In this document: piece after piece, positions 1 through 64,000 of the stretch
How positions within the stretch are numbered: position 1 is the stretch's first letter
How the letters are laid out: every line of letters begins with the position of its first letter
IMG/VR virus record: IMGVR_UViG_3300050010_000483
Coordinates: 20,592-84,591 of that record
Direction: 5' to 3' (one strand)
From: a virus
DNA: 64,000 nt
Made by a program: the position numbers and the translations under genes
The notes under the pieces: model-generated
Told to the model about the DNA's origin: nothing
Databases searched by the model: none
The model's input: only the letters and a program-made list of their open reading frames with translations

Positions 1-89
1 TACCAAATGGTGGAGCTTCCGAGAAACCAACATTGAGGCAGCTTGCCGCTCAAGCTTTTGCACACGAAAACATTATCGTCAACCGATAA
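1..89 (+). CDS. 3' end of an unknown CDS (partial)
   Basis: An open frame enters from the left edge and ends at TAA 87-89; the 28 visible residues end in ENIIVNR. It lies 30 bases before the next gene on the same strand and in front of the capsid genes, so it is probably a head morphogenesis gene, but nothing in the visible part identifies a family. Codon content looks like that of the neighbours. Confidence 0.5.
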   Translation, partial: PNGGASEKPTLRQLAAQAFAHENIIVNR

Positions 90-119
90 TACAAACAAAA
101 CAAATTTTAGGATAAAACT

Positions 120-722
120 ATGCCAACACTAAGACCATTCAGAGATTATGATGAAAAAGATGTTCTCAATTTCTTTGCCTACTCAGGTAACGTAATTGAT
201 TCAAACTATCTTATTTTAGCAAACAAAGGAACTATCTGTACCATTACTGGTATTGGTTTTACTCCTTCAGTCAACGAGCCAATCCAGATGCTCGGTAACT
301 TTGGTTCATTTAGCGTCAACAACTTTGTTGCTCAACGTTATGGTGCTACTGCTTTCGTAACAGCCGCCAACCCAGGAACAATTCCTGTCGGCATGACGTT
401 GTTTGATGTTCGCGAATTGGATGAAAATCAATTGCCTCTCAAATACAACCCCCGCAAAGCTGCTGAAATGGAAGTCGTTATTTCTGGTCAGGTTGTTCCT
501 CTCGTCACTCGTGGTACATTCATGTACAGCGGTATCCGTGTCTCAGGTAGTGTCCCTGTTACTGCGGGTGCCCCTGCTTATTTGGGTTACAACGGTGAAA
601 TCGCAACCTCTGGTTCTACTGTTATTGGTAAGTTTTTGGGAACGACTGGTGCTTATAGTACGGGTCTTTTCACCGCTTCCGATCAGAGTGCTATCGCTCT
701 TGTCTGGTTGAACTTGCAATAA
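120..722 (+). CDS. Putative head decoration / capsid-associated protein
   Basis: 200 residues, ATG preceded by an AGGATAAA Shine-Dalgarno-like site. The protein is rich in Gly, Thr, Val and Ser, has no membrane segment, and its second half (about 110-200) looks like a small beta-barrel. It sits directly upstream of the major capsid gene, the usual place for decoration or cement proteins in tailed phages. No catalytic motif is visible. The assignment rests on position and composition, not on a recognised family signature; a scaffold or protease is less likely because the sequence lacks helical, charged stretches and a Ser/His active-site pattern. Confidence 0.4.
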   Translation: MPTLRPFRDYDEKDVLNFFAYSGNVIDSNYLILANKGTICTITGIGFTPSVNEPIQMLGNFGSFSVNNFVAQRYGATAFVTAANPGTIPVGMTLFDVRELDENQLPLKYNPRKAAEMEVVISGQVVPLVTRGTFMYSGIRVSGSVPVTAGAPAYLGYNGEIATSGSTVIGKFLGTTGAYSTGLFTASDQSAIALVWLNLQ

Positions 723-759
723 TCTGTATTTAATAAAACACAAAAGGAAAAAATAATTT

Positions 760-1884
760 ATGCAAATCAAACTAAAGAATACTCAGGAGCAGGTTGAATT
801 GATTAAGGCCATCGCCTCAAAGGACACTTCAATCGCCCGTCAGGCCACCGAAGCTGTTGCGGCTTTTCTTGGACCAGTCATCCATGAAGTCTTGATGACC
901 GCTGGTACTGTTTCCAAGATTTACAACGATGTTCCTTATGACGAGGATAGTGACCCATCCATCCCATTGGATTTGTTCTACAATGAAACCTCTGGTTACA
1001 TTACCGTCTGGTCTCAGAACATGGCTGGTGGTATGCCAACTTCACAGATTGAAGGCGTTAAGGAACTCAAGTTCGGTTCCTACCGCATTGACTCTGGTGT
1101 TTCTTTCAACAAAAAATATGCTCGCAAGAGCCGCTTGGATGTCATTTCCAAGGCTATTGAACGCATGGTCAACGAAGTTTTGATTAAGCAGGAACGTAAC
1201 GGTTGGGCCGTTGTTCTAAAAGCTCTTGCTGAAGCCAAGACAGCCAACGTTGCTTATGGTCAATTGGGCCACATCATCAACGCTACATCTGCTGGAAATT
1301 TCTTGCTTGCTGACTTGAACGCTCTCTTGGTTCGTATCAAGCGGATCAACGAATCCTACTCTGGTAACACGGCTGTTCAGCCCTACACCAACGGAATTAC
1401 GGAAATGTATATTTCCCCTGAAATTAAGCAGGCTATCCGTGCATTTGCTTACAATCCAATCAATACCTCATCATCTGATTCTAGTGCCGTCGGCGGTATC
1501 CGTGGTCAGTTCTTGTCTGAGAATCTCCGAGATGAGATTTACAAGAATGCTGGGTTGCAGAACATCTATGGTGTCAATTTGATCGAGTTGATCGAATTCG
1601 GTGTCAATCAGAAGTATAATGCGTTGTTCAGCTTGTTCTATAACAACGCTGGTGGGTCCTTTACTCCTGCTACACAACAGATTGCTGTTGGTATTGACAA
1701 TACTCGCGGTGCTTTCCTTCGCCCAGTTGCTCGTCAGTCTGAATCGGGTGGTACTTTCAGTGTCATTCCTGATGGTCAGTATGACATGTACGGTAGCCGA
1801 GTTGAGAAGGTTGGCTTCTACGGATTCCTTGATGAATCTCGTGTTTGTTTGGATGCCCGCGCGGTCGCTGGAATAGTAGTTTGA
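760..1884 (+). CDS. Major capsid protein, HK97-fold type
   Basis: 374 residues, ATG with an AAAGGAAAA site upstream. The architecture fits an HK97-type capsid protein: a helical N-terminus (about 1-50), an E-loop-like segment with LDLFYNETSGYITVWSQ near 65-85, a long spine-helix-like region rich in Lys/Glu around 120-160, and a C-terminal A-domain-like beta/alpha part. It should form the icosahedral shell. It follows a probable decoration gene and is closed by a strong terminator, so it can be highly and separately expressed. No family-defining catalytic residues exist for this protein, so the call rests on size, architecture and position. Confidence 0.7.
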   Translation: MQIKLKNTQEQVELIKAIASKDTSIARQATEAVAAFLGPVIHEVLMTAGTVSKIYNDVPYDEDSDPSIPLDLFYNETSGYITVWSQNMAGGMPTSQIEGVKELKFGSYRIDSGVSFNKKYARKSRLDVISKAIERMVNEVLIKQERNGWAVVLKALAEAKTANVAYGQLGHIINATSAGNFLLADLNALLVRIKRINESYSGNTAVQPYTNGITEMYISPEIKQAIRAFAYNPINTSSSDSSAVGGIRGQFLSENLRDEIYKNAGLQNIYGVNLIELIEFGVNQKYNALFSLFYNNAGGSFTPATQQIAVGIDNTRGAFLRPVARQSESGGTFSVIPDGQYDMYGSRVEKVGFYGFLDESRVCLDARAVAGIVV

Positions 1885-1905
1885 AATTAGTTTTACTAAT
1901 CATAG

Positions 1906-1930
1906 CCCCACAGAAATGTGGGGTTTTTTT
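1906..1930 (+). terminator. Rho-independent terminator after the capsid gene
   Basis: A perfect 7-bp stem, CCCCACA (1906-1912) with TGTGGGG (1917-1923), closes a GAAA (GNRA) tetraloop and is followed by seven T. It lies 22 bases after the capsid stop codon. A near-copy lies after the next gene at 2458-2480. Confidence 0.9.
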
Positions 1931-1950
1931 ATTCACATGAGTTTAATCTT

Positions 1951-1957
1951 GTGTAAT
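1951..1957 (+). promoter_or_regulatory. GTGTAAT element, candidate phage promoter
   Basis: GTGTAAT lies between the terminator and the next gene, ending 10 bases before its ATG. The same heptamer recurs before six other gene starts. No TTGACA-like -35 is visible. Candidate -10 element of a phage-specific promoter. Confidence 0.4.
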
Positions 1958-1967
1958 ATATGTCAAT

Positions 1968-2438
1968 ATGAGCGATACAATTCAATTTACATCAACGGTA
2001 TCTTTAACAGCAACCCAGTCGGGCCAGTTGGGTGTTAATAATAACAACCCCCAATTTACATTGGACGTTTTTGGCTCAGCAAATGTTAGTGCAAACGAAA
2101 ATGTTTCTGGAGCTTTGACTGTTGGAGGAGGAATCATTAATGCTGGTAGTTATATTAATCCCCCACTAATTTTGACTGGTGGCGTAAGTGGTAATGTTGG
2201 CGGATATTCTTATGTGGTAAGTAGCGGTATTGCTGCAAACACTGGATATTTTCCAAATATTGCAACAACTGTTGGTCAAGAAATTTGTATGACAAACAAG
2301 GGTGGAACATTGCAAGTGACAGGTATTAGTCCAGGAAATCAATTCTTTAATACAGGAATAATTACAAATGGTTTCAATGTAATATCAGGAACCACCCGTT
2401 TCTTCTTTAATGACGGTACTCACTGGAACGTCCAATAA
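1968..2438 (+). CDS. Small fibre-like structural protein
   Basis: 156 residues. The N-terminal 40-45 residues contain LGVNNNNPQFTLDVFGSANV, resembling the 'GIGTxxPxxxLDVxG' segment common at the ends of phage fibre repeats; a related segment (VGIGTNNPAATLDVNG) occurs twice in the 875-residue fibre gene downstream. The rest is Gly/Asn/Thr-rich beta sequence. No Shine-Dalgarno is visible before the ATG, which lies 10 bases after a GTGTAAT element. It is flanked by two near-identical terminators, so it forms a one-gene transcription unit. Likely a head or tail fibre part; exact place unknown. Confidence 0.5.
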   Translation: MSDTIQFTSTVSLTATQSGQLGVNNNNPQFTLDVFGSANVSANENVSGALTVGGGIINAGSYINPPLILTGGVSGNVGGYSYVVSSGIAANTGYFPNIATTVGQEICMTNKGGTLQVTGISPGNQFFNTGIITNGFNVISGTTRFFFNDGTHWNVQ

Positions 2439-2457
2439 AAAAGTTTTGAAAAATAAA

Positions 2458-2480
2458 CCTCACAGAAATGTGAGGTTTTT
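2458..2480 (+). terminator. Rho-independent terminator after the small fibre gene
   Basis: CCTCACA (2458-2464) pairs with TGTGAGG (2469-2475) around a GAAA loop, followed by five T. It equals the 1906-1930 hairpin except for one compensated base pair. Confidence 0.88.
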
Positions 2481-2502
2481 TATTATTTATATCTAAAATC
2501 CA

Positions 2503-2508
2503 TATAAT
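2503..2508 (+). promoter_or_regulatory. TATAAT -10 box, possibly giving a leaderless mRNA
   Basis: A consensus TATAAT ends five bases before the ATG at 2514, and no Shine-Dalgarno lies between. With normal -10 spacing the transcript would begin at or within the start codon. No clear -35 is present. Confidence 0.4.
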
Positions 2509-2513
2509 AATAT

Positions 2514-2864
2514 ATGAAAGCAAAAAAACAGGCAATAGAATGTCACGGCAAAGTTGAAAATTTTGAAGCCACTACTTTGGAACAAGTTTGGGCTGGCAAC
2601 AATGAACTTTCTCGTTACGGTACAACTGACGCCTCTGTTTACGAAGAACGGTTGAACAACATGACTCGTGTTGATCTTGAACATGAGGCGCGTATGAAAG
2701 GCAGTATTATCGTTGCCGAAACAACGCGTATCAAGGATCGTTTGATGGCTGATTTCCGTTCTTATGTTTCTCTTTTGAGAAAACCAGTATCTCAGGCTGT
2801 TACAATGCGGGCTGATCATGCCATGCAAGCTGCCGCCCTGAAAGTTTTGTCCGAAGGACGTTAA
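2514..2864 (+). CDS. Small helical protein of unknown function
   Basis: 116 residues, charged and predicted helical throughout (many Glu, Lys, Arg, Ala), with the segment VDLEHEARMKGSII and a C-terminal helix ending KVLSEGR. I do not recognise a family. Its place between capsid and fibre genes suggests a head completion, scaffold-like or small packaging component. The ATG is preceded by TATAAT with no ribosome binding site. It stands alone between a terminator upstream and a GTGTAAT element downstream. Confidence 0.55.
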   Translation: MKAKKQAIECHGKVENFEATTLEQVWAGNNELSRYGTTDASVYEERLNNMTRVDLEHEARMKGSIIVAETTRIKDRLMADFRSYVSLLRKPVSQAVTMRADHAMQAAALKVLSEGR

Positions 2865-2880
2865 CTACTGCCATGAAAGC

Positions 2881-2887
2881 GTGTAAT
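2881..2887 (+). promoter_or_regulatory. GTGTAAT element, candidate phage promoter
   Basis: GTGTAAT ends seven bases before the ATG at 2895; no Shine-Dalgarno is visible, so a leaderless transcript is possible. One of seven such elements placed before gene starts. Confidence 0.4.
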
Positions 2888-2894
2888 TCATGGT

Positions 2895-5015
2895 ATGTCA
2901 CAGGAAAGTCTTGTACGGCTAAAGCAGATTAATAATCCAGAACTCTCTGGATATATCCTGAGTGTTGTTACACAGGGCAGTCAAGCTGCTGGGCTACAAT
3001 ATTTTCGACTCAGCAGCCCATCTGCTGGAACGTTCTTATACGATTCTACCAATAATTTCTACGAGCAGGGATTTCAATTTGGTTATCCTTCAAATATCTT
3101 TCTTATAGATTTTTATGGTACGAGTAATATTGCTCCTGTTCCATATGGAAAACCATATATTTACGGATTTGACATCTACGGTGGAGCAATTTTTTCAAGT
3201 GGTAATCGGGTAATTACCACTGTTGACACGGGAAATTTTATTTCCTATGGACAATTGTTACGTACGAGTGGCAGTCTTGTCAATACCCTTTTAAAGTACT
3301 GTTACCCTAATTTACCGACGAGTGTTACCAACGGAAATATTGAAAATACTTTTCTTCCCTATGGAATTGATCTTAATAATGAGTGGTTGATTGGCGACGA
3401 TACAATTCCTTCTATTGACTGGCAAAATAGAGTATTGTCGGGTGACTGGAATGTCCAGTCTCTTACAATTGGTGGACAGCCCGTTACAACTGGTGGACAA
3501 AATATCACTGGTGATTTTATTACAACGGGACAAACGGGAATTTTCGCACCAGAAAATATTGGTCTACCAACTGTGGGATACTATGGTTCTCAGTCTAATG
3601 GTTCGACCGCGGGACTCACCGCTGGTCTTCGTCACGAAGATGCCCTTGATCAGATTGATTTGATTTTGGGACTATTGGCTCCTGCGAAACCATTAAATCT
3701 TTCTCAATCAACGTTTTTGCTAACGGGCAGAACTTACTCGGCATACATGCAGGGCTCAAATACTTTAGTTAGTAATGTTGTGAATAATTTCCGTTTTACG
3801 GGATATGCGACGGGTTTCTATAATGGCGCAGCGGGCACACTATCGGGTTTCATTAATGGAATTTTGACGGGGCAGGATATTCTGACTACTGGAAATGATG
3901 TCGGTAATTATACGGGCCTGACTATTACTACTGATGCTGATTATTGGGGTGGAACATTTGGTAAGGCTGGATTTTGGTATTATTTGAATGCTCAAGTTAG
4001 TCCCATTTCACCATTAAACAGCGGTATGTTTACAACTCAATTAGTTCATTCTCAGACTGGACCCACAAACATTATCACTGGTTATTGTGATTTTTCTCAA
4101 ACAGCAAAAACAGTTTTGAATACTTTTAACACGGGAACGGCAACAACCCGCATGACTGATGGGGTAATTTCACTGGCCCCAAATGATCAAGTTCTAATTA
4201 ATTTCAATGTATTAAGCGGGGTTGGAGCTTTTTATGCAAATCCAATTGCCCAAGCCTCTTGTTCTCAATTGTCAACAGTTAACGTCGCTCCAACAGGGGC
4301 ACCTGCAAGTGGAACAACTTTAGTTTTATCCACAGTTTTAACGGCGGCCAATAATGCCTACACAACTGGTGCGACTATTAATTTGACGGCATATAATTCC
4401 GCTGGTCAATCTTTTTCCATTGCAAATCAAACAAATGTCCGTGTTGATACAGTTTCCAATCAACAGGCTCAAAGAACAACCGCTGGTTCAGGATTGTATC
4501 CTACTATTGGATTTAATGCATTATACAACAACAATATCAGTATAAGCGGCAATGAAGAACTTCAAATGATTAATGGGGCTTTACAATATCCTCCATCAGT
4601 TGACTATAGAATTTATCTTCCATCAGGAGTAAACTATACCAATTTACCAGCGGGTACCTACTTGGGATATCGTTGGGCCATGTTTAACATGGGTCAAGTT
4701 ACAAACGCTTCAAACGTCCAAGTAACATTCAATAATGCAAATAATTTTGGAAGTTCTGCCATCGTCAGTGATCTTTTGTTGTACGTACAAGTTTCAGGAC
4801 AAACGGCTGGATGGATTAATGGTAATTCTGCTTATCCTGGGGTTGGTAATCCAACTAACAATGGAGATTCAGCTTTGGTAGTTGCTTTAAGCTTAAGTAC
4901 CGTTAAACTGATTACGTTTGGTTCAGTTTCATTGACTGGTCCCGTGTATATTAGAGTTGGAATTCCAAGCGGTAGTAATAAGAATTTTTCATCTATAAGT
5001 TTAGTACAAGTATAA
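2895..5015 (+). CDS. Large beta-rich fibre/appendage protein
   Basis: 706 residues, Gly/Ser/Thr/Asn-rich, without membrane segments, typical of phage fibres or head appendages. Residues about 112-215 form a module (TGNFISYGQLL... to ...NITGDFITTGQTG) repeated at high identity in the next gene. The C-terminal 100 residues (SALVVALSLSTVKLITFGSVSLTGPVYIRVGIP) look like a compact beta-sandwich tip. The start follows a GTGTAAT element and lacks a ribosome binding site. The stop overlaps the spacing to the next gene as TAATATG, so the two are probably translated together. Receptor binding or virion decoration is an inference from composition and context. Confidence 0.6.
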   Translation: MSQESLVRLKQINNPELSGYILSVVTQGSQAAGLQYFRLSSPSAGTFLYDSTNNFYEQGFQFGYPSNIFLIDFYGTSNIAPVPYGKPYIYGFDIYGGAIFSSGNRVITTVDTGNFISYGQLLRTSGSLVNTLLKYCYPNLPTSVTNGNIENTFLPYGIDLNNEWLIGDDTIPSIDWQNRVLSGDWNVQSLTIGGQPVTTGGQNITGDFITTGQTGIFAPENIGLPTVGYYGSQSNGSTAGLTAGLRHEDALDQIDLILGLLAPAKPLNLSQSTFLLTGRTYSAYMQGSNTLVSNVVNNFRFTGYATGFYNGAAGTLSGFINGILTGQDILTTGNDVGNYTGLTITTDADYWGGTFGKAGFWYYLNAQVSPISPLNSGMFTTQLVHSQTGPTNIITGYCDFSQTAKTVLNTFNTGTATTRMTDGVISLAPNDQVLINFNVLSGVGAFYANPIAQASCSQLSTVNVAPTGAPASGTTLVLSTVLTAANNAYTTGATINLTAYNSAGQSFSIANQTNVRVDTVSNQQAQRTTAGSGLYPTIGFNALYNNNISISGNEELQMINGALQYPPSVDYRIYLPSGVNYTNLPAGTYLGYRWAMFNMGQVTNASNVQVTFNNANNFGSSAIVSDLLLYVQVSGQTAGWINGNSAYPGVGNPTNNGDSALVVALSLSTVKLITFGSVSLTGPVYIRVGIPSGSNKNFSSISLVQV
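3228..3537 (+). repeat. Duplicated fibre module, copy 1
   Basis: About 310 bp coding for a ~104-residue module shared with 5503-5816. Shared landmarks are ENTFLPYGI, LNNEWLIG, VLSGDWN/ILSGDWN and TTGGQNITGDFIT. The match begins and ends sharply inside otherwise different proteins. Confidence 0.8.
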
Positions 5016-5016
5016 T

Positions 5017-6096
5017 ATGCCCAGTATCACACAAATTGCCGACATTTTATTCAAAAAATGGATGGGCCTTGGCGACACTCAATCGGGAAGACAGTTCTTT
5101 AATGAACCGATTCGTGGACGTGTGTTCGTGGTTAATTCACAAATTTGGGGACAATCTAACCAAATTCCAAATACCGCTCCAACAAGTTCGTCTGGTATTG
5201 TTCAATATGTCACGGAATATCCGCTAACTGCTGTAGTTGGCACCACAAACTCTTTTTCTGGCGCATTGTTACAAAATACAATTCCATTCAACTGGGGTGA
5301 TGGAACAAGCTACAATTACAAACTTTACGATAGCACTTATTCCCAAATTGCTTTTGGCGTAAATGATTGGACGGTAGACACGGAGGCGGGAATTTTAATG
5401 TTTAACAATGGTGTGCCGCCAAACATGCCTCCATTGATAACGTTTTATCGTTACAGTGGAGTTATAGGCATAAACACTGGCAACTTTATAACAACAGAAC
5501 AAACAGGAAATTTCATTTCATCTGGACAATTATTAAGTGCAAGCGGCGATCTTGTCAATACTATTTCAATGTATGGTAACTCTAGTTTGCCGATAGGTTG
5601 CGTTACTAGTGGAAATCTTGAAAACACTTTTCTTCCCTATGGAATTAATCTTAATAATGAGTGGTTGATTGGTAACAATACACTTCCTTCTGTTGACTGG
5701 CAAAATAGAATATTATCGGGCGACTGGAACGCCCAGTCTCTTACCGTTGGTGGACAACCAATTACAACTGGTGGACAAAATATCACTGGTGATTTTATAA
5801 CATCGGCACAAACAGGTCAATTTTATTCTTCAGCTAATCCATCAGGATTTTTAACAAAGAACAATGTGTACTCATTCAAAACAACACTAATAAGCGGGAT
5901 TAATAGTCAAACCATTTCATACGGGCAGACTTTTGTCACTCCACCATTGGAAGTTTCATGTACGTTTCAAAATGACGTGGACAATTATGTTTACAGCTAC
6001 GCTATTTCCAGTGTAAATACAAGTGGATTTATTATCGGATTTTCCGATTATTTGTCGAATGGCGGATATATCCTTAATACTCAAATCAACTTTTAA
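5017..6096 (+). CDS. Fibre/appendage protein sharing a module with its neighbour
   Basis: 359 residues. The N-terminal third (1-160) has an aromatic, Asp/Tyr-rich beta pattern including FNWGDGTSYNYKLYDS. Residues about 163-267 repeat the module of the upstream gene. The C-terminal 90 residues end in a beta-sheet tip (YAISSVNTSGFIIGFSDY) that resembles the small sandwich domains at fibre ends. The ATG follows the upstream stop by one base and has no Shine-Dalgarno, so translation is probably coupled. Probably assembles with the proteins on both sides into one virion appendage. Confidence 0.6.
   Translation: MPSITQIADILFKKWMGLGDTQSGRQFFNEPIRGRVFVVNSQIWGQSNQIPNTAPTSSSGIVQYVTEYPLTAVVGTTNSFSGALLQNTIPFNWGDGTSYNYKLYDSTYSQIAFGVNDWTVDTEAGILMFNNGVPPNMPPLITFYRYSGVIGINTGNFITTEQTGNFISSGQLLSASGDLVNTISMYGNSSLPIGCVTSGNLENTFLPYGINLNNEWLIGNNTLPSVDWQNRILSGDWNAQSLTVGGQPITTGGQNITGDFITSAQTGQFYSSANPSGFLTKNNVYSFKTTLISGINSQTISYGQTFVTPPLEVSCTFQNDVDNYVYSYAISSVNTSGFIIGFSDYLSNGGYILNTQINF
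5503..5816 (+). repeat. Duplicated fibre module, copy 2
   Basis: Second copy of the module at 3228-3537, one codon longer. Most differences are third-base or conservative changes, for example IDLNNEW to INLNNEW. Confidence 0.8.
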
Positions 6097-6102
6097 TAAA
6101 TT

Positions 6103-8730
6103 ATGATTCAATCATTTGATCAGATAAGACTCTCTAACCAGTTAATGAACGCAATGGGTGGCCAATTGGTCGTCGCTGGTCAAAACGTTGTCTATTCAGG
6201 GCTATTGGCAAGCAGTTGTAATTTCCTGCAAAACGAAATTACATCGCTTTCAGGGATGTTGACAAGCACACTGCAAAACGAAATTCTATTGTCGAGTTCA
6301 AATTTCCTTGGTAATAACGCTGGTGCTTTGGCCAACAATTCAGCTTTCAGCAACTGTATTGGTAATAATGCTGGTACTTTAGCCAACAATTCAGCTTTCA
6401 GTAACTTCATTGGTAATAATGCTGGTACTTTGACTAACAATTCATTTTTCAGCAACTTCATGGGTTATAATGCTGGTTCTTTGGCCAACAATTCAGCCTT
6501 TAGTAACTTCATGGGTTATAACGCTGGCGCTAATGCTACAAATGCAAATTCCAGCATTTTCATTGGTAATAACGCTGGTGGGGCCGCAATTGGCAATAAT
6601 ACCACTGGATTAAACAATGTTATTGCGATTGGATGTAATTCTGCTTACCAGGATAATGTTTGTAACGCCTCAGGTTATTCATCAATTTTAATTGGTGACT
6701 ATACGCAGACTTCTGGTTTTAGCAACAGTATCACCATCGGTCGCGGAACCGCCAACAGCAATAGTGGCCAGTTTAACATTGGCAACCTACTGTTTGGCAA
6801 TGGTATTTATACTGGTACGGGAAATTCCAATCAGGCACAGATTGGTCAGGTTGGTATCGGTACCAACAATCCTGCGGCAACTTTGGACGTCAATGGCAGT
6901 GGTAACTTCAGCAGTGGTTTGTATATCAGTGGTGTAAACATCACATCATATTTTGGTACATCCACGGTTTCGGACGCCACTGGTATATTCTTACAGGGTG
7001 AAATTACTTCATTATCGGGTCACGTTATAACTCTAGTAAGTCTCGTGGCCGCCAATCTAGCAATCACTATTGGGGAGTCTACCCAATTGCAGATTAACAA
7101 TTTGTCTGGTTCATTGTCTGGTTTATTAAATGATTCTGGTGTATTTTTACAAAATGAAATTACATCTCTATCTGGAACTCTCACTGATTCACTTGGTATC
7201 GTTACCTATGACGATCAAGTTGTTCACACTTCTGGTAACGAAATTATTTCTGGTATCAAACTGTTTACAGGATTTATTATCGCAAGGGAAATCGTTGCAG
7301 ATTCTGGACAAATTGGTACATTCAATATTTCTATTGGTACATCTGCTGGTTCGACTACTTCTGGACCAATAGGTACATATAATATTTATTTTGGTAATTA
7401 TGCTGGATTTGACAATACTGGGGCTGGAAACAACGTGGGTATCGGTTATGGTGTTCTGGGAAACTCATCAACTTATTTATCTGTTGCTATTGGTTCCGAT
7501 GCTGGTGACAAGACCACTGATTCAACTCGCTGTAACTTCATTGGTAATGGCGCTGGTTCTCAAACTTATACTACAGATTCAAGTAACTTTATTGGTTGTA
7601 ATGCTGGCGCTAATGCCTCAAATGTAAATTCAAGTAACTTCATTGGTGATACCGCTGGTTCTAGTGCCACAAATGCAAATTCAAGCAACTTCATGGGTTA
7701 TGATGCTGGTTCTTTGGCCAACAATTCAGCTTTCAGCAACTTCATTGGTTATACTGCTGGTGCTCAAACTCATAATTTATCTGCCTGTAACTTCATTGGT
7801 TATGGCGCTGGTCTTCAAACTTATAATTCAGATTCAAGTAACTTCATTGGTAATAACGCTGGTGCTTTTTCCTCAAATGCAAATTCAAGTAACTTCATTG
7901 GTCATAATGCTGGTGGGGCAGCGTATGGTTACAATACCACTGGATTGAACAACGTTATTGCAATTGGATATAATTCTGCCTATCAGGATACTGCTAATAA
8001 TGCCTCGGGTTATTCATCAATTTTAATTGGTGATTATACTCAGACTTCTGGTTTTAGCAACAGTATCACCATTGGTCGCGGAACCGCCAATAGTAACAGT
8101 GGTCAGTTTAACATCGGTAACTTACTGTTCGGTAATGGTATTTATACTGGCACGGATACTTCCAATCAGGCACAGATTGGTCAGGTTGGTATCGGTACCA
8201 ACAATCCTGCGGCAACTTTGGACGTCAATGGCAGTGGTAACTTCAGCAGTGGTTTGTATATCAGTGGTGTAAACATCACATCATATTTTGGTACATCCAC
8301 GGTTTCGGACGCCACTGGTATATTTTTACAAAATGAAATTACGTCTCTATCTGGAACTCTCATTAGTTTATCTTTAGGAACGACAACTATATTGACAGGA
8401 GCGATAAGTACATATTCTACCCTGAATTCTTCTAGTCGTTTAATTAACTGTGATTTTAATTTACCAAAATCATTTGTCACTTTGACGGATGGGATGGGAC
8501 CATTCGTATGGACATTTACAGGTGTCAATGTTCCTGCTGGAAACAATTATGCTGCTACATCTTTGTTTGTGAATAATAATGTTACTAGTACCACTGGTTC
8601 TCTTGTATTTCCTTCTGGATGGATTTGGCTTGGGTTGATGCCAATATACCTTGCCGCTGGAAAATCGGCTTATTTAAATTTGGAATCATTTGGTGAAAAC
8701 ATTGTAGCAGCCTGGGGTACTCAATATTGA
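6103..8730 (+). CDS. Repeat-built fibre protein with YadA-head-like beta-roll repeats
   Basis: 875 residues built from repeats. Two tracts of a 17-residue repeat with core FIGNNAG...NSSAFSN lie at about residues 70-155 and 480-615; the pattern 'xIGxxAG' every 17 residues resembles left-handed beta-roll repeats of trimeric adhesin heads such as YadA. Each tract is followed by the same block (NVIAIG..., SILIGDYTQTSGFSNSITIG..., VGIGTNNPAATLDVNG, then GIFLQ.EITSLSG), so the protein holds two copies of a composite domain. The C-terminus (about 765-875) is a unique domain ending ENIVAAWGTQY. Likely a trimeric surface fibre for host contact; the target is unknown. No Shine-Dalgarno is visible before the ATG. 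Confidence 0.65.
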   Translation: MIQSFDQIRLSNQLMNAMGGQLVVAGQNVVYSGLLASSCNFLQNEITSLSGMLTSTLQNEILLSSSNFLGNNAGALANNSAFSNCIGNNAGTLANNSAFSNFIGNNAGTLTNNSFFSNFMGYNAGSLANNSAFSNFMGYNAGANATNANSSIFIGNNAGGAAIGNNTTGLNNVIAIGCNSAYQDNVCNASGYSSILIGDYTQTSGFSNSITIGRGTANSNSGQFNIGNLLFGNGIYTGTGNSNQAQIGQVGIGTNNPAATLDVNGSGNFSSGLYISGVNITSYFGTSTVSDATGIFLQGEITSLSGHVITLVSLVAANLAITIGESTQLQINNLSGSLSGLLNDSGVFLQNEITSLSGTLTDSLGIVTYDDQVVHTSGNEIISGIKLFTGFIIAREIVADSGQIGTFNISIGTSAGSTTSGPIGTYNIYFGNYAGFDNTGAGNNVGIGYGVLGNSSTYLSVAIGSDAGDKTTDSTRCNFIGNGAGSQTYTTDSSNFIGCNAGANASNVNSSNFIGDTAGSSATNANSSNFMGYDAGSLANNSAFSNFIGYTAGAQTHNLSACNFIGYGAGLQTYNSDSSNFIGNNAGAFSSNANSSNFIGHNAGGAAYGYNTTGLNNVIAIGYNSAYQDTANNASGYSSILIGDYTQTSGFSNSITIGRGTANSNSGQFNIGNLLFGNGIYTGTDTSNQAQIGQVGIGTNNPAATLDVNGSGNFSSGLYISGVNITSYFGTSTVSDATGIFLQNEITSLSGTLISLSLGTTTILTGAISTYSTLNSSSRLINCDFNLPKSFVTLTDGMGPFVWTFTGVNVPAGNNYAATSLFVNNNVTSTTGSLVFPSGWIWLGLMPIYLAAGKSAYLNLESFGENIVAAWGTQY
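6310..6564 (+). repeat. 51-bp tandem repeat array 1
   Basis: Five in-frame units start at 6310, 6361, 6412, 6463 and 6514, each beginning GGTAATAA or GGTTATAA and coding for a 17-residue beta-roll unit. Confidence 0.9.
6571..7010 (+). repeat. Long internal duplication, copy 1
   Basis: About 440 bp repeated 1335 bp downstream. The stretch 6841-6988 matches 8176-8323 with no difference that I can see, while the flanking part is diverged. Confidence 0.85.
7543..7950 (+). repeat. 51-bp tandem repeat array 2
   Basis: Eight in-frame units start at 7543 and then every 51 bp to 7900. They carry more variation than array 1 (cores include NGAG, CNAG, DTAG, YDAG, YTAG, YGAG, NNAG, HNAG). Confidence 0.9.
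7906..8345 (+). repeat. Long internal duplication, copy 2
   Basis: Second copy of 6571-7010, offset 1335 bp (445 codons), so the reading frame is kept. Confidence 0.85.
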
Positions 8731-8802
8731 TAAATTACGCATCTATAATAGAATCTTATTATTGGGAGAAATTGCTGTTCTTTACGCCAGCTATTAAAAA
8801 AC

Positions 8803-8809
8803 GTGTAAT
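8803..8809 (+). promoter_or_regulatory. GTGTAAT element, candidate phage promoter
   Basis: Lies in the 91-base gap after the repeat-built fibre gene and ends 12 bases before the ATG at 8822. The gap also holds a TATAATAG at about 8744. It would drive the connector/neck gene set. Confidence 0.4.
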
Positions 8810-8821
8810 TTAGGTTGTATT

Positions 8822-9151
8822 ATGATTACTTACGATTTAAACATTATTCAGGGTGATTCGTTCGCCACAACGGTGCCCGTTACCGATGTGAGTGGGAATC
8901 CCTTGAATTTAAATAACTACCAAATGAGTGGTTTTTATCGTAATTGGTTTTCAGCATCTGGTATCACAAGTCTAAACCCAAGCGGAGACGGAATAACAAG
9001 CGGATTGCTTTATCTCAACATTCCTTCAACAGGAACAGCGGCTTTACCCGTTGGTATTGGAGTCTACGATGTCAAGTTCACGGATTCTGGCAATAATTCA
9101 TTCAGAGTCTATGGTGGCCATGTTTACGTTTCACCACAAGTAACTTATTAA
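8822..9151 (+). CDS. Small beta-sandwich virion protein (BppU N-domain-like pattern)
   Basis: 109 residues. The order 'IIQGDSF..TVPVTDVSGNPLNLNNY', then a small-residue region, then 'YDVKFTDSGNN..RVYGGHVYVSPQVT' matches the common small phage protein pattern in which a 'GD' strand, a 'DxxGxPxxLxGY' turn and a final 'Y.xxGxxxVxPxVT' strand build an Ig-like sandwich (as in baseplate upper-protein N-domains). Such proteins link fibres to the virion. Identification is by pattern only. Confidence 0.5.
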   Translation: MITYDLNIIQGDSFATTVPVTDVSGNPLNLNNYQMSGFYRNWFSASGITSLNPSGDGITSGLLYLNIPSTGTAALPVGIGVYDVKFTDSGNNSFRVYGGHVYVSPQVTY

Positions 9152-9152
9152 C

Positions 9153-9734
9153 ATGAAAATTACCGACATTGCCAATGAAATTTTTTTAATTAATGGTTCC
9201 CCCACAACCACAAGCATACCAGCAATTGCCTTTTGGGTTCGTCATCAAATCGGACGACTAAGCACATTGCTCTATGAAAATTTTCAATTTAATCCGAATA
9301 CTCTTGAAATTTGTCATGAGGACTGGAAGCAGGGAACTTGCTATCATTGTGAACCCTGGAATATGAATTGTCCCCCAAACAGTCCACTAACACCCGTTTA
9401 TGAGGGTTTGGGTTTTCCCGTGGTCGCAATCATTAATCAAATGTATCGAGTTTATGACCTTGAAGTTCAGATTCGTACTCAGATGAATTTCATAAATAAT
9501 CAAAGCGATATTATCAGTGTTGAAGATCAACATACGGTTATCATGAAAATTAATCGTAATTCTCTAAGCCAAACTCTCAATAATATTCGCAAAGACGAAA
9601 TCAAAATGCTTGACGAGCTAGTTATGCACTATCGTTTAAACAAAAATCGCCCAGCCGATGTTTCTGGTGATGATACAGTACCAGGATTTTACGATGCCTA
9701 TTGGTCAGCCTATCCAGCTTATATTAGACGATAA
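9153..9734 (+). CDS. Head-tail connector/neck protein candidate with a Cys cluster
   Basis: 193 residues. It starts two bases after the upstream stop and ends in a TAATG overlap with the next gene, so it belongs to a tightly coupled set. Residues 1-45 and 120-165 are helical, as in head-tail adaptor proteins. An insert carries C54, C63, C66 and C73 plus H55 and H65, which could bind zinc or an iron-sulfur cluster, uncommon in neck proteins. No family is recognised with certainty. Confidence 0.45.
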   Translation: MKITDIANEIFLINGSPTTTSIPAIAFWVRHQIGRLSTLLYENFQFNPNTLEICHEDWKQGTCYHCEPWNMNCPPNSPLTPVYEGLGFPVVAIINQMYRVYDLEVQIRTQMNFINNQSDIISVEDQHTVIMKINRNSLSQTLNNIRKDEIKMLDELVMHYRLNKNRPADVSGDDTVPGFYDAYWSAYPAYIRR

Positions 9735-10186
9735 TGCAAAATCTTCTTACATCTTCTCAATTGGCAATTTTGAGTGGGGACTTTGATACCGTTTTTACAA
9801 CCATGTGTCGTGGTAAAACCGTCACGGTGGTAAAAGAACCGCTTAAAACAACAGTTTCCAGTCCAATCACACAAAATAATGTGTTTGGTTTTGGAGAAAT
9901 GCAGGCAAATTCTGTTTATGACTATACTCCTGTTACTGGTGTTTTTCCAGCTTTTATAATTTATCCCAGAGATTATCAGACATCTTTGAATTCAGAAATT
10001 GATATTCGTGTGGGTTCTGAACCAATAAAAATTAAAGTACAACAGGATTGTCGAGACTTTATTTATAATGGTCGAACATTACATCTGATTGCCGATAATA
10101 AAACTTTTTATCTGGATGGAGAAGCCAGATTGCAATTATTTTTAAATGGTAATTACTATTTCTTTAATTTAAAGGAAACCAAGTAA
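9734..10186 (+). CDS. Neck/head-closure protein candidate
   Basis: 150 residues, mainly beta sequence in the second half, beginning in a TAATG overlap with the preceding gene and ending in another with the following gene. Size and position, between an adaptor-like protein and an HK97 gp10-like protein, fit a head-closure (stopper) protein, but there is no signature residue set to prove it. Confidence 0.4.
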   Translation: MQNLLTSSQLAILSGDFDTVFTTMCRGKTVTVVKEPLKTTVSSPITQNNVFGFGEMQANSVYDYTPVTGVFPAFIIYPRDYQTSLNSEIDIRVGSEPIKIKVQQDCRDFIYNGRTLHLIADNKTFYLDGEARLQLFLNGNYYFFNLKETK

Positions 10187-10803
10187 TGACAACTTTTACC
10201 TTTAAAATTAACAGAGAAAAAATGAAGCTCATTGCTGACAAGGCCATGGGTAAGGCTCCTGCTATTAAACAGGCTGCTGAAAAAGTTTTCTTCGCCGCTT
10301 TTCTCAAAGCTAAAAAGGGAATGTTACAAGCTTTTGATCGTCACCCTGTTACACAGGAACTTTTAAATGGACCAACCGCCGAAAATATTAGTGATACTCT
10401 TGGTGGTGGCTATGGAAATCTTTTTGCATTTATTGGTTTTGATGTTGGTGATACCCCAACGGCCCCATTGAAAGAATTACTGGATGTCGGCACTTCCTAT
10501 CGTATTTCTGTTTATAAAAATCGAACTTGGTATTTCAAGGTTAAGTTTCCCAGCAGGGGAAGTATTGAAAAAGCCACGCCCATGCCGTGGGAAGTGGGTA
10601 ATAGTTGGGCCGAAGGCATCGAAAAGGGTATTAGTGGTTTGAGTAATTTCATGTATAAACATTGGGAGGGTGGACGCTCTCAAGAGGGTTTTCAATTAAA
10701 ATATCTAAACTTAAGTAATATTGGTTTTAAACCACAACCATATTTATCAGAAATTTTGAACAGTTTTCGTAAAAGCATGAACGACAATAAAGGAATTGCC
10801 TAA
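10186..10803 (+). CDS. HK97 gp10-like tail completion protein candidate
   Basis: 205 residues. The layout, an N-terminal basic helix (KMKLIADKAMGKAPAIKQAAEK) that precedes a compact alpha/beta core and a C-terminal 'QPYLSEILNSFRKSM' helix, fits HK97 gp10-like tail completion proteins, which end with a similar 'xPFxxPAxxxxxxxxxxx' segment. It would sit at the head-tail joint. Start and stop overlap the neighbours by the TAATG arrangement on both sides, so its expression is coupled to them. Confidence 0.45.
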   Translation: MTTFTFKINREKMKLIADKAMGKAPAIKQAAEKVFFAAFLKAKKGMLQAFDRHPVTQELLNGPTAENISDTLGGGYGNLFAFIGFDVGDTPTAPLKELLDVGTSYRISVYKNRTWYFKVKFPSRGSIEKATPMPWEVGNSWAEGIEKGISGLSNFMYKHWEGGRSQEGFQLKYLNLSNIGFKPQPYLSEILNSFRKSMNDNKGIA

Positions 10804-11630
10804 TGTTACCAGCCCTGGAAAATAGAATAATGAGCAATTTAATGTTGTTTCTTGACAACCGCCTTCAAAACGTGGGTCAAGGATACAATAATTATAGTAG
10901 CTTGTTCTATTCGATTCCCAGCAATGTTAATGGATGGTATGCTTATGCCGCACCCTTCAAACAGCTTTGCAATGACACTTCTGTATCTGGCGTAACGGTT
11001 ATGTCGGGTGTTTATGTTAATGGGACATACACACCAGTTGGTTCTGGACATTTGGCTGCGATAAATCATTATGATGGAGTTGTGTATTTCAATACTCCGC
11101 TGCCAAGTACAACCACAATTAGTGGAAATTATGCTATCAAAGAATTCAGCATCGAGATTACAGATCAACAAGAGTGGAAGTTACTTTTTGAAACCAAGTA
11201 TGTTTCAAATAATAGGTTTAATCAAACTTTGAGCGGACTTCCCTTGGATACTAAAACTTCGCCAATCATTTTTTTGATGCTTCAAAATAACGATAGTATT
11301 CCTTTTGGATTTCATCGTATAAATAACGCCCAGACTTCAATTCGTGCAATTGTAATCGCTGATACAGAATATCAGAGAATCGCTGCTTGTGGCCTTTTAC
11401 AGACGGTAAATCAGTATTATTTGCCCATGGTATCAGGACTGCCATTCGATGTACTTGGGAATATTACAGGAACTAATTATAACTATACGGGTTTGGGGCA
11501 AGACCCAACCTATTCCCCTTGGATTCAGAAGGCAAAAGGGGTAGATATTAATCAAAAAGGCGATTACCAGAACATTTATAAAAAAATGGGTATGGTTGAT
11601 TTCGTTATAAGCACAGTGACCCAGAATTAA
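10803..11630 (+). CDS. Neck/tail terminator region protein, unrecognised
   Basis: 275 residues. The N-terminal helix (LENRIMSNLMLFLDNRL) is followed by a long beta-rich part with 'GVYFN'-like strands and a C-terminal helix ending KMGMVDFVISTVTQN. Position between the gp10-like gene and the probable tube gene is where tail terminator proteins are encoded, and the segment EWKLLFETKYV looks like a conserved core. No confident family match. It is the last gene of the overlapping connector set; the next gene has its own ribosome binding site. Confidence 0.4.
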   Translation: MLPALENRIMSNLMLFLDNRLQNVGQGYNNYSSLFYSIPSNVNGWYAYAAPFKQLCNDTSVSGVTVMSGVYVNGTYTPVGSGHLAAINHYDGVVYFNTPLPSTTTISGNYAIKEFSIEITDQQEWKLLFETKYVSNNRFNQTLSGLPLDTKTSPIIFLMLQNNDSIPFGFHRINNAQTSIRAIVIADTEYQRIAACGLLQTVNQYYLPMVSGLPFDVLGNITGTNYNYTGLGQDPTYSPWIQKAKGVDINQKGDYQNIYKKMGMVDFVISTVTQN

Positions 11631-11682
11631 CTTCCCAATTAATAAAAATCACTGTAAATAATCAAGAAGGATAATAATCTAT

Positions 11683-12564
11683 ATGCCAATTTCAAGAGCA
11701 CTTTATGTAGGTCAACAAGTCGCGATCACCTGTAACAGCGGTCAGAATACCGTTTATTTGCCGATTTCATCCGCTTCTTGCGAAGTAAGTGAACCAGTTG
11801 ACTCAATCAGTTCATTCGGTCATTTAATGTCTCTCGCAACCGCGCAGACTAACTTGACCACTTGTAAGTCTACTCTCAAAACATATCTTTTGAGCGGTGC
11901 AAATGTCGAAACGACTGGTAGTGGACCAATCACAACTGGACTTTCTACACAAATTATCCAATGGCTTACGGGCGATGCAATCAACGGAAATTTTACTCAG
12001 ATTTCTGTTTCTCCAAATGGTTTTACGATGTCTGGAATTTTAGCTTCTCTTTCTGCTGATATTGCATTGGGTGGGTTTGGTATGAGCGATTTGACTTTTC
12101 ATGGAGTTGGGCAACCATTTTTTTCTCCCGCTCCAAGTTCATCAACCTCTGTTGAACAGTCTAACATGCCAACATCCATTACCCCTTTGACAACAATTAG
12201 TATTGGTGGTTCTGTTACTGGGGCTGGTTGTGCTTCTTCATTCAAATTCTCTTTAGACATGCCAACTGATAATTTGGCCTGTTTGGGTTCTGACCCCAAC
12301 CAAGTTCAAGGTGCAACTCAAAGTTCATTGATCGCTACAAAGCCTCCTTACAAGGCGACGATTACCGTTGAGGGTTACGGTGTTGACGTTAGCTCTGCTC
12401 AGACAATGTTGAGTGCAGCTATTACTGGTGTGTATAACTTGGGCAGCGTAAACATTCAATTGCCTCACCCACACGTTACTAGCAAGAGCTTTAATAACGC
12501 TGTTGGTACAGCCGCTGCGAGCTATTCCTACGTTTGTGAGGATACCATAGCGTTCTTCTCTTAA
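11683..12564 (+). CDS. Probable major tail tube protein
   Basis: 293 residues, ATG behind a clear AAGAAGGA site. The protein is Ser/Thr/Gly-rich with alternating beta strands and small charged content, as in tail tube proteins. It has its own ribosome binding site and is followed by a strong terminator, then by three small genes and the tape measure gene; that order (tube, chaperones, tape measure) is general in long-tailed phages. A sheath is less likely because there is only one such gene and the size is small. Confidence 0.6.
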   Translation: MPISRALYVGQQVAITCNSGQNTVYLPISSASCEVSEPVDSISSFGHLMSLATAQTNLTTCKSTLKTYLLSGANVETTGSGPITTGLSTQIIQWLTGDAINGNFTQISVSPNGFTMSGILASLSADIALGGFGMSDLTFHGVGQPFFSPAPSSSTSVEQSNMPTSITPLTTISIGGSVTGAGCASSFKFSLDMPTDNLACLGSDPNQVQGATQSSLIATKPPYKATITVEGYGVDVSSAQTMLSAAITGVYNLGSVNIQLPHPHVTSKSFNNAVGTAAASYSYVCEDTIAFFS

Positions 12565-12586
12565 TCAACAACTTACAACAATTTAA

Positions 12587-12612
12587 GCCACCGAATTTTC
12601 GGTGGCTTTTTT
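12587..12612 (+). terminator. Rho-independent terminator after the tail tube gene
   Basis: GCCACCG (12587-12593) pairs with CGGTGGC (12600-12606) around an AT-rich loop, followed by six T. It separates abundant tube protein from tail-assembly genes. Confidence 0.92.
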
Positions 12613-12653
12613 GTGTTTATTTTGCACAAAGTGATATTATTCTCTTGAATTTA

Positions 12654-12660
12654 GTGTAAA
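12654..12660 (+). promoter_or_regulatory. GTGTAAA, variant of the GTGTAAT element
   Basis: Ends five bases before the ATG at 12666 and differs from the repeated element at the last base. Placed just after a terminator, where a new promoter is expected. Confidence 0.25.
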
Positions 12661-12665
12661 AGATA

Positions 12666-13037
12666 ATGGACAAAGGCATGAATTCGCCCGAAAACAATCT
12701 CATTACTGTCTTTACAGCCAAGGAAATCACGTCTCTGTATAAGTTATTCTTGGAGATCATTGAAGACCTTGAGGCAGATAATCGGGCAATGCTTGGTAAA
12801 ATCGCTGAAAAGACCTCTCCACAAGTCGCTGCTGACATCAATTACTTCACCCGAGAAAAATACGAACAAATTAGAAAGAGGGTCTTGGATAATGGTAACG
12901 AAACCTCTCGTAAACTTCTTTCATTCTTAGACTTTTTTGAATTTACCATCAATGCTCAAAAAGTTGAAGATGCGGCAAAACTAAAACGGAGTATCGTAAA
13001 AAAGATTATTATTTCCTCACCCATTTCAGTAGAATAG
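12666..13037 (+). CDS. Small helical protein, possible tail assembly chaperone
   Basis: 123 residues, almost wholly helical and charged (segments EITSLYKLFLEIIEDLEADN and REKYEQIRKRVLDNGNETSRKLLSFLDFFEF). It lies between the tube and tape measure genes, where tail assembly chaperones are encoded. I found no slippery site linking it to the next gene, so a lambda G/GT-type frameshift is not supported. A second ATG at 12678 is a possible alternative start, since AAAGG lies just before it. Confidence 0.45.
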   Translation: MDKGMNSPENNLITVFTAKEITSLYKLFLEIIEDLEADNRAMLGKIAEKTSPQVAADINYFTREKYEQIRKRVLDNGNETSRKLLSFLDFFEFTINAQKVEDAAKLKRSIVKKIIISSPISVE

Positions 13038-13056
13038 TTTGGTTAAAGGCATTATT

Positions 13057-13884
13057 ATGGAAAAGACTCTAAAGTTTTTATATGAAACCTTCGTAAAGAA
13101 GCAAGTAAACGAATCCGTTACTGAACCTCGTCAGGAAGGCAGTGAAACGGTTCAAATTACCCGAACCGTCAAAAAAGTCAAACCAGTAAAGTTCGCAATT
13201 CTCAAACCAGATCGCCGTCTCTATAAGGATGCTGAAATTTTCTACGCAAGAACACTCGCCGATTATCTCAAAAAGGGCCTCCTGCCTTATTCTCTTGTCG
13301 CCAAACGTTATTCCAATGATGGTGGCCCCTTAACTGATAGTGAAAAGAAACATATTGACACCCTCACTGATGAATTGGGTAAACTTCAAGTGGAATTTTA
13401 TGGTCTCGCTAACACCGAAGACCTGAATCTTCAAAAACGCAAAAATGAAATTTTGATTCGCATTAATCGTATTAACACGGAAGTCAGTAACATTCAAAAC
13501 GCCTATACTGATATTTTTGACAGTACCGCGGAAATGAAGGCCCGCAACGATTCGATTGAGTGGTGGGTTATGTATCTGATGTATGGAGAAAATGAAAAGG
13601 GGGAATTAGTTCCCACTTTTAGCGCGGGCGATTATGAAGAGCGCATCAAAACACTTGAAAATATTGAAGATGAAGCGGACCCGTTCAAACTTGAGGCAAT
13701 TAAAAAACTATCTTATTTGATTAGTTTTTGGTTCACTGCCCGTAATGCAATTTCCGACAATGATTTCAAGTCCATGGATCGTTTGTACAGCGACACCATG
13801 ACAATCTACAAAGTTGAGGAAAGCGGTGAATCAGTGAAAGTTGATGAAGTAAGTCCTCCAATCACACAAGTTCCGCCCGTATAA
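13057..13884 (+). CDS. Helical protein, possible tail assembly factor
   Basis: 275 residues from the ATG at 13057, chosen over an upstream TTG (13039) because an AAAGG site lies seven bases before it. Highly charged and helical, with coiled-coil-like stretches around LTDELGKLQVEFYGLANTE and RKNEILIRINRINTEVSNIQN, and a Pro/Val-rich acidic C-terminal tail. Its neighbours suggest a role in tail assembly. Not recognised as a known family. Confidence 0.45.
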   Translation: MEKTLKFLYETFVKKQVNESVTEPRQEGSETVQITRTVKKVKPVKFAILKPDRRLYKDAEIFYARTLADYLKKGLLPYSLVAKRYSNDGGPLTDSEKKHIDTLTDELGKLQVEFYGLANTEDLNLQKRKNEILIRINRINTEVSNIQNAYTDIFDSTAEMKARNDSIEWWVMYLMYGENEKGELVPTFSAGDYEERIKTLENIEDEADPFKLEAIKKLSYLISFWFTARNAISDNDFKSMDRLYSDTMTIYKVEESGESVKVDEVSPPITQVPPV

Positions 13885-13885
13885 T

Positions 13886-14764
13886 ATGGCGTCTGATGGT
13901 ATCTCAAATTTTGAAGAACTAAAACTTCTGTATCAAGAAATTGTTGATGGATACTCTCCCTCGGAAAAGGGGGAGTATTTTTTTAAACATTTTTCTGATC
14001 TTGATACAATAGACATTTTGCGCCATAAACACGCCCTCTACAATGGATATATTCGTAGTGGAATCCCATCACAAAAAGAACGTCTTGCCCAGTTGATTAA
14101 ACAAGAAGAATGGAATCAAAACAAAGAAGATAGAATAACCAGCCTTCGTTTTATTATTGGAGACAATGAAAAAAACATGGAATCTACTATTCCACAAATG
14201 CAGGCTGGATTGAAAATGGCCCTTGATCGAGACAAGGAAGAATTGGTTTCTTTACTCACGGAGAAATATATGTTATTGGGTACAACTGCTGATGAACTTA
14301 GTAATCAAGAAGTTACTCTATTTCAAATTTTTTATAGTCTTCGTAAAAATAAGGCGGGCGATCCTCTTTATTCTTGGCCAGACTATGAAAGTTTACCTGT
14401 CGAAACTCAAGAAAAATATGCTAAAGAATTTGAGGCAACACTTAGTAGATTTGCTGATAACCGCATTAGAGAGTTAGCAGTAATGCCATTTTTCATAAAT
14501 TCTTTCTCGTATTCAAAGGAAAACATCTACTTTTTCTTTGGTAAACCCTTATCTCAACTCACTCAATATCAAAGTTTTCTTCTCTCTCTTGGACAACGTA
14601 ATCTGAGTATTCTTGAACGGGGAGAGGGTAGTCCTCCTGATCTTATTGGTAATATCACTCCCAATGATATTGTCAAATGGTATGATGTGCAGTATTCTGT
14701 AATATTAGGGAGAAGAAATACACAACATATTGATAAATCAAATACCAAAAGAAGGGAAGTTTAA
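13886..14764 (+). CDS. Helical protein, possible tail assembly factor
   Basis: 292 residues, starting one base after the upstream stop (TAATATG) without a Shine-Dalgarno, so translation is probably coupled. Charged and mainly helical; the C-terminal third contains aromatic-rich strands (INSFSYSKENIYFFFGKPL) and a basic end (KSNTKRREV). It is the last gene before the tape measure gene. Function unknown; a tape measure chaperone is a reasonable but unproven guess. Confidence 0.4.
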   Translation: MASDGISNFEELKLLYQEIVDGYSPSEKGEYFFKHFSDLDTIDILRHKHALYNGYIRSGIPSQKERLAQLIKQEEWNQNKEDRITSLRFIIGDNEKNMESTIPQMQAGLKMALDRDKEELVSLLTEKYMLLGTTADELSNQEVTLFQIFYSLRKNKAGDPLYSWPDYESLPVETQEKYAKEFEATLSRFADNRIRELAVMPFFINSFSYSKENIYFFFGKPLSQLTQYQSFLLSLGQRNLSILERGEGSPPDLIGNITPNDIVKWYDVQYSVILGRRNTQHIDKSNTKRREV

Positions 14765-14815
14765 GAGCCCCAATCATAAATACCTATTTTCGGTCATCTC
14801 TGAATGTCTATATCC

Positions 14816-14822
14816 GTGTAAT
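14816..14822 (+). promoter_or_regulatory. GTGTAAT element, candidate promoter of the tape measure gene
   Basis: Lies in the 79-base gap before the tape measure gene, 21 bases before its ATG; the ribosome binding site AGGGAAAA follows it, so here the transcript would have a short leader. Confidence 0.42.
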
Positions 14823-14843
14823 CATAGATAATAGGGAAAAGTT

Positions 14844-17800
14844 ATGTCAGAATATGCCGCAGAAGTAGGAGTTTTATTTAAACCAGATATGTCGCTCGTT
14901 GATCGGGCGGTCATGGAATCTGCATCAAAATGGGGCAGAGCTACAAATGGTCTTGGTAAAAACTTTCCACTTGGAAAACTAACGGGGGACGCAAGCGAAT
15001 TCCACAAGTCAATGGATGCCGCTAACGCTCGTGTTTTGGCTTTCGGCGCTTCAATGGGTTCCATCATGGTGGTCAAAAAAGCTTTTGACCTCTTGGTTGA
15101 TTCTACCATCAATGTTGAAAAACAACTCGCAGAAGTAAACTCTCTATTTAATTTGGGACCACAAGGTCTACAAAACTTTTCATCTTCATTATTTAAGATC
15201 GCCAATCAAATGAGCGTCAGTTTCTCGGACGCCGCCAAAGCCGCAAGTATTTTTGCCCACCACGGTTTGTCAATGGAAGAAACCTTGAAACGTACTTCTG
15301 CCGCTCTTGAACTTTCAAAACTTTCTGGCATGAGCATGGAAGAGTCTGTTCTTTCGTTGACATCCACAATCAACAGCTTTACCAAAGAAGCTTTGGATGC
15401 CCAAGACGTTGTTGATCGTCTTACTGCTGTTGGGGGTAAATATGCCGCCAGTTCTGATGAAATTGCCGAGGCTTTGAAACGTGTCGGTGCATCTGCAAAC
15501 GACGCGAATGTAACTTTCAATCAGACCATTGGTTTGATTACCGCCGCTCAACAGATTACTGCTCGTGGTGGTAGTGTTATTGGCAACTCTTTCAAGAGTA
15601 TCTTTACTCGTTTGCAACGTCCTGCTGTTTTGGACGATTTGGCCGCCGCTGGTGTTCAAATCCGCGATCTACAAGGTAAGATTTTGCCAATAGTTTCAAT
15701 TTTGAAGAATTTAGCTGTCTCTTACGACACGCTTTCTTCTTCTCAGAAATCTTTTGTTTCTGAAACCGTTGGTGGCGTCTATCAAGTGAACGTCCTCAAA
15801 GCTTCTTTAAGCGACATAAAGGGTGGAGCTAGTATTTTTGAAGGAGCGATGGATACAGCAGCCAACTCGGCTGGTGTTGCTCAAAAACGTATTGCTATTT
15901 TGAATGAAACTTTAGCGAGTTCAATGGTTCGTACTCAAAACGAAATGACTCGTTTGGCTGCAAACACTGGTAATATTTCTCTTACCCCAGGTTTAAAAAG
16001 CGGTGTTGGTGGTTTGAAATCTGGTGTTTCATGGATGGCTGATATGATGGACTCCAATAAAGCATCAAGTGGCAGCACTGGTCAACAAATAGGGGCAAAT
16101 TTATTTCAAGGCATTGCTCGTGGTATTGGTAACGTACTTGCGGGTCCAGGTATCCAGTTCATTACAACTGTTTTTGCAAAATTAATGACCCGTCTGGCTA
16201 AATTCATTAGTGATTCTTCCAAAGACCTGCTTGGTGTTAATTCCAAGGAACAAGAACGAGAAGCCATTAATGCGAACATCGCAAAGTGGCTTGGAAATCA
16301 AGAAGGCATTTTGGAAAAAATTGCCAGCGGTGAAATGACAATTGTTGAGGCTACTCAGCTTCGACAAAAACATCTTGAAATCATCCTAAGAACCTATCAG
16401 GACATTGCTACGATTTCTGGGGCAATAACTCCAGGCAATAACCCAACAATTAGTATGGGTGGGGAAGGACACGCCTCTGGATTTATTCCAGATGTTCGTG
16501 GTGAGGTAGCCGCCGCAAGCCAAGGTGGATATGCGGCTGGTAGAGTTGTCGGTACTACTATTCGTAATGGTAGTAGTTCGTTTAACTCAACAGTAAATAC
16601 TGCTGAAACAAAGTCTACTATTAATGTGGGTGGTACTGGTAGAATGGCTGATTTTATTAATCCGCCACTAAACAGTCAGGCGGGCCAACAACATCGTGCG
16701 AAAGCCATTAAGGTTTTGGGTGTAGACCCTTACTCTTTACCACAACGTTCAGTTAATGCTGAAGGTTTTATTCCTTCTAAACCATTTGCAATGTGGGAGA
16801 TTAACAGCGGTAATCTTCTTGGAAAATATAAAACTAGGACTGGTGCTATGAAGGCAGCAGATCGTTATAAAAATTATGACGGTGATTCTTATACTTATGG
16901 CAATGTAGTAGGAACATTTTCTTCTGGAAGAATTGAAGATTATCAAGCATTCATTAAATATAGAAACTCAATTCCTAGTCCATTTGCTTTGGGTCCATTA
17001 AATTCTGCTAGTGGGTATGTTCCTAATTTATCTTTGGATGATATGCAGGCCAGACTCAAGGCCATCGGTATCAATGACTGGCGATCTCTGAAACGTCCTT
17101 TTGCAACGCAGTATAATAAAGCCGCCAACAAAGACTATCCAACTGTGCCAGATTTTGATCTGTCAATGTTACCAGAGAGTTATTTGGGTGCCGTTACAAA
17201 ACATTTCACAAACCATGATGACGTGGCAGCTTTATTACGTTTTGCTCAGACGCAAATCTTTAAAAAGAAACTTATCATTCAGACGAGTAGCGGACAAAAG
17301 CGTCTGCCTTCATCTATTGGTGCTGATGCACTAAAATCTACTTTCTGGAACAATGCTGAGATAGCTGATACTAATGACGGTCTTTGGGGGGCCTTGCGTG
17401 GAAGTCTGGCCAACTCTGATACTGCAAATGTATTACCATTTTTACGCAAAGGTACAGGAATTCACAAAGACAATCTTGCTAGTTTTATTAGTTCTATTCT
17501 TGGACAAGGTTTTGAATCTCCAAATACAGATGAAGGTGAAGATGTTAACATGGATGTTGCGACGGCCCAACGTCTCTTGAGTCGTTATTCAGGAACATTT
17601 CCAACAGTGGTTGGTTATGATTCTATTAATAATCTTTCCCCAGCGGGTGATTTGCCAGACTTTGTAGGTAAACTAAAAATTGGTAATACAAAATTTGATA
17701 TAAACACTCCAATTTTTGGACACAAGACTTTCGTACAAAGGAACTTGGCGGAGGCTAAAAACATTGCATCTTTGATCGGTGGGGGTGATTTTGACAATGA

Positions 17801-20800
17801 TACTTTAGCAACAGTCTTAGGTAAGATGTTTGACAAACGCAGCAAGAAGGAAGCGGAAAGTGCTGGAATATTCATGGGTTCTGCAAATGCAGCAATTGAT
17901 ATTCCCGCTCCACTAAAGTCTATTTTGTCTCAAACCAACATTACTGGTGATGTTTCTGGCATTGAGCTAAAGAGTAGTCTTGAAGAAGCCAAAAGACATG
18001 CAGCCAGCAAAATTTTCCGTAGTTTAATCGGTGGTACAGAAGACAGTAATTGGTCTGGACCTATTGAGGCTCCATATCGTCTAGCTGGTGTTCCAAAATT
18101 TGGTACTGGTAAAACTGGTATTTTGGATTATAATCAGTTTGGTTCGTCAAGCAAAAATGAAATGTTGTTGGCTGCTGTTCAAGCGGCTTCTCAAGGAAAA
18201 GCCATTAAAATTATTCATGGGGCGGGTACGTATGCCACACAACATGCCGCAGACGTTTCCGAAGGTATTGCTCGTGGAAAAAATTACATAAAGTCGGCTG
18301 ATGATCTTTCTCAATACGATCAAATCGTAATGAATAGCTTTATTAGAAAATCCAGTGGTTTGACCAAGGGATATTCTGGTCTTTTGTATTCATTAGCTTC
18401 AAATGTACAGGGTTTGGGTCTTCCAGAAAGTTTGAATGAAAAACAACTTGGTGAATATCAATCTTTAAGGACGTTGATGAGACAACGTTTGGGAGACAGA
18501 TATTCTGGTGCGGCTGGGGGTTTTGTACCTGATGGTAATCTATCAGACATGTTGAAAAATATCTTCCATCCATTACATGAATTTCAGGCTTATAAAGAAG
18601 TTTCAAGACAGGCTCTTGATTTTGTAAACAATAATGGTTCGATTACCACTAAATTACCATCTGGGTTTGATCGTGAATTTTTGGCATCAGCTTTAGCCAA
18701 CAAGACTGTCGGAAAACCATACGAGGCTGATTTGGCGAGTCTGCAAAAAGTTGGAGTTTCTTCAAGTTATTTTGATGTTGTTCATGACATGTTCGGCCAA
18801 AAAGTCAACTATAAAGAGTTAATGTCTCGTGTTAAATCTGGTGAATATGCCAGTGGTTATATTCCTGCTGTTCTTTCTGCTTTAAAAGCAGAAGACAAAG
18901 CAACAGGGGGAAACGCCATATTATCAGCGAGTTATAAATTGGCTAGTAGTTCAAACCCTCTGGGTTTTGCGGCTATTGACAGTCGTTCTCAACGTAATGC
19001 TGATGAAGCAATTAGACAACATCAATCTTTGGGTCAGAGTTTGGCTTCGATTAAATCTGTGCCTCATTTGGCTCTTGATGATGGTTCAACTGGTTTTGCT
19101 GGATCAAGTATTTTCAACTCTATAGCCTTGGCCGTCGGGTCTTTTGCAAATAGTAATCGCACAGAATATCATTCTCTTGGTGATATTATCAAGAGCGTTT
19201 TTGGTGGTTTGCCATCAAATCTCAAGACCGTTGTAAATCCATCTTTTGAAGAAGTAGCCAAGAAAGTTTCGTTACTGGATTCGACAATCAAAACAGCACA
19301 ATCTGAGGTTCTATCTCCAAAACAGAAGACTACTTTTCAAGGGCAAGAATATAACAATTATAACGCCCTGACGGAGGTTTATAATACTCAACGCAGAGGA
19401 TTGACTACTCCTGATTACGAGGCTTATCAAAAAAATAAAGATGATTCTCGTTCAAGCCTCCAGGCCTTGGGTTGGAGACGCTCGATTTTGTCCAGTATGG
19501 CTGGTGGAGTTCTTACTCAAGGGGTTGATAGATTCTCTCCAAATGCTGGGGCTGCTGTTCAAGAATTTACTTCTGGTTTGACTCAATCGTATCAAGTTTT
19601 AGCTGCATTCCCTAATGAATTTGGTAAAGCTTTGCGCATGGGTGTGCTGGCTGGTTCGGCATTGAGTGCCATTGATTTGTTTGGTAAAGGTCTCGCCACA
19701 CAACAGAGGGCTTTTAATGAATCTCAAACCAAGTATCAAAACTTGGCAGTTCAGATTGATGGACTTTCTAACGTTTTGAATAATTTTGACCAACTGTTGA
19801 ATGATTCATCTGTGAGTTTTGAGACTTTAACCCGCGAGAGTCGCAAATATACAGAATTGCTTGGTCAAATGTCTCAGACACCAGAAGGTTCTTTCGCTGC
19901 TGAAAAAGTCATGAGTGCGGGAAGTAATACTGCGGCTATCGCTGCTTTGCAAGAATACAAGGCTGGTAAATCCCGTGATCTTGATAGACAGGCGGCTTTA
20001 TTGGGTCTAAAAGAATATGGAGACAAACGTACATTTGGCGTCGGAAACTATAAGATTGGTAATCCAATGGGATTTTCCAACGACATAGAAAAAACCGAAT
20101 TAACTCAAAAAATTAGTGATGCGGCCAAAACTGGTATTGAAGCTCTCAGTGAAAAAGAAAAAGCTAATCTTGTTAGTTCAACTTCTCAGGGATTTGGTAA
20201 CTTTTCTACACAACTTGGCAACGTGGGACCAGTCGCCTCTAAGTTCATGTCATCAATGAACCCAGGTACTCGGACTGCCGTTTCCCAAGAAATGTTCAAT
20301 CAACTACTCACAGAGAATGTTGTCCAACAGGCTCCAGTTCAAGAAAAACTCAAGGATTTGCGTGATCGCAATGCAATTCGTCAATTGAATTTGGATTCCG
20401 TTCGACGCCGTGCTGCATCAGAAAAACGTCTATTCATTGACCAAGGTTCCATGATTGCAGGAAATGAACTCGACTTGCGTGGAATTCAGTCTCGTGGCAC
20501 CTACAATACTGCTGAGATTACTTATGGCGTTGGTCAGGCTATGAATCAGTACTATTCTTTAAATACAGGAGAACGAACGATGGCTCAACGTCAGGCCATC
20601 ATGGATACAACCCGCCTGCAAGCAGAGGGTCAATTCAAATCACAAAGTATCAAGGCACAAGCCACAAGAACTGTCGCTTCTGGTTTGACTCAAAACTTTG
20701 AAGAATATTTGGGTCATACTGATTTAACTAAACTTTTACAAGCTCCAGGTCAAGCTCCTATTGGTGATATTGAACAATTCAAAGCAAACTTAATTGATGC

Positions 20801-23800
20801 CACCAACAAAGGTATTGCATCCACGGTTAAGAGTGGAAATTTCGATCAATTCAACAATAATGGTGTTTTTGATATTGAAGCGATGAAGAAAGCTATTGCT
20901 GCAAATGGAGTCAACGGTAGTACACCAGAGGGACAAAAAATGCAGAAAGCTATTTCTGACTTTCTAAGTAATAAAGACACTGAGGAAATTCTCAAGGCGA
21001 TGCAAACGGCATCACTTGACCTGGTAAATTTGGGACAAGATCAAAAACTCGAACTGGAAAAGATTCAGTCCAATACATTTGCGACAACAAAAGTTTTCGA
21101 TTTCAAACAACTTAGTTCTTTTCTTGGTGGTACAAAAAACTTGACAGATCGAAGCTTCCGCCGTGAAGAAGAAAGAAAAGTTGAGCGTGGTGCTTTCTTG
21201 TTAAATCATGGAAGAACCGCAGAAGCTCGCGGACAAGGTGGTCATGACGTTCTTGAATTCTTTAAAGACAACAATGTTCCGATAGACTTAAAGGGCAACT
21301 CTTCCACGTCTAAGTTGATGCAACAAGCATGGAATGCCGCCCAAACAGGTCTTTCAACGACGTTATCACAATCAATCGGAAGAATCACTGATAGTGATAA
21401 TCGCCTGAATGGCGGACAATCGAACTTTGGTTCAATTTTTGGAAGTTATGATGTAAATGCCGCTGCCAATGCAGGTTTGTCTGCTGAGTTCAAACCTGAA
21501 AATCCCGCCATTACTAGTGGAACTGCCGCCACAGTACCAAACGCCATGAAAACGTTTGATGATAATTTAGACAGTTCGATTCAATCAATTAAGAATTTTG
21601 GAGAGTCTTTAAATCAGACTGCCGCCAATTTCCTACAGGCTCAACAAGATATTAAAAAGGCCGCAGAAGAAATAGATACCGTTACTAAAACAGACACAAA
21701 TAATTTCCAAACATTCATAAATAATTGGACAGCTAATAATCAGTCTCAATCATTACAAACAAATCTTTCTCAAGAAAAGAAAGGGATTAACTGGGGTGGA
21801 CTTGGAAGTGCTGCTATTACCACAGTAGCTACTGCCATTCTTTGGACTCTTTCGAGTCGTATTTCGAGTGGTTTCTTGGGTGGAATCTCAGCAAAAATGG
21901 GAATTGGTGGCTCGAAGAAAGTCGAAGAAGATATTGCTAAAATAGCTACGACTGTTGAAAGCAAAGGTTCATCAGTTATTCGTGAAAGTTCTGATTTAAT
22001 TAAAAATGGAATTCCAAGTTCTTGGAAAAAAGAACAAGAAAATCCATTGATACAAAAACCCGTCGCTTCTATGGCTCCTGTAGCTAATCAAAAAATAGGT
22101 CCATTAAATGCAAACAAAACAACCACTGGGGCATCAGATGCTTCAAAGGTAAATGAAATTTTGTCTGCTAATCATTCTGAAACTATTGGACTTGTTGGTA
22201 AACAAGAAATACTTCACAATGATTTGGTATCTTCTTATTCCAAAATCGAAAAGTTCCGTGAAGAAACTTTAAAAAAAGCCTCTCAACAAATAAAATTGGG
22301 ACGATATACAGGTATTGCATCTATTGATTCTAAGATTCAAGCACATGAATTTGGTAATATTAACAAACAAGAAATTTATCAACTACTTGACAAGACAATA
22401 AAAACTTCTGAACTTCCAGGAGGAAAAAAACTATTAAAAACTCATTCGGACATACAAAAACAATTTAACGAAAATCAAGGAAGACAAAGAATTTTACGAG
22501 AGAGAAATGCCACTATTCAACAACAAGCAGCTAAAACATCTTTGAAAAATACCATTAAAGATACATTTAATCCTGGAGTTTCTTCGGGTGTAGATCATGG
22601 TCCTTTCCACCCAAACGATTTCATGGGAACTTCTGATATTAACACGAAATATACAGAAGAACAACTGGCTGAGTTTGCACCATCAGCAAAACCTAGATAT
22701 TTATCTCGTATTGGAACATCTGTAAGTAATTTTGTTGGTTTTAAACCATATCCTGGAAAATGGTGGAAAACTTCTTGGAAACCTTCTGGAAAATCAACTC
22801 TTTTTGGCAATCCTTTTAGTGTCGCTGGTTTTAATGCAGCCTCTAAATTGGGTAAAAGTGTAAAAATTGGTGGAGCAGGATTGGGAATTTTGGGCGCGGC
22901 TTTATCAGCTAAAGAAGCTTATAATGATTTTAGTACAGCACATGACACAGCAGATTACACTCGCGCTGGCGGTCACTTGGCTTTAAATGCCCTTTCATTT
23001 GCTGGTCCAGTAGGATTAGCGGCCTCGTTAGGAGTAAGAGCGTTAGATAATACTATGCATGAACGTTGGGATTCTCAGCAAGATGTTGCAGATGCAGAAA
23101 ATAGAGGAAAACAAATTGATATGAGAATACGTTTGTTACCTCGTGAATTAGCTCAACGCAAGCGCAAAAAAGCTTTAGCTGTACAAGCTGGCATTCAAGA
23201 ACAAAATGAACAACAAGATGCGATTACTGCTCAAGCTGAAATGAACCCTGCTTATGCTCAGGGTGCGGCCAATCTTGGTTTGGGTCATCTCCAAAATGAT
23301 CTTGGCCACGCAAGGGGACGCAATGGTATTGACTTCACAAAACTCTCTCCTGAGAGTATGAAAAACCTTGACATGATCTGGCACTCAGAGCATCCTGATA
23401 AAATGATTAACGGTAAGTATGTTCGTTCTATGCCAACAGCCGCTACAGGAGGATATTCAGATTTGGCTAACAGTTTGTTTGATGGTACAGACAACAACAA
23501 ACATCGTCAAGCTTTAACGACAGCTTATGGTCGTTCCCTTCCAACATTATTAGATGGTGGTTATGGAACATCTAATTATGATCGTACTAAAAATAGAGTT
23601 ACTCAAGACAATGTTCAATCATCTGTGGAAAATAAAGCCCTGCAAAATATAATGATGGAACAAAGACAATTAAAAGAAGATTCGGCGCAAAATAAAGTAA
23701 ACAATTCTAATAATACTCCAGATAATACCCAAGAGCGTTTGATTTCCGTTTTGGATAAACTTGCTAATGCTGCTAATGGTTCCAACAGTACACCAGCTAA

Positions 23801-23966
23801 AGTTGATTCTAATATTACAGTACAAATTTCTTTGGCTGATGCCGATAAGATTCCTGATACATTGATGAAGCAATTAATTGCTCCTTTACAGAAACAATTG
23901 TCTGATTTGCAAAATCAAACTAACATACTAAGCAACAGATTCGCTCCTAAACCAGCGAAGGTATAA
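14844..23966 (+). CDS. Tail tape measure protein (TP901 type), 3040 residues
   Basis: Residues about 45-330 match the TP901 tape measure domain: SMGSIMVVKKAFDLLVDSTINVEKQLAEV, repeated 'S...AAKAASIFAHHG', 'ALELSKLSGMSMEE', 'LTAVGGKYAASSDEIAEALKRVGASA' and 'GSVIGNSFKSIFTRLQ'. This protein fills the tail, sets its length and usually passes into the host with the DNA; 3040 residues implies a very long tail (of order 0.45 micrometre at 0.15 nm per residue). Five short motifs of form A-x-G-[FY]-[IV]-P occur at about residues 543, 639, 720, 1223 and 1335. Hydrophobic stretches lie near 2317-2337 and 2670-2760, possible membrane-active parts. The C-terminus (about 2950-3040) is Asn/Gln-rich. Ribosome site AGGGAAAA precedes the ATG. 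Confidence 0.92.
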   Translation: MSEYAAEVGVLFKPDMSLVDRAVMESASKWGRATNGLGKNFPLGKLTGDASEFHKSMDAANARVLAFGASMGSIMVVKKAFDLLVDSTINVEKQLAEVNSLFNLGPQGLQNFSSSLFKIANQMSVSFSDAAKAASIFAHHGLSMEETLKRTSAALELSKLSGMSMEESVLSLTSTINSFTKEALDAQDVVDRLTAVGGKYAASSDEIAEALKRVGASANDANVTFNQTIGLITAAQQITARGGSVIGNSFKSIFTRLQRPAVLDDLAAAGVQIRDLQGKILPIVSILKNLAVSYDTLSSSQKSFVSETVGGVYQVNVLKASLSDIKGGASIFEGAMDTAANSAGVAQKRIAILNETLASSMVRTQNEMTRLAANTGNISLTPGLKSGVGGLKSGVSWMADMMDSNKASSGSTGQQIGANLFQGIARGIGNVLAGPGIQFITTVFAKLMTRLAKFISDSSKDLLGVNSKEQEREAINANIAKWLGNQEGILEKIASGEMTIVEATQLRQKHLEIILRTYQDIATISGAITPGNNPTISMGGEGHASGFIPDVRGEVAAASQGGYAAGRVVGTTIRNGSSSFNSTVNTAETKSTINVGGTGRMADFINPPLNSQAGQQHRAKAIKVLGVDPYSLPQRSVNAEGFIPSKPFAMWEINSGNLLGKYKTRTGAMKAADRYKNYDGDSYTYGNVVGTFSSGRIEDYQAFIKYRNSIPSPFALGPLNSASGYVPNLSLDDMQARLKAIGINDWRSLKRPFATQYNKAANKDYPTVPDFDLSMLPESYLGAVTKHFTNHDDVAALLRFAQTQIFKKKLIIQTSSGQKRLPSSIGADALKSTFWNNAEIADTNDGLWGALRGSLANSDTANVLPFLRKGTGIHKDNLASFISSILGQGFESPNTDEGEDVNMDVATAQRLLSRYSGTFPTVVGYDSINNLSPAGDLPDFVGKLKIGNTKFDINTPIFGHKTFVQRNLAEAKNIASLIGGGDFDNDTLATVLGKMFDKRSKKEAESAGIFMGSANAAIDIPAPLKSILSQTNITGDVSGIELKSSLEEAKRHAASKIFRSLIGGTEDSNWSGPIEAPYRLAGVPKFGTGKTGILDYNQFGSSSKNEMLLAAVQAASQGKAIKIIHGAGTYATQHAADVSEGIARGKNYIKSADDLSQYDQIVMNSFIRKSSGLTKGYSGLLYSLASNVQGLGLPESLNEKQLGEYQSLRTLMRQRLGDRYSGAAGGFVPDGNLSDMLKNIFHPLHEFQAYKEVSRQALDFVNNNGSITTKLPSGFDREFLASALANKTVGKPYEADLASLQKVGVSSSYFDVVHDMFGQKVNYKELMSRVKSGEYASGYIPAVLSALKAEDKATGGNAILSASYKLASSSNPLGFAAIDSRSQRNADEAIRQHQSLGQSLASIKSVPHLALDDGSTGFAGSSIFNSIALAVGSFANSNRTEYHSLGDIIKSVFGGLPSNLKTVVNPSFEEVAKKVSLLDSTIKTAQSEVLSPKQKTTFQGQEYNNYNALTEVYNTQRRGLTTPDYEAYQKNKDDSRSSLQALGWRRSILSSMAGGVLTQGVDRFSPNAGAAVQEFTSGLTQSYQVLAAFPNEFGKALRMGVLAGSALSAIDLFGKGLATQQRAFNESQTKYQNLAVQIDGLSNVLNNFDQLLNDSSVSFETLTRESRKYTELLGQMSQTPEGSFAAEKVMSAGSNTAAIAALQEYKAGKSRDLDRQAALLGLKEYGDKRTFGVGNYKIGNPMGFSNDIEKTELTQKISDAAKTGIEALSEKEKANLVSSTSQGFGNFSTQLGNVGPVASKFMSSMNPGTRTAVSQEMFNQLLTENVVQQAPVQEKLKDLRDRNAIRQLNLDSVRRRAASEKRLFIDQGSMIAGNELDLRGIQSRGTYNTAEITYGVGQAMNQYYSLNTGERTMAQRQAIMDTTRLQAEGQFKSQSIKAQATRTVASGLTQNFEEYLGHTDLTKLLQAPGQAPIGDIEQFKANLIDATNKGIASTVKSGNFDQFNNNGVFDIEAMKKAIAANGVNGSTPEGQKMQKAISDFLSNKDTEEILKAMQTASLDLVNLGQDQKLELEKIQSNTFATTKVFDFKQLSSFLGGTKNLTDRSFRREEERKVERGAFLLNHGRTAEARGQGGHDVLEFFKDNNVPIDLKGNSSTSKLMQQAWNAAQTGLSTTLSQSIGRITDSDNRLNGGQSNFGSIFGSYDVNAAANAGLSAEFKPENPAITSGTAATVPNAMKTFDDNLDSSIQSIKNFGESLNQTAANFLQAQQDIKKAAEEIDTVTKTDTNNFQTFINNWTANNQSQSLQTNLSQEKKGINWGGLGSAAITTVATAILWTLSSRISSGFLGGISAKMGIGGSKKVEEDIAKIATTVESKGSSVIRESSDLIKNGIPSSWKKEQENPLIQKPVASMAPVANQKIGPLNANKTTTGASDASKVNEILSANHSETIGLVGKQEILHNDLVSSYSKIEKFREETLKKASQQIKLGRYTGIASIDSKIQAHEFGNINKQEIYQLLDKTIKTSELPGGKKLLKTHSDIQKQFNENQGRQRILRERNATIQQQAAKTSLKNTIKDTFNPGVSSGVDHGPFHPNDFMGTSDINTKYTEEQLAEFAPSAKPRYLSRIGTSVSNFVGFKPYPGKWWKTSWKPSGKSTLFGNPFSVAGFNAASKLGKSVKIGGAGLGILGAALSAKEAYNDFSTAHDTADYTRAGGHLALNALSFAGPVGLAASLGVRALDNTMHERWDSQQDVADAENRGKQIDMRIRLLPRELAQRKRKKALAVQAGIQEQNEQQDAITAQAEMNPAYAQGAANLGLGHLQNDLGHARGRNGIDFTKLSPESMKNLDMIWHSEHPDKMINGKYVRSMPTAATGGYSDLANSLFDGTDNNKHRQALTTAYGRSLPTLLDGGYGTSNYDRTKNRVTQDNVQSSVENKALQNIMMEQRQLKEDSAQNKVNNSNNTPDNTQERLISVLDKLANAANGSNSTPAKVDSNITVQISLADADKIPDTLMKQLIAPLQKQLSDLQNQTNILSNRFAPKPAKV

Positions 23967-23968
23967 TT

Positions 23969-25654
23969 ATGGCCGCTTTTGTTCAACAAGGATTAAACAC
24001 TGGATTAATTGGTTACACACTTCGGAATGAGTTCCTTGGTGAGACGATCTATTACCGTCAAAACCAAATTTTTGATTATGAAATCTACTCTGTTGATAAT
24101 GTAACCCTAAGTCCAAATACAATTCAACAGAATTTACTTTCGGCTTTTTCCATTTACTCTGGAAATATTCAGGTTAAGGTTTTTGAGGCCCCCGTCACAT
24201 ATCAGTTCCCAAATGATGGTATTCGGGCCGCAAAATTCCATGCACGAGTTGAAGTAAAAACTTACGACCCATCAATTACGACTGTTCAGACGGAATTGAA
24301 CAATACGTACTATACGGGGCTGGGCAATTCATTTTGGAGTGGTTTTGGTCCTCAACTAATTGATTTTAAAGAAGAATTCGCTTTTGCAAAACAAGAAGAC
24401 GGCACGAACTCTTACAATCATAGCCTGTCTTTTTCTTTGTTGACAGGAACAAAAGCCGAGGCTGTTTCTCTTGCCTCTGGATTATTTGTCAATGACCCAT
24501 ATACCACATTTGGTATTATCGCCAATTCTGGTGGAGCATATATTGCCAATAGCAATAATTACATTGACTATTATCAAGAAAGTTACGATCTAATTCGTCA
24601 GAGTTATCGTTTTAACAAACGTCGTGATGTTTTTCCAACAACTGGTTATAGTGGTTTCTACAACTTCAATCATACCATGGAAATGAAAGAAAACGGTATT
24701 GTTGAAGTCTCTGAACATGGTGCTGTACAAGCCGCATTATCATTCAATCAAGTCTATGCCACAACTGAAGCATTAGTGGGTGGTTCATATTCTCGTTTGA
24801 ATCCTTTTTATCTTACTTATAGTCCTTTGGCTTCTCCGACAAATACGGCTGGATATGGACTTGTAGTAGAGCCAATGAAAATTGTCAAAAATTACAATCA
24901 ACAAAAATTCACATCAGAATATGATGTTACCTATACAAATGACCCCGAATATGCCGTCAACGGTGCCAGAAGCGTATCTACGATTGAATTTGATGTAGAC
25001 CCCATGGGGACTACAACAATCAAACATAATTTCGATTTCATGGGTAACAGACGTTTGAGCAATTTGGACTTTTTTTCATTGATTAGTAGTGCCACGGGCT
25101 CATCCCCAGGATTGGTGAGTAATTATTATGCTTCTCAAGGATACGACTATAATTCCAGTCTTCCGATCAACCTGATACGTTCCAATGCCACATGGCCAAA
25201 CCGTGATAATAAAGCCTCAGTCTCAATGGAATATTCATCACATCCAAAGTTTTTTAGAACAGTGAATGGCATTACATTCAATTATCTTGATAGTACAATC
25301 GAAAATATGGTGCCTTCTGACATCATGCAAGAATACAAGATTATCAATCGCCCATCAAAGACAAGTGTATTAAACTATGCTTATCAAACAGACAAAGGAC
25401 AGATCGTTATGAAACTCGAAGGTGGTATTGGTCGAAATCCCAATGAGTTTACGACAGGATTCAGAAATGGATTTGGTGGTTATTTAACGGCCCTATACAA
25501 GTATGGTATTGGTCTTTTTGCGCAGCAATTTATGACAAATATTCCAACAGCTTTCACATACTATCTTTCTGACATAAAATACTCTTTAAATCAGGATGGA
25601 ATTCTTACGATGACACTGACGTTTACGTATACCATGAAGAAATACGAGTTGTAA
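23969..25654 (+). CDS. Distal tail/baseplate-type structural protein
   Basis: 561 residues, starting two bases after the tape measure stop. Beta-rich, with Tyr/Asn/Ser-rich strands and no membrane segment; segments such as FNHTMEMKENGIVEVSEHGAV and VSTIEFDVDPMGTTTIKHNFDF alternate like stacked jelly-roll or beta-sandwich domains. Position directly behind the tape measure gene is that of the distal tail protein. It shares a general 'EDGT/ENGI ... VSEH/LTHK' strand pattern with the next gene, which may mean a shared fold. No catalytic motif. Confidence 0.5.
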   Translation: MAAFVQQGLNTGLIGYTLRNEFLGETIYYRQNQIFDYEIYSVDNVTLSPNTIQQNLLSAFSIYSGNIQVKVFEAPVTYQFPNDGIRAAKFHARVEVKTYDPSITTVQTELNNTYYTGLGNSFWSGFGPQLIDFKEEFAFAKQEDGTNSYNHSLSFSLLTGTKAEAVSLASGLFVNDPYTTFGIIANSGGAYIANSNNYIDYYQESYDLIRQSYRFNKRRDVFPTTGYSGFYNFNHTMEMKENGIVEVSEHGAVQAALSFNQVYATTEALVGGSYSRLNPFYLTYSPLASPTNTAGYGLVVEPMKIVKNYNQQKFTSEYDVTYTNDPEYAVNGARSVSTIEFDVDPMGTTTIKHNFDFMGNRRLSNLDFFSLISSATGSSPGLVSNYYASQGYDYNSSLPINLIRSNATWPNRDNKASVSMEYSSHPKFFRTVNGITFNYLDSTIENMVPSDIMQEYKIINRPSKTSVLNYAYQTDKGQIVMKLEGGIGRNPNEFTTGFRNGFGGYLTALYKYGIGLFAQQFMTNIPTAFTYYLSDIKYSLNQDGILTMTLTFTYTMKKYEL

Positions 25655-25655
25655 T

Positions 25656-27272
25656 ATGTTTGATATTTTAGTTCAATATAATGGAAATACAATTTATCCA
25701 ACACCATTGGTTCAACAGAACTATCGGTTCTTAGATTGTGGGCAACGCTGGGGTAATGTTCTTGAAATTGAACTTCAAGGATATGTCACTGGATTAACAT
25801 CAACAGGTAGTATAACTGGTCTGATTAACATTTTTACTGGACAATTTGGAACATTGAATGTTTATCAAACATCTGAGAGTTCGCAGCAACAAATTTACTC
25901 TTGGAATAATCTAAACATCGAAAGTATCGAATTTCCAAATAACAGTTATTTAGTAAACTCTTTTGTTCCTTATCATATTAAAATGCACCAATATAATGTT
26001 CCTAGTGGTGTATTGGACCCTGTCAATGAGTATTCTTTTAATCAAGGCGAGGATGGCACTGTCACTTTAACTCATAAAATGGGTGCCCGTGGTGTTAAGA
26101 ACAACATTGATGCTTTCGACAATGCCATTGCCTTCATCAAATCAATTTCTGGACGAAACGCCTTTCAAACAGCTTTTATTCCAAGTGGAGTTGGAGCTTT
26201 GATGTCTCTTTCTGAAAATATTAATCGTGCCGAAGGAGCATATTACCTTACAGAAACTTATAAATATACAACGGGCATTAATCAACCTTATTGCACCTGG
26301 TTTAATGCATCTGTCACAAATAGTCTTGATAATGAATATCTTTTGGTAAATTCCGAGTTAAAAATTCAAGGTTCTCCCGTCCAAAATAATTTATCTCAGA
26401 TTGAGGCGCAAATTCCCGCTGGTCTTGATAGTTCGCTAAGTCTATTAAATCAGATGGGAATTAATACTGGACTGCTTTTGACTAATTCTATGTCGGTCGT
26501 AAGAGATTCTGGTTCTGCAACGATTACTATCAAACGAGACTTTATTTCTGGCTATTATGCTTCGGATTTTAACGGATTTTTTGACTATGTAATTTCAATT
26601 GATGAAGATTGGGTTTTGCCAAAAGAAACATGGAAAGTTGAAGGAGAATTTATTTGCAAAGGTCCATTGGACTATAAAAAACAACAATTGGCTGTATTCA
26701 AAAATACAATGGGAAACGTCCCAAATTATTTAATGGGATTGATTAGCGGTTCTGAAATTTTTTCAGAGTGGCATAATGATAACAATCTTCCCTCTTCCCT
26801 TTATGAACTATCGGTGAAAGAGAATACGGGCATTGCAACCTGGCAAGCTTCTTTAACCATGTATGACGGGACATATCCAAGTGGAATTGTAATGCCAAAA
26901 TATGCTGTTGATGTGTCTCCATCAAAATGGGCCTTTGATTTACTCCCATCGGCAAATATTGAAGGCCATTATGTAGTCCAAGATTTACAAATGGCCACTC
27001 AAGCCCATCTATCCTTTAACGTTTCATGTGATTCTGATGTTCCTTGGATTGCTGCACCATTAATTTCGGGATACCTTGTTCAATTAGAGGAAATTTATAT
27101 CAACAGCGGAGCCATTACAAGTCAAACATTATCCACGGGGCTGGTATCGGCATCAAACACCAGAGAGTGGATTGGCACGGATAATTTGAGTACTGGAATT
27201 TTGAACACAAAAGTTGTTGGTTCTTATGTTTCCAATTATCTTCGTCAACCTGGATATAGCTTTGGATATTAA
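25656..27272 (+). CDS. Distal tail/baseplate-type structural protein
   Basis: 538 residues, starting one base after the upstream stop (TAATATG). The segment NEYSFNQGEDGTVTLTHKMGARG followed by a helix (DNAIAFIKSISGRN) looks like a conserved core that I have the impression of in other large-phage virion proteins, though I cannot name the family. The rest is beta-rich. Probably forms part of the tail tip together with the preceding protein. Confidence 0.48.
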   Translation: MFDILVQYNGNTIYPTPLVQQNYRFLDCGQRWGNVLEIELQGYVTGLTSTGSITGLINIFTGQFGTLNVYQTSESSQQQIYSWNNLNIESIEFPNNSYLVNSFVPYHIKMHQYNVPSGVLDPVNEYSFNQGEDGTVTLTHKMGARGVKNNIDAFDNAIAFIKSISGRNAFQTAFIPSGVGALMSLSENINRAEGAYYLTETYKYTTGINQPYCTWFNASVTNSLDNEYLLVNSELKIQGSPVQNNLSQIEAQIPAGLDSSLSLLNQMGINTGLLLTNSMSVVRDSGSATITIKRDFISGYYASDFNGFFDYVISIDEDWVLPKETWKVEGEFICKGPLDYKKQQLAVFKNTMGNVPNYLMGLISGSEIFSEWHNDNNLPSSLYELSVKENTGIATWQASLTMYDGTYPSGIVMPKYAVDVSPSKWAFDLLPSANIEGHYVVQDLQMATQAHLSFNVSCDSDVPWIAAPLISGYLVQLEEIYINSGAITSQTLSTGLVSASNTREWIGTDNLSTGILNTKVVGSYVSNYLRQPGYSFGY

Positions 27273-27280
27273 GGATTATT

Positions 27281-27287
27281 GTGTAAT
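27281..27287 (+). promoter_or_regulatory. GTGTAAT element, candidate phage promoter
   Basis: Lies in the short gap after the preceding gene, 18 bases before the ATG at 27306, with an AAAGG site between. Confidence 0.38.
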
Positions 27288-27305
27288 GATAGATGGATAA
27301 AGGTT

Positions 27306-29162
27306 ATGAATACTGGGGCATTTTTTACATGTTTGAATCTCTTGGGAATTGAGACGGGTAACTCCGTTCAATTACAAGGGATTTATTCTCCTGCCTCGGG
27401 TACTTCTTCATACCTTTTCAATCAATTGTATTCAACGGGCTATCATATCTATAATGGAAACTTATTCGCTGGGGCAACACCATTGATTAACGTTTACAAC
27501 AATCCTGTTACTAACAATTATTTTTCTGGAAATAACGGTTTCCGCGCTGGCTATCAACATAACGGTAATTTCAGTGTGTTAATGGACATTCAATACAGTG
27601 GATGTAATAGATTTTCAAATCAATCTTCTTGTATCCAAAACGTATTACTTTCAACTTGCGATACTTCTGCTGGATTTGGTTCTGGTTTCGCCATCGTGAT
27701 TAATGATGCCAATCGTTTGACATTGAAGTCTCAAAATATCAATTATACTCTCTCGCAAGAATTGAGTGTGAGAGATTTTGTTTATGTCTCTCTAACCGAA
27801 AATCAGTATGTCAACTTTGGCATTTACCGCCCGTCTGATAATTTTCTTTACGTGGAAAATGTCAGTGTACCTTATGGTTCGTTGAACACAAATGCCATTT
27901 ATTTTGGCAACTTTCTAAGCGGTAGTGATTCAAGATTCACGGGATTTTTTGGAAATATCAACACTATTCTCTTATTCAGCGACGATCTCTCAATGGGAGA
28001 TGTGACAACTTGCGCCACTTGTAATATGGTTTCTGGATACACTTCTGTGGCGACAAATCAAACTTTTTCTGGATTTCAATTGACTGGCATGGCGTATTCT
28101 GGTGTTCAATATTATGTTCAAACGGGTTCATCTTACGTTACAGGATATGTGACCAGTCATACTGGTGGACAAATTCCAATAGTCTATCCGTCTGGATTGA
28201 TGACTTTTTTGACATCTGGTGAAGTGACAAGCCCTCTTTTTAATCAAGTGGCCCTGCAAACCAGTGGACAGACCATTCAATTTCAATTTGACCCAACAAT
28301 CTTGGCTGGATTTAGTACATATCAAGTTCAATTTCAATTACCTTTGACATCGGGTGACGTTTTAGAAATCTCAACTTATCCTCAATATAATAGTAACGTT
28401 GCTTTGATCACCACCAATAATCTATATCCATCAAATACAGGATACATTCAGATTTTTGCCAATGGTCTTGCTGAAACTCTGAATCAAGATTACATTGTTA
28501 ATCGTAATCAAATGAGCGGATTCAATGAAAGTGATTTATTGAGTTATGATGTATTGCCCACTAATGGATATGTAACTGCTTATAGTGGTTATTGGCAAAA
28601 TGAAAAATTACTTTTGAGCGATGAAAATTATTTTCCTTCTGAACCCCAGTATTATGAACCTACTGGCTCTCTCTCTGGACAGGTTTTGATTACTGGACTA
28701 TCAGGGATTTGCGTTGGGAATCCTTTCTATCCATCTTTTGGTTATGACATTTTCATGAACGGGCAGAAACTTGTATCAGGATTACAGTATGCAATTTCTT
28801 TGTCTGGTGCTGGATTTGTAGTTTCTCTTTCTGGTGATAATCTGGCTCCCGTTGACATGACTCCTCTTTATCCTCCTGCTGGTGGTCTTCCAACAGGAGC
28901 ATATGCTCAAGGTAATGAATTATCCTTTTTGCCTTATTGGAATAATGTTCAAAAGCAGATTATTTTTATTAATACTACTGTAGCTACCACAGGTTTAATT
29001 GGATTCTCAGAACAAATTTGGGTAAATGGTATTAGACAAGTACGTAATAATGACTACTTTAGAGTATCACCTTGTTCAACCATTAATGAAACGATTACAT
29101 TTCCTGCATTAAATTTTACCATTTATAATAGCGAAAACGATGGTGGTTATTGGAATTTTTGA
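27306..29162 (+). CDS. Tail protein with a LamG/ConA-like lectin domain
   Basis: 618 residues from ATG 27306, chosen over an in-frame TTG at 27279 because AAAGG lies directly before it and the TTG overlaps the GTGTAAT element. Residues about 80-245 show the concanavalin-A-like (LamG) pattern: a 'NFSVLMDIQYSG' strand, 'FAIVINDANRLTLKSQ', 'VYVSLTEN' and a closing 'FFGNINTILLFSDDLS', which resembles the 'F.G.I..v.iy...Ls' ending of these domains. Such domains bind sugars. The rest is beta-rich repeats ('VATTGLIGFSEQIWVNGIRQ', 'YDIFMNGQKLVSGLQYAIS') typical of phage adhesins. Likely tail tip or fibre with glycan-binding function. Confidence 0.5.
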   Translation: MNTGAFFTCLNLLGIETGNSVQLQGIYSPASGTSSYLFNQLYSTGYHIYNGNLFAGATPLINVYNNPVTNNYFSGNNGFRAGYQHNGNFSVLMDIQYSGCNRFSNQSSCIQNVLLSTCDTSAGFGSGFAIVINDANRLTLKSQNINYTLSQELSVRDFVYVSLTENQYVNFGIYRPSDNFLYVENVSVPYGSLNTNAIYFGNFLSGSDSRFTGFFGNINTILLFSDDLSMGDVTTCATCNMVSGYTSVATNQTFSGFQLTGMAYSGVQYYVQTGSSYVTGYVTSHTGGQIPIVYPSGLMTFLTSGEVTSPLFNQVALQTSGQTIQFQFDPTILAGFSTYQVQFQLPLTSGDVLEISTYPQYNSNVALITTNNLYPSNTGYIQIFANGLAETLNQDYIVNRNQMSGFNESDLLSYDVLPTNGYVTAYSGYWQNEKLLLSDENYFPSEPQYYEPTGSLSGQVLITGLSGICVGNPFYPSFGYDIFMNGQKLVSGLQYAISLSGAGFVVSLSGDNLAPVDMTPLYPPAGGLPTGAYAQGNELSFLPYWNNVQKQIIFINTTVATTGLIGFSEQIWVNGIRQVRNNDYFRVSPCSTINETITFPALNFTIYNSENDGGYWNF

Positions 29163-29198
29163 TATAATAGGAATATGAAAAACTGGAGGAAAAATTAA

Positions 29199-32100
29199 GT
29201 GTCGTATCAATTACTACAAGGCATAAGTGTTTCACCACAAGGCAATTCAAATCTTGGTAGGTTTAGCAAAACACTGGTAAATGGAACTTGGCCAAGTTCA
29301 TTTGCATTCGGTGGGTGGATTTATAATGCGACATCAGAGGTGGGATTTAGCAATCAACCTTCTGAAATCAAACTTAGCATTGTTCTTGAAGTAACTAATC
29401 GCGCCCAACAATATGCTTTTTTCGACATTAAAGACACAGACCTTCAATGTGGCGCAGGAAATGGCAGCGATGAAAATTGGTACAATATTAATTTTAATGG
29501 TGTTCAATTCAATAACTTTTACTTATATGAGTATGAAATAAACATTGAGAATAACGAAAAAATCCTTTCTGTCACTTTCAAAGACTATTCGTTGATCTTG
29601 GATAAGATTTATGTTGGATTAATTAAACGTCAGGGAGATCAGTTTGTTTATACTGATGAGGCCATTCTTTCCTTTCCTGTTATTTGCCCTGATTGCGTGC
29701 TTGCTGGTAATAGTATCAATGCTTGGGCAAACGTCAATCGCCCGCTTTCTTATGGTTCCTATGTGGGTATTGGAGGAAACACCTATGACAATTTTGCCAA
29801 TATACCCGTTCAAGGAAACATTTATTTGAACTGGCAGCTTCTTTTCTCCCAAGCTCCAATGCAGCCCCACTTCGATTTGAATGGCGGATATCTTATTATT
29901 GGTACGGAAGAAGCCACGGAAGCACGTTGTGGTGATTTAGCGCCTGTTAGTTATAATTTCAATGAATTACTCGCCTCATTGCGTGCCAGAGGAATGCAAT
30001 TTCAAGGGGCCTTTCCTGTTTCAATTCAGGATGCCGATTACATTTATCATCAGAACTACGTTGGTTCTTTGCGTGAGGTTTTACAACAGTGGTGTTCGGA
30101 CTTGGGATATGATTTCTATTGTGTTGGCAAGACTTTTGTGGGCATCAACTTAAATCAGGCCTTGGATATTTCGGCTGTGGTTTCAATTGTGGACCCGACC
30201 ACAACTTTGGGTAATGCGTTTGCCCTAAACCAAAATGCCGCCATTACAGCTTTTAAAACAACAAGTACTCTGCAAAATACATTTAAACAATCTGTCATCG
30301 TTCAGAATAATCGTGCCCGCGACGAAAAGGTTTCTTCCAAGGCTCCAAAACGTTACGTTGGAATTTTGCCTTTGCATCCGATTGATTTTAACCGACACTC
30401 AAATGACATGATAATTCGAGCCAATGCCTTTGGAAACGAATTTATTGACAGTGCTTGGACAAATAATTTTGAACCTGGAAGCAACAATCTAAATCGAACT
30501 CTGCCAGAATTAGATGGACGTACATTTGGAGATATTGATACTTCGATTGCATTGACTAAATATGATGCAAACCTTCGAGATATTTTTTGTCAAGACCGAG
30601 CCATCTATGGAGAAACAGCTGAAATTCAAGCTTCAAATTTTAGGGCACTGGGAATGGTACCTTTGATTCAATTGACTGGCGATGATGCTGCCATGTGTAT
30701 TGAAAAATTGATTCCTGAAAATGGAGATGCAATTTCAAATATTTGTCGAGACAAGAGATTTTATCGTGTCTATTTAGGATACTACTACGATCAATTTAAA
30801 CAAGACATCATTAGTTGGGAACAGCAGGCCGCCGAAGCCATGTATAAGTATGGTTTCATTGCCCGCGGTCTTATTAATGGATTTCCATATTTCCCAATGA
30901 ATTCTTTGAATGACGAAAGTCCTACCAGCGGTTTGTATGGGGATTTGGGAACATCATTGGTGCGTATCCAACACACGGTTGAACCTTCAGCCCAACAATA
31001 TTATGCTTTGCGTCAGGCCCCTTTTAAGGATTTGATTCTATATTCAGGCGTTAATACTCCTTCAAATGTTAGTTTGAATATTCCTCTTGTGTCAAACAAT
31101 TTGACTCGTACTGGACTTTTTCCAACTGGTTTATTTTATGCGTCTCTTGATAATGAATGGGGTACAGATGTTGAGCATTTCAAACGAGCCATGACGCTTA
31201 ACTTGGTTGACCCGTGCGTTGCTCAATTCGCACAGTCTCCAAGTTATACTCAGATTACAAATAATATTCCAACAAGAATGCAAGATTGGAAACTAGATTA
31301 TTTCAAACCACTTGCCGATCCAGATTTGGAAAGTCTTGGTCAGTATGCCGTATCTGCTTTGAGTAGTATTTCTGGACAAACTGTTTATGATAAAACCGTA
31401 AGAACCTATTACGATCAACATTATCTTTTGAATCAAACTTGTTCAAAGTTATGTATCTTGGTTTTGACCGATACGCGTCAACATCCAAATATCTACGCAA
31501 AGTTTACCCCAAAAGGAACTGAATTCACAAACTTCTATGCGCTACAAGCATACAGTGATAAATTACGTCTGGCATTATTACGTCAATTGCAAATTCAAAC
31601 CCCTGATGATTGTTCGTTGCCATTATTGCAAGAAATCTGCCGTAATTATCTTTCTGGTCAATTTCAGATTGGCCCAACTGGTAATCCAATGTATGGTTGT
31701 GTAATTGATGAAGATAAATTCAATTGGTTGATTGATGGTTTCACCTATGAGTATTTGAGTACCTCAAACTCTCGGGGATTAAATATTCAGATAACAAAAA
31801 ATCCTATCCGTAATAGTGATACTGATCTTTTGGTAAATACATTTGCAAATGCAGATATTAATGGAGATTATTATTTTTCGGATGTTGTGAATAATCAGTT
31901 ACAATATAAAACTAGAACAATAAACTATAATATCGTCTACCCTGTGACTTGCAATTCTGCTGGTGGTTCGGCATCCCCCACTGGGGATGGAATCTATGGT
32001 TATTACAATGGTATCTTGACTTCTCAAGTAGATATTGATAATCGTACTCCTGAAATTGTTGATATATTTGGGACGCCAGTAAATGCACTAAATAACAATA

Positions 32101-32489
32101 CAGCTTCGTTGAAGATTATTAATGAATCTGTTGACCCCGATTTACAACCACTACTTGACCCATTCAGTTCCCGTTTCTTCTCATACATGACGGTCATTAC
32201 TGGGACGGGTTCCATTGTAACAAACGCCCAACAGTACTATCAATTCGTAAAAAATCTCAACAACTACGAAATGACTACGCCCTGGAAAACGGTCGAAATG
32301 AGTTTGGCTGGCTCGCCAAGTTCATTTGGGGCATTTTTGCCGTATCTAAGTCCAAATAGTGGTCTCACTAAAATCTCAATGAGTGTAAATGATAATGGCG
32401 TGACGACTAACTTAAGTTTTTCTGATAGATCGAAAATTCTTCCCCGCCAGGAGAGCGTGTTAAACAAAATCGTAGCCAGATTGAAATAA
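29199..32489 (+). CDS. Baseplate hub-like/tail tip protein, 1096 residues
   Basis: Starts at GTG 29199 behind a strong GGAGG site; TATAAT lies at 29163-29168. Residues about 1-200 are beta-rich and contain a CPDC pair. The middle (about 240-330) has an alpha/beta part 'YNFNELLASLRARGMQFQGAFP ... SLREVLQQWCSDLGYDFYCVGKTF', which resembles hub or tail-associated domains in which a helix packs on a beta core (T4 gp27/Mu gp44-like 'xLxxLLxxLGxxFxxxxxxx'). The C-terminus is a long beta/helix mix ending in a basic helix. Probably the central baseplate hub onto which the tape measure docks. Identified by pattern and place, not by a firm family match. Confidence 0.5.
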   Translation: MSYQLLQGISVSPQGNSNLGRFSKTLVNGTWPSSFAFGGWIYNATSEVGFSNQPSEIKLSIVLEVTNRAQQYAFFDIKDTDLQCGAGNGSDENWYNINFNGVQFNNFYLYEYEINIENNEKILSVTFKDYSLILDKIYVGLIKRQGDQFVYTDEAILSFPVICPDCVLAGNSINAWANVNRPLSYGSYVGIGGNTYDNFANIPVQGNIYLNWQLLFSQAPMQPHFDLNGGYLIIGTEEATEARCGDLAPVSYNFNELLASLRARGMQFQGAFPVSIQDADYIYHQNYVGSLREVLQQWCSDLGYDFYCVGKTFVGINLNQALDISAVVSIVDPTTTLGNAFALNQNAAITAFKTTSTLQNTFKQSVIVQNNRARDEKVSSKAPKRYVGILPLHPIDFNRHSNDMIIRANAFGNEFIDSAWTNNFEPGSNNLNRTLPELDGRTFGDIDTSIALTKYDANLRDIFCQDRAIYGETAEIQASNFRALGMVPLIQLTGDDAAMCIEKLIPENGDAISNICRDKRFYRVYLGYYYDQFKQDIISWEQQAAEAMYKYGFIARGLINGFPYFPMNSLNDESPTSGLYGDLGTSLVRIQHTVEPSAQQYYALRQAPFKDLILYSGVNTPSNVSLNIPLVSNNLTRTGLFPTGLFYASLDNEWGTDVEHFKRAMTLNLVDPCVAQFAQSPSYTQITNNIPTRMQDWKLDYFKPLADPDLESLGQYAVSALSSISGQTVYDKTVRTYYDQHYLLNQTCSKLCILVLTDTRQHPNIYAKFTPKGTEFTNFYALQAYSDKLRLALLRQLQIQTPDDCSLPLLQEICRNYLSGQFQIGPTGNPMYGCVIDEDKFNWLIDGFTYEYLSTSNSRGLNIQITKNPIRNSDTDLLVNTFANADINGDYYFSDVVNNQLQYKTRTINYNIVYPVTCNSAGGSASPTGDGIYGYYNGILTSQVDIDNRTPEIVDIFGTPVNALNNNTASLKIINESVDPDLQPLLDPFSSRFFSYMTVITGTGSIVTNAQQYYQFVKNLNNYEMTTPWKTVEMSLAGSPSSFGAFLPYLSPNSGLTKISMSVNDNGVTTNLSFSDRSKILPRQESVLNKIVARLK

Positions 32490-32506
32490 ATTATTGGATA
32501 TTATTA

Positions 32507-34507
32507 ATGCAGTTCACGGGCACAAATTTTTTGTATTTGCCAATGGTAAACAGGTTTCAGTTTACCTTTGCGGATATTACTGTCTCGGACTGGTCACAAT
32601 ACTCCGTTACTCTTGACTGCATCAGTGGTTCTTATCCAACTGGTTATAATACAAACTCATACATTAACCTATTCTTTTTAAGCGGGGGCGACGTTTTCAT
32701 GAGCGATGGTACGCTGGGTTTAAATACGAATCGAATTATTGCATCCTATACAACTGGGGTGCCGTTTGACGTGTCTGGCTGGGTCAACATGGCGTCGGGC
32801 ACTTATATCAATGTGGATGGAGCAGAAGGATTTCAAAGCAGTCTAATGACCAAATATGGCGGCTCTGGCAGCTTTGGACAACTTAAGATCATAAATAGCG
32901 GTAGCGGAACATTTGCGTCGAATATTTTTCTCATAGGAGATCAGATAAACTACTCATTTTCAGTACAACCTATTCCAGCCAATGGGGCATCCACGGGGAG
33001 TTTGATTAGTAACTATAATGGTATGATTTTTGACTTGAATTTGTACTTCTATCAGTCAAATCAACCGATCTTGACATTTTCTGGCTCTCAAAACATTTCA
33101 GGCGTAAATAGTCAAGTAAATAATAGTTATGTGATGTTTGATAATGATGCTGATTTCCGTACAATTGGAGGAAACGCCTTGGCAATCGTTGGAACTTTAC
33201 AAGGACAAGTAACCGTACCTTTCAGTTATTTTAAATTTATTAATGATGTGGTGACATTATCAATCACCAGTCAGAATTCTGGTCAAACGACATTTGGAGG
33301 ACAATTTAATGGAATTTGGGAAAACAATCAATTCACATATCAAGATTTCCCAAGTGTTTTGACTTTAAATTACATCGTTTCCAACAACGATACATTTGGT
33401 AATCCAAATCCATCAACATTTTTCTTGGATATCAATATGGGTTCTGGACTTCCATATTCATACATTTCAGGATTTAACTTGACATCGAATGGGGAATATC
33501 TTTATACTCCAACAGTTTTGTTTACAGGATACTATGGAATTACTGGTATTCAAGAAGCTTTTGCACCACTGTTATTTTCAAGCGGATGTAGTGGAAATCT
33601 TCCCATATCTTTTCTGCCATCAAATGGTAGTGGTTCAGCGGCATCAGGTTTACTATTAACAACGGCTGTACAATTGCAAAATCTTTACTTCGCAGGAATT
33701 CAAACCTATTATATCGTAAATGGGTATCAGATTTTAAATCAAGGTTCTGGTTACACATTGGCCCCGAAGGCAATTGTAAATACGGGATTTTATGGAAGTA
33801 CTTGTTATGATGTTCCTGCGAAATATCCAAACGTATTTCCTGTGTTTGCCGCTTTCGACACTTCTGGGACCCTGCTGCCTTTAGCAAGTTATTTAACGGG
33901 TACGGCCATGACAACCACTGGTTTGGTTAGTGAGGGTACAATACCTGGACTAATTGTAACAGGAATTGATATTTCAAACATTGGTTCTGGTTACACGCCA
34001 TCACAATTTCCATTCATCAGTTTCATCAGACAACCAGGAGATACACTTACCAAAAATGCTTCTGGAAATTTTGTATTGACAACCTCTGGTTACTCAAATC
34101 TAAATCAATATACTACCGTACAACAATTAATTCAAAATCAAGATTTTACGACAGTCACTCAATTTTCTGGAACGTCAATTCAGCTTGATCCTACTCAGCA
34201 GATGGTCACTTACCAGATTGCTGTATCTGGTTGTCCATTTACACAACCATCATCAGGAGGATATATTGTATTTAGCACAGATGGTGTGAACTATAACATT
34301 TCGGAAGACCCAATTGTGTTTGCCCGCACTTTCTCAACGGACCCATTAAGCTTAAAAAAAAATAACATAAATTTTACAGGGGTGTATACTCAAGTGGTGC
34401 CACTGGGAAGCGACTTATCATTTTTATTGACACAAAATCAACTAGATATGCTTTATACATCTTATTCAAGTAGTCAAACGCTCGACTTGGGAGATTTAAA
34501 TTTTTGA
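32507..34507 (+). CDS. Large beta-rich tail/fibre protein
   Basis: 666 residues, Gly/Ser/Asn/Thr-rich, no membrane segments. It contains paired repeats of the 'NQGSGYTLAPKAIVNTGFYGS' / 'NIGSGYTPSQFPFISFI' type (about residues 415-435 and 485-505), the 'xxGsGYt.aP.v.i.g' sequence frequently seen in phage structural proteins. Part of the distal tail gene run; the gene ends two bases before the next gene. Likely a fibre or baseplate wedge-type component; no enzymatic motif. Confidence 0.5.
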   Translation: MQFTGTNFLYLPMVNRFQFTFADITVSDWSQYSVTLDCISGSYPTGYNTNSYINLFFLSGGDVFMSDGTLGLNTNRIIASYTTGVPFDVSGWVNMASGTYINVDGAEGFQSSLMTKYGGSGSFGQLKIINSGSGTFASNIFLIGDQINYSFSVQPIPANGASTGSLISNYNGMIFDLNLYFYQSNQPILTFSGSQNISGVNSQVNNSYVMFDNDADFRTIGGNALAIVGTLQGQVTVPFSYFKFINDVVTLSITSQNSGQTTFGGQFNGIWENNQFTYQDFPSVLTLNYIVSNNDTFGNPNPSTFFLDINMGSGLPYSYISGFNLTSNGEYLYTPTVLFTGYYGITGIQEAFAPLLFSSGCSGNLPISFLPSNGSGSAASGLLLTTAVQLQNLYFAGIQTYYIVNGYQILNQGSGYTLAPKAIVNTGFYGSTCYDVPAKYPNVFPVFAAFDTSGTLLPLASYLTGTAMTTTGLVSEGTIPGLIVTGIDISNIGSGYTPSQFPFISFIRQPGDTLTKNASGNFVLTTSGYSNLNQYTTVQQLIQNQDFTTVTQFSGTSIQLDPTQQMVTYQIAVSGCPFTQPSSGGYIVFSTDGVNYNISEDPIVFARTFSTDPLSLKKNNINFTGVYTQVVPLGSDLSFLLTQNQLDMLYTSYSSSQTLDLGDLNF

Positions 34508-34508
34508 T

Positions 34509-35417
34509 ATGGACGGACTAGACGAAAAAAGAAAAACAGCAACAAACTCTCAATCTGAGATTATTGATGCACGAGTTATTGCAAACTATGGAGACCCAGG
34601 CCTGCAAGAAGACTATCAATTTGATCTATTGAGCCAATATGTCATAGTCATGTCAGAATCTTTCTATCGTGTTCCAACAACTGATCGTTGGTGGAATATG
34701 ATTGCTGTTGTTCAGCGGCCAAAACATCTTTGGATTACTACTAACCAAGTAACCACTCCATCCACCCAACAAAGATTGGACGCGGAAGGTAATGTAAATG
34801 TCGGTTTGGCATCTTCATATTCCATTCAAGGAATTCAAGCCATTAATCAACCATATGCACTGGGAGAGCAGATTAAAATTAAACGACTTCAAAGTCCTTA
34901 TACGCAATACAGATTTCCGAGCTTTTTTAATTCACAGTTTCAACAGTGGGGAACAATGTATTCTTCCTATGGGTCTTGGCATACTCAAGGTTCAACTTTA
35001 CCCTACATAAATAGCGATAGTAATAAGGTTGCGGCATTGCAAACCAAGACAATAATTCCCGCTGGAAATCAATTGTTTTATTTTAATCTGACGAAGTATC
35101 AATATGAAGCAGCGATATTGACAATTGCCGACCCTTCTGTCGCGCAAAGTATGACATCAATTTTTAATGGGTCATGGAATGGGGCCACCCCTGTTTATAC
35201 TGCCAATGGGGGATATTTATTCAACAGTGCAGCGTCCATTGTAATTGCCTCATGCGAGTATGAGGATATTAACATTGGAAATAAATATCGAGTGAATGAA
35301 AGTAATTGTATACCATTGGCTATTATGACCCCAAACAATTTTCCTAGTCCGAAAACTAGGAATGCGGGAACAATTGCTTATACACCGAGTTATTCGCCTG
35401 TTGCGATTGCGTCTTAA
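34509..35417 (+). CDS. Tail/baseplate protein, last of the virion run
   Basis: 302 residues, starting one base after the preceding stop. The N-terminus is charged (DGLDEKRKTATNSQSE), and the body is beta-rich with 'PTTDRWWNMIAVVQRPKHLWITTNQVT', an aromatic core. No known domain is recognised. It runs tail to tail into the minus-strand gene ending at 35414, overlapping its stop by four bases. Confidence 0.45.
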   Translation: MDGLDEKRKTATNSQSEIIDARVIANYGDPGLQEDYQFDLLSQYVIVMSESFYRVPTTDRWWNMIAVVQRPKHLWITTNQVTTPSTQQRLDAEGNVNVGLASSYSIQGIQAINQPYALGEQIKIKRLQSPYTQYRFPSFFNSQFQQWGTMYSSYGSWHTQGSTLPYINSDSNKVAALQTKTIIPAGNQLFYFNLTKYQYEAAILTIADPSVAQSMTSIFNGSWNGATPVYTANGGYLFNSAASIVIASCEYEDINIGNKYRVNESNCIPLAIMTPNNFPSPKTRNAGTIAYTPSYSPVAIAS

Positions 35418-35426
35418 CCTGACGCA
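35408..35426. terminator. Hairpin at convergent gene ends, possible bidirectional terminator
   Basis: TGCGTC (35408-35413) pairs with GACGCA (35421-35426) across a seven-base loop that contains both stop codons. A T-run follows only after about nine bases on the plus strand, so it is not a canonical Rho-independent terminator. Confidence 0.35.
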
Positions 35427-36202
35427 GCTTCAGCTTCTTTTTTTAACTTGTCCGCTTCGCGTTCAGCGGCTTTCTGCTTGATACGAGCAACCAACTCTAA
35501 TTGTTGATAGCGGGGAATGTCAGACAGGGCGGTAAATTTTTCTGCTCCTTCTACCTTTTCTTCAATTAGTTTGCGTTTGATCGTCTCAAAAGATACTCCA
35601 AACTGTGCAACAGTGGCTCTCAAAAGACTCAAAACGGAATCTTCCTGTTGGGGGTCATTGGAAGTATCGCCACCAATTTCGTCGGCAGATACAATATTAA
35701 TGTTCAAGAAATTACGAACAGCACGGCAAAAAGCACGGTTTTCAGCAATCGCTGCTAAAAAGTTCTTGCCAAGACCATTAACATTGAGATCACACGCATC
35801 CCCAGCAGATGAAAAAGATACTGCTCTACCTTCTGTTTCATAGTTACCAATCCATGTAATAGTGCAAACGGAAGCTACATAACGATCATTAGGAACTGTG
35901 AGAGAATGAGAAACTTGAGTATAACCACGAGTCTTGGCCAAGTCTTTAATTCCACCAAGAAGAATAAGGATTTCGGTATCTTTGAGGCCATCAGTGGTTT
36001 CTGGCACGGGTAATCCTTTCTTGATGAAATTTTGCTTGTGAGGAACAAGAAATTCTGGTTTAATCATCCTGCGCCAATCAATCGTTCCATCATCACGATA
36101 AACATACACGACACTGGTATCGCAAATCAAACCATGTTGGTTGCGAGAAAATTGCTTTTTAGGAATACAGGAGGGAACAATTGTTTGGGATTCTGTGGAC
36201 AT
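35414..36202 (-). CDS. Possible single-strand annealing-type recombination protein
   Basis: 262 residues. The middle has 'SLTVPNDRYVASVCTITWIGNYETEGRAVSFSSAGDACDLN' and the helix 'NFLAAIAENRAFCRAVRNFLNINI' (about residues 148-171); an 'A.AE.RAxxRAxRxxLxI' helix is typical of Rad52/Sak/ERF-type annealing proteins, after a beta-sheet core. The C-terminus (about 235-262) is a highly charged Lys/Glu/Ala helix. It would anneal ssDNA in recombination with the RecA-like protein. It is the last gene of a four-gene minus-strand group that also has a possible ssDNA-binding protein. The family link is by motif resemblance only. Confidence 0.35.
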   Translation of the reverse strand: MSTESQTIVPSCIPKKQFSRNQHGLICDTSVVYVYRDDGTIDWRRMIKPEFLVPHKQNFIKKGLPVPETTDGLKDTEILILLGGIKDLAKTRGYTQVSHSLTVPNDRYVASVCTITWIGNYETEGRAVSFSSAGDACDLNVNGLGKNFLAAIAENRAFCRAVRNFLNINIVSADEIGGDTSNDPQQEDSVLSLLRATVAQFGVSFETIKRKLIEEKVEGAEKFTALSDIPRYQQLELVARIKQKAAEREADKLKKEAEAASG

Positions 36203-36203
36203 A

Positions 36204-37385
36204 TTATTTGAGTTTGATGATTGTATAAAAAGATAAATCTTTCCAAAAGGATGGACAATTAATTATCGGGGAATATTCAAATTCGTTCTGTAGCACCACG
36301 GTATTTTCTCGGGCAGCATGGCTTGCAAAAGCCATTCCTTTTGAAAAAATAAATTTATTTGAACGATAGAACAACTGCGTTCCCTTTGAGAGGATAGATT
36401 TGATTTTTTCTTCATCTGGCACGGGAAGAATATTAATTTTTCCAAGTTCATAGTAGTTGATTTTTTTAACATCAATTTCTTGTTGAGATAGTTCTGTAAT
36501 CAATAGTACGTCAATACCAAGATTTTTCACCTGTTTGACAAACTCTGGTTTATCGTCTTGAGTAATACGATATACCAGCATTCCAATTTTAGATTTGAAA
36601 TGACGCAACAGATTAAGATTAATTGGCTTATCTGTTACTACCATTGACTTACCGAAATAATTCAATTGAGCGGTAAAAATGTTTTCGTCATAGTGAAGAT
36701 CAACTCGTAATTCAACAAGTTCATTTGGATTATTAAGGGCCATACCTGAATCAGGAATCAACTCTCTAATCATTTGACAACTGTAACGTTCACCCGTATA
36801 GACTGTTTCAAAAGCGACAACTTCTTTTAACTCTAATAGGTCTAAAACAGCCTGAGCAATTTCTTCTGGTCTAATGGTATTAATGGATTTTGGATTTTCT
36901 TGTGGTGAGTAAGATGGTTTCTTATTACCAACTCGTTCATATGCTTTGAATAAACGATGCTTTTTTGGATTACCAAAGTGAGGACCAGAAATCTCTGGTG
37001 TATTATTACTATAAATGGAAACGATAGGCTTGTCATACATCGAAGCCAAATGCACTCCAAAACTATCAGGACCGAAATATAGCAAAGAATTTTTCACGAC
37101 GTATGCGAATTGATGAAGTGATGTCTTTCCACGAAGGTCAACAACCTTCTTGTATGGACGTTCTTTATCCAATCCCGCCTGAACAATAGTGACGCCATGT
37201 TTCAACAAAAATGGATACAAGATGTCAAGAACATCCTGCCAATAGTGATAATTACGACTATCGTATAGAGTCTCCGCCTGAAACGTTATGAACTTTTCAA
37301 TCGGAAGTGGAATGTAGGTTTCCAAAATGTGCGGGCGATCAATTTTCGCACCACAATTAACTGCGTAGGTATCAAGTAGCCTCAT
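36204..37385 (-). CDS. C-terminal half of a GT9 (heptosyltransferase-like) glycosyltransferase plus extra domain
   Basis: 393 residues. Residues about 85-145 carry the GT9 donor-site pattern: VVDLRGKTSLHQFAYVVKNSLLYFGPDSFGVHLASMYDKPIVSIY, matching 'DLaGkTsl.el.alI..a.lfvgnDSGpmHlAaAlg.PvValfg'. The N-terminal half of a GT9 fold is missing here but is present at the end of the upstream gene (37404-39350), in the same frame and separated by two stop codons. The final 200 residues form another, unrecognised alpha/beta domain. It would transfer a sugar from a nucleotide donor, if it pairs with the upstream half. Confidence 0.7.
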   Translation of the reverse strand: MRLLDTYAVNCGAKIDRPHILETYIPLPIEKFITFQAETLYDSRNYHYWQDVLDILYPFLLKHGVTIVQAGLDKERPYKKVVDLRGKTSLHQFAYVVKNSLLYFGPDSFGVHLASMYDKPIVSIYSNNTPEISGPHFGNPKKHRLFKAYERVGNKKPSYSPQENPKSINTIRPEEIAQAVLDLLELKEVVAFETVYTGERYSCQMIRELIPDSGMALNNPNELVELRVDLHYDENIFTAQLNYFGKSMVVTDKPINLNLLRHFKSKIGMLVYRITQDDKPEFVKQVKNLGIDVLLITELSQQEIDVKKINYYELGKINILPVPDEEKIKSILSKGTQLFYRSNKFIFSKGMAFASHAARENTVVLQNEFEYSPIINCPSFWKDLSFYTIIKLK

Positions 37386-37403
37386 AATAAATATTTTTTA
37401 AAA

Positions 37404-39350
37404 TTAATGCAAATCAAAATCAATTTTATCGCATCCTCCATGCAAATATGTCAGCATCCTTTGAGTTTGCACATATGGCTGATAGGCGACATTGAAATAT
37501 CCAGCATGAGTGGCATTACCCTCAAGCCAGAGTAAATTATCCATCTGAGGATTATATTCCAACCAGACATCCATATATGGATTACCATCAAGTAGTTCTT
37601 TGAACTCTTTTTTAGTGGCCACATAGAACGTCCAATCAGGATAACGGGCCTTAATGGATTTAAACAATGCAGTCACCAAAAAGATGTCACCAGCAGATTC
37701 AGGCTGAACCAGAATAACGCGCCCTTTATCATCTTTACGAAGGAGAGATTCAAATGAAACTTGTTGTTGATTTTTTTGATTGTCATCAGTGGCAACCTTG
37801 CGAAAATACTGTTCAATATCAGAACGCTTTATTCCTTCTTTCAACTTTATCATCCAATACTTGAGGCCCTCATCGTTATCAAAAATATCATTCTTGAGGA
37901 TATTTTTGTACATAAACAGCAACCAAGATTTGTCATCAGACATTTCAGGAATTGAACAGAATGGGTCTTTGAATTCATGGTTCTCAACAAAATAATCATC
38001 TTGAGCCAAGGGGGCCGAATCAATAAAAGCCTCCAAAATAGGACCAAGAACTTCAATAGAAAAGTTATCAAGCACCCATCGACGGGCTTTTTTACCCATT
38101 TCTCGACGTTGGGTGAGTTTCATTTTTTCAACTTTGCCAAGTTGCTTGACAATGCTTGATGGATATGTTGAGGCTTTTATAAACTGGCTGCCAGGTTCAC
38201 GATACTCAGCCCAGTCTAATGGCAAAGAACCAGCTTCGTCAACACACATATCTTCGCCGCAACTATAATTGGTTACAAGAGTTATGAGTTCAGTAAGTTT
38301 AGCTTCCTGAATCGGAATCTCTTGGCCACCAGAAGTAAAAGGATGACAGTATACATCCATTAAATTATAAACTTCATTAAGTTCACTTTCATCAATACCA
38401 ATAGTAGGATGAGTAGTGACAAACTGTTTTTCAGCTTTACATGTTGGGCAAATATGTTCTGGACCATTAAAAGCTTTAACCTGATAATTGCGACAGTTTT
38501 TACATACATAAGTTGTCAGTATTTCATCCATGGGTACATTATGTTCCTTACATAGAGTCGGAATATCCCAACCTTCTGTCCAACAAGTATGTAATAGAAG
38601 TCTACTGGTGATATCTGGATGTTCTTGTTTAAAGATTTTATATCCTTGTAGGAGATTCGGAACAGATTTTCTCAACTGATTACGAAATACAAAACCAACT
38701 ACAAAAGCGTGATCTGGAATACCGAACTTAGTTCTGAGCGCTTTTCGTTTCTCGTCCGATAGACGGTGAAATGAATGGGTATCAATTGGACCGCGGACAG
38801 TTTTAACATGCGTATGTCCAAGTTTATGCAGGGCTTTGGTCGCAAAATCGGCCCAAGACCAATAATTTTGAACTTTTGGGGCAAGATCAACAGCTTTGGT
38901 TAGGATTGGCAATGAATCCAAAGTTGTCCAAAGGACGCTAGGAATTTTTTTAAACCATTTTTTATCAACAGCAAAGTCTATACCCCAAATATCTTGCATT
39001 CCTATAAAAATATCTGGTTTTTCTTGTTTAACTGCTTGATCGAGAGCAAAAGCCCCGTACCCAGCCATACGTTCAATATCGCCCCAGGAACGTGGGTCGT
39101 TTTGGCGTTTAATTTGTTCCAGTTGTTGGGCGTTAACGGAAGCAATCGTTTTCCATGGCATTCTATCTGTGTCATTTACAATTTGAGTATCAATAGAACC
39201 AACGGCAAAATTAACAAGATCGTATTTTTTCGTTTTAAATAAGTATTCGAGAATAACCCTATTAACTTTTCCAAAACCAGTGAATGCAAGGGGGTGGTCT
39301 GATTGTATGAACACTTTTTTGCGACGATTTATAATGGGCGTTTCTGACAT
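37404..39350 (-). CDS. GT4 glycosyltransferase - Zn ribbon - DUF4214-like - GT9 N-half fusion
   Basis: 648 residues. About 10-450 is a GT-B fold GT4-type transferase: the C-domain shows 'KFGIPDHAFVVGFVFRN...SVPNLLQGYKIF' and the donor loop 'HPFTSGGQEIPIQEAKLTELITLVTN' (E-x7-E-like, E344 and E349). A zinc ribbon is inserted at C283, C286, C301, C304. Residues about 475-520 (LLFMYKNILKNDIFDNDEGLKYWMIKL) resemble DUF4214. From 543 on (RVILVQPESAGDIFLVTALFKSIKARYPDWTFYV) the N-terminal domain of a GT9 heptosyltransferase begins, and it stops at TAA 37406-37404; its other half is the next gene. Such a chain of domains is unusual. Probably makes a glycan on a virion, DNA or cell surface target. Confidence 0.75.
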   Translation of the reverse strand: MSETPIINRRKKVFIQSDHPLAFTGFGKVNRVILEYLFKTKKYDLVNFAVGSIDTQIVNDTDRMPWKTIASVNAQQLEQIKRQNDPRSWGDIERMAGYGAFALDQAVKQEKPDIFIGMQDIWGIDFAVDKKWFKKIPSVLWTTLDSLPILTKAVDLAPKVQNYWSWADFATKALHKLGHTHVKTVRGPIDTHSFHRLSDEKRKALRTKFGIPDHAFVVGFVFRNQLRKSVPNLLQGYKIFKQEHPDITSRLLLHTCWTEGWDIPTLCKEHNVPMDEILTTYVCKNCRNYQVKAFNGPEHICPTCKAEKQFVTTHPTIGIDESELNEVYNLMDVYCHPFTSGGQEIPIQEAKLTELITLVTNYSCGEDMCVDEAGSLPLDWAEYREPGSQFIKASTYPSSIVKQLGKVEKMKLTQRREMGKKARRWVLDNFSIEVLGPILEAFIDSAPLAQDDYFVENHEFKDPFCSIPEMSDDKSWLLFMYKNILKNDIFDNDEGLKYWMIKLKEGIKRSDIEQYFRKVATDDNQKNQQQVSFESLLRKDDKGRVILVQPESAGDIFLVTALFKSIKARYPDWTFYVATKKEFKELLDGNPYMDVWLEYNPQMDNLLWLEGNATHAGYFNVAYQPYVQTQRMLTYLHGGCDKIDFDLH

Positions 39351-39395
39351 ATTTGTTTTATTTTTTTTAAAAAATCTTTTACAATTTTCCTAATT

Positions 39396-39983
39396 TTACA
39401 GACCCGTTAATTCATCCGTGGAAGATTCAACGGCTATTGCTTCATTGGAGGGGGCTTCGGTAACTCCTAAAAGAGTCTCTTCAGGGCGGGAACCAGCATA
39501 TTCTTTGGCGCGATTCAAGTCTCTGGCAAAATGCTCATGCATGACAAAAATTAGAAATTCACGAATTTCACGAGCCTCAGCAAATGTCAAACCAATATAA
39601 AACGGGTTAGTGAAAGTGGTGTCTTGTTTGCTTTTCACTGTAATCGAGAAAGAAAAACCCTTTTGAATTGGATTATCTCCATTGGTTAGCCAGGGTTCAA
39701 ATTTAATGGTTTTTGGATTTTCTTCATTATCGTGGAAAGCGGAAAACGGACGTTGGCGTTCGATACAATCGAGAATAGCTGCAGCCTCGACAAAGGCAAG
39801 TTTAACGTTAACTTTCTTGGTTGGGTCGGTCAAAGACCCTTTGAAGGTTCCTGTCTTGGATGCGTCATCCCAACCGTGTTGCTTGATAAGGGTTGCAAAA
39901 ACGGTATCGTTCCTGTCAGAATACCAAAATGAGGCAGCGAAACCTTTCAACGATTTAGATGGGTGATATACATGAATAGCCAT
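39396..39983 (-). CDS. Possible ssDNA-binding protein
   Basis: 195 residues. 'MAIHVYHPSKSLKGFAASFWYSDRND' starts a strand-rich module, followed by 'FKGSLTDPTKKVNVKLAFVEAAAILDCIER' and 'KGFSFSITVKSKQD...NPFYIGLTFAEAREIREFLIFVM', an arrangement of curved sheet plus helix that resembles PC4/Whirly/MRP-type nucleic-acid-binding proteins. The tail (about 170-195) is acidic and Glu/Ser/Thr-rich, as often in ssDNA-binding proteins. It is the first gene of the minus-strand group with the annealing-like gene. Resemblance only; no proof. Confidence 0.35.
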   Translation of the reverse strand: MAIHVYHPSKSLKGFAASFWYSDRNDTVFATLIKQHGWDDASKTGTFKGSLTDPTKKVNVKLAFVEAAAILDCIERQRPFSAFHDNEENPKTIKFEPWLTNGDNPIQKGFSFSITVKSKQDTTFTNPFYIGLTFAEAREIREFLIFVMHEHFARDLNRAKEYAGSRPEETLLGVTEAPSNEAIAVESSTDELTGL

Positions 39984-39992
39984 AATATAGAA

Positions 39993-39999
39993 GTGTAAT
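39993..39999 (+). promoter_or_regulatory. GTGTAAT element in the divergent gap
   Basis: Lies in the 55-base gap between the minus-strand gene starting at 39983 and the plus-strand gene starting at 40039, pointing to the latter. The ATG is preceded by an A-run with AAGAAA only. Confidence 0.38.
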
Positions 40000-40038
40000 C
40001 AATGATAGGATAAACTTGGGCAACCGTCAAGAAAAAAA

Positions 40039-43000
40039 ATGGAAATTACAGGACAACCATACGTTGAGGTTCAGAATAATATTTTAAGCGGCTTCTATTA
40101 TTTAAATTTTAATAATGGCATCCAACCAAAATTATATGAATTTTCGAGTCCTGCCTACCCCATTAGCAATTTTAATGCACCTTATGATGCAATACTGCCT
40201 GCTCCACAGGGGTCATTAGGTTTATTAACGGCAGTTGGTAAACGTCTTCGTTCTGACGCAGATTATAGCGAAAGAGCTTCTGATAGGGCGGGTAAACTAT
40301 ATTTTTCAGACACAGCAACTTTATATGGAACCTGTCATGGTTTTGGACGAGATTTTTTGACATTTTATACTGGATTTAATTTTTACCAGGCATTCTATCC
40401 AGCAGGATACTTTTCGCCGCCTTATGGAGAATCACTTTCCATTTTTAAAGCAAATTCCAACAGCGCACAGGCAAATTCCAATGCCACACAAGCTTTGAAT
40501 AATGGTGCGTGCAGTAATATTAACATTACCGAATATAATGAAACTTTTGGTATTGTTTCAATTACTGATTCTGATGTGGGAGATGTCACAGACAGTCTCT
40601 CTGCAAACATGTATGCTCCAATTTATAGTGCGGCAGAGGTTTGTCCCCCACCAATTTCAATTACAAGCTATTATGATGAACTTAATTTTAATCAAATTCA
40701 AGGTACTACCACTCAACTTGGTGCGGGAACCTTTTACAATGGAAATCCTATTCCTACTTCTCTGGATATATTTAACATCAAGTTAAATAGTAGATACAAT
40801 ATTACTGGGGCTGGGGATGGACGAATGATAGTTTACTATAAGAATGGTACAAATATCTTTAAGCCACAAGAATCATATTCTGCTTCTAATCAGGAAAACC
40901 TGCTGAATAATGTTTTATGTTTGGCTGGTATCATGGAGAATAATACATCTGCTGGTGCTGGTACAAATGGGGATCAAATGATTCAGGCTCCTGATCAGAA
41001 TTTAGGTAATGCTGGTAGTCAATCATTCATTAATCAGGGTACAGATACGGCCTGGAATTACTGGCACTTCACTTTTAAAGAAAATGCCGACACGCTTCCA
41101 TTTTCAAATAATTTTAGTGCAATCAATGGTGGTGAACCAGTCTCTGCAACGAATGAGGGGGCCAATGAAGGTACTCAATTATTCCTTCCTGTTCTATCTA
41201 GTTCAGATGCTTATTGGCAAAATCGTCAGTGTCCTGACACTGTTGACTTTCTTCCCTGGACATTTGGCGCATCTATTTATGCGTGCCCATCATATCATTT
41301 TGATGTTCCATATTATGCTGCGATTAAAAAGTTCGGATTCTACGGTACACGTTTCTTAAACACTTGTAATGCCCTAAATCTTACAAATACATGGAATGGC
41401 GTGGCTAATGCTATTGAATTACCCGCCAGCACAACGAATGTACCCATTGCTGAAAATCTTGCCGAACCAGCGGGAGTTGATGCCAAGGGGTCATGGTCTT
41501 TTGCTGTATATGATAACCTACTAAATACCGCGAAAGCTGAAGAAAGATTCTCAAACATGTTTGCTTTAAACAAAGGATTTTTCCTTTGGGCAAACACGGG
41601 TAATTATACTTCCGACCCAAACTTTTTGACACTGTCTCAGATCAGTGGATTTGGGGCATCGTTCTCTGCATTAATTGGACAATTTTCCGCCATGTTTACT
41701 GGCGGACTATCTTCGTTTGTTAGTGGAGTTCCAGCCATTATTGTTCAAAAAGTTCAAGCGGGTAATGGTGTAACTGAACTTGCGTCATCAACTTATGTTG
41801 GTAATAGTAATAGCTATAATGATTTGATGTTTTCAAATCAACCCTATCAAAACTTTCTTACAAACATAGGTAACTTTTTTCCGACAAGCGGCCTTCCATA
41901 TCTAAATATTTTTGCCAATCAATATGGTTCATTTGTCATGGATCAAAATGGTAATCCCAACGAGTCATTTTATTCAGGCATGATTTCTGGTAGAGAGCAA
42001 AGAACTCTCACTAGATACATGGAAAATACAGTGCAAGGAAACCCGATTGATTTATTTCCAATCAATCATATTTTGTTTTCCTTTGATTCTGCACGAGAAT
42101 ATCTTGAAAATACAGGATGGAACCGTGGTTTGGGTGGATTTGCCAATACTCAACTCCCAGTAATCAATCAAAGATTTTTTGAAGGGGCATATGGAAATGC
42201 CAGTCAAATTACTGGATTGCTTCAAGTATTGGATTCATTGAATTTTATTGACAATACATCGTTCTATCCAGGATTTTTCAATGACATTACTGTCAACAAA
42301 GACATTCCAACCCCAAGCTATGTTCCTGTTGTAAGCGGAATTATTCTCGATAATCAGGGAAGAAGTTTCTCTTCCAGCGGATGGCTTGCCTTGGGTTATA
42401 ACGAGATTGGAAAACTTGATGGCAATTTTTCTTGTTTCACCCCCATTTTTGTTCAACAACCTTTAGATAATGTATTTACAAAGATTGGACAAGCACCAAC
42501 TTTGCGTGCGATGGCGGTTGATTACCACTCTATTCCTGATGATAAAATCACGCCACGTTATCCTGAAATTCTTTATTGGGCATATAATTTAAAACTAGTT
42601 GATGATAAATTCAACAATCTGTATCCAGTACAATATAAATGGCTGCGCGTACCGATTAGCCAATATGCTGGCTGGTTTATGTCGGGAATCTTGACTGGTG
42701 ATTATGCCAGTGTAACTGGCGATTGGTCTTGTCTGGAAAATGGTGGATCAAATTGTACGATCTGTCATCTAAATCAAAGTTCTCCAACGGGAGTTTTGGG
42801 GACAACCGATCAATATACTTTTTTGAAAGGTGTAAACTATGGAATTGATGACCAATACTACTATATGTGTGTTGCGTCGGGAAGATTTGGTGTTCGTATT
42901 AGTGAACCTACCACGCTGACAATTGAAAACTGGACAAAATTTGATGTATCACTCAAACTGGGTTTGAATCAAAGTAATATGCCTCTTTCGTTAAATTTCA

Positions 43001-44862
43001 TCATCAATGATGTGAATGGGGAAAATCATAGCATCACATTTGCTCCATTGGAACCAACAGTTGCCTATCAGGGTTATCAAGCTGACCCATATGCAATTCC
43101 AGAAGCCGTTATTGAAGAAAAAGTCCCGCCGCCAAATGCTGGTTATGGAGACGTATCAGCTTTTAAATGTGTTGGACCAATTGGATATGTTGGGGCGACT
43201 AGAAGTTATCAACCAGATACTTTGGAAGATACTCGTGGTGTTCGTGGGGCATGGGGACGTTTCATTGAATACGGTTCTCTTATTTCATTGGGTAAAGCTC
43301 TGAGTCAATTGGAGGGCGATCTTCTTTATGGATATCAACATTTGCCCAAATGTGTCAATTATGAGATGCCTTATGGTAATCGTGGTGCCATAGTTTCAGC
43401 GCAACTAGGAAGTTATTATATTAGTCACTGGACACTTGACCAACAAGCTGTTGCAGCTACGGCGGATACAGTAGGAATGATTTGGACAAGTCTAACAAAT
43501 GTAGCTCAACTTTATCCACCAATTACAACTCGTGGATTACCTGGAACTGATCCTTATATTGCTGGTTTCGCCATCGGACAGTGGCAATGGGGAAACAATT
43601 TGGGGGCAATTAAACGTTTTGGATATTTATCAACTCCAGCTTCCCAAGATTTGGTATTTACTGGGCCAGGTTCTCCATCAACCGCATCAACTACTTCACA
43701 GTTATTAAATCAAGTGAAACAAAAGATTTTGTCTCCAAATGATCTGGCTGGTTCAAATTGTGGCTACTCTATACTAGGATTAGGTAGAAATATGCTATAT
43801 TATTTGGAGGCATACGACCGTTTCTATCTATTATGTGACGATGCGAAAAAGAAGAATGTTCAGGATATCTCCTTTATTTGCCCAGGACTTAGGGCAACTA
43901 ATTCTGCCATTCAATATTGTTGGTTGGGACATCCATCAAATACTTATGTCGAAAGACATCCAATGTATGGTCCTTATGCCTATCAATGGAAAGTCAACCG
44001 TCACAATCGTGATCGCAATGGTAATGGTATCTCCGAAGGATTTTACTCAATGGAATATAGGACAAAATATACCCTATTGTATGACGCCCCAGCCATCTAT
44101 GGTTTGTATCTCAAAAAAGATGCAAGTCAAATGTACAAAAATAAGGTTAATGATATGATCTCCTATCGAAACGCTCTATTTCCTGGGGATGTTGACATTA
44201 CAAGTCTTCGGGGAATCTGGCTTGGAGTTGGTGGTAGTGAAGGTGATTATCTAACTTATGGAAATATGTTTTGCTCATCTGATACGGACGCAAATTCAGC
44301 CCTTTGCCAATATATTAGTCAGGCCCAAAGTTTTGGAAGTAGTCCAGATTTTCAAGCATATGGTTGTGATGCCGCCCAATTAGCTTTAGGCCAATGTTTT
44401 GACCCCTGTCTGAGTATGCGTTATGGTCAGGGATTTTTAGCTGGGGGAAAGGTACAGAATTTATTTGGTGATAAACCAACTACTTCTCAAAACGTCAATA
44501 CAGCAGCCACGATAAGACTGGTTGCAAGTAGTAATTTGGATAAAAATGGAAACATTATCACAACTGATGAACAATCTGTAATAGACCCAAATATTTACTT
44601 CCGCAGTCCAATTAACACCCCGCACGCCCGTGCGTGGAGGGGTTTAAGTTCAATTCCTGAAATCACGATCAATCCACAAAATATTGTTGGAATGAGTCCT
44701 TGCAAGGATGGGGGCACAGATCATTGTAATTATATCACTCCTACCGTACATTTGAATACAAGTACCATATTACTCACTTCTTCATCGGCTTTTGTTGTTG
44801 CAAAAAATTATGCTGCAAACCTCTATGAATCATATAATATAGCTGGCAGCAATAACGATTAA
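40039..44862 (+). CDS. Very large unrecognised protein, probably virion component
   Basis: 1607 residues with no membrane segment and a Gly/Asn/Ser/Tyr-rich composition like tail fibres, plus many Cys. Cys-rich spots include GGSNCTICHLNQ (about 905), NRQCPDTVDFLPW (about 395) and CDAAQLALGQCFDPCLS near the C-terminus. A long middle part contains aromatic beta strands. I do not recognise any domain. It forms, with the next gene, a two-gene plus-strand group between two minus-strand groups, starting from a divergent promoter region. An appendage, tail fibre or injected protein are all possible. Confidence 0.55.
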   Translation: MEITGQPYVEVQNNILSGFYYLNFNNGIQPKLYEFSSPAYPISNFNAPYDAILPAPQGSLGLLTAVGKRLRSDADYSERASDRAGKLYFSDTATLYGTCHGFGRDFLTFYTGFNFYQAFYPAGYFSPPYGESLSIFKANSNSAQANSNATQALNNGACSNINITEYNETFGIVSITDSDVGDVTDSLSANMYAPIYSAAEVCPPPISITSYYDELNFNQIQGTTTQLGAGTFYNGNPIPTSLDIFNIKLNSRYNITGAGDGRMIVYYKNGTNIFKPQESYSASNQENLLNNVLCLAGIMENNTSAGAGTNGDQMIQAPDQNLGNAGSQSFINQGTDTAWNYWHFTFKENADTLPFSNNFSAINGGEPVSATNEGANEGTQLFLPVLSSSDAYWQNRQCPDTVDFLPWTFGASIYACPSYHFDVPYYAAIKKFGFYGTRFLNTCNALNLTNTWNGVANAIELPASTTNVPIAENLAEPAGVDAKGSWSFAVYDNLLNTAKAEERFSNMFALNKGFFLWANTGNYTSDPNFLTLSQISGFGASFSALIGQFSAMFTGGLSSFVSGVPAIIVQKVQAGNGVTELASSTYVGNSNSYNDLMFSNQPYQNFLTNIGNFFPTSGLPYLNIFANQYGSFVMDQNGNPNESFYSGMISGREQRTLTRYMENTVQGNPIDLFPINHILFSFDSAREYLENTGWNRGLGGFANTQLPVINQRFFEGAYGNASQITGLLQVLDSLNFIDNTSFYPGFFNDITVNKDIPTPSYVPVVSGIILDNQGRSFSSSGWLALGYNEIGKLDGNFSCFTPIFVQQPLDNVFTKIGQAPTLRAMAVDYHSIPDDKITPRYPEILYWAYNLKLVDDKFNNLYPVQYKWLRVPISQYAGWFMSGILTGDYASVTGDWSCLENGGSNCTICHLNQSSPTGVLGTTDQYTFLKGVNYGIDDQYYYMCVASGRFGVRISEPTTLTIENWTKFDVSLKLGLNQSNMPLSLNFIINDVNGENHSITFAPLEPTVAYQGYQADPYAIPEAVIEEKVPPPNAGYGDVSAFKCVGPIGYVGATRSYQPDTLEDTRGVRGAWGRFIEYGSLISLGKALSQLEGDLLYGYQHLPKCVNYEMPYGNRGAIVSAQLGSYYISHWTLDQQAVAATADTVGMIWTSLTNVAQLYPPITTRGLPGTDPYIAGFAIGQWQWGNNLGAIKRFGYLSTPASQDLVFTGPGSPSTASTTSQLLNQVKQKILSPNDLAGSNCGYSILGLGRNMLYYLEAYDRFYLLCDDAKKKNVQDISFICPGLRATNSAIQYCWLGHPSNTYVERHPMYGPYAYQWKVNRHNRDRNGNGISEGFYSMEYRTKYTLLYDAPAIYGLYLKKDASQMYKNKVNDMISYRNALFPGDVDITSLRGIWLGVGGSEGDYLTYGNMFCSSDTDANSALCQYISQAQSFGSSPDFQAYGCDAAQLALGQCFDPCLSMRYGQGFLAGGKVQNLFGDKPTTSQNVNTAATIRLVASSNLDKNGNIITTDEQSVIDPNIYFRSPINTPHARAWRGLSSIPEITINPQNIVGMSPCKDGGTDHCNYITPTVHLNTSTILLTSSSAFVVAKNYAANLYESYNIAGSNND
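44618..44642 (+). repeat. GC-rich hairpin inside a coding region
   Basis: CGCAC (44621-44625) pairs with GTGCG (44630-44634), flanked by CCCC (44618-44621, partly shared) and GGGG (44639-44642). It codes for part of NTPHARAWRGL and stands out in the AT-rich surroundings. Single copy. Confidence 0.4.
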
Positions 44863-44865
44863 GGT

Positions 44866-47800
44866 ATGGGAAATTTAATGGAAATCTTTGGGATGGCCAG
44901 TGTCGCATCCTATTTAAGGGGACTAACCAGTTCTTTGGAAACGTCTCGTATTCAAGGAATGGTTGATGGAATCACTGTTGGATTTGGAATGCCAAGCACT
45001 GACGGCGATACCTTATTCTTCTACTATCAATCTTCACCAGATTTGCCATCAACGGCTGGCTTTGACAATGTCAGTTGGTTTGCTCTTTATCAACAAGACG
45101 TTGAAAATATTATCAATAAGTTCTTACCAAATGAAGCAGAAATCAACCGTTTGACGTTGAGTATTGCCGTTTACTCTATTATTTGGGCTTATGCATTGAA
45201 TACCGCAATTCAACCAGGTGATCTTGTTCCAATAATAGGAAGTACATTAGTTTCCGTGGCTCAATTGGCAAACAATAATGCCCCGTTCAAAACAGTCAAA
45301 AATGGAAATACAACAACAATAATACAACCATTCTCAGCAGAGATTATTGCAAGTCTTACTAATAAAGACTATGCTGCTTCTCTGGCACAAGTAGCCGCAT
45401 CCGCGAAAACCAGTCAAACTCAATTGGCCAATTACAATTGGTTTGATGTTTCTAGTTTCTTTGCGAAACCAGATTTGCAAGTTATGAAAGACATCGAAAG
45501 TCAGTATTATTATATTTCTGGTGTCCTTAATTACATGGCTCCACAAGAAATTCCTCCAGATTGTATTGGGGATCAGATAATTCTTCAAACTTACACTGGG
45601 GAGACAAATACAACATTCATTCGTAATACCCCATGTAAACAGGTTAGTTCTTATGTTGGTCCACTAGAGCAGTTGACATTTAACCGAACATTTAGCGATG
45701 GACCATGTTCTAGTGGAGATTTTACTTTGGCTGTAAAATCTGGATATTTTGATTTTGATCAAAGTATTCTTCCACCAAAAGATTATTTGAGTAATGCAAT
45801 TAATTTGTATTCATTTTATCAGGATACAAATGGAAATTATATTCCTCTTTGTACTAGCCCAACTTTTATTGATGCTAATGGACGTTATGATATTTTAAGC
45901 GAACTTTCGGCTAGTCCTGGAACTCTTAGCTGCGTTGATGTGCCTCAGAGAATGCATGTGGGTGATGAACTTCCGCGCCGACAAGGCAAATATAATAGTC
46001 ATGGTAAATGTATTGGATGGACATTAGTAAATGTCACTGGCTTTAAATATGTTTCATTTGAAATCCCTTCAACAGGTTTTAATCAAAACCTTTCTTACTA
46101 TAAACTAAATCCTGTTCCAGCAATCTCTGGAGTTCTACAACGGGCATTAAATTTAAATCCTAATCCATATGTTGCAACTCAAATGGGAGACTTTTATTTC
46201 CCATTTACATTGGACATTTATGAAAATCAACACTGGTATGTTGGTCCACCACAATTGAATGGAACAAATACTTTGCCATCATTTGCTTTTTATCAGCATT
46301 TTGACAGTACAAATTTCAATGACAACATGAAAATTGTCATGTTTCCATGTCTAAGTTCAAGCGATGGTACAACGGCAGGAGATACTTCAAGAACATTTTC
46401 CATATCAACAATGATGGCTGCAAGTGGATCAAACGACGCTCATTTTCCCTACAAAAATCCTTATGGAACAGCCACATTTTACACGGGAATTTCATCAAAT
46501 CTTGCTGGTGCAGATACTATTGCCAAACAATGTTTTGGCATGGGAGATGCTTTTGAAGGTCAGTATACAATTACAAGCTATCCAGCTTGGAATTCAAATT
46601 TCAGTTATACTGGTTATGCAGCGACGTCTAGCAATGGACAAGTTGTTGATTTATTAGATGTCGCGCAAGAATATAATGGATTTATTTTAGGAAGTCCTGT
46701 TCAGTACATGCAGTACATTAATGGATATTCTGGAGCAGAAGGCGTCAGTTCTATTAGTCAATTGGTTGCATTAGATGGTTCTGGTAATTTCGTCAACTAT
46801 TATTATTTGGATGAACGCCTTTATTCTAATGTGATTCTCGATGCGGGAATTTGGAATTATTTTGCACCAGTTCCATCTCACATGGATGGAAATTCGACAA
46901 GACTTTTTTACACTCAACAAGTTGAGAATTACCTTCCGCGTTATTCTTCTGGACCTTTTGCTTCGTATATGGAGTCATTTCTATATCCAAATGCAAATCA
47001 GACCGCCCGTAAATATGGGATAAAATCTAATGGATTTCCAGTTTCTATCACTTTTGATGTTGAGATTAGAGAAGAGGCTATAAAAGAAATTTATGGCACT
47101 TTCACTATTTTGCCAAATGGTAATATTTCAACCTATCCAACCTTTGTTACACCAATTCGCTCGGTGTCAACCAATGGTAAGAATATCAATCCCGTTACAA
47201 ATCAAGGAACTGGAATTCCTTTGATGTATACAATTTTTCAATCGAGCGATATCTATCAAGTTTCAAATTATGATTTCACAACTTGGGCTATTGGTTCTGA
47301 TTTTGAATATACAGCCAAGTTACCCGTAGTTGATATAAATTGGTCTCCAAATACTTATAATTATGATAATGTTTTAAATCCTCCATTAGGATACAACAAT
47401 AACACTTACACGAGCGACATGAACGGGAATCTTGTTGGTAATCTATTCAAGAATGGAGTTCTACAAACTGGAAATGGAGGACAGGCTCATACAATCATTA
47501 CTGGGCCAGGGCAAATGGTAAAAACAGTTTATGATGAAAACCCCACTGCTGTTGCTCTTTATCATGGATTTCACAGTTGGGAACAAGCAGGAACAATTAC
47601 CTATGTTCCTCCCATTTATAATCTTGCCAGCGGAGATTTATTTGTAAGTCCTCAGTTGTTAAATGCTTTCCCTGAAATGCAAACATTTCTTGGATATATT
47701 GCCGTGGATTTTAACAATCACCTGTATAATTTGACTACTGGCACCGATCCAATATTTAATCAATATGTTGGAGGACGAGTTGGTGGTCCAAATCAAGAAG

Positions 47801-49596
47801 CAGAAGGTGGATGCCATTCTGAGGGAGTAATTGGTGATAAATGGAATGGAATGGTTTATCAAAATTATGGAGCAGTTCAATACGAGTGTATGGAAAATGG
47901 TGGCGTCTTCAAATACAATTATCGTGAACCAGATAAAGATTCGGAATTGATTCTTTTTGATGTTACTCAAACTGGTAGTACACTTTGGCTTAAAAACATG
48001 GCCTTCTATCCATTTTATCAAGAGCGTTTGGGAAGTGAGTTTACCTCTAACATTCAAATTCCATACTCTCGCGGAAATACAAGTGGATTTTTGTCAACCG
48101 TTTATCAAAACAATTTGTTGAATTTTGATTTATCTTCATTCTTTCCAATGATTCCTGGTATAGGATGGTATGATGAAAATCCCCTTGTTATTGGGCCATT
48201 TGATCGTGACGTATCTTTGTGCGTTGAATATCCAAACAGTGTGGTGGCTAGTTCTGAATTATTTATCAATGGGTGGCAATTAACAAACATGCAATATGGT
48301 CTTGATGAATGTGCCTCTCGTGATTGGCTAAGGCAACCCATATTTGTGGATACAGGGATTATATTGAATGAAAATGGCCGAGGACAATATTTCTCTATTA
48401 TGAGTAAGGTTCTTTCTGGAAATTCATTTAATATCAATGTATTTGCCGAGAAACTTGGTTCGCCAAACGACCCAACTGGTATAGGAATGATGTCTGGTGC
48501 AATTGTATCACTCAAATATTTGCCTTCTCGCTATGGATCATTATATGATGGTAATCTTTTTTCGGGTGAAGAAGGATGGACTGACCCTTATCGTTATGTT
48601 AGCGGCATGATGCCAATTCCGTTAAAGATCAATAACCAAACACTTGAGGGTCTCGCTGGCTCATATTCGACTCCAATTTTTTCCCGCTCAGGACTTTATT
48701 ATCCTTTACCCGACGATTCTGACAATTTTGCAGATTTCACAGGGAATGGTTCGGCAGATAAATATGGAAATATTACTTATCCTCGTGGATTTAACATTCA
48801 AACGTACTGGCAGAATAAAGTGCGGGAATCTCAACAACCAATGACGTTGTCTGGATGGAGAGAGGGTAGTCGCCTTTCGATCATTATTAAGAATGTTAAT
48901 TTAAATTTTGATGTGGTTCCTTACCAGCAGAGGCAAGTAGTTATTCCTTCTGGAACTTGTATCGTTAGCGGACAAATGGGTTACTTGGCCCAAGCTGAAA
49001 GTTCTGTTTTTTCCGAGGGAATTATTGTACAAAATATCACTGCTCCCGATCCTTTAACGGGTCTATACAACCCAATGTTCGTATCTGACGTATTACAGAG
49101 GTTGAGTGGAATTATTAGTGGTATTACTGGTTCTAGCTTGGTTATATCGGCCCCATCAATCGTGGAACAGCGTGCTTTCATTTCTGGAATCTCAGACGAT
49201 GAAACATACGTTGGAGAAATGACACAACCACCACAAAATTACAATAAGTTATTGTGGCCTGCTCTGAGTGATCTGGAATATCTGAACGCTGGAGAAACCA
49301 TCGAACAGTTACCAACTGATGACGGCAATACTTATCTTAATTCAAATTTGATTTTTAGTGCTTCACAGGGCCAATTATTGCCAAATGGAACAAATAATCC
49401 AAACGTAAATAAGACCTATGCTGTTATCAATGAATTTCAAATGTATGATTCTCTTTCAACAGATGCATTATTGAATTCGGGTGTTTGTCTGACCACGAGA
49501 ACTGGGCCAAAAAACATAATTTCTCAAAAGACAATGTCTGGCGCACTGGCCCCCGCAAGTTCATCACTGAACCTGATTAACCAGGGTCTTTTTTAA
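44866..49596 (+). CDS. Very large unrecognised protein, probably virion component
   Basis: 1576 residues, starting three bases after the preceding stop, so the pair is probably co-translated. The N-terminal 250 residues are helical and Ala/Asn-rich (for example INRLTLSIAVYSIIWAYALNTAIQPGDLVP); the remainder is beta-rich with Tyr, Asn, Pro and Gly. It also has scattered Cys (CADs such as 'GDELPRR' region have none). No catalytic motif is visible. Convergent with the polymerase gene on the other strand, whose stop it overlaps by four bases. Same options as for the neighbour: fibre, appendage or injected protein. Confidence 0.55.
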   Translation: MGNLMEIFGMASVASYLRGLTSSLETSRIQGMVDGITVGFGMPSTDGDTLFFYYQSSPDLPSTAGFDNVSWFALYQQDVENIINKFLPNEAEINRLTLSIAVYSIIWAYALNTAIQPGDLVPIIGSTLVSVAQLANNNAPFKTVKNGNTTTIIQPFSAEIIASLTNKDYAASLAQVAASAKTSQTQLANYNWFDVSSFFAKPDLQVMKDIESQYYYISGVLNYMAPQEIPPDCIGDQIILQTYTGETNTTFIRNTPCKQVSSYVGPLEQLTFNRTFSDGPCSSGDFTLAVKSGYFDFDQSILPPKDYLSNAINLYSFYQDTNGNYIPLCTSPTFIDANGRYDILSELSASPGTLSCVDVPQRMHVGDELPRRQGKYNSHGKCIGWTLVNVTGFKYVSFEIPSTGFNQNLSYYKLNPVPAISGVLQRALNLNPNPYVATQMGDFYFPFTLDIYENQHWYVGPPQLNGTNTLPSFAFYQHFDSTNFNDNMKIVMFPCLSSSDGTTAGDTSRTFSISTMMAASGSNDAHFPYKNPYGTATFYTGISSNLAGADTIAKQCFGMGDAFEGQYTITSYPAWNSNFSYTGYAATSSNGQVVDLLDVAQEYNGFILGSPVQYMQYINGYSGAEGVSSISQLVALDGSGNFVNYYYLDERLYSNVILDAGIWNYFAPVPSHMDGNSTRLFYTQQVENYLPRYSSGPFASYMESFLYPNANQTARKYGIKSNGFPVSITFDVEIREEAIKEIYGTFTILPNGNISTYPTFVTPIRSVSTNGKNINPVTNQGTGIPLMYTIFQSSDIYQVSNYDFTTWAIGSDFEYTAKLPVVDINWSPNTYNYDNVLNPPLGYNNNTYTSDMNGNLVGNLFKNGVLQTGNGGQAHTIITGPGQMVKTVYDENPTAVALYHGFHSWEQAGTITYVPPIYNLASGDLFVSPQLLNAFPEMQTFLGYIAVDFNNHLYNLTTGTDPIFNQYVGGRVGGPNQEAEGGCHSEGVIGDKWNGMVYQNYGAVQYECMENGGVFKYNYREPDKDSELILFDVTQTGSTLWLKNMAFYPFYQERLGSEFTSNIQIPYSRGNTSGFLSTVYQNNLLNFDLSSFFPMIPGIGWYDENPLVIGPFDRDVSLCVEYPNSVVASSELFINGWQLTNMQYGLDECASRDWLRQPIFVDTGIILNENGRGQYFSIMSKVLSGNSFNINVFAEKLGSPNDPTGIGMMSGAIVSLKYLPSRYGSLYDGNLFSGEEGWTDPYRYVSGMMPIPLKINNQTLEGLAGSYSTPIFSRSGLYYPLPDDSDNFADFTGNGSADKYGNITYPRGFNIQTYWQNKVRESQQPMTLSGWREGSRLSIIIKNVNLNFDVVPYQQRQVVIPSGTCIVSGQMGYLAQAESSVFSEGIIVQNITAPDPLTGLYNPMFVSDVLQRLSGIISGITGSSLVISAPSIVEQRAFISGISDDETYVGEMTQPPQNYNKLLWPALSDLEYLNAGETIEQLPTDDGNTYLNSNLIFSASQGQLLPNGTNNPNVNKTYAVINEFQMYDSLSTDALLNSGVCLTTRTGPKNIISQKTMSGALAPASSSLNLINQGLF

Positions 49597-52211
49597 AGTT
49601 TTAATTCTCCCGTGTCTCCTTTGAGATCAGAGAGTTTAGTGTAGATTTGATTCTGTTGAATGGCAATTTCATTGGCGAAAATAGTATCCTTGCCCATTTT
49701 CTTACCCTTGACGATCACAATGTCTTCTTCCGAAGGCATCTTACCATTCGTATCTTTACACTTATCAAGGGAATCACTAAAGATCATAACTTTGATCGAG
49801 CCCGTTTCATCACTAATGACCATCTTTGAGTACTTGTTTTTATTCTTTGACAGGCCACTCTTTGGTTCTTCCTCAATAAAACCAATGAAGTCACAATAAC
49901 GTCCTTCTTCCAAATCTAAAACTTGCGTCACAGGAATCAGTGAAGATTTCTTATCCATGAAAATTTCGCGCAACGTTGTGTAAATCGCATATCCCAATAA
50001 GCGTTTTTCATACCACCAGTTGGCAAAACTTTCGCAAATCTTATTCTGCTGATAGATCAACTTGTATTTTGCCGAGTTTTTTTTGATCGTTTCAAAACGA
50101 GAATCCTTGATGAAAGACTTGCCCTTTTCATCTTTTATTGTGGTATTCAGGGCTTTGATTAAAGTTGGTAAGTAAAAATTATATTCCTTACCAAGCTCAA
50201 GAGATTTTTGTTTTTCCCTTGGCTTTAATAAATTCCACAGTTGCGCCTCATATACCAAATGAGTTCTGGTTTTACCAAAACCATCCAATGTACCAGCCTG
50301 AATCAAGGCAGATAGTACTCCAATGTCCAAACCAGCCTCTTTTGAGGATTCAAAAAGCTCAAATTTGTTGGCATGTTCGCGTTTGAAGTCATTGAGTTTT
50401 TCTATCGTCTTTCCAGCAATACCCTTGATTGAAGAGAGACCAAAACGAATATCTGAGCCTTCGACAGAAAAATCCATATTTGATTTAGCCAAACTTGGTG
50501 GTAACAAACAAATACCAATATGGATCATTTCCTTGTGAATCTTGGCAATTTCACTAATTGGGTCGGGTTCATGTTGTGACATCTTCAATAAGGAAAGATA
50601 GAATTCAGTTGGGTAGTTGAATTTTAAGTAAACGGTAATTGCGGTTAAAGCAGCGTAGCTATACGAATGTGATTTATTGAATTGATACCCAGAGCTGTCA
50701 TTTAAGATTTTCCAAAAAACATCTCCAATTTTTGAATCCAGTTTATTTTCATCAATTTTATGTTTAATTTTATCTTCCCAGAGTTTTATTTCGTCTATTT
50801 TTTTCTTAGAAATGCATCTTCTAATTTGCTCAGATTCGTCCAAAGAAAAACCTATTTTATTTGCCATCTGCATCGCCTGTTCCTGATATAAACACAAACT
50901 TCCCGTTTCTTTCAAAATATCATCAAAAAATGGATGTACTTTTTCGTAATCTTGCCCATTCGTAAAGCCCGCATATCTATCTATGAATTGACTTGCTCCA
51001 GGTCTTGCCAAAGCCAAAATGGCACTTAATTCATTAAAATTGTGGGGCTGTACTTTTTGAGTTGTTTTGAATCCCAAATCAGCTTCAATTTGAAATAGCC
51101 CATGTGGATATTTAAGATTTTGTAGATTTTCGTAAATAGAAGGATGATTTAAATCAATATCTTCTACCTGAATTTTTAACATTTTGCAAATATCATCAAC
51201 GACAGACACACCACGCAAACCTAAAGCGTCCAACTTAACAGTGAATAGGGAAACCCAGTTCATATCATAGCCAGAAACAATGTCCTTATCTGATGAAAGT
51301 TCAGTCGGACAACATTCGTCCAATTCGTCATGAGAGATTAAAATACCAGATGGATGAACCCCTTTGTTCTTGATAAGGTCTTTGATCTTTAGCACATTCG
51401 TGTAAACACGCGGATTGGCATTGCACCATTCTTTCAATTCTGTAACGGGCGCAACCTTCCATTTGTCAGAATCTTTCTCTTTAACGCCATTTATGGCATC
51501 TTCCAATTCGACAACGATACCGTGCAGCTTGGGAATCATCCCTGTCACACGAGTCATTTCTTCCTCGGGTTTCATGCCCACGATTTTACCGACTTCCTTG
51601 ATAACAAGCTTGGAAGAAAGCGTATTAAACGTGAGAATCTTGGATGTCTTTCCCTTAAACTTTTCTTCGAGGTATTTCAAAACCTTCGGGCGATTGTAAT
51701 AGCAAATATCCAAATCAACGTCGCACATTAGAGAACCATCAAGATAGGTGATTCCGTCAACCACTTTCTTTTTGGCGCGAGTTTTTGAAATGAAACGCTC
51801 GAAATAAAGACCATACTTGATTGGGTCAATTTTAGTCACACCAATCAAATAGAGAACCAAACTTCCAGCCGCCGAACCACGCCCAAGCCCCGTTGGGATT
51901 TTATTCTCTTTACAATAATTGATTACATCCCATACCAAAAGGATGTAGTCAACGAACCCAAGTTCCTGCATGATACCCAATTCAGTTTTAACACGTTCAG
52001 CATATGCATCGTAATTCTTTTCTCCCTTCTGGAAATTTAAAGTTTTGAACCCTTGTAAGCAAAGGCCATGCAAAAAATCATAATTGGATGTAGTACGGTC
52101 AAGCTTTAGCGTGTCTTTGTATTTGTCTTCGATGACAAACGTGGGTAATCTTACTCCATTAATTTTAATAACTAAGGAATCAAACTGTTTTAAAAAGTCA
52201 TCTGCATTCAT
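49593..52211 (-). CDS. dnaE: DNA polymerase III alpha, catalytic and C-terminal part
   Basis: 872 residues. The fragment begins after the PHP domain, in the thumb region. Palm motifs are complete: GRGSAAGS at 110-117, MCDVDLDI with D164 and D166 (equivalent to E. coli D401 and D403) and VKLDALGLR with D328 (equivalent to D555). A 'GVHPSGILIS' segment and the finger/tower region follow. An OB-fold lies at about residues 780-840 (CDFIGFIEEEPK... ...MVISDETGSIKVMIF). It adds nucleotides to the primer end during phage replication. The missing PHP part is the separate gene at 53307-54077; two other genes lie between. Together the pieces give 1128 residues, close to a usual DnaE. Confidence 0.93.
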   Translation of the reverse strand: MNADDFLKQFDSLVIKINGVRLPTFVIEDKYKDTLKLDRTTSNYDFLHGLCLQGFKTLNFQKGEKNYDAYAERVKTELGIMQELGFVDYILLVWDVINYCKENKIPTGLGRGSAAGSLVLYLIGVTKIDPIKYGLYFERFISKTRAKKKVVDGITYLDGSLMCDVDLDICYYNRPKVLKYLEEKFKGKTSKILTFNTLSSKLVIKEVGKIVGMKPEEEMTRVTGMIPKLHGIVVELEDAINGVKEKDSDKWKVAPVTELKEWCNANPRVYTNVLKIKDLIKNKGVHPSGILISHDELDECCPTELSSDKDIVSGYDMNWVSLFTVKLDALGLRGVSVVDDICKMLKIQVEDIDLNHPSIYENLQNLKYPHGLFQIEADLGFKTTQKVQPHNFNELSAILALARPGASQFIDRYAGFTNGQDYEKVHPFFDDILKETGSLCLYQEQAMQMANKIGFSLDESEQIRRCISKKKIDEIKLWEDKIKHKIDENKLDSKIGDVFWKILNDSSGYQFNKSHSYSYAALTAITVYLKFNYPTEFYLSLLKMSQHEPDPISEIAKIHKEMIHIGICLLPPSLAKSNMDFSVEGSDIRFGLSSIKGIAGKTIEKLNDFKREHANKFELFESSKEAGLDIGVLSALIQAGTLDGFGKTRTHLVYEAQLWNLLKPREKQKSLELGKEYNFYLPTLIKALNTTIKDEKGKSFIKDSRFETIKKNSAKYKLIYQQNKICESFANWWYEKRLLGYAIYTTLREIFMDKKSSLIPVTQVLDLEEGRYCDFIGFIEEEPKSGLSKNKNKYSKMVISDETGSIKVMIFSDSLDKCKDTNGKMPSEEDIVIVKGKKMGKDTIFANEIAIQQNQIYTKLSDLKGDTGELKL

Positions 52212-52264
52212 AATTGTGATAAATAATTTTAACTAACTGAAACGTTTACCTATTTCATTTTTTA

Positions 52265-52636
52265 TTATTGGCATAATTCAGGATTTTCAAAGATATTTCC
52301 GATAATTGTATAATCCGAATATCCTTGTGGATAACCATTCGAGTAAATCATGCCAAAAAGATCAATACTTGAATCATCACGTCTTCTTACTCTCCATCCC
52401 CCAAATTTAAAAATGATCTCTCCATACTCAGAAACACTGTATTTAACAATATCTCCTTCATAAATCTTTTTTTGATTTTTATCTGTAAAACCAGTAAATT
52501 GTTGAATTACATAATTCTCTGGAGTATACATGGGACGAAAAACCCCACTTTTATCCCAAACTTCAAGTATTGCAGGATTATCCCATTCTTTATTAACAAG
52601 ATTCCATACTCTAAATTTTATTTCTCTATTATTCAT
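52265..52636 (-). CDS. YopX-family protein
   Basis: 123 residues with the typical YopX arrangement: start 'NREIKFRVWN', then 'QQFTGFTDKNQKKIYEGDIVKY' (about residues 45-66), which matches 'mqFTGLkDkNGkeIYEGDIv'. The function of this family is not known; it is common in phages of diverse hosts. Lies between the DnaQ-type exonuclease and the polymerase catalytic gene. Confidence 0.85.
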   Translation of the reverse strand: MNNREIKFRVWNLVNKEWDNPAILEVWDKSGVFRPMYTPENYVIQQFTGFTDKNQKKIYEGDIVKYSVSEYGEIIFKFGGWRVRRRDDSSIDLFGMIYSNGYPQGYSDYTIIGNIFENPELCQ

Positions 52637-52643
52637 ATTGATG

Positions 52644-53291
52644 CTATAATTCTATATGAAATTTTAGTTTGTTCCAAATTTTTAAGTTGAGTTCCAAATC
52701 GCAAAGTGCATCATGGAGGTTTTCGTAATCGTGTTCAATACCAAATTCTTTACCAAGAGCGGTAAGATTAGTTTTCACTCCCTTTACTATGATGTTAGCC
52801 ATGCGATACTGATACTGCAAAAAGTTGTCTTCGGCTGGTTTGAATGGAATCCCCATTTTGTAACCCTGAGCAATAGCTTTTGTATCAATAATCTTTGGCA
52901 TCATCCACTTCCAGGGCCTGCCCATCATTTCGGCATAATCCTTCAAAAGGTACAAATCGAACTTCAATCCATTATGCATGATAATATAATCGGCTTCTTC
53001 GAGAATTGGCCAGAACTTTTCAAATGCAGGCTGGGGATTGATTGCCAACTTAGCATGTTGCTGTGGGTTATAGCGAGTGATAATAGCTGCTTCCTTGCCA
53101 ATAGACAGATGCGGTGCATCTGGCCAGTTAACACGAATGTCGAGTCCATCAACAATACTCTCCCCCTTGACTTTTAGTACCCCAATCTGCCATGGCCGAT
53201 TCTGAATGAAACTCAAACAAAGGTTGAAAGTCTCTAAATCCAAAAAACAATAAGTAACATCTTTTCTATATCTGAGCAAATGACCATTCAT
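52644..53291 (-). CDS. DnaQ-like 3'-5' exonuclease (DEDDh)
   Basis: 215 residues. Exo I is FLDLET with D18 and E20; Exo II is HNGLKFD with D112; Exo III is 'NLHDALCDLE' with H193 and D198, so the catalytic set is complete and of DEDDh type. It likely proofreads for the polymerase, whose gene pieces flank it on the same strand, an arrangement that supports a shared complex. Ends eight bases before the YopX-like gene. The length agrees with epsilon-type exonucleases. Confidence 0.85.
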   Translation of the reverse strand: MNGHLLRYRKDVTYCFLDLETFNLCLSFIQNRPWQIGVLKVKGESIVDGLDIRVNWPDAPHLSIGKEAAIITRYNPQQHAKLAINPQPAFEKFWPILEEADYIIMHNGLKFDLYLLKDYAEMMGRPWKWMMPKIIDTKAIAQGYKMGIPFKPAEDNFLQYQYRMANIIVKGVKTNLTALGKEFGIEHDYENLHDALCDLELNLKIWNKLKFHIEL

Positions 53292-53306
53292 TTTATTTAA
53301 TTCCTT

Positions 53307-54077
53307 TCAAAAATTTTTCCACTTGTCAAAATTAAACTGATTACTTCCCATATGGTCGAGATTTGGGTTTTCCAATGTTGCCCTCTTGGTGCCACCCTTC
53401 TGGCTGATACAACGAAAAGTAATGTACGCCTCGAAGTCTTCGGGATGATAGTAATAGATAGACTGAGCAGGAATTACTTCATATTTATCCAAACAGAACT
53501 TTTTAACTTGAGCTTGCAAGCCTTCATCAAATGGAAGATTATTATCTTCAACTAAGAAAGTTGGCTTTGTAAACTCCAAATCTGGGACATGCAAGTGAGA
53601 CTCATACGAGTTAGAGTACAAAAAAGAATCATAAAATGGAACTACCAACTTGAGATTATCATTCCAGAATTTTTTCAAAGTTTTAAAATCAATGCAAGGA
53701 GAGTAATAAAACCCGTCTCGTGCAGCAACAGACCATATTTTCATTAAAGCTTTGTAACCCTCTGTGTTTTTGGCGAAAACGATATATTTTGCCCGACGGT
53801 TCAAAGATGGGTCATCCTTGATTGTCATGTCATCATTAACATCAAATCTTATACCAAATATCAATTTTATTTTGTTTTCATCAGCGACTTTACTGGCTTG
53901 CAAAAGGCCAGAAATATTATCATCCACCAAAACTAAAGTATCGAGGTTATGAGTTTTGAGAATGTCAAAAATTGAAATCGGATATGAATCTTTCTTACCC
54001 GTGGGTTTTTCAAGTGTTAAAATTGATTTGCCTAAACTGTAATGGCTTTTAAAGCATCCAAGAACTTTGTGATCCAT
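53307..54077 (-). CDS. DNA polymerase III alpha N-terminal (PHP) part, separate gene
   Basis: 256 residues that match the N-terminal domain of DnaE: the 'LVDDNISGLLQASKVADENKIKLIFGIRF' segment, 'YIVFAKNTEGYKALMKIWSVAARDGFYYSPCIDFKTLKKFW' and the end 'YYHPEDFEAYITFRCIS'. The metal-binding residues of active PHP domains are not kept: the usual 'H-x-H' near the start reads GCFKSHYS with Leu and Lys at the His positions, and the 'TDHG' motif reads VDDN. It therefore probably has structural use only. An unusual σ70-like promoter lies before it (54085-54113), with the ATG about at +1. Two genes separate it from the catalytic part at 49593-52211. Confidence 0.85.
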   Translation of the reverse strand: MDHKVLGCFKSHYSLGKSILTLEKPTGKKDSYPISIFDILKTHNLDTLVLVDDNISGLLQASKVADENKIKLIFGIRFDVNDDMTIKDDPSLNRRAKYIVFAKNTEGYKALMKIWSVAARDGFYYSPCIDFKTLKKFWNDNLKLVVPFYDSFLYSNSYESHLHVPDLEFTKPTFLVEDNNLPFDEGLQAQVKKFCLDKYEVIPAQSIYYYHPEDFEAYITFRCISQKGGTKRATLENPNLDHMGSNQFNFDKWKNF

Positions 54078-54084
54078 AGTTTTA

Positions 54085-54113
54085 AGTATATGTCAATTTT
54101 GCCTATATGTCAA
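54085..54113 (-). promoter_or_regulatory. Consensus σ70-like promoter of the polymerase operon end
   Basis: On the minus strand TTGACA (54113-54108) and TATACT (54090-54085) are spaced by exactly 17 bases; the ATG of the PHP gene starts seven bases after the -10, so the mRNA would start at or next to the ATG. The -35 overlaps the end of the upstream gene. Confidence 0.7.
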
Positions 54114-54114
54114 G

Positions 54115-55167
54115 TCAGAAATCATCGAATGGGTTCGCATTTCGCTTTATGGGGGCAACTTTAGCTTTACTAATAAAGTCACATGCATTAACGTGGCGAG
54201 GGCACCCATTGTAATGAAGTTTCTCGACTATTTCTCCCCGACTAAGAGGTTTTAGGTCTTTTTCTTCCAAAACAGAATATAAGATTTTATTATCCTTTTT
54301 AACGACCCAATAATCAAATGAAAAGCGATAGGCACAGTGCCATTTCTTCGTACCGTCCTTTTTAAGCTCTGTTGGAGACTTGGCGAAGCCACAGAGCAGT
54401 TTGCCATTAAAACCGTCGTCATGGGGCTGCTGGTCGGCAGCAAAGGCACTTTTGGCAGAGAATTCATTGAACATTTGGACTCGTTTCTGAACGTTGCCCA
54501 AAAATAACTCAAAACCAGCTAAAGTATCATCTGAAAACGATACTTCCATTACGGGGTCTTCTGGGAATTGCAAAAAGACGAAGCGAACGACGGGCTTTAG
54601 GTTGGGCCAAATCTGTTTTGCAGCATAGCTGTACATCAGAGCTTGCATATTGGATTCTTCATCCTCGCCCTTAAACTTCATTTTACTTGATTTATAGTCT
54701 TCGATCAACAAAGTATCACCTTTGATAGATGGTTTATCCATGAATCCCTTGATGCGGAACTGGGGTTTAATGAGATCAAATTTATATTCGGGGGCAAGAA
54801 TTTGACCGCCATTGACATAGAAATCGTTTTTCAAACCAACCAAAATCATCTGATCTATGTGGGTGAGAATGGTTTGTGTGTTGGGAAGATTAGCCCGTTT
54901 AATGTACCATTGAAGTAATCGCCAAATTGCAGGAACGGCGGCGTTCGTGCCATCTTTGATAATTTTGTCAACTTTGGACTTATGTTTCTTATTTAAAAGG
55001 GTCTCGAACATCCAGTGACATACTTCACCTTTACAACTTCCTTCATTTTTAGCTTGAGGAATCCTTAGATGATAATTGCACCAGTATAACCAGGAACAAT
55101 TCTCCAGGGTTTTAACCTTAGACGCAGATAGTGCGCTTAGTTCTTTAGGTTGTGTTGTTGTTTCCAT
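54115..55167 (-). CDS. RecB/Cas4-like PD-(D/E)XK nuclease
   Basis: 350 residues. Nuclease motifs are 'FRIKGFMDKP' (D144), 'LLIEDYKSS' (D157-Y-K159) and 'NMQALMYSYA' (Q175), with H51 in 'VCHWMFE', matching the H...D...DxK...Q order of the RecB nuclease family. C24 in an N-terminal 'SASKVKTLENCSWLYWC' and C259, C278, C322 and C329 near the C-terminus could hold a 4Fe-4S cluster, as in AddB and Cas4 proteins, although the spacing differs from the standard. Likely processes DNA ends in recombination or replication. Starts inside the primase gene end (31-base overlap). Confidence 0.75.
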   Translation of the reverse strand: METTTQPKELSALSASKVKTLENCSWLYWCNYHLRIPQAKNEGSCKGEVCHWMFETLLNKKHKSKVDKIIKDGTNAAVPAIWRLLQWYIKRANLPNTQTILTHIDQMILVGLKNDFYVNGGQILAPEYKFDLIKPQFRIKGFMDKPSIKGDTLLIEDYKSSKMKFKGEDEESNMQALMYSYAAKQIWPNLKPVVRFVFLQFPEDPVMEVSFSDDTLAGFELFLGNVQKRVQMFNEFSAKSAFAADQQPHDDGFNGKLLCGFAKSPTELKKDGTKKWHCAYRFSFDYWVVKKDNKILYSVLEEKDLKPLSRGEIVEKLHYNGCPRHVNACDFISKAKVAPIKRNANPFDDF

Positions 55168-56048
55168 AAATTTATTTGTTCAGAGTTCATAACTCCGAAG
55201 TCTTTCTGATCTGGTATGGCTATCGTAATTTGATCTTCATCAAAATAAGACATGAGTTTCTTTTTTGCATCTACCGCCGCTTCATTGCCGACAAATTCAT
55301 TATCTTCATCGTTATTAAAAGCAACCACAATATGTTTGATATTAATTCGTAACAAAAATTCGATGATCTTTTTACTGACTTCTATGCCAAATGTTACCAG
55401 AACATTTTTAATTCCATTTTCCCAAAGGGAAAGCATGTCTCCAATACTTTCAACAAGAATGACTTCTTTATATTCTGTGATAATATCGGCATTTAACTTC
55501 AAAGGATACAACCAATTAGACTTTGCGCCGCAGTGTTTCCACTTGGGAAATTCAGGCTTGTCGTTTAACATGCGACCACTAAATCCAATCAAATCTTGAT
55601 TTTCGTCATAGATGGGAAATACATAACGATAAGCCATCTTACCATTAAATATGGTTCCTCCTTCAAATAATTCAATAATGTGTTTGGAAATCTTTCGATT
55701 TTCCCAATACTCATGATTCTTCTGTAGCTTAAACAAAAGATTTTTGTCAAATTTTTTTACTTGTGTCAATTCATATTTATGATCGGCATGACTTTGTAAT
55801 TCGGGTAATGTACCCAAAACAGTAGAAGCTTCTGCTAGGGTATGTAAATTCAACGTTAATTGAATCAGTTTTTGAATGGAACCCCCCATTCTAGCACTAA
55901 AATCATACCATTGGCCTGTAAGTTTATTTACGGCCAAAGATGTGTTATTATCTGATGAACGATATAACGGAGCCATTCTCCATTGTTTACCAAAATCTCG
56001 TAAATCAGAATAACCTATTTTAAGTAAGATGTCTCTTACCTCAGTCAT
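55137..56048 (-). CDS. DnaG-type primase with TOPRIM domain
   Basis: 303 residues, ATG overlapping the helicase stop as ATGA. Residues about 1-80 resemble a CHC2 zinc-finger module ('GKQWRMAPLYRSSDNNTSLAVNKLTGQWYDFSARMGGSIQKLIQ') but without the Cys/His ligands. The middle contains 'YRYVFPIYDENQDLIGFSGRML', typical of the catalytic core start. TOPRIM follows: E200 in 'VILVESIGDMLSLWENG' and D247/D249 in 'AFNNDEDNE'. It would make RNA primers at the fork together with the DnaB helicase encoded directly upstream. The short length (no C-terminal helicase-binding domain) fits phage versions. Confidence 0.8.
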   Translation of the reverse strand: MTEVRDILLKIGYSDLRDFGKQWRMAPLYRSSDNNTSLAVNKLTGQWYDFSARMGGSIQKLIQLTLNLHTLAEASTVLGTLPELQSHADHKYELTQVKKFDKNLLFKLQKNHEYWENRKISKHIIELFEGGTIFNGKMAYRYVFPIYDENQDLIGFSGRMLNDKPEFPKWKHCGAKSNWLYPLKLNADIITEYKEVILVESIGDMLSLWENGIKNVLVTFGIEVSKKIIEFLLRINIKHIVVAFNNDEDNEFVGNEAAVDAKKKLMSYFDEDQITIAIPDQKDFGVMNSEQINLWKQQHNLKN

Positions 56049-58384
56049 ATCGTATCATTTTCTGTGGTTGTTGTTTCGTCTCGAACCAAAAACGTAGAAT
56101 TTGACCAACTAATCGTATCCCTTAGGGTTCCGCGCTCTTCCACTTCAAAATTCTCAATATTGATATTGATGAAATTTTTTACCCATTTCTTTTTGCCGTC
56201 AGGAAATCGTCGAAGAATACGATTGTTATAACCTGTAGCCTCTCGCCCTTGTTCACGAATAACAATTTCAATAAGTTTATGACTACCACTATGTGGAGTA
56301 TCCAAGGCTACCTCGTCAGGAGTACGTTGGCGAAAAATCCAAACGCCAGAAGCAAAATGAGTGATACGGTCAGAAAGACCAATTGAACGTTCGTCATCTT
56401 GCATCTCTGCACTGGCGCGGTCTCCAACAACACCCTCACGATTGTTTTGACATGCAGTTAAAAACGGAGAATCAAGTTCCTCGGATAGTTTTTTGATAAA
56501 GTCAACTTTATCCCCCATTTCTTGATATTCTCGGCGAGATTTTTCATCATTACCTATGATCTTAATATAATCGTAGATAAATAAACAGTCTTTGCCACGG
56601 CCAACATACTTGTAGTACCAGCGGCGGCAGATCGCTGCAATTTCTTCAATTGGTTTATTTCCAACGGCCATGTGATAAACCTGATTATAATCCTGATCAA
56701 GAGCTTTACCTATTGAACGGACTTTTTGAACATATTCGTTATTTTTGCGCCAGTTACCTGTTTTAAGGTGCCAGAGACCGACCTGAGTCTTGGCCGCACC
56801 AGAACGGTATTTGACTTCATAACGAGACATTTCTGTGTCAAGAATGAGAACTGGAATTTTTTGCGTTTTACTAATTTCCATGCCTAATGCTGCAAGAAAA
56901 GTACTATTATGAGTTGGTATCATGGCCTTCCCGCAAAGAAATATATGAGATTTATGTTCGACCTCAATACAAACAGTATTTCCTCTTCCAAAGGGTCGGG
57001 CCTTAATATGACGATTTGGAAATTTTTCTTTACAAGAAGGTAAACAGGCCCCTTTATAATGAAAATTAATTCTATATTTCCATACAAAAGCTTTACCGTA
57101 TAACTTTGCGGGATTCTTTCTTAAGTAGGCTTTAATCCCAAGAGAATGAATCAATTCTAATATTTGTTGAGATAATTGTAGATTTTTATTGCAAAATTCT
57201 ACTCTTCCCGTCTTAGGGTCTATACAATCATTACTATCTATCAAACCTTGTAGTAATTTTCTTCTTTGCTCGATAGATGCTCGGAGATAAATACTGGGAA
57301 TATGTTTATTGCTGATTAAATCAAATTTACAGAGAAAGGTAAGATAATCCGCATGACTTCTCGCAAATGTTCCATTTCCCAACCAAATACCTAAAATATA
57401 TGGGTCAATAGGAAGATTTTGTTTTGGTAAGACAAGAGCCATGGATAATGGCAGTGATGGAGTTTGGGGTCGGATATTACGACTTTGGGTAATGTTATAC
57501 TGATACAATGATTTTGTATCCATTATTTCCCACGGATAATCTACTCTTTTACGGATTGGCCATTCATGGGCTTCATCACAAATGATATGCTGTTTATCAC
57601 AGGTTGTGACTTTGTATAATTGTCTATTTTTCCAATAAGCTTTATTAGTTACTTTGGTAATTTGTCCATCTAAAGTAAAAACCTCATCACCAATATTTAA
57701 ATCTTTTATTTTAACAAAACCTTTAGGCGTCGGAATAGGAGTATTCTCTTCTAAAGCTTTCCCAGCCTTGGCGCGAGCAGCAAAAATATACAAGTTCTTC
57801 CTTCTAAAGCCACCGTACAAACGATTGAATTCAGGAAATGGCGTTGGAATACCAATTTCTTCCATGGGATTGTTACCGCGTTCCTCAACTTCATCATAGA
57901 ACCCATCGAATAATCTTTCTGGTTCATTATTTATGTCAAACGAATTAATTTTCTGCCCGTAGAGAGCGTCAATTTCACCAATAGTAGCGTCCAACTCATT
58001 ATTAACGTTTTTATTGATGGTATCCTTCATAATATCCAAAGTAACCTCTAGGTCTCTCAGGACTCGGAATTTTACCAACTCGCTGGCGGCGCGGATAGTT
58101 GCTTGTGGAGTGACTGGGGTAAAAGAAATTGACTTGATATAATCAAAAATATCAATATCATCCTTGAACGAGATTCCAAGGTTTTTGATTTTTTGAGCAA
58201 GAAGTACTCTGTCAATCTTTTCGTTATTAACGAAAGCCTGGCGAATACATGAATAAATTACGCTGTGGGGTTTTGCAACGAAATCATTTTCGCCGACAAA
58301 TCTATCCACATCTGCGATTACCTCTGGATTGTTAATCAGACCGCTTAATACGTGTTTTTCGATTTGCAATGAAAATAAAGCCAT
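56045..58384 (-). CDS. dnaB: Replicative DnaB-type helicase with intein
   Basis: 779 residues from ATG 58384; an in-frame TTG at 58399 is an alternative start (784 residues). Numbers here use the longer form. The N-domain (about 6-120: 'QIEKHVLSGLINNPEVIADVDRFV') is the usual DnaB N-terminal fold. The ATPase core has 'GFRRKNLYIFAARAKAGK|ST', where the P-loop is interrupted by an intein (A215-N498), and afterwards 'VPVLILDTEMSR', the Walker B region 'DCLFIYDYIKII', 'LTACQN' and 'GLSDRITHFASGVWIFRQR'. After splicing the helicase has about 495-500 residues, as expected. Overlaps the primase start as ATGA. It unwinds DNA at the fork and should load primase. Confidence 0.9.
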   Translation of the reverse strand: MALFSLQIEKHVLSGLINNPEVIADVDRFVGENDFVAKPHSVIYSCIRQAFVNNEKIDRVLLAQKIKNLGISFKDDIDIFDYIKSISFTPVTPQATIRAASELVKFRVLRDLEVTLDIMKDTINKNVNNELDATIGEIDALYGQKINSFDINNEPERLFDGFYDEVEERGNNPMEEIGIPTPFPEFNRLYGGFRRKNLYIFAARAKAGKALEENTPIPTPKGFVKIKDLNIGDEVFTLDGQITKVTNKAYWKNRQLYKVTTCDKQHIICDEAHEWPIRKRVDYPWEIMDTKSLYQYNITQSRNIRPQTPSLPLSMALVLPKQNLPIDPYILGIWLGNGTFARSHADYLTFLCKFDLISNKHIPSIYLRASIEQRRKLLQGLIDSNDCIDPKTGRVEFCNKNLQLSQQILELIHSLGIKAYLRKNPAKLYGKAFVWKYRINFHYKGACLPSCKEKFPNRHIKARPFGRGNTVCIEVEHKSHIFLCGKAMIPTHNSTFLAALGMEISKTQKIPVLILDTEMSRYEVKYRSGAAKTQVGLWHLKTGNWRKNNEYVQKVRSIGKALDQDYNQVYHMAVGNKPIEEIAAICRRWYYKYVGRGKDCLFIYDYIKIIGNDEKSRREYQEMGDKVDFIKKLSEELDSPFLTACQNNREGVVGDRASAEMQDDERSIGLSDRITHFASGVWIFRQRTPDEVALDTPHSGSHKLIEIVIREQGREATGYNNRILRRFPDGKKKWVKNFININIENFEVEERGTLRDTISWSNSTFLVRDETTTTENDTI
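56906..57757 (-). other. Intein in DnaB P-loop, class 3 type
   Basis: 284 residues between GK and ST of the P-loop, from Ala215 to Asn498, with Ser499 as +1. The first residue is Ala, not Cys or Ser. Block B reads 'HIICDEAHEW' (W280), block F has 'TVCIEVEHK' (C477) and block G ends 'MIPTHN' (T496), the Trp/Cys/Thr set of class 3 inteins, which use the block F Cys as first nucleophile. A LAGLIDADG-type endonuclease lies inside, with motifs 'LGIWLGNG' and 'LLQGLIDSND', each with Asn at the expected catalytic Asp. Confidence 0.85.
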
Positions 58385-58414
58385 GCAATATCTTAGCAAA
58401 AACTTTGGTTTTTG

Positions 58415-58711
58415 TCAAGAGACTTCAGAATTTTCTTCATCACCATCGTCGCAGTTCATACCTCTAGCCTCAAGATAATCTTCCCTTGCCCCTTCAATGT
58501 ATAGGTCTTGAAGTGCTGCCGCTGAGTCAGTCATGTACTTTTGCATGGCCAATGCATGAATATTTGTATCAAAAAACATAGTCTGTCTTGGCATACCGTT
58601 CTCGTCAAAATAAAACACAACAAACCCACCCACACAATGCTCTTGCAGTTGGTGAATAAGTTCCTTGGTGATAATATTTTTAGATGTACCCTTCGGTTTA
58701 GATGTTCCCAT
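58415..58711 (-). CDS. Small unrecognised protein
   Basis: 98 residues with a basic N-terminus (GTSKPKGTSKN), a central 'GGFVVFYFDENGMPRQTMFFDTNIHALAMQKYM' segment and an acidic end (CDDGDEENSEVS). A GTGTAAT element ends seven bases before the ATG and AGGAT lies between. It sits between a nuclease gene and the helicase gene. Not recognised; a regulator or helicase-associated factor is possible. Confidence 0.5.
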   Translation of the reverse strand: MGTSKPKGTSKNIITKELIHQLQEHCVGGFVVFYFDENGMPRQTMFFDTNIHALAMQKYMTDSAAALQDLYIEGAREDYLEARGMNCDDGDEENSEVS

Positions 58712-58718
58712 ATCCTAG

Positions 58719-58725
58719 ATTACAC
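58719..58725 (-). promoter_or_regulatory. GTGTAAT element on the minus strand
   Basis: Read on the minus strand from 58725 to 58719; it ends seven bases before the ATG at 58711, the same distance as at 2881-2887. Confidence 0.4.
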
Positions 58726-58727
58726 AT

Positions 58728-59141
58728 TCATAGGGATATTTGAAATTTCTCTTTGATAAATTCTGGCGAAAGTTTGTCAATTTCATCAAAATTTACTTCA
58801 ATTAATTTAAAATTATTTTTTTCAAGCCATTCCGTCTTTTGAACATCGCGCTTGATCGAAGCTAAATATTGAATCGGCTCATGGTTATGAAAGTAGTGTA
58901 ATTGAGAATGTTGAGGGCCATTTACTTCGACGGCAATTCTATACGTTGCATTTAGCAAATCCACTTTCATTAATGAACCATAAACGGGAAATTCCTCATA
59001 GCAAATACATCCCAACCAATATGGTTTGAAAAACTGCTTTGTTCGGAACTGAATCTTGGATTTACACTCGCCCTCCCAATCAATACGAAACCTGGCCACA
59101 TTTTTATGAACTAAACGGCCCTTGATGTTATAAAGTCTCAT
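58728..59141 (-). CDS. Small DUF559/Vsr-like PD-(D/E)XK nuclease candidate
   Basis: 137 residues. The second half reads 'SLMKVDLLNATYRIAVEVNGPQHSQLHYF', then 'SIKRDVQKTEWLEKNNFKLIEVNFDEID', matching the DUF559/Vsr-like layout 'xDfxxxxxxxxiEvDGxxH...RDxxRdxxLxxxGyxvxRf', with Asn in place of Asp in the EVxG motif. Such proteins nick or cut DNA, for example at junctions or mismatches. Its ATG overlaps the RecA stop (TAATG), so expression is coupled with recombination. Substrate unknown. Confidence 0.6.
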   Translation of the reverse strand: MRLYNIKGRLVHKNVARFRIDWEGECKSKIQFRTKQFFKPYWLGCICYEEFPVYGSLMKVDLLNATYRIAVEVNGPQHSQLHYFHNHEPIQYLASIKRDVQKTEWLEKNNFKLIEVNFDEIDKLSPEFIKEKFQISL

Positions 59142-61396
59142 TAGGCATGTAGTGCCTTGATGCGGTCCAGGACAACTTTCAATACTTTGGGATTAGCCTC
59201 GAAATAATCAGAAAACTGTTCGAGCCCCTGATGCTTGGATTTTAGCTCAAGACGGGGTGATAAAGGTAGTTCGGCACCATCTTTATTTTTTTTATTCTTT
59301 TCTTTGATGATTTCATTTTCTGCATCAATTGATTTGTTGGCTTCATCAATCCATTTCTGAACAATGTCAGAAATATCAATCCATGCACCTTTTTTGGTTA
59401 CAAGGTCGTACATGAATAAAGCATCAAATAGTTCCTTCTCAACCCAAACAGCATTACCAATGCGTCCCTTTTTGATTGGAATTTCAAGTCTGTATCCCGT
59501 TTCATCAGAAGATGATTTACGAAGGTCAATCTTGGCGTTTACGCCCAAAATTTTATTCTTAATAGGGTCTGGTTTCTCCTTTTCATTTTCGAGGATATAG
59601 TGGCTGGCAGCACGTGGCTGATAATACAAAGCATATGCAGCCTGGTGATTGAGTGCGTGAGTTTGATTACCTTCCATCAAATTGGGGACATCCTTGGCAT
59701 ATCTGTCGAGTTTGAATGTCGCAGAATATTGTGTGATCATAATCAAAAACCCATTGTATGCTGTAATCAGATGACACAAATGACGAAAGAGTTCCTTCGT
59801 AAGATAATTGACACCAGCAGGCCTCTTGTCATCAGACACCTTTGCATCGAACGACGACTTCAAACGAAGCATGTCAACACTATCAATGATGACGCATAAG
59901 TGGCCGCCAGCCTCATGAATTTGTTTGAATTGGCCGACAAGAATGTCACAAATAGTATCAAAACAGTTTGAGTCAAGAATAAACACAGAACCATAATCCC
60001 AATTATTTGGGTCTTTGGTAAAGGACATTCCTGTTCTGCCTTGAATTTCCTCGCCGAATTTTGCCTCGGCATTAACGTAGAACGTCTTTGATTTTGGCAT
60101 GGTGTCCATGAAGTTTTTTGCGAACAACATGGACTGGGATGTATTGTGGGTTAGATTAAATCCATCAGTTACATACAAACTATCGAAGGAATCTATTTTA
60201 ATGCAAACACATTCATCCTCACCAAATGGTTGAATATCTTCAATTGTTTTCTCTAATTCAGTAGTTCTTAGAACACAGCTATCCAGTTTTCGTTTTAACT
60301 TAAAGGGTTTAAAATCAGAAAAACTAATTATAATCCGATAACTTTTTCTACCATTTAATTTCACACCATTATAATGATAGGAAGGAATTCTGTCGGTGGC
60401 TGTTACTCTTGCCCCTAAACTTCTAGCTAAGAAAATAACATCTTCTGAAAGTTGTTTTGAAGAGGTGGAATATTCTAAACTGGTATTTTTGGAGACCCCG
60501 TTCCCTGTATCCATTAGTCCCATAAGAAGATTTTTTCTATCTTCAATGCTTGAAAATAGATATTCTTTTGGAATATGCTTTTCCCAACAGTATTTATTAT
60601 TAAGATTAAAACTAGAAAGAATATCTCTTATATTTGGAAAAATAAAATAGTAACCAAACAAATAATTTAGTTCTAATTGCAGAATAAAAAGGGAGTCTTT
60701 CAAGAATGATGACATTATATCTAATATATCAAGATTAGACGCAATAAATCCAACGCAATTTTGACCGTGAATGGATTTTATAAATGAGCCATCGCCAAGA
60801 AGTGCCCCAAAAACATATGGGTGTATTGGAAGGGGACGTGGCATTTTACGGAATTCGATTGGCTTGACATAGGGAATGGTATGATTATAATGATTACCAA
60901 CCATGAGAGTTTTTTTAAGTTGATGGGTGGTTTTTACACAGCCATTTCTTCCACAATTCCTGTCGGAATATTCTCTTGTCAACCAAAGATGCTCGTCACA
61001 GCAAATAACTTCGGTCTGATCTGAAAAAATTACTTTATTTACTTTTAATTTTCCCTGTGGATAAACTCCCAAAATTTGATGAGCTTTTCCATCGGACCCA
61101 ATTACTAATTGACCTTGTTTTAAGTCTCCCATCCTTTTCCAACCAGTTGGAGTCAACACTTTAGAATTGACTGACTCGGCCTTTCCGACCTCTGCGGGGC
61201 CGCCAATACGAATGACCGACCCAGTTTTAATCTTGACGTAACTATCAAGTTTTAGAGAGCCAGATGAGATCAAGGTTGGGTGTGAAACTACTGAATTAAA
61301 ATGAGTAGATTCTGTTTCCTTAAGCTGGGACACCAATAGATTCTTGGAGATGTCGTCCATCGTCTTTTCGCTTGGAGAGTTTGTTTGTTTGGCCAT
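59141..61396 (-). CDS. RecA/UvsX-like recombinase with intein
   Basis: 751 residues; the intein (A73-N418) divides the Walker A motif 'GGPAEVGK|TSQS'. After splicing about 405 residues remain. Walker B is 'GGHLCVIIDSVDML' (about residues 500-515), followed by 'KELFRHLCHLITAYNGFLIMITQYSATF', the L2-like region. The C-terminus is charged (NEIIKEKNKKNKDG), as in UvsX-type proteins. It would form filaments on ssDNA for strand exchange and recombination-dependent replication, with the annealing-like and ssDNA-binding-like proteins elsewhere in the window as possible partners. The start region overlaps the upstream gene by 77 bases. Confidence 0.85.
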   Translation of the reverse strand: MAKQTNSPSEKTMDDISKNLLVSQLKETESTHFNSVVSHPTLISSGSLKLDSYVKIKTGSVIRIGGPAEVGKAESVNSKVLTPTGWKRMGDLKQGQLVIGSDGKAHQILGVYPQGKLKVNKVIFSDQTEVICCDEHLWLTREYSDRNCGRNGCVKTTHQLKKTLMVGNHYNHTIPYVKPIEFRKMPRPLPIHPYVFGALLGDGSFIKSIHGQNCVGFIASNLDILDIMSSFLKDSLFILQLELNYLFGYYFIFPNIRDILSSFNLNNKYCWEKHIPKEYLFSSIEDRKNLLMGLMDTGNGVSKNTSLEYSTSSKQLSEDVIFLARSLGARVTATDRIPSYHYNGVKLNGRKSYRIIISFSDFKPFKLKRKLDSCVLRTTELEKTIEDIQPFGEDECVCIKIDSFDSLYVTDGFNLTHNTSQSMLFAKNFMDTMPKSKTFYVNAEAKFGEEIQGRTGMSFTKDPNNWDYGSVFILDSNCFDTICDILVGQFKQIHEAGGHLCVIIDSVDMLRLKSSFDAKVSDDKRPAGVNYLTKELFRHLCHLITAYNGFLIMITQYSATFKLDRYAKDVPNLMEGNQTHALNHQAAYALYYQPRAASHYILENEKEKPDPIKNKILGVNAKIDLRKSSSDETGYRLEIPIKKGRIGNAVWVEKELFDALFMYDLVTKKGAWIDISDIVQKWIDEANKSIDAENEIIKEKNKKNKDGAELPLSPRLELKSKHQGLEQFSDYFEANPKVLKVVLDRIKALHA
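60143..61180 (-). other. Intein in RecA P-loop, class 3 type
   Basis: 346 residues from Ala73 to Asn418, with Thr419 as +1. The start 'AESVNSKVLTPTGWKRMGDL' is typical intein block A, but with Ala as residue 1. Block B has 'VICCDEHLW' (W138), block F 'VCIKIDSF' (C398) and block G 'FNLTHN' (T416), the Trp/Cys/Thr set of class 3. The LAGLIDADG endonuclease has an intact first motif 'FGALLGDG' but the second reads 'LMGLMDTGNG', lacking the catalytic Asp at the usual place. Confidence 0.85.
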
Positions 61397-61772
61397 AGTT
61401 TAAAAAATCTTTCAAAGTTCGGAGTTTGTTTATTATAATAATATCTTCTCCTATTTTACCAGAAGCAAGAGGGATTTCTTCTTTTTTTGGAAGGGAACTT
61501 TCTTGATTTTTTTTAAATTCTAGCAGTTGATCTGATAGATAATTTTCTCCCAAATTTACCGTGAAGAACAATAATGAGTCAACCTTATACCCTTCTGGTG
61601 GAGGAACTACTAATAGGAAGTCTTTACCGTACTTCGCAATCAGGCGATTGCAAATTTTCATTTCTCGACCCCAAATTGCAGGGATTTTACACCCCTTCAT
61701 ATTAGTTACAAGACGAATGACAATCTGTTGCTGAATAGAAAGTTTACGCTCTTTTTTGATTGGCCCGCTCAT
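61320..61772 (-). CDS. Unrecognised small protein upstream of recA
   Basis: 150 residues. 'KERKLSIQQQIVIRLVTNMKGCKIPAIWGREMKICNRLIAKYGKDFLLVVPP' starts with a basic helix and a helical core, then Pro/Lys-rich parts. The 3' end overlaps the recA start by 77 bases in another frame and the 5' end overlaps the Gmd stop region. Order and overlap suggest expression with the recombination genes. A helicase loader or small regulator is possible, but nothing in the sequence shows it. Confidence 0.5.
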   Translation of the reverse strand: MSGPIKKERKLSIQQQIVIRLVTNMKGCKIPAIWGREMKICNRLIAKYGKDFLLVVPPPEGYKVDSLLFFTVNLGENYLSDQLLEFKKNQESSLPKKEEIPLASGKIGEDIIIINKLRTLKDFLNYGQTNKLSKRKDDGRHLQESIGVPA

Positions 61773-62910
61773 TTATGTCAGAGCTTACCATACGTTTGGC
61801 CAGTTCGTCAAGAGAAATTTTTGGCTTCCAACCCAAATCCTTTTGGGCCGCAGATGAATTACCAAGTAGTAATTCTACTTCATTTGGACGATAAAATTTT
61901 GGATTAACCCGAACGAGTATTAGGTACCTGCCATTTGGCTGAACTTGGGCAAAAACGTCTTTTTGAGGGTCGTATGGAGCGGAGCCACACAAAACATGAC
62001 CATTAATCCAAGAACCTTCAATTCCAGCGTGTTTAAAAGCAAGTTCAACAAATTCTCGGATGGTATGAGTTTCACCAGAGGCAAGAACATATTCTTTAAT
62101 GTTTTTTGCTAGATCATAATACATTGTTTGTATTCCGTCAAATTCACCAATCCAATGTAAATCTTTGTTGAATTTTTCCTGATTAAGCATTCTCCAAACA
62201 CCATCAATGAAATCCTCAGCATGACTCCAATCACGGCGGGTATCAAGATTTCCAAGTTCAAGAGGTTCAAAAGACTGTTTATTATCAAGAGCCTCTTTGA
62301 TACGAGCTACCCCTTGAGTAATCTTTCGAGTAACAAATTCAGGTCCACGACGTTCTGATTCGTGGTTAAAAAGAAGCCCTTGAATGGCATACAAATTGTA
62401 TGATTCTCGATACACCTTTACGAGAAAGTGGGCAGACGCTTTTGCGGCTCCATAAGGTGATCTTGGACGAAAAGGATGTTTTTCATCCTGTGGAGAATAT
62501 ATTACATCCCCAAATTGTTCGCTACTACCAGCATTGTAGAAACGACATAACGGTTGATATTTACGAATCGCCTCCAAGCATTTCAAAACACCAACCGCAC
62601 CAGCCATAAATGTTTCTTCTGGAATTTTCCAACTAATACCAACGAAAGATTGGGCAGCAAAATTAATAAAATAATCAGGTTTGATTTCTTGAATAATTGT
62701 ATCAATTGAGCCTCCGTCGCCCAAATCTCCAAATACCACATTAAAATTTGGATTAGTTAGAAGATGATTGTAATTCTTGGTATGAAGATTTGATGTGCGG
62801 CGTACCATCCCAAAAACTTGGTGTCCCAAGTTTAAGCAATATTCAGCCATATACGAGCCATCCTGGCCCGTTAATCCCGTCACAATGATCTTTTTTTTCT
62901 CAGTTCCCAT
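61744..62910 (-). CDS. gmd: GDP-mannose 4,6-dehydratase
   Basis: 388 residues, an extended short-chain dehydrogenase/reductase. The NAD(P)-binding motif is GLTGQDG (G12, G15, G18), the catalytic residues are S130/E131 in 'NAGSSEQFG' and Y153-x3-K157 in 'SPYGAAK', and the typical 'NHESERRGPEFVTRKI' and 'FYRPNEVELLLGNSSAAQKDLGW' segments follow. It makes GDP-4-keto-6-deoxymannose, the precursor of fucose, rhamnose and perosamine-type sugars, in the host cytoplasm. Later enzymes of those routes are not in this window. Length is slightly above the usual 340-375. The only nucleotide-sugar enzyme here; the GTs at 36-39 kb and the methyltransferase next to it may use its product. Confidence 0.93.
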   Translation of the reverse strand: MGTEKKKIIVTGLTGQDGSYMAEYCLNLGHQVFGMVRRTSNLHTKNYNHLLTNPNFNVVFGDLGDGGSIDTIIQEIKPDYFINFAAQSFVGISWKIPEETFMAGAVGVLKCLEAIRKYQPLCRFYNAGSSEQFGDVIYSPQDEKHPFRPRSPYGAAKASAHFLVKVYRESYNLYAIQGLLFNHESERRGPEFVTRKITQGVARIKEALDNKQSFEPLELGNLDTRRDWSHAEDFIDGVWRMLNQEKFNKDLHWIGEFDGIQTMYYDLAKNIKEYVLASGETHTIREFVELAFKHAGIEGSWINGHVLCGSAPYDPQKDVFAQVQPNGRYLILVRVNPKFYRPNEVELLLGNSSAAQKDLGWKPKISLDELAKRMVSSDINERANQKRA

Positions 62911-62992
62911 GTTTATAATACAGGAATAAAGTCAATATAGTATGATTTATTTGGCACAAAAAATCCATATGTTTCTGGATTTGAAATAATAT

Positions 62993-63649
62993 TTAGAAAT
63001 TGATTAAACCACCACTGAATAAACACTGCATGGCTGTATTTGACGCCGCTTTGTATTGAGTAGCGTACTCTTGATTGAAATTACCAGTAATCACTTGACC
63101 AGTAACACATGGACCAGGGCTTTTGGCCGTATCAAAATAGAATGAAGTGCTGGCAATGAAACTTTGTTTCCATTCCCAATTATTCAAAACGTATGATTCA
63201 AATTCGTTGACAGTGAGACGAACATCTTCATAAATTGAAGACGCCATCATACTGATGGCGCGATCATAATCACGCGAGTGGTCTTCTGGATACACCAGTC
63301 CCAAATGGCCATTAATTGAGATGGAGGTAAAGTCAATGATGTCAGGTAATTTCTCTTTTTTATCAATCTTATCATTAATCTTGTCAATGGCAGTTTGAAT
63401 ACTGGATTGAAATTCAGTAACCTGCTTAAGCAATTTCTGTTGTTTCTCGGCAACCTTTGCTTTTGCCACTTCCCAATAACCAATAATTGCGTGGGCTAAG
63501 ACAACATCATGCTTGGCTTTATTTTCAATCAAAGCCTCAAGCAGCTTTGATTTATTCATAACAACTTCATTCATATTGGCAATTGGAGATTCTCCTACGT
63601 CAAAAATTTTGGAGGGTTTTATAGCAGGTATTTTTTTTATCATAGTCAT
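62993..63649 (-). CDS. Unrecognised protein, 218 residues
   Basis: The N-terminal half (about 30-100) is helical and charged ('AKVAEKQQKLLKQVTEFQSSIQTAIDKINDKIDKKEKL'), possibly a coiled coil; the second half ends in Gly/Ala/Asn-rich sequence with 'GNFNQEYATQYKAASNTAMQC'. A basic N-terminal segment follows MTMIKK. No domain is recognised. It is separated by 82 bases from the Gmd gene, which contain no clear signal beyond AT-rich sequence. Confidence 0.5.
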   Translation of the reverse strand: MTMIKKIPAIKPSKIFDVGESPIANMNEVVMNKSKLLEALIENKAKHDVVLAHAIIGYWEVAKAKVAEKQQKLLKQVTEFQSSIQTAIDKINDKIDKKEKLPDIIDFTSISINGHLGLVYPEDHSRDYDRAISMMASSIYEDVRLTVNEFESYVLNNWEWKQSFIASTSFYFDTAKSPGPCVTGQVITGNFNQEYATQYKAASNTAMQCLFSGGLINF

Positions 63650-63676
63650 AATAGTTATGATTGTGTTTTTGAGTTT

Positions 63677-64000
63677 TTATTCAATAAAATTAAAATCTAT
63701 AGTAAAATCTGATCCTCTTATTGCATTTGGATAATCCAATCCTTGAATTGGATATTTTCTATGTAAAGGAGTTTTTTTGTCTATTAAATTATTATTTAAT
63801 AACGTAATTTCTAGGATTTCTGGGCAAGAAAAATCTTTATATTGAAACATACATCCACAATTATTTGCGTGAACATGAGTAATAGTAAAATAAGATTGTA
63901 AATTACTAATTATATCAACAAATTGACGATAATATACCTTAATATTATGAATTTCTAACACAATAGCACTCAACGTTTTAAAATGTGATATTGGATAATA
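63677..64000 (-). CDS. C-terminal part of a FkbM-like methyltransferase (partial)
   Basis: The frame is open to the right edge of the window, so only the C-terminal 108 residues are present; the internal TTG at 63973 is not a credible start because the reading frame continues upstream. The segment 'YFTITHVHANNCGCMF...PEILEITLLNNNLI' and the end 'YPIQGLDYPN' fit the C-terminal portion of FkbM-type SAM-dependent methyltransferases, often found with sugar genes. It may methylate a sugar. Only this end is visible, so the binding site cannot be checked. Confidence 0.5.
   Translation of the reverse strand, partial: YYPISHFKTLSAIVLEIHNIKVYYRQFVDIISNLQSYFTITHVHANNCGCMFQYKDFSCPEILEITLLNNNLIDKKTPLHRKYPIQGLDYPNAIRGSDFTIDFNFIE

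What the first reader, a model, noticed from the sequence alone, without database searches (positions are those of the whole stretch)
56906..61180. Two class 3-type inteins, both in P-loops of replication ATPases
Seen: two inteins, 284 and 346 residues, break the Walker A motif after GK in the DnaB-type helicase (before ST) and in the RecA-like protein (before TS). Both start with Ala and both carry Trp in block B, Cys in block F, and Thr before the final His-Asn. Known: class 3 inteins have lost the first nucleophile and use the block F Cys with a Trp-Cys-Thr triad; they are fewer than class 1. Inference: two in one operon, at equivalent sites in two ATPases, may mean transfer between genes or shared ancestry with a common homing site type. 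While unspliced, both ATPases should be dead, so splicing could gate replication and recombination together.
Basis: partly seen in the sequence, partly recalled or inferred. Interest (0 to 1): 0.75.

Follow-up and report, generated by a model that had tools for sequence, protein, structure and literature searches.

The report
Two class 3 inteins in phage ATPases
A phage carries two self-splicing protein inserts (inteins) of a known kind, at the same ATP-binding spot of its replication helicase and its RecA-like recombinase; they came from two separate intein lineages, have lost key residues for spreading themselves, and are otherwise ordinary members of a family that is very common in viral ATPases.

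Summary
The inteins (284 and 346 aa; window 56906-57757 and 60143-61180, minus strand) sit exactly between Lys and Ser/Thr of the P-loops of a DnaB helicase and a UvsX/RecA-like protein. Both have Ala1, His64, Trp66, a block F Cys (C263; C326) and C-terminal Thr-His-Asn, aligned with solved class 3 inteins (6rix, 6bs8), and group with them. So the class 3 reading is supported.

The inference of one event or a joint switch is not supported. The two inteins lie in opposite halves of the class 3 tree (sisterhood rejected, p-AU 3e-39). Syntenic relatives carry one without the other: virus G001 has the DnaB intein but an empty RecA site; contig G002 has the reverse. Class 3 inteins after the P-loop Lys are commonplace (128 of 153 sampled relatives), and cultured phages EL and FishSpeaker hold several each. 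New detail: catalytic Asp residues of the homing endonucleases are lost (both motifs in DnaB, one in RecA) while the splicing residues are intact, which suggests non-homing inteins. The same virus has two further inteins outside the window (TerL P-loop, PhoH Walker B). Ordinary: new members of a known kind.

The parts
56045..58399 (-). DnaB-type replicative helicase precursor, 784 aa from the TTG listed; the likelier start is the ATG five codons on (58384), matching MPLQSLQIEK of the sister virus
56906..57757 (-). DnaB class 3 intein (I1), 284 aa, Ala1 ... THN|Ser+1
57224..57412 (-). Remnant of the LAGLIDADG homing endonuclease inside I1 (span of the two motifs): LGNG and IDSND, catalytic Asp replaced by Asn in both (residues 128 and 176); the endonuclease region is 47 residues shorter than in L008
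59141..61396 (-). UvsX/RecA-like recombinase precursor, 751 aa
60143..61180 (-). RecA class 3 intein (I2), 346 aa, Ala1 ... THN|Thr+1
60497..60820 (-). LAGLIDADG endonuclease region of I2 (span of the two motifs): first motif LGDG intact, second motif DTDG changed to DTGN (catalytic Asp226 to Gly)
58728..59141 (-). Vsr/DUF559-like nuclease ORF between the two intein genes; present at the same place in G001 and G002 whatever the intein content, so not linked to the inteins
58415..58711 (-). Small ORF of unknown function (98 aa) between the nuclease ORF and dnaB; a similarly placed small ORF exists in G001 and G002

Best explanation
Both inserts are class 3 inteins. Cys at F:4 (C263 or C326), held by the His64-Cys-Thr triad, attacks the peptide bond before Ala1; the N-extein then passes to Ser+1 or Thr+1, Asn cyclises, and a complete P-loop (GKST or GKTS) results. 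They arrived independently, by homing of two different class 3 lineages that both target the conserved K|S/T junction of P-loop genes. I1 belongs to a DnaB lineage nested among terminase inteins; I2 to the 'AQPL..LTP.GW' lineage found in helicases, AAA proteins and recombinases. Their endonucleases have since decayed: both catalytic Asp and 47 residues lost in I1, one Asp lost in I2. They are therefore most likely vertically inherited, splicing-competent remnants, kept because exact loss from an essential P-loop is rare. Shown: sequences, signature residues, tree position, Asp losses, empty sites in relatives. Inferred: splicing activity, loss of cutting, order of events.
For: Signature residues aligned to solved class 3 inteins. 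Block tree: I1 and I2 inside the clade holding 6rix and 6bs8, with gp41-1, PI-SceI, Ssp DnaB, Spl DnaX and the virus's own PhoH intein outside. Full-length trees: I1+L008+L132 100/100; I1 and I2 on opposite sides of a 99/94 branch; I1+I2 held as sisters p-AU 2.7e-39; I1+L008+L132+I2 p-AU 2e-7. Relatives: H, W, C in 153 of 153, T in 151, intein directly after Lys in 128. Reciprocal presence: G001 DnaB with intein, RecA, TerL and PhoH without; G002 RecA with, DnaB without. Decay: both catalytic Asp kept in 138 of 153 relatives but N/N in I1 and D/G in I2; 15 I1-only against 6 L008-only changes plus 47 deleted residues in the endonuclease, 8 against 9 in the splicing domain.
Against: Splicing and cutting were not measured. 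Single-Asp variants such as I2 might still nick DNA, so the I2 endonuclease may not be wholly dead. The relatives were found with motif patterns (HLW for the I2 side, PYILGIW and the second LAGLIDADG motif for the I1 side), so counts of those features are biased upward. The position of I2 within its half of the tree is poorly resolved. The excess of endonuclease changes in I1 is modest apart from the deletion. The TerL intein, a long branch, falls weakly inside the class 3 side of the block tree, so that tree alone does not establish class 3 monophyly.
Confidence: 0.9

Rival explanations
1. One intein copied itself from one gene to the other inside this virus lineage (dnaB to recA or the reverse).
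For: Same class, same P-loop position, same gene cluster. Copying between ATPase genes probably happens in the family: two helicases of Shewanella phage FishSpeaker carry inteins 64% identical.
Against: I1 and I2 are 23% identical, lie in opposite halves of the tree, and sisterhood is rejected (p-AU 2.7e-39). Each is closer to inteins of other viruses (58% L008; about 40% L055).
Confidence: 0.02
2. The two inteins form a co-selected switch that holds replication and recombination inactive until splicing conditions are right.
For: P-loop insertion should inactivate the precursors. The class 3 P-loop intein of M. smegmatis DnaB is a redox-sensitive switch (PMC6195587), and splicing of the P. horikoshii RadA intein is controlled by its extein (PMC5790916 abstract). 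Both endonucleases look decayed, so homing alone may not explain retention.
Against: Syntenic relatives keep only one of the two inteins. The Cys48 partner of the M. smegmatis switch is Leu in I1 and Val in I2 (alignment). Simple vertical inheritance also explains retention.
Confidence: 0.05
3. They are class 1 (or class 2) inteins that merely resemble class 3, as native gp41-1 does in block sequence.
For: In sequence I2 is closest in the PDB to gp41-1 (6riz/6qaz), a class 1 intein.
Against: Native gp41-1 lacks Trp at B:12 and Cys at F:4 (6riz is the engineered C1A, F65W, D107C form) and falls outside the class 3 clade. I1 and I2 have no nucleophile at residue 1. Class 2 inteins are KlbA orthologues with Asp at F:4 and Cys+1 (PMC4031507); neither holds here.
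Confidence: 0.02

Closest known systems
M. smegmatis DnaBi1 (PDB 6bs8) and M. chimaera DnaB-1 (6rix) class 3 inteins
   Same: Class 3 WCT signature and the HINT fold (TMt 0.81-0.87 to I1); for DnaBi1 also DnaB P-loop insertion before Ser+1 (PMC6195587)
   Different: The mycobacterial ones are mini-inteins without an endonuclease; DnaBi1 has the redox partner Cys48, absent in I1 and I2. I1 keeps an endonuclease remnant.
Terminase class 3 inteins of mycobacteriophages and IMG/VR viruses (TerL1-a type K|T site, PMC5050341)
   Same: Same Lys|Ser/Thr P-loop junction; I1's DnaB lineage is nested among class 3 terminase inteins
   Different: Host gene is terminase; most relatives keep both LAGLIDADG catalytic Asp.
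Intein of sister virus IMGVR_UViG_3300029953_000012 DnaB (L008)
   Same: Orthologous site, 58% identical intein (68% over shared columns), same class 3 residues, syntenic gene cluster
   Different: Endonuclease motifs intact (LGDG, LIDSDG) and 47 residues longer; its RecA, TerL and PhoH have no intein.
Pseudomonas phage EL and Shewanella phage FishSpeaker
   Same: Several class 3-type inteins in one phage (EL four, FishSpeaker three), several of them at GK|T of ATPases
   Different: Host genes are SF2/SNF2 helicases, an ORF annotated as RNA polymerase beta subunit (EL) and a probable terminase, rather than DnaB plus RecA.
gp41-1 split intein (PDB 6qaz)
   Same: Closest solved sequence to I2 after the engineered form; same fold
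   Different: Class 1 mechanism; Phe at B:12 and Asp at F:4; outside the class 3 clade.

Membership tests
Class 3 intein | No Cys, Ser or Thr at intein residue 1 | tested here: met
   Ala1 in both
Class 3 intein | Trp at block B:12 (two residues after the block B His) | tested here: met
   W66 in both, aligned with the Trp of 6rix and 6bs8
Class 3 intein | Cys at block F:4 | tested here: met
   C263 (I1) and C326 (I2), same column as the catalytic Cys of 6rix and 6bs8
Class 3 intein | Thr at block G:5, then His-Asn, and Ser/Thr/Cys at +1 | tested here: met
   THN|S and THN|T
Class 3 intein | Groups with known class 3 inteins, apart from class 1 | tested here: met
   Block tree with 6rix and 6bs8 inside; gp41-1, PI-SceI, Ssp DnaB, Spl DnaX and PhoH intein outside; only the long-branched TerL intein is uncertain
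Class 3 intein | Splicing through a block F branched thioester | not testable with these tools
   Needs protein chemistry
LAGLIDADG homing endonuclease (active) | Catalytic Asp in both LAGLIDADG motifs | tested here: not met
   I1 N128 and N176; I2 D130 but G226; relatives L008 and L023 have both
Class 1 intein | Cys or Ser at residue 1 as first nucleophile | tested here: not met
   Ala1
Class 2 intein (KlbA) | KlbA orthologue, Asp at F:4, Cys+1 | tested here: not met
   Hosts are DnaB and UvsX-like proteins; Cys at F:4; Ser+1 or Thr+1
Redox-switch class 3 intein (Msm DnaBi1 type) | Cys48 that forms a disulfide with the catalytic Cys | tested here: not met
   Leu in I1 and Val in I2 at that column (alignment; PMC6195587 for the switch)

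The most novel reading that the evidence does not exclude
Two independently acquired class 3 P-loop inteins, both with disabled homing endonucleases, have been kept side by side because their splicing times the activation of helicase and recombinase during infection: mobile elements turned into a paired post-translational switch.
Probability: 0.04. Interest if true: 0.65.

Novelty: new member of a known kind. Interest (0 to 1): 0.27.

Why it matters
It adds a clean natural series for intein decay: the same DnaB intein with intact endonuclease motifs in a sister virus and with both catalytic Asp replaced in this one, next to a RecA intein present or absent in syntenic relatives. The survey also shows how strongly class 3 inteins concentrate at the Lys|Ser/Thr junction of viral P-loop ATPases of many kinds, in at least two deep lineages. 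The paired-switch idea is not supported, so the find itself is ordinary.

Tried and rejected
Recent transfer between dnaB and recA: rejected by AU test. A joint switch conserved in relatives: rejected by reciprocal presence and absence. Redox switch of the DnaBi1 type: partner Cys absent. The nuclease ORF between the two genes as a homing partner of either intein: unlikely, it is also present where the RecA intein (G001) or the DnaB intein (G002) is absent. Lactococcus phage 949 ORF58 as a RecA orthologue carrying the same intein: its extein is only weakly similar (23% over 158 aa, E 0.003) and its intein lies on a long branch away from I2. Single-protein searches of viral contigs with the RecA C-extein found nothing and with the DnaB C-extein only the sister virus. 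Looking for the window's loci in two records with an identical TerL intein (L212, L213) found only the TerL intein. The Tori and Perler 2011 paper on class 3 inteins is not in the library.

Full report
OBSERVATION. The window is bases 20592-84591 of an 84,591-base virus record. On the minus strand a DnaB-type helicase ORF (56045-58399) and a UvsX/RecA-like ORF (59141-61396) each carry one in-frame insert. The first is 284 aa (56906-57757), between RAKAGK and STFLAALG; the second is 346 aa (60143-61180), between GPAEVGK and TSQSMLFA. Both start with Ala and end THN. The genes are co-directional with overlapping stop and start codons after each; two small ORFs, a Vsr/DUF559-like nuclease and a 98-aa protein, lie between them.

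CLASS. Solved class 3 inteins are the best solved-structure matches by sequence for the DnaB intein (6rix E 1.4e-13, 6bs8 E 5e-12). For the RecA intein the engineered and native gp41-1 come first and 6rix and 6bs8 next. The defining triad falls in the right columns: His64, Trp66, Cys263, Thr282 in the DnaB intein and His64, Trp66, Cys326, Thr344 in the RecA intein. The definition used is from PMC3196547 and PMC7891396: no nucleophile at residue 1, Trp B:12, Cys F:4, Thr G:5. A tree of splicing blocks puts both inside the clade with 6rix and 6bs8, and leaves class 1 gp41-1, PI-SceI, Ssp DnaB, Spl DnaX and the virus's own PhoH intein outside. One caveat: the virus's Ser1 TerL intein, a very long branch, falls weakly inside. 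Models of both inteins are confident (pLDDT 93.8 and 93.5). The DnaB model's splicing domain matches 6bs8 best by TM-score over the target (0.87). Both models match PI-SceI-like inteins over splicing domain plus endonuclease. The splicing mechanism itself is inferred, not shown.

HOW COMMON. Profile scans of viral contigs returned 80 loci each for the two families, out of 163 and at least 577 confirmed candidates. Among 153 distinct inteins, His, Trp and Cys are present in all, Thr in 151, Ala1 in 120, and in 128 the intein directly follows a Lys (112 a Gly-Lys), mostly the P-loop of helicases, terminases, AAA proteins or recombinases, judged from the flanking residues. The scans used motif patterns, so frequencies of those motifs are biased. 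The K|T site is called a 'classic' P-loop insertion in the literature (PMC5050341), 1701 class 3 inteins were counted in nr by 2020 (PMC7891396), and M. smegmatis DnaB carries a class 3 intein in its P-loop (PMC6195587). Several such inteins in one phage is also not new: Pseudomonas phage EL has four of this family and Shewanella phage FishSpeaker three.

ORIGIN. The two inteins are not a copied pair. In a tree of 42 full-length inteins the DnaB intein joins the DnaB-type inteins L008 and L132 (100/100), with terminase inteins next, while the RecA intein sits in the other half, across a branch with 99/94 support (wider tree). Holding the two as sisters is rejected (p-AU 2.7e-39), also with L008 and L132 included (2e-7). 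Gene-to-gene movement does seem to occur in the family: FishSpeaker's two helicase inteins are 64% identical, and the DnaB lineage is nested among terminase inteins.

RELATIVES. The sister virus G001 (IMGVR_UViG_3300029953_000012) has the same gene order: sugar epimerase, RecA-like, DUF559-like, small ORF, DnaB, primase, nuclease. Its DnaB (about 67% identical in the exteins) has the intein, but its RecA-like protein (GPPSTGKSSEG), TerL (GRGCGKSYIA) and PhoH have none. Contig G002 shows the reverse: RecA-like with intein, DnaB without. The inteins thus come and go independently, which argues against a conserved joint gate. The Cys48 that makes M. smegmatis DnaBi1 a redox switch (PMC6195587) is Leu in the DnaB intein and Val in the RecA intein (alignment).

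DECAY. Most relatives keep both catalytic Asp of the LAGLIDADG endonuclease (138 of 153). The DnaB intein has Asn in both motifs and lacks 47 residues present in L008; the RecA intein keeps the first Asp but has Gly for the second. With L132 as reference, the DnaB intein has 15 private changes against 6 for L008 in the endonuclease, but 8 against 9 in the splicing domain. The splicing residues are intact. This fits the known homing cycle (invasion, fixation, endonuclease decay; general knowledge) with splicing still under selection because the P-loop needs it. Loss of cutting is inferred.

MECHANISM. The block F Cys attacks the bond before Ala1, the N-extein moves to Ser+1 or Thr+1, Asn cyclises, and GK-ST or GK-TS is restored (mechanism from PMC4031507 and PMC5222942). 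Unspliced precursors should lack ATPase activity. Retention is best explained by the rarity of precise loss from an essential motif.

VERDICT. Observation confirmed, class assignment supported, single-origin and joint-switch inferences not supported. New members of a known kind.

Noticed in passing
G000:C1:6766-9894 (L002 6766-9894), outside the window: The large terminase of the same virus carries a 420-aa intein in its P-loop (GRGVSK|S...SHN|TW) with Ser1, Ile at B:12, Cys at F:4, Ser at G:5 and intact LAGLIDADG motifs: a third P-loop intein, not class 3 by signature. Two other IMG/VR records (L212, L213) encode the intein with 100% identity.
   Followed up: partly
G000:C1:807-2612 (L001), outside the window: A PhoH-like protein carries a class 1 intein (Cys1 ... 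VHN|C) next to its Walker B (IADE|CQN); the sister virus PhoH has no intein.
   Followed up: partly
window 49593-52211 and 53307-54077: DNA polymerase III alpha is split into two ORFs (872 and 256 aa) with an exonuclease and a YopX-like ORF between them; the sister virus also has a separate 262-aa N-terminal ORF.
   Followed up: partly
L085, L100 (Cys1); L024/L130, L106, L131 (Ser1): Inteins inside the class 3 side that hold the full Trp-Cys-Thr signature and also a Cys or Ser at residue 1, so with two possible first nucleophiles; useful for asking how class 3 arose from class 1.
   Followed up: partly
L218 and L221 (Shewanella phage FishSpeaker): Two different helicase-type genes of one cultured phage carry P-loop inteins 64% identical to each other, a likely gene-to-gene copy.
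   Followed up: partly
L214 (Pseudomonas phage EL, AJ697969 44708-47818): A class 3-type intein after AGK and before S in a protein annotated as RNA polymerase beta subunit (NC_007623) or as helicase (AJ697969): a GK|S site that may not be a P-loop.
   Followed up: no
L245 (Lactococcus phage 949 ORF58): P-loop intein with Ala1, Cys at F:4 and THN but no Trp at B:12 (Ile), on a long branch near the base of the class 3 side.
   Followed up: no
L033 11834-12673: A free-standing LAGLIDADG-type endonuclease ORF follows the exonuclease gene in the sister virus; none is seen at that place in the window virus.
   Followed up: no
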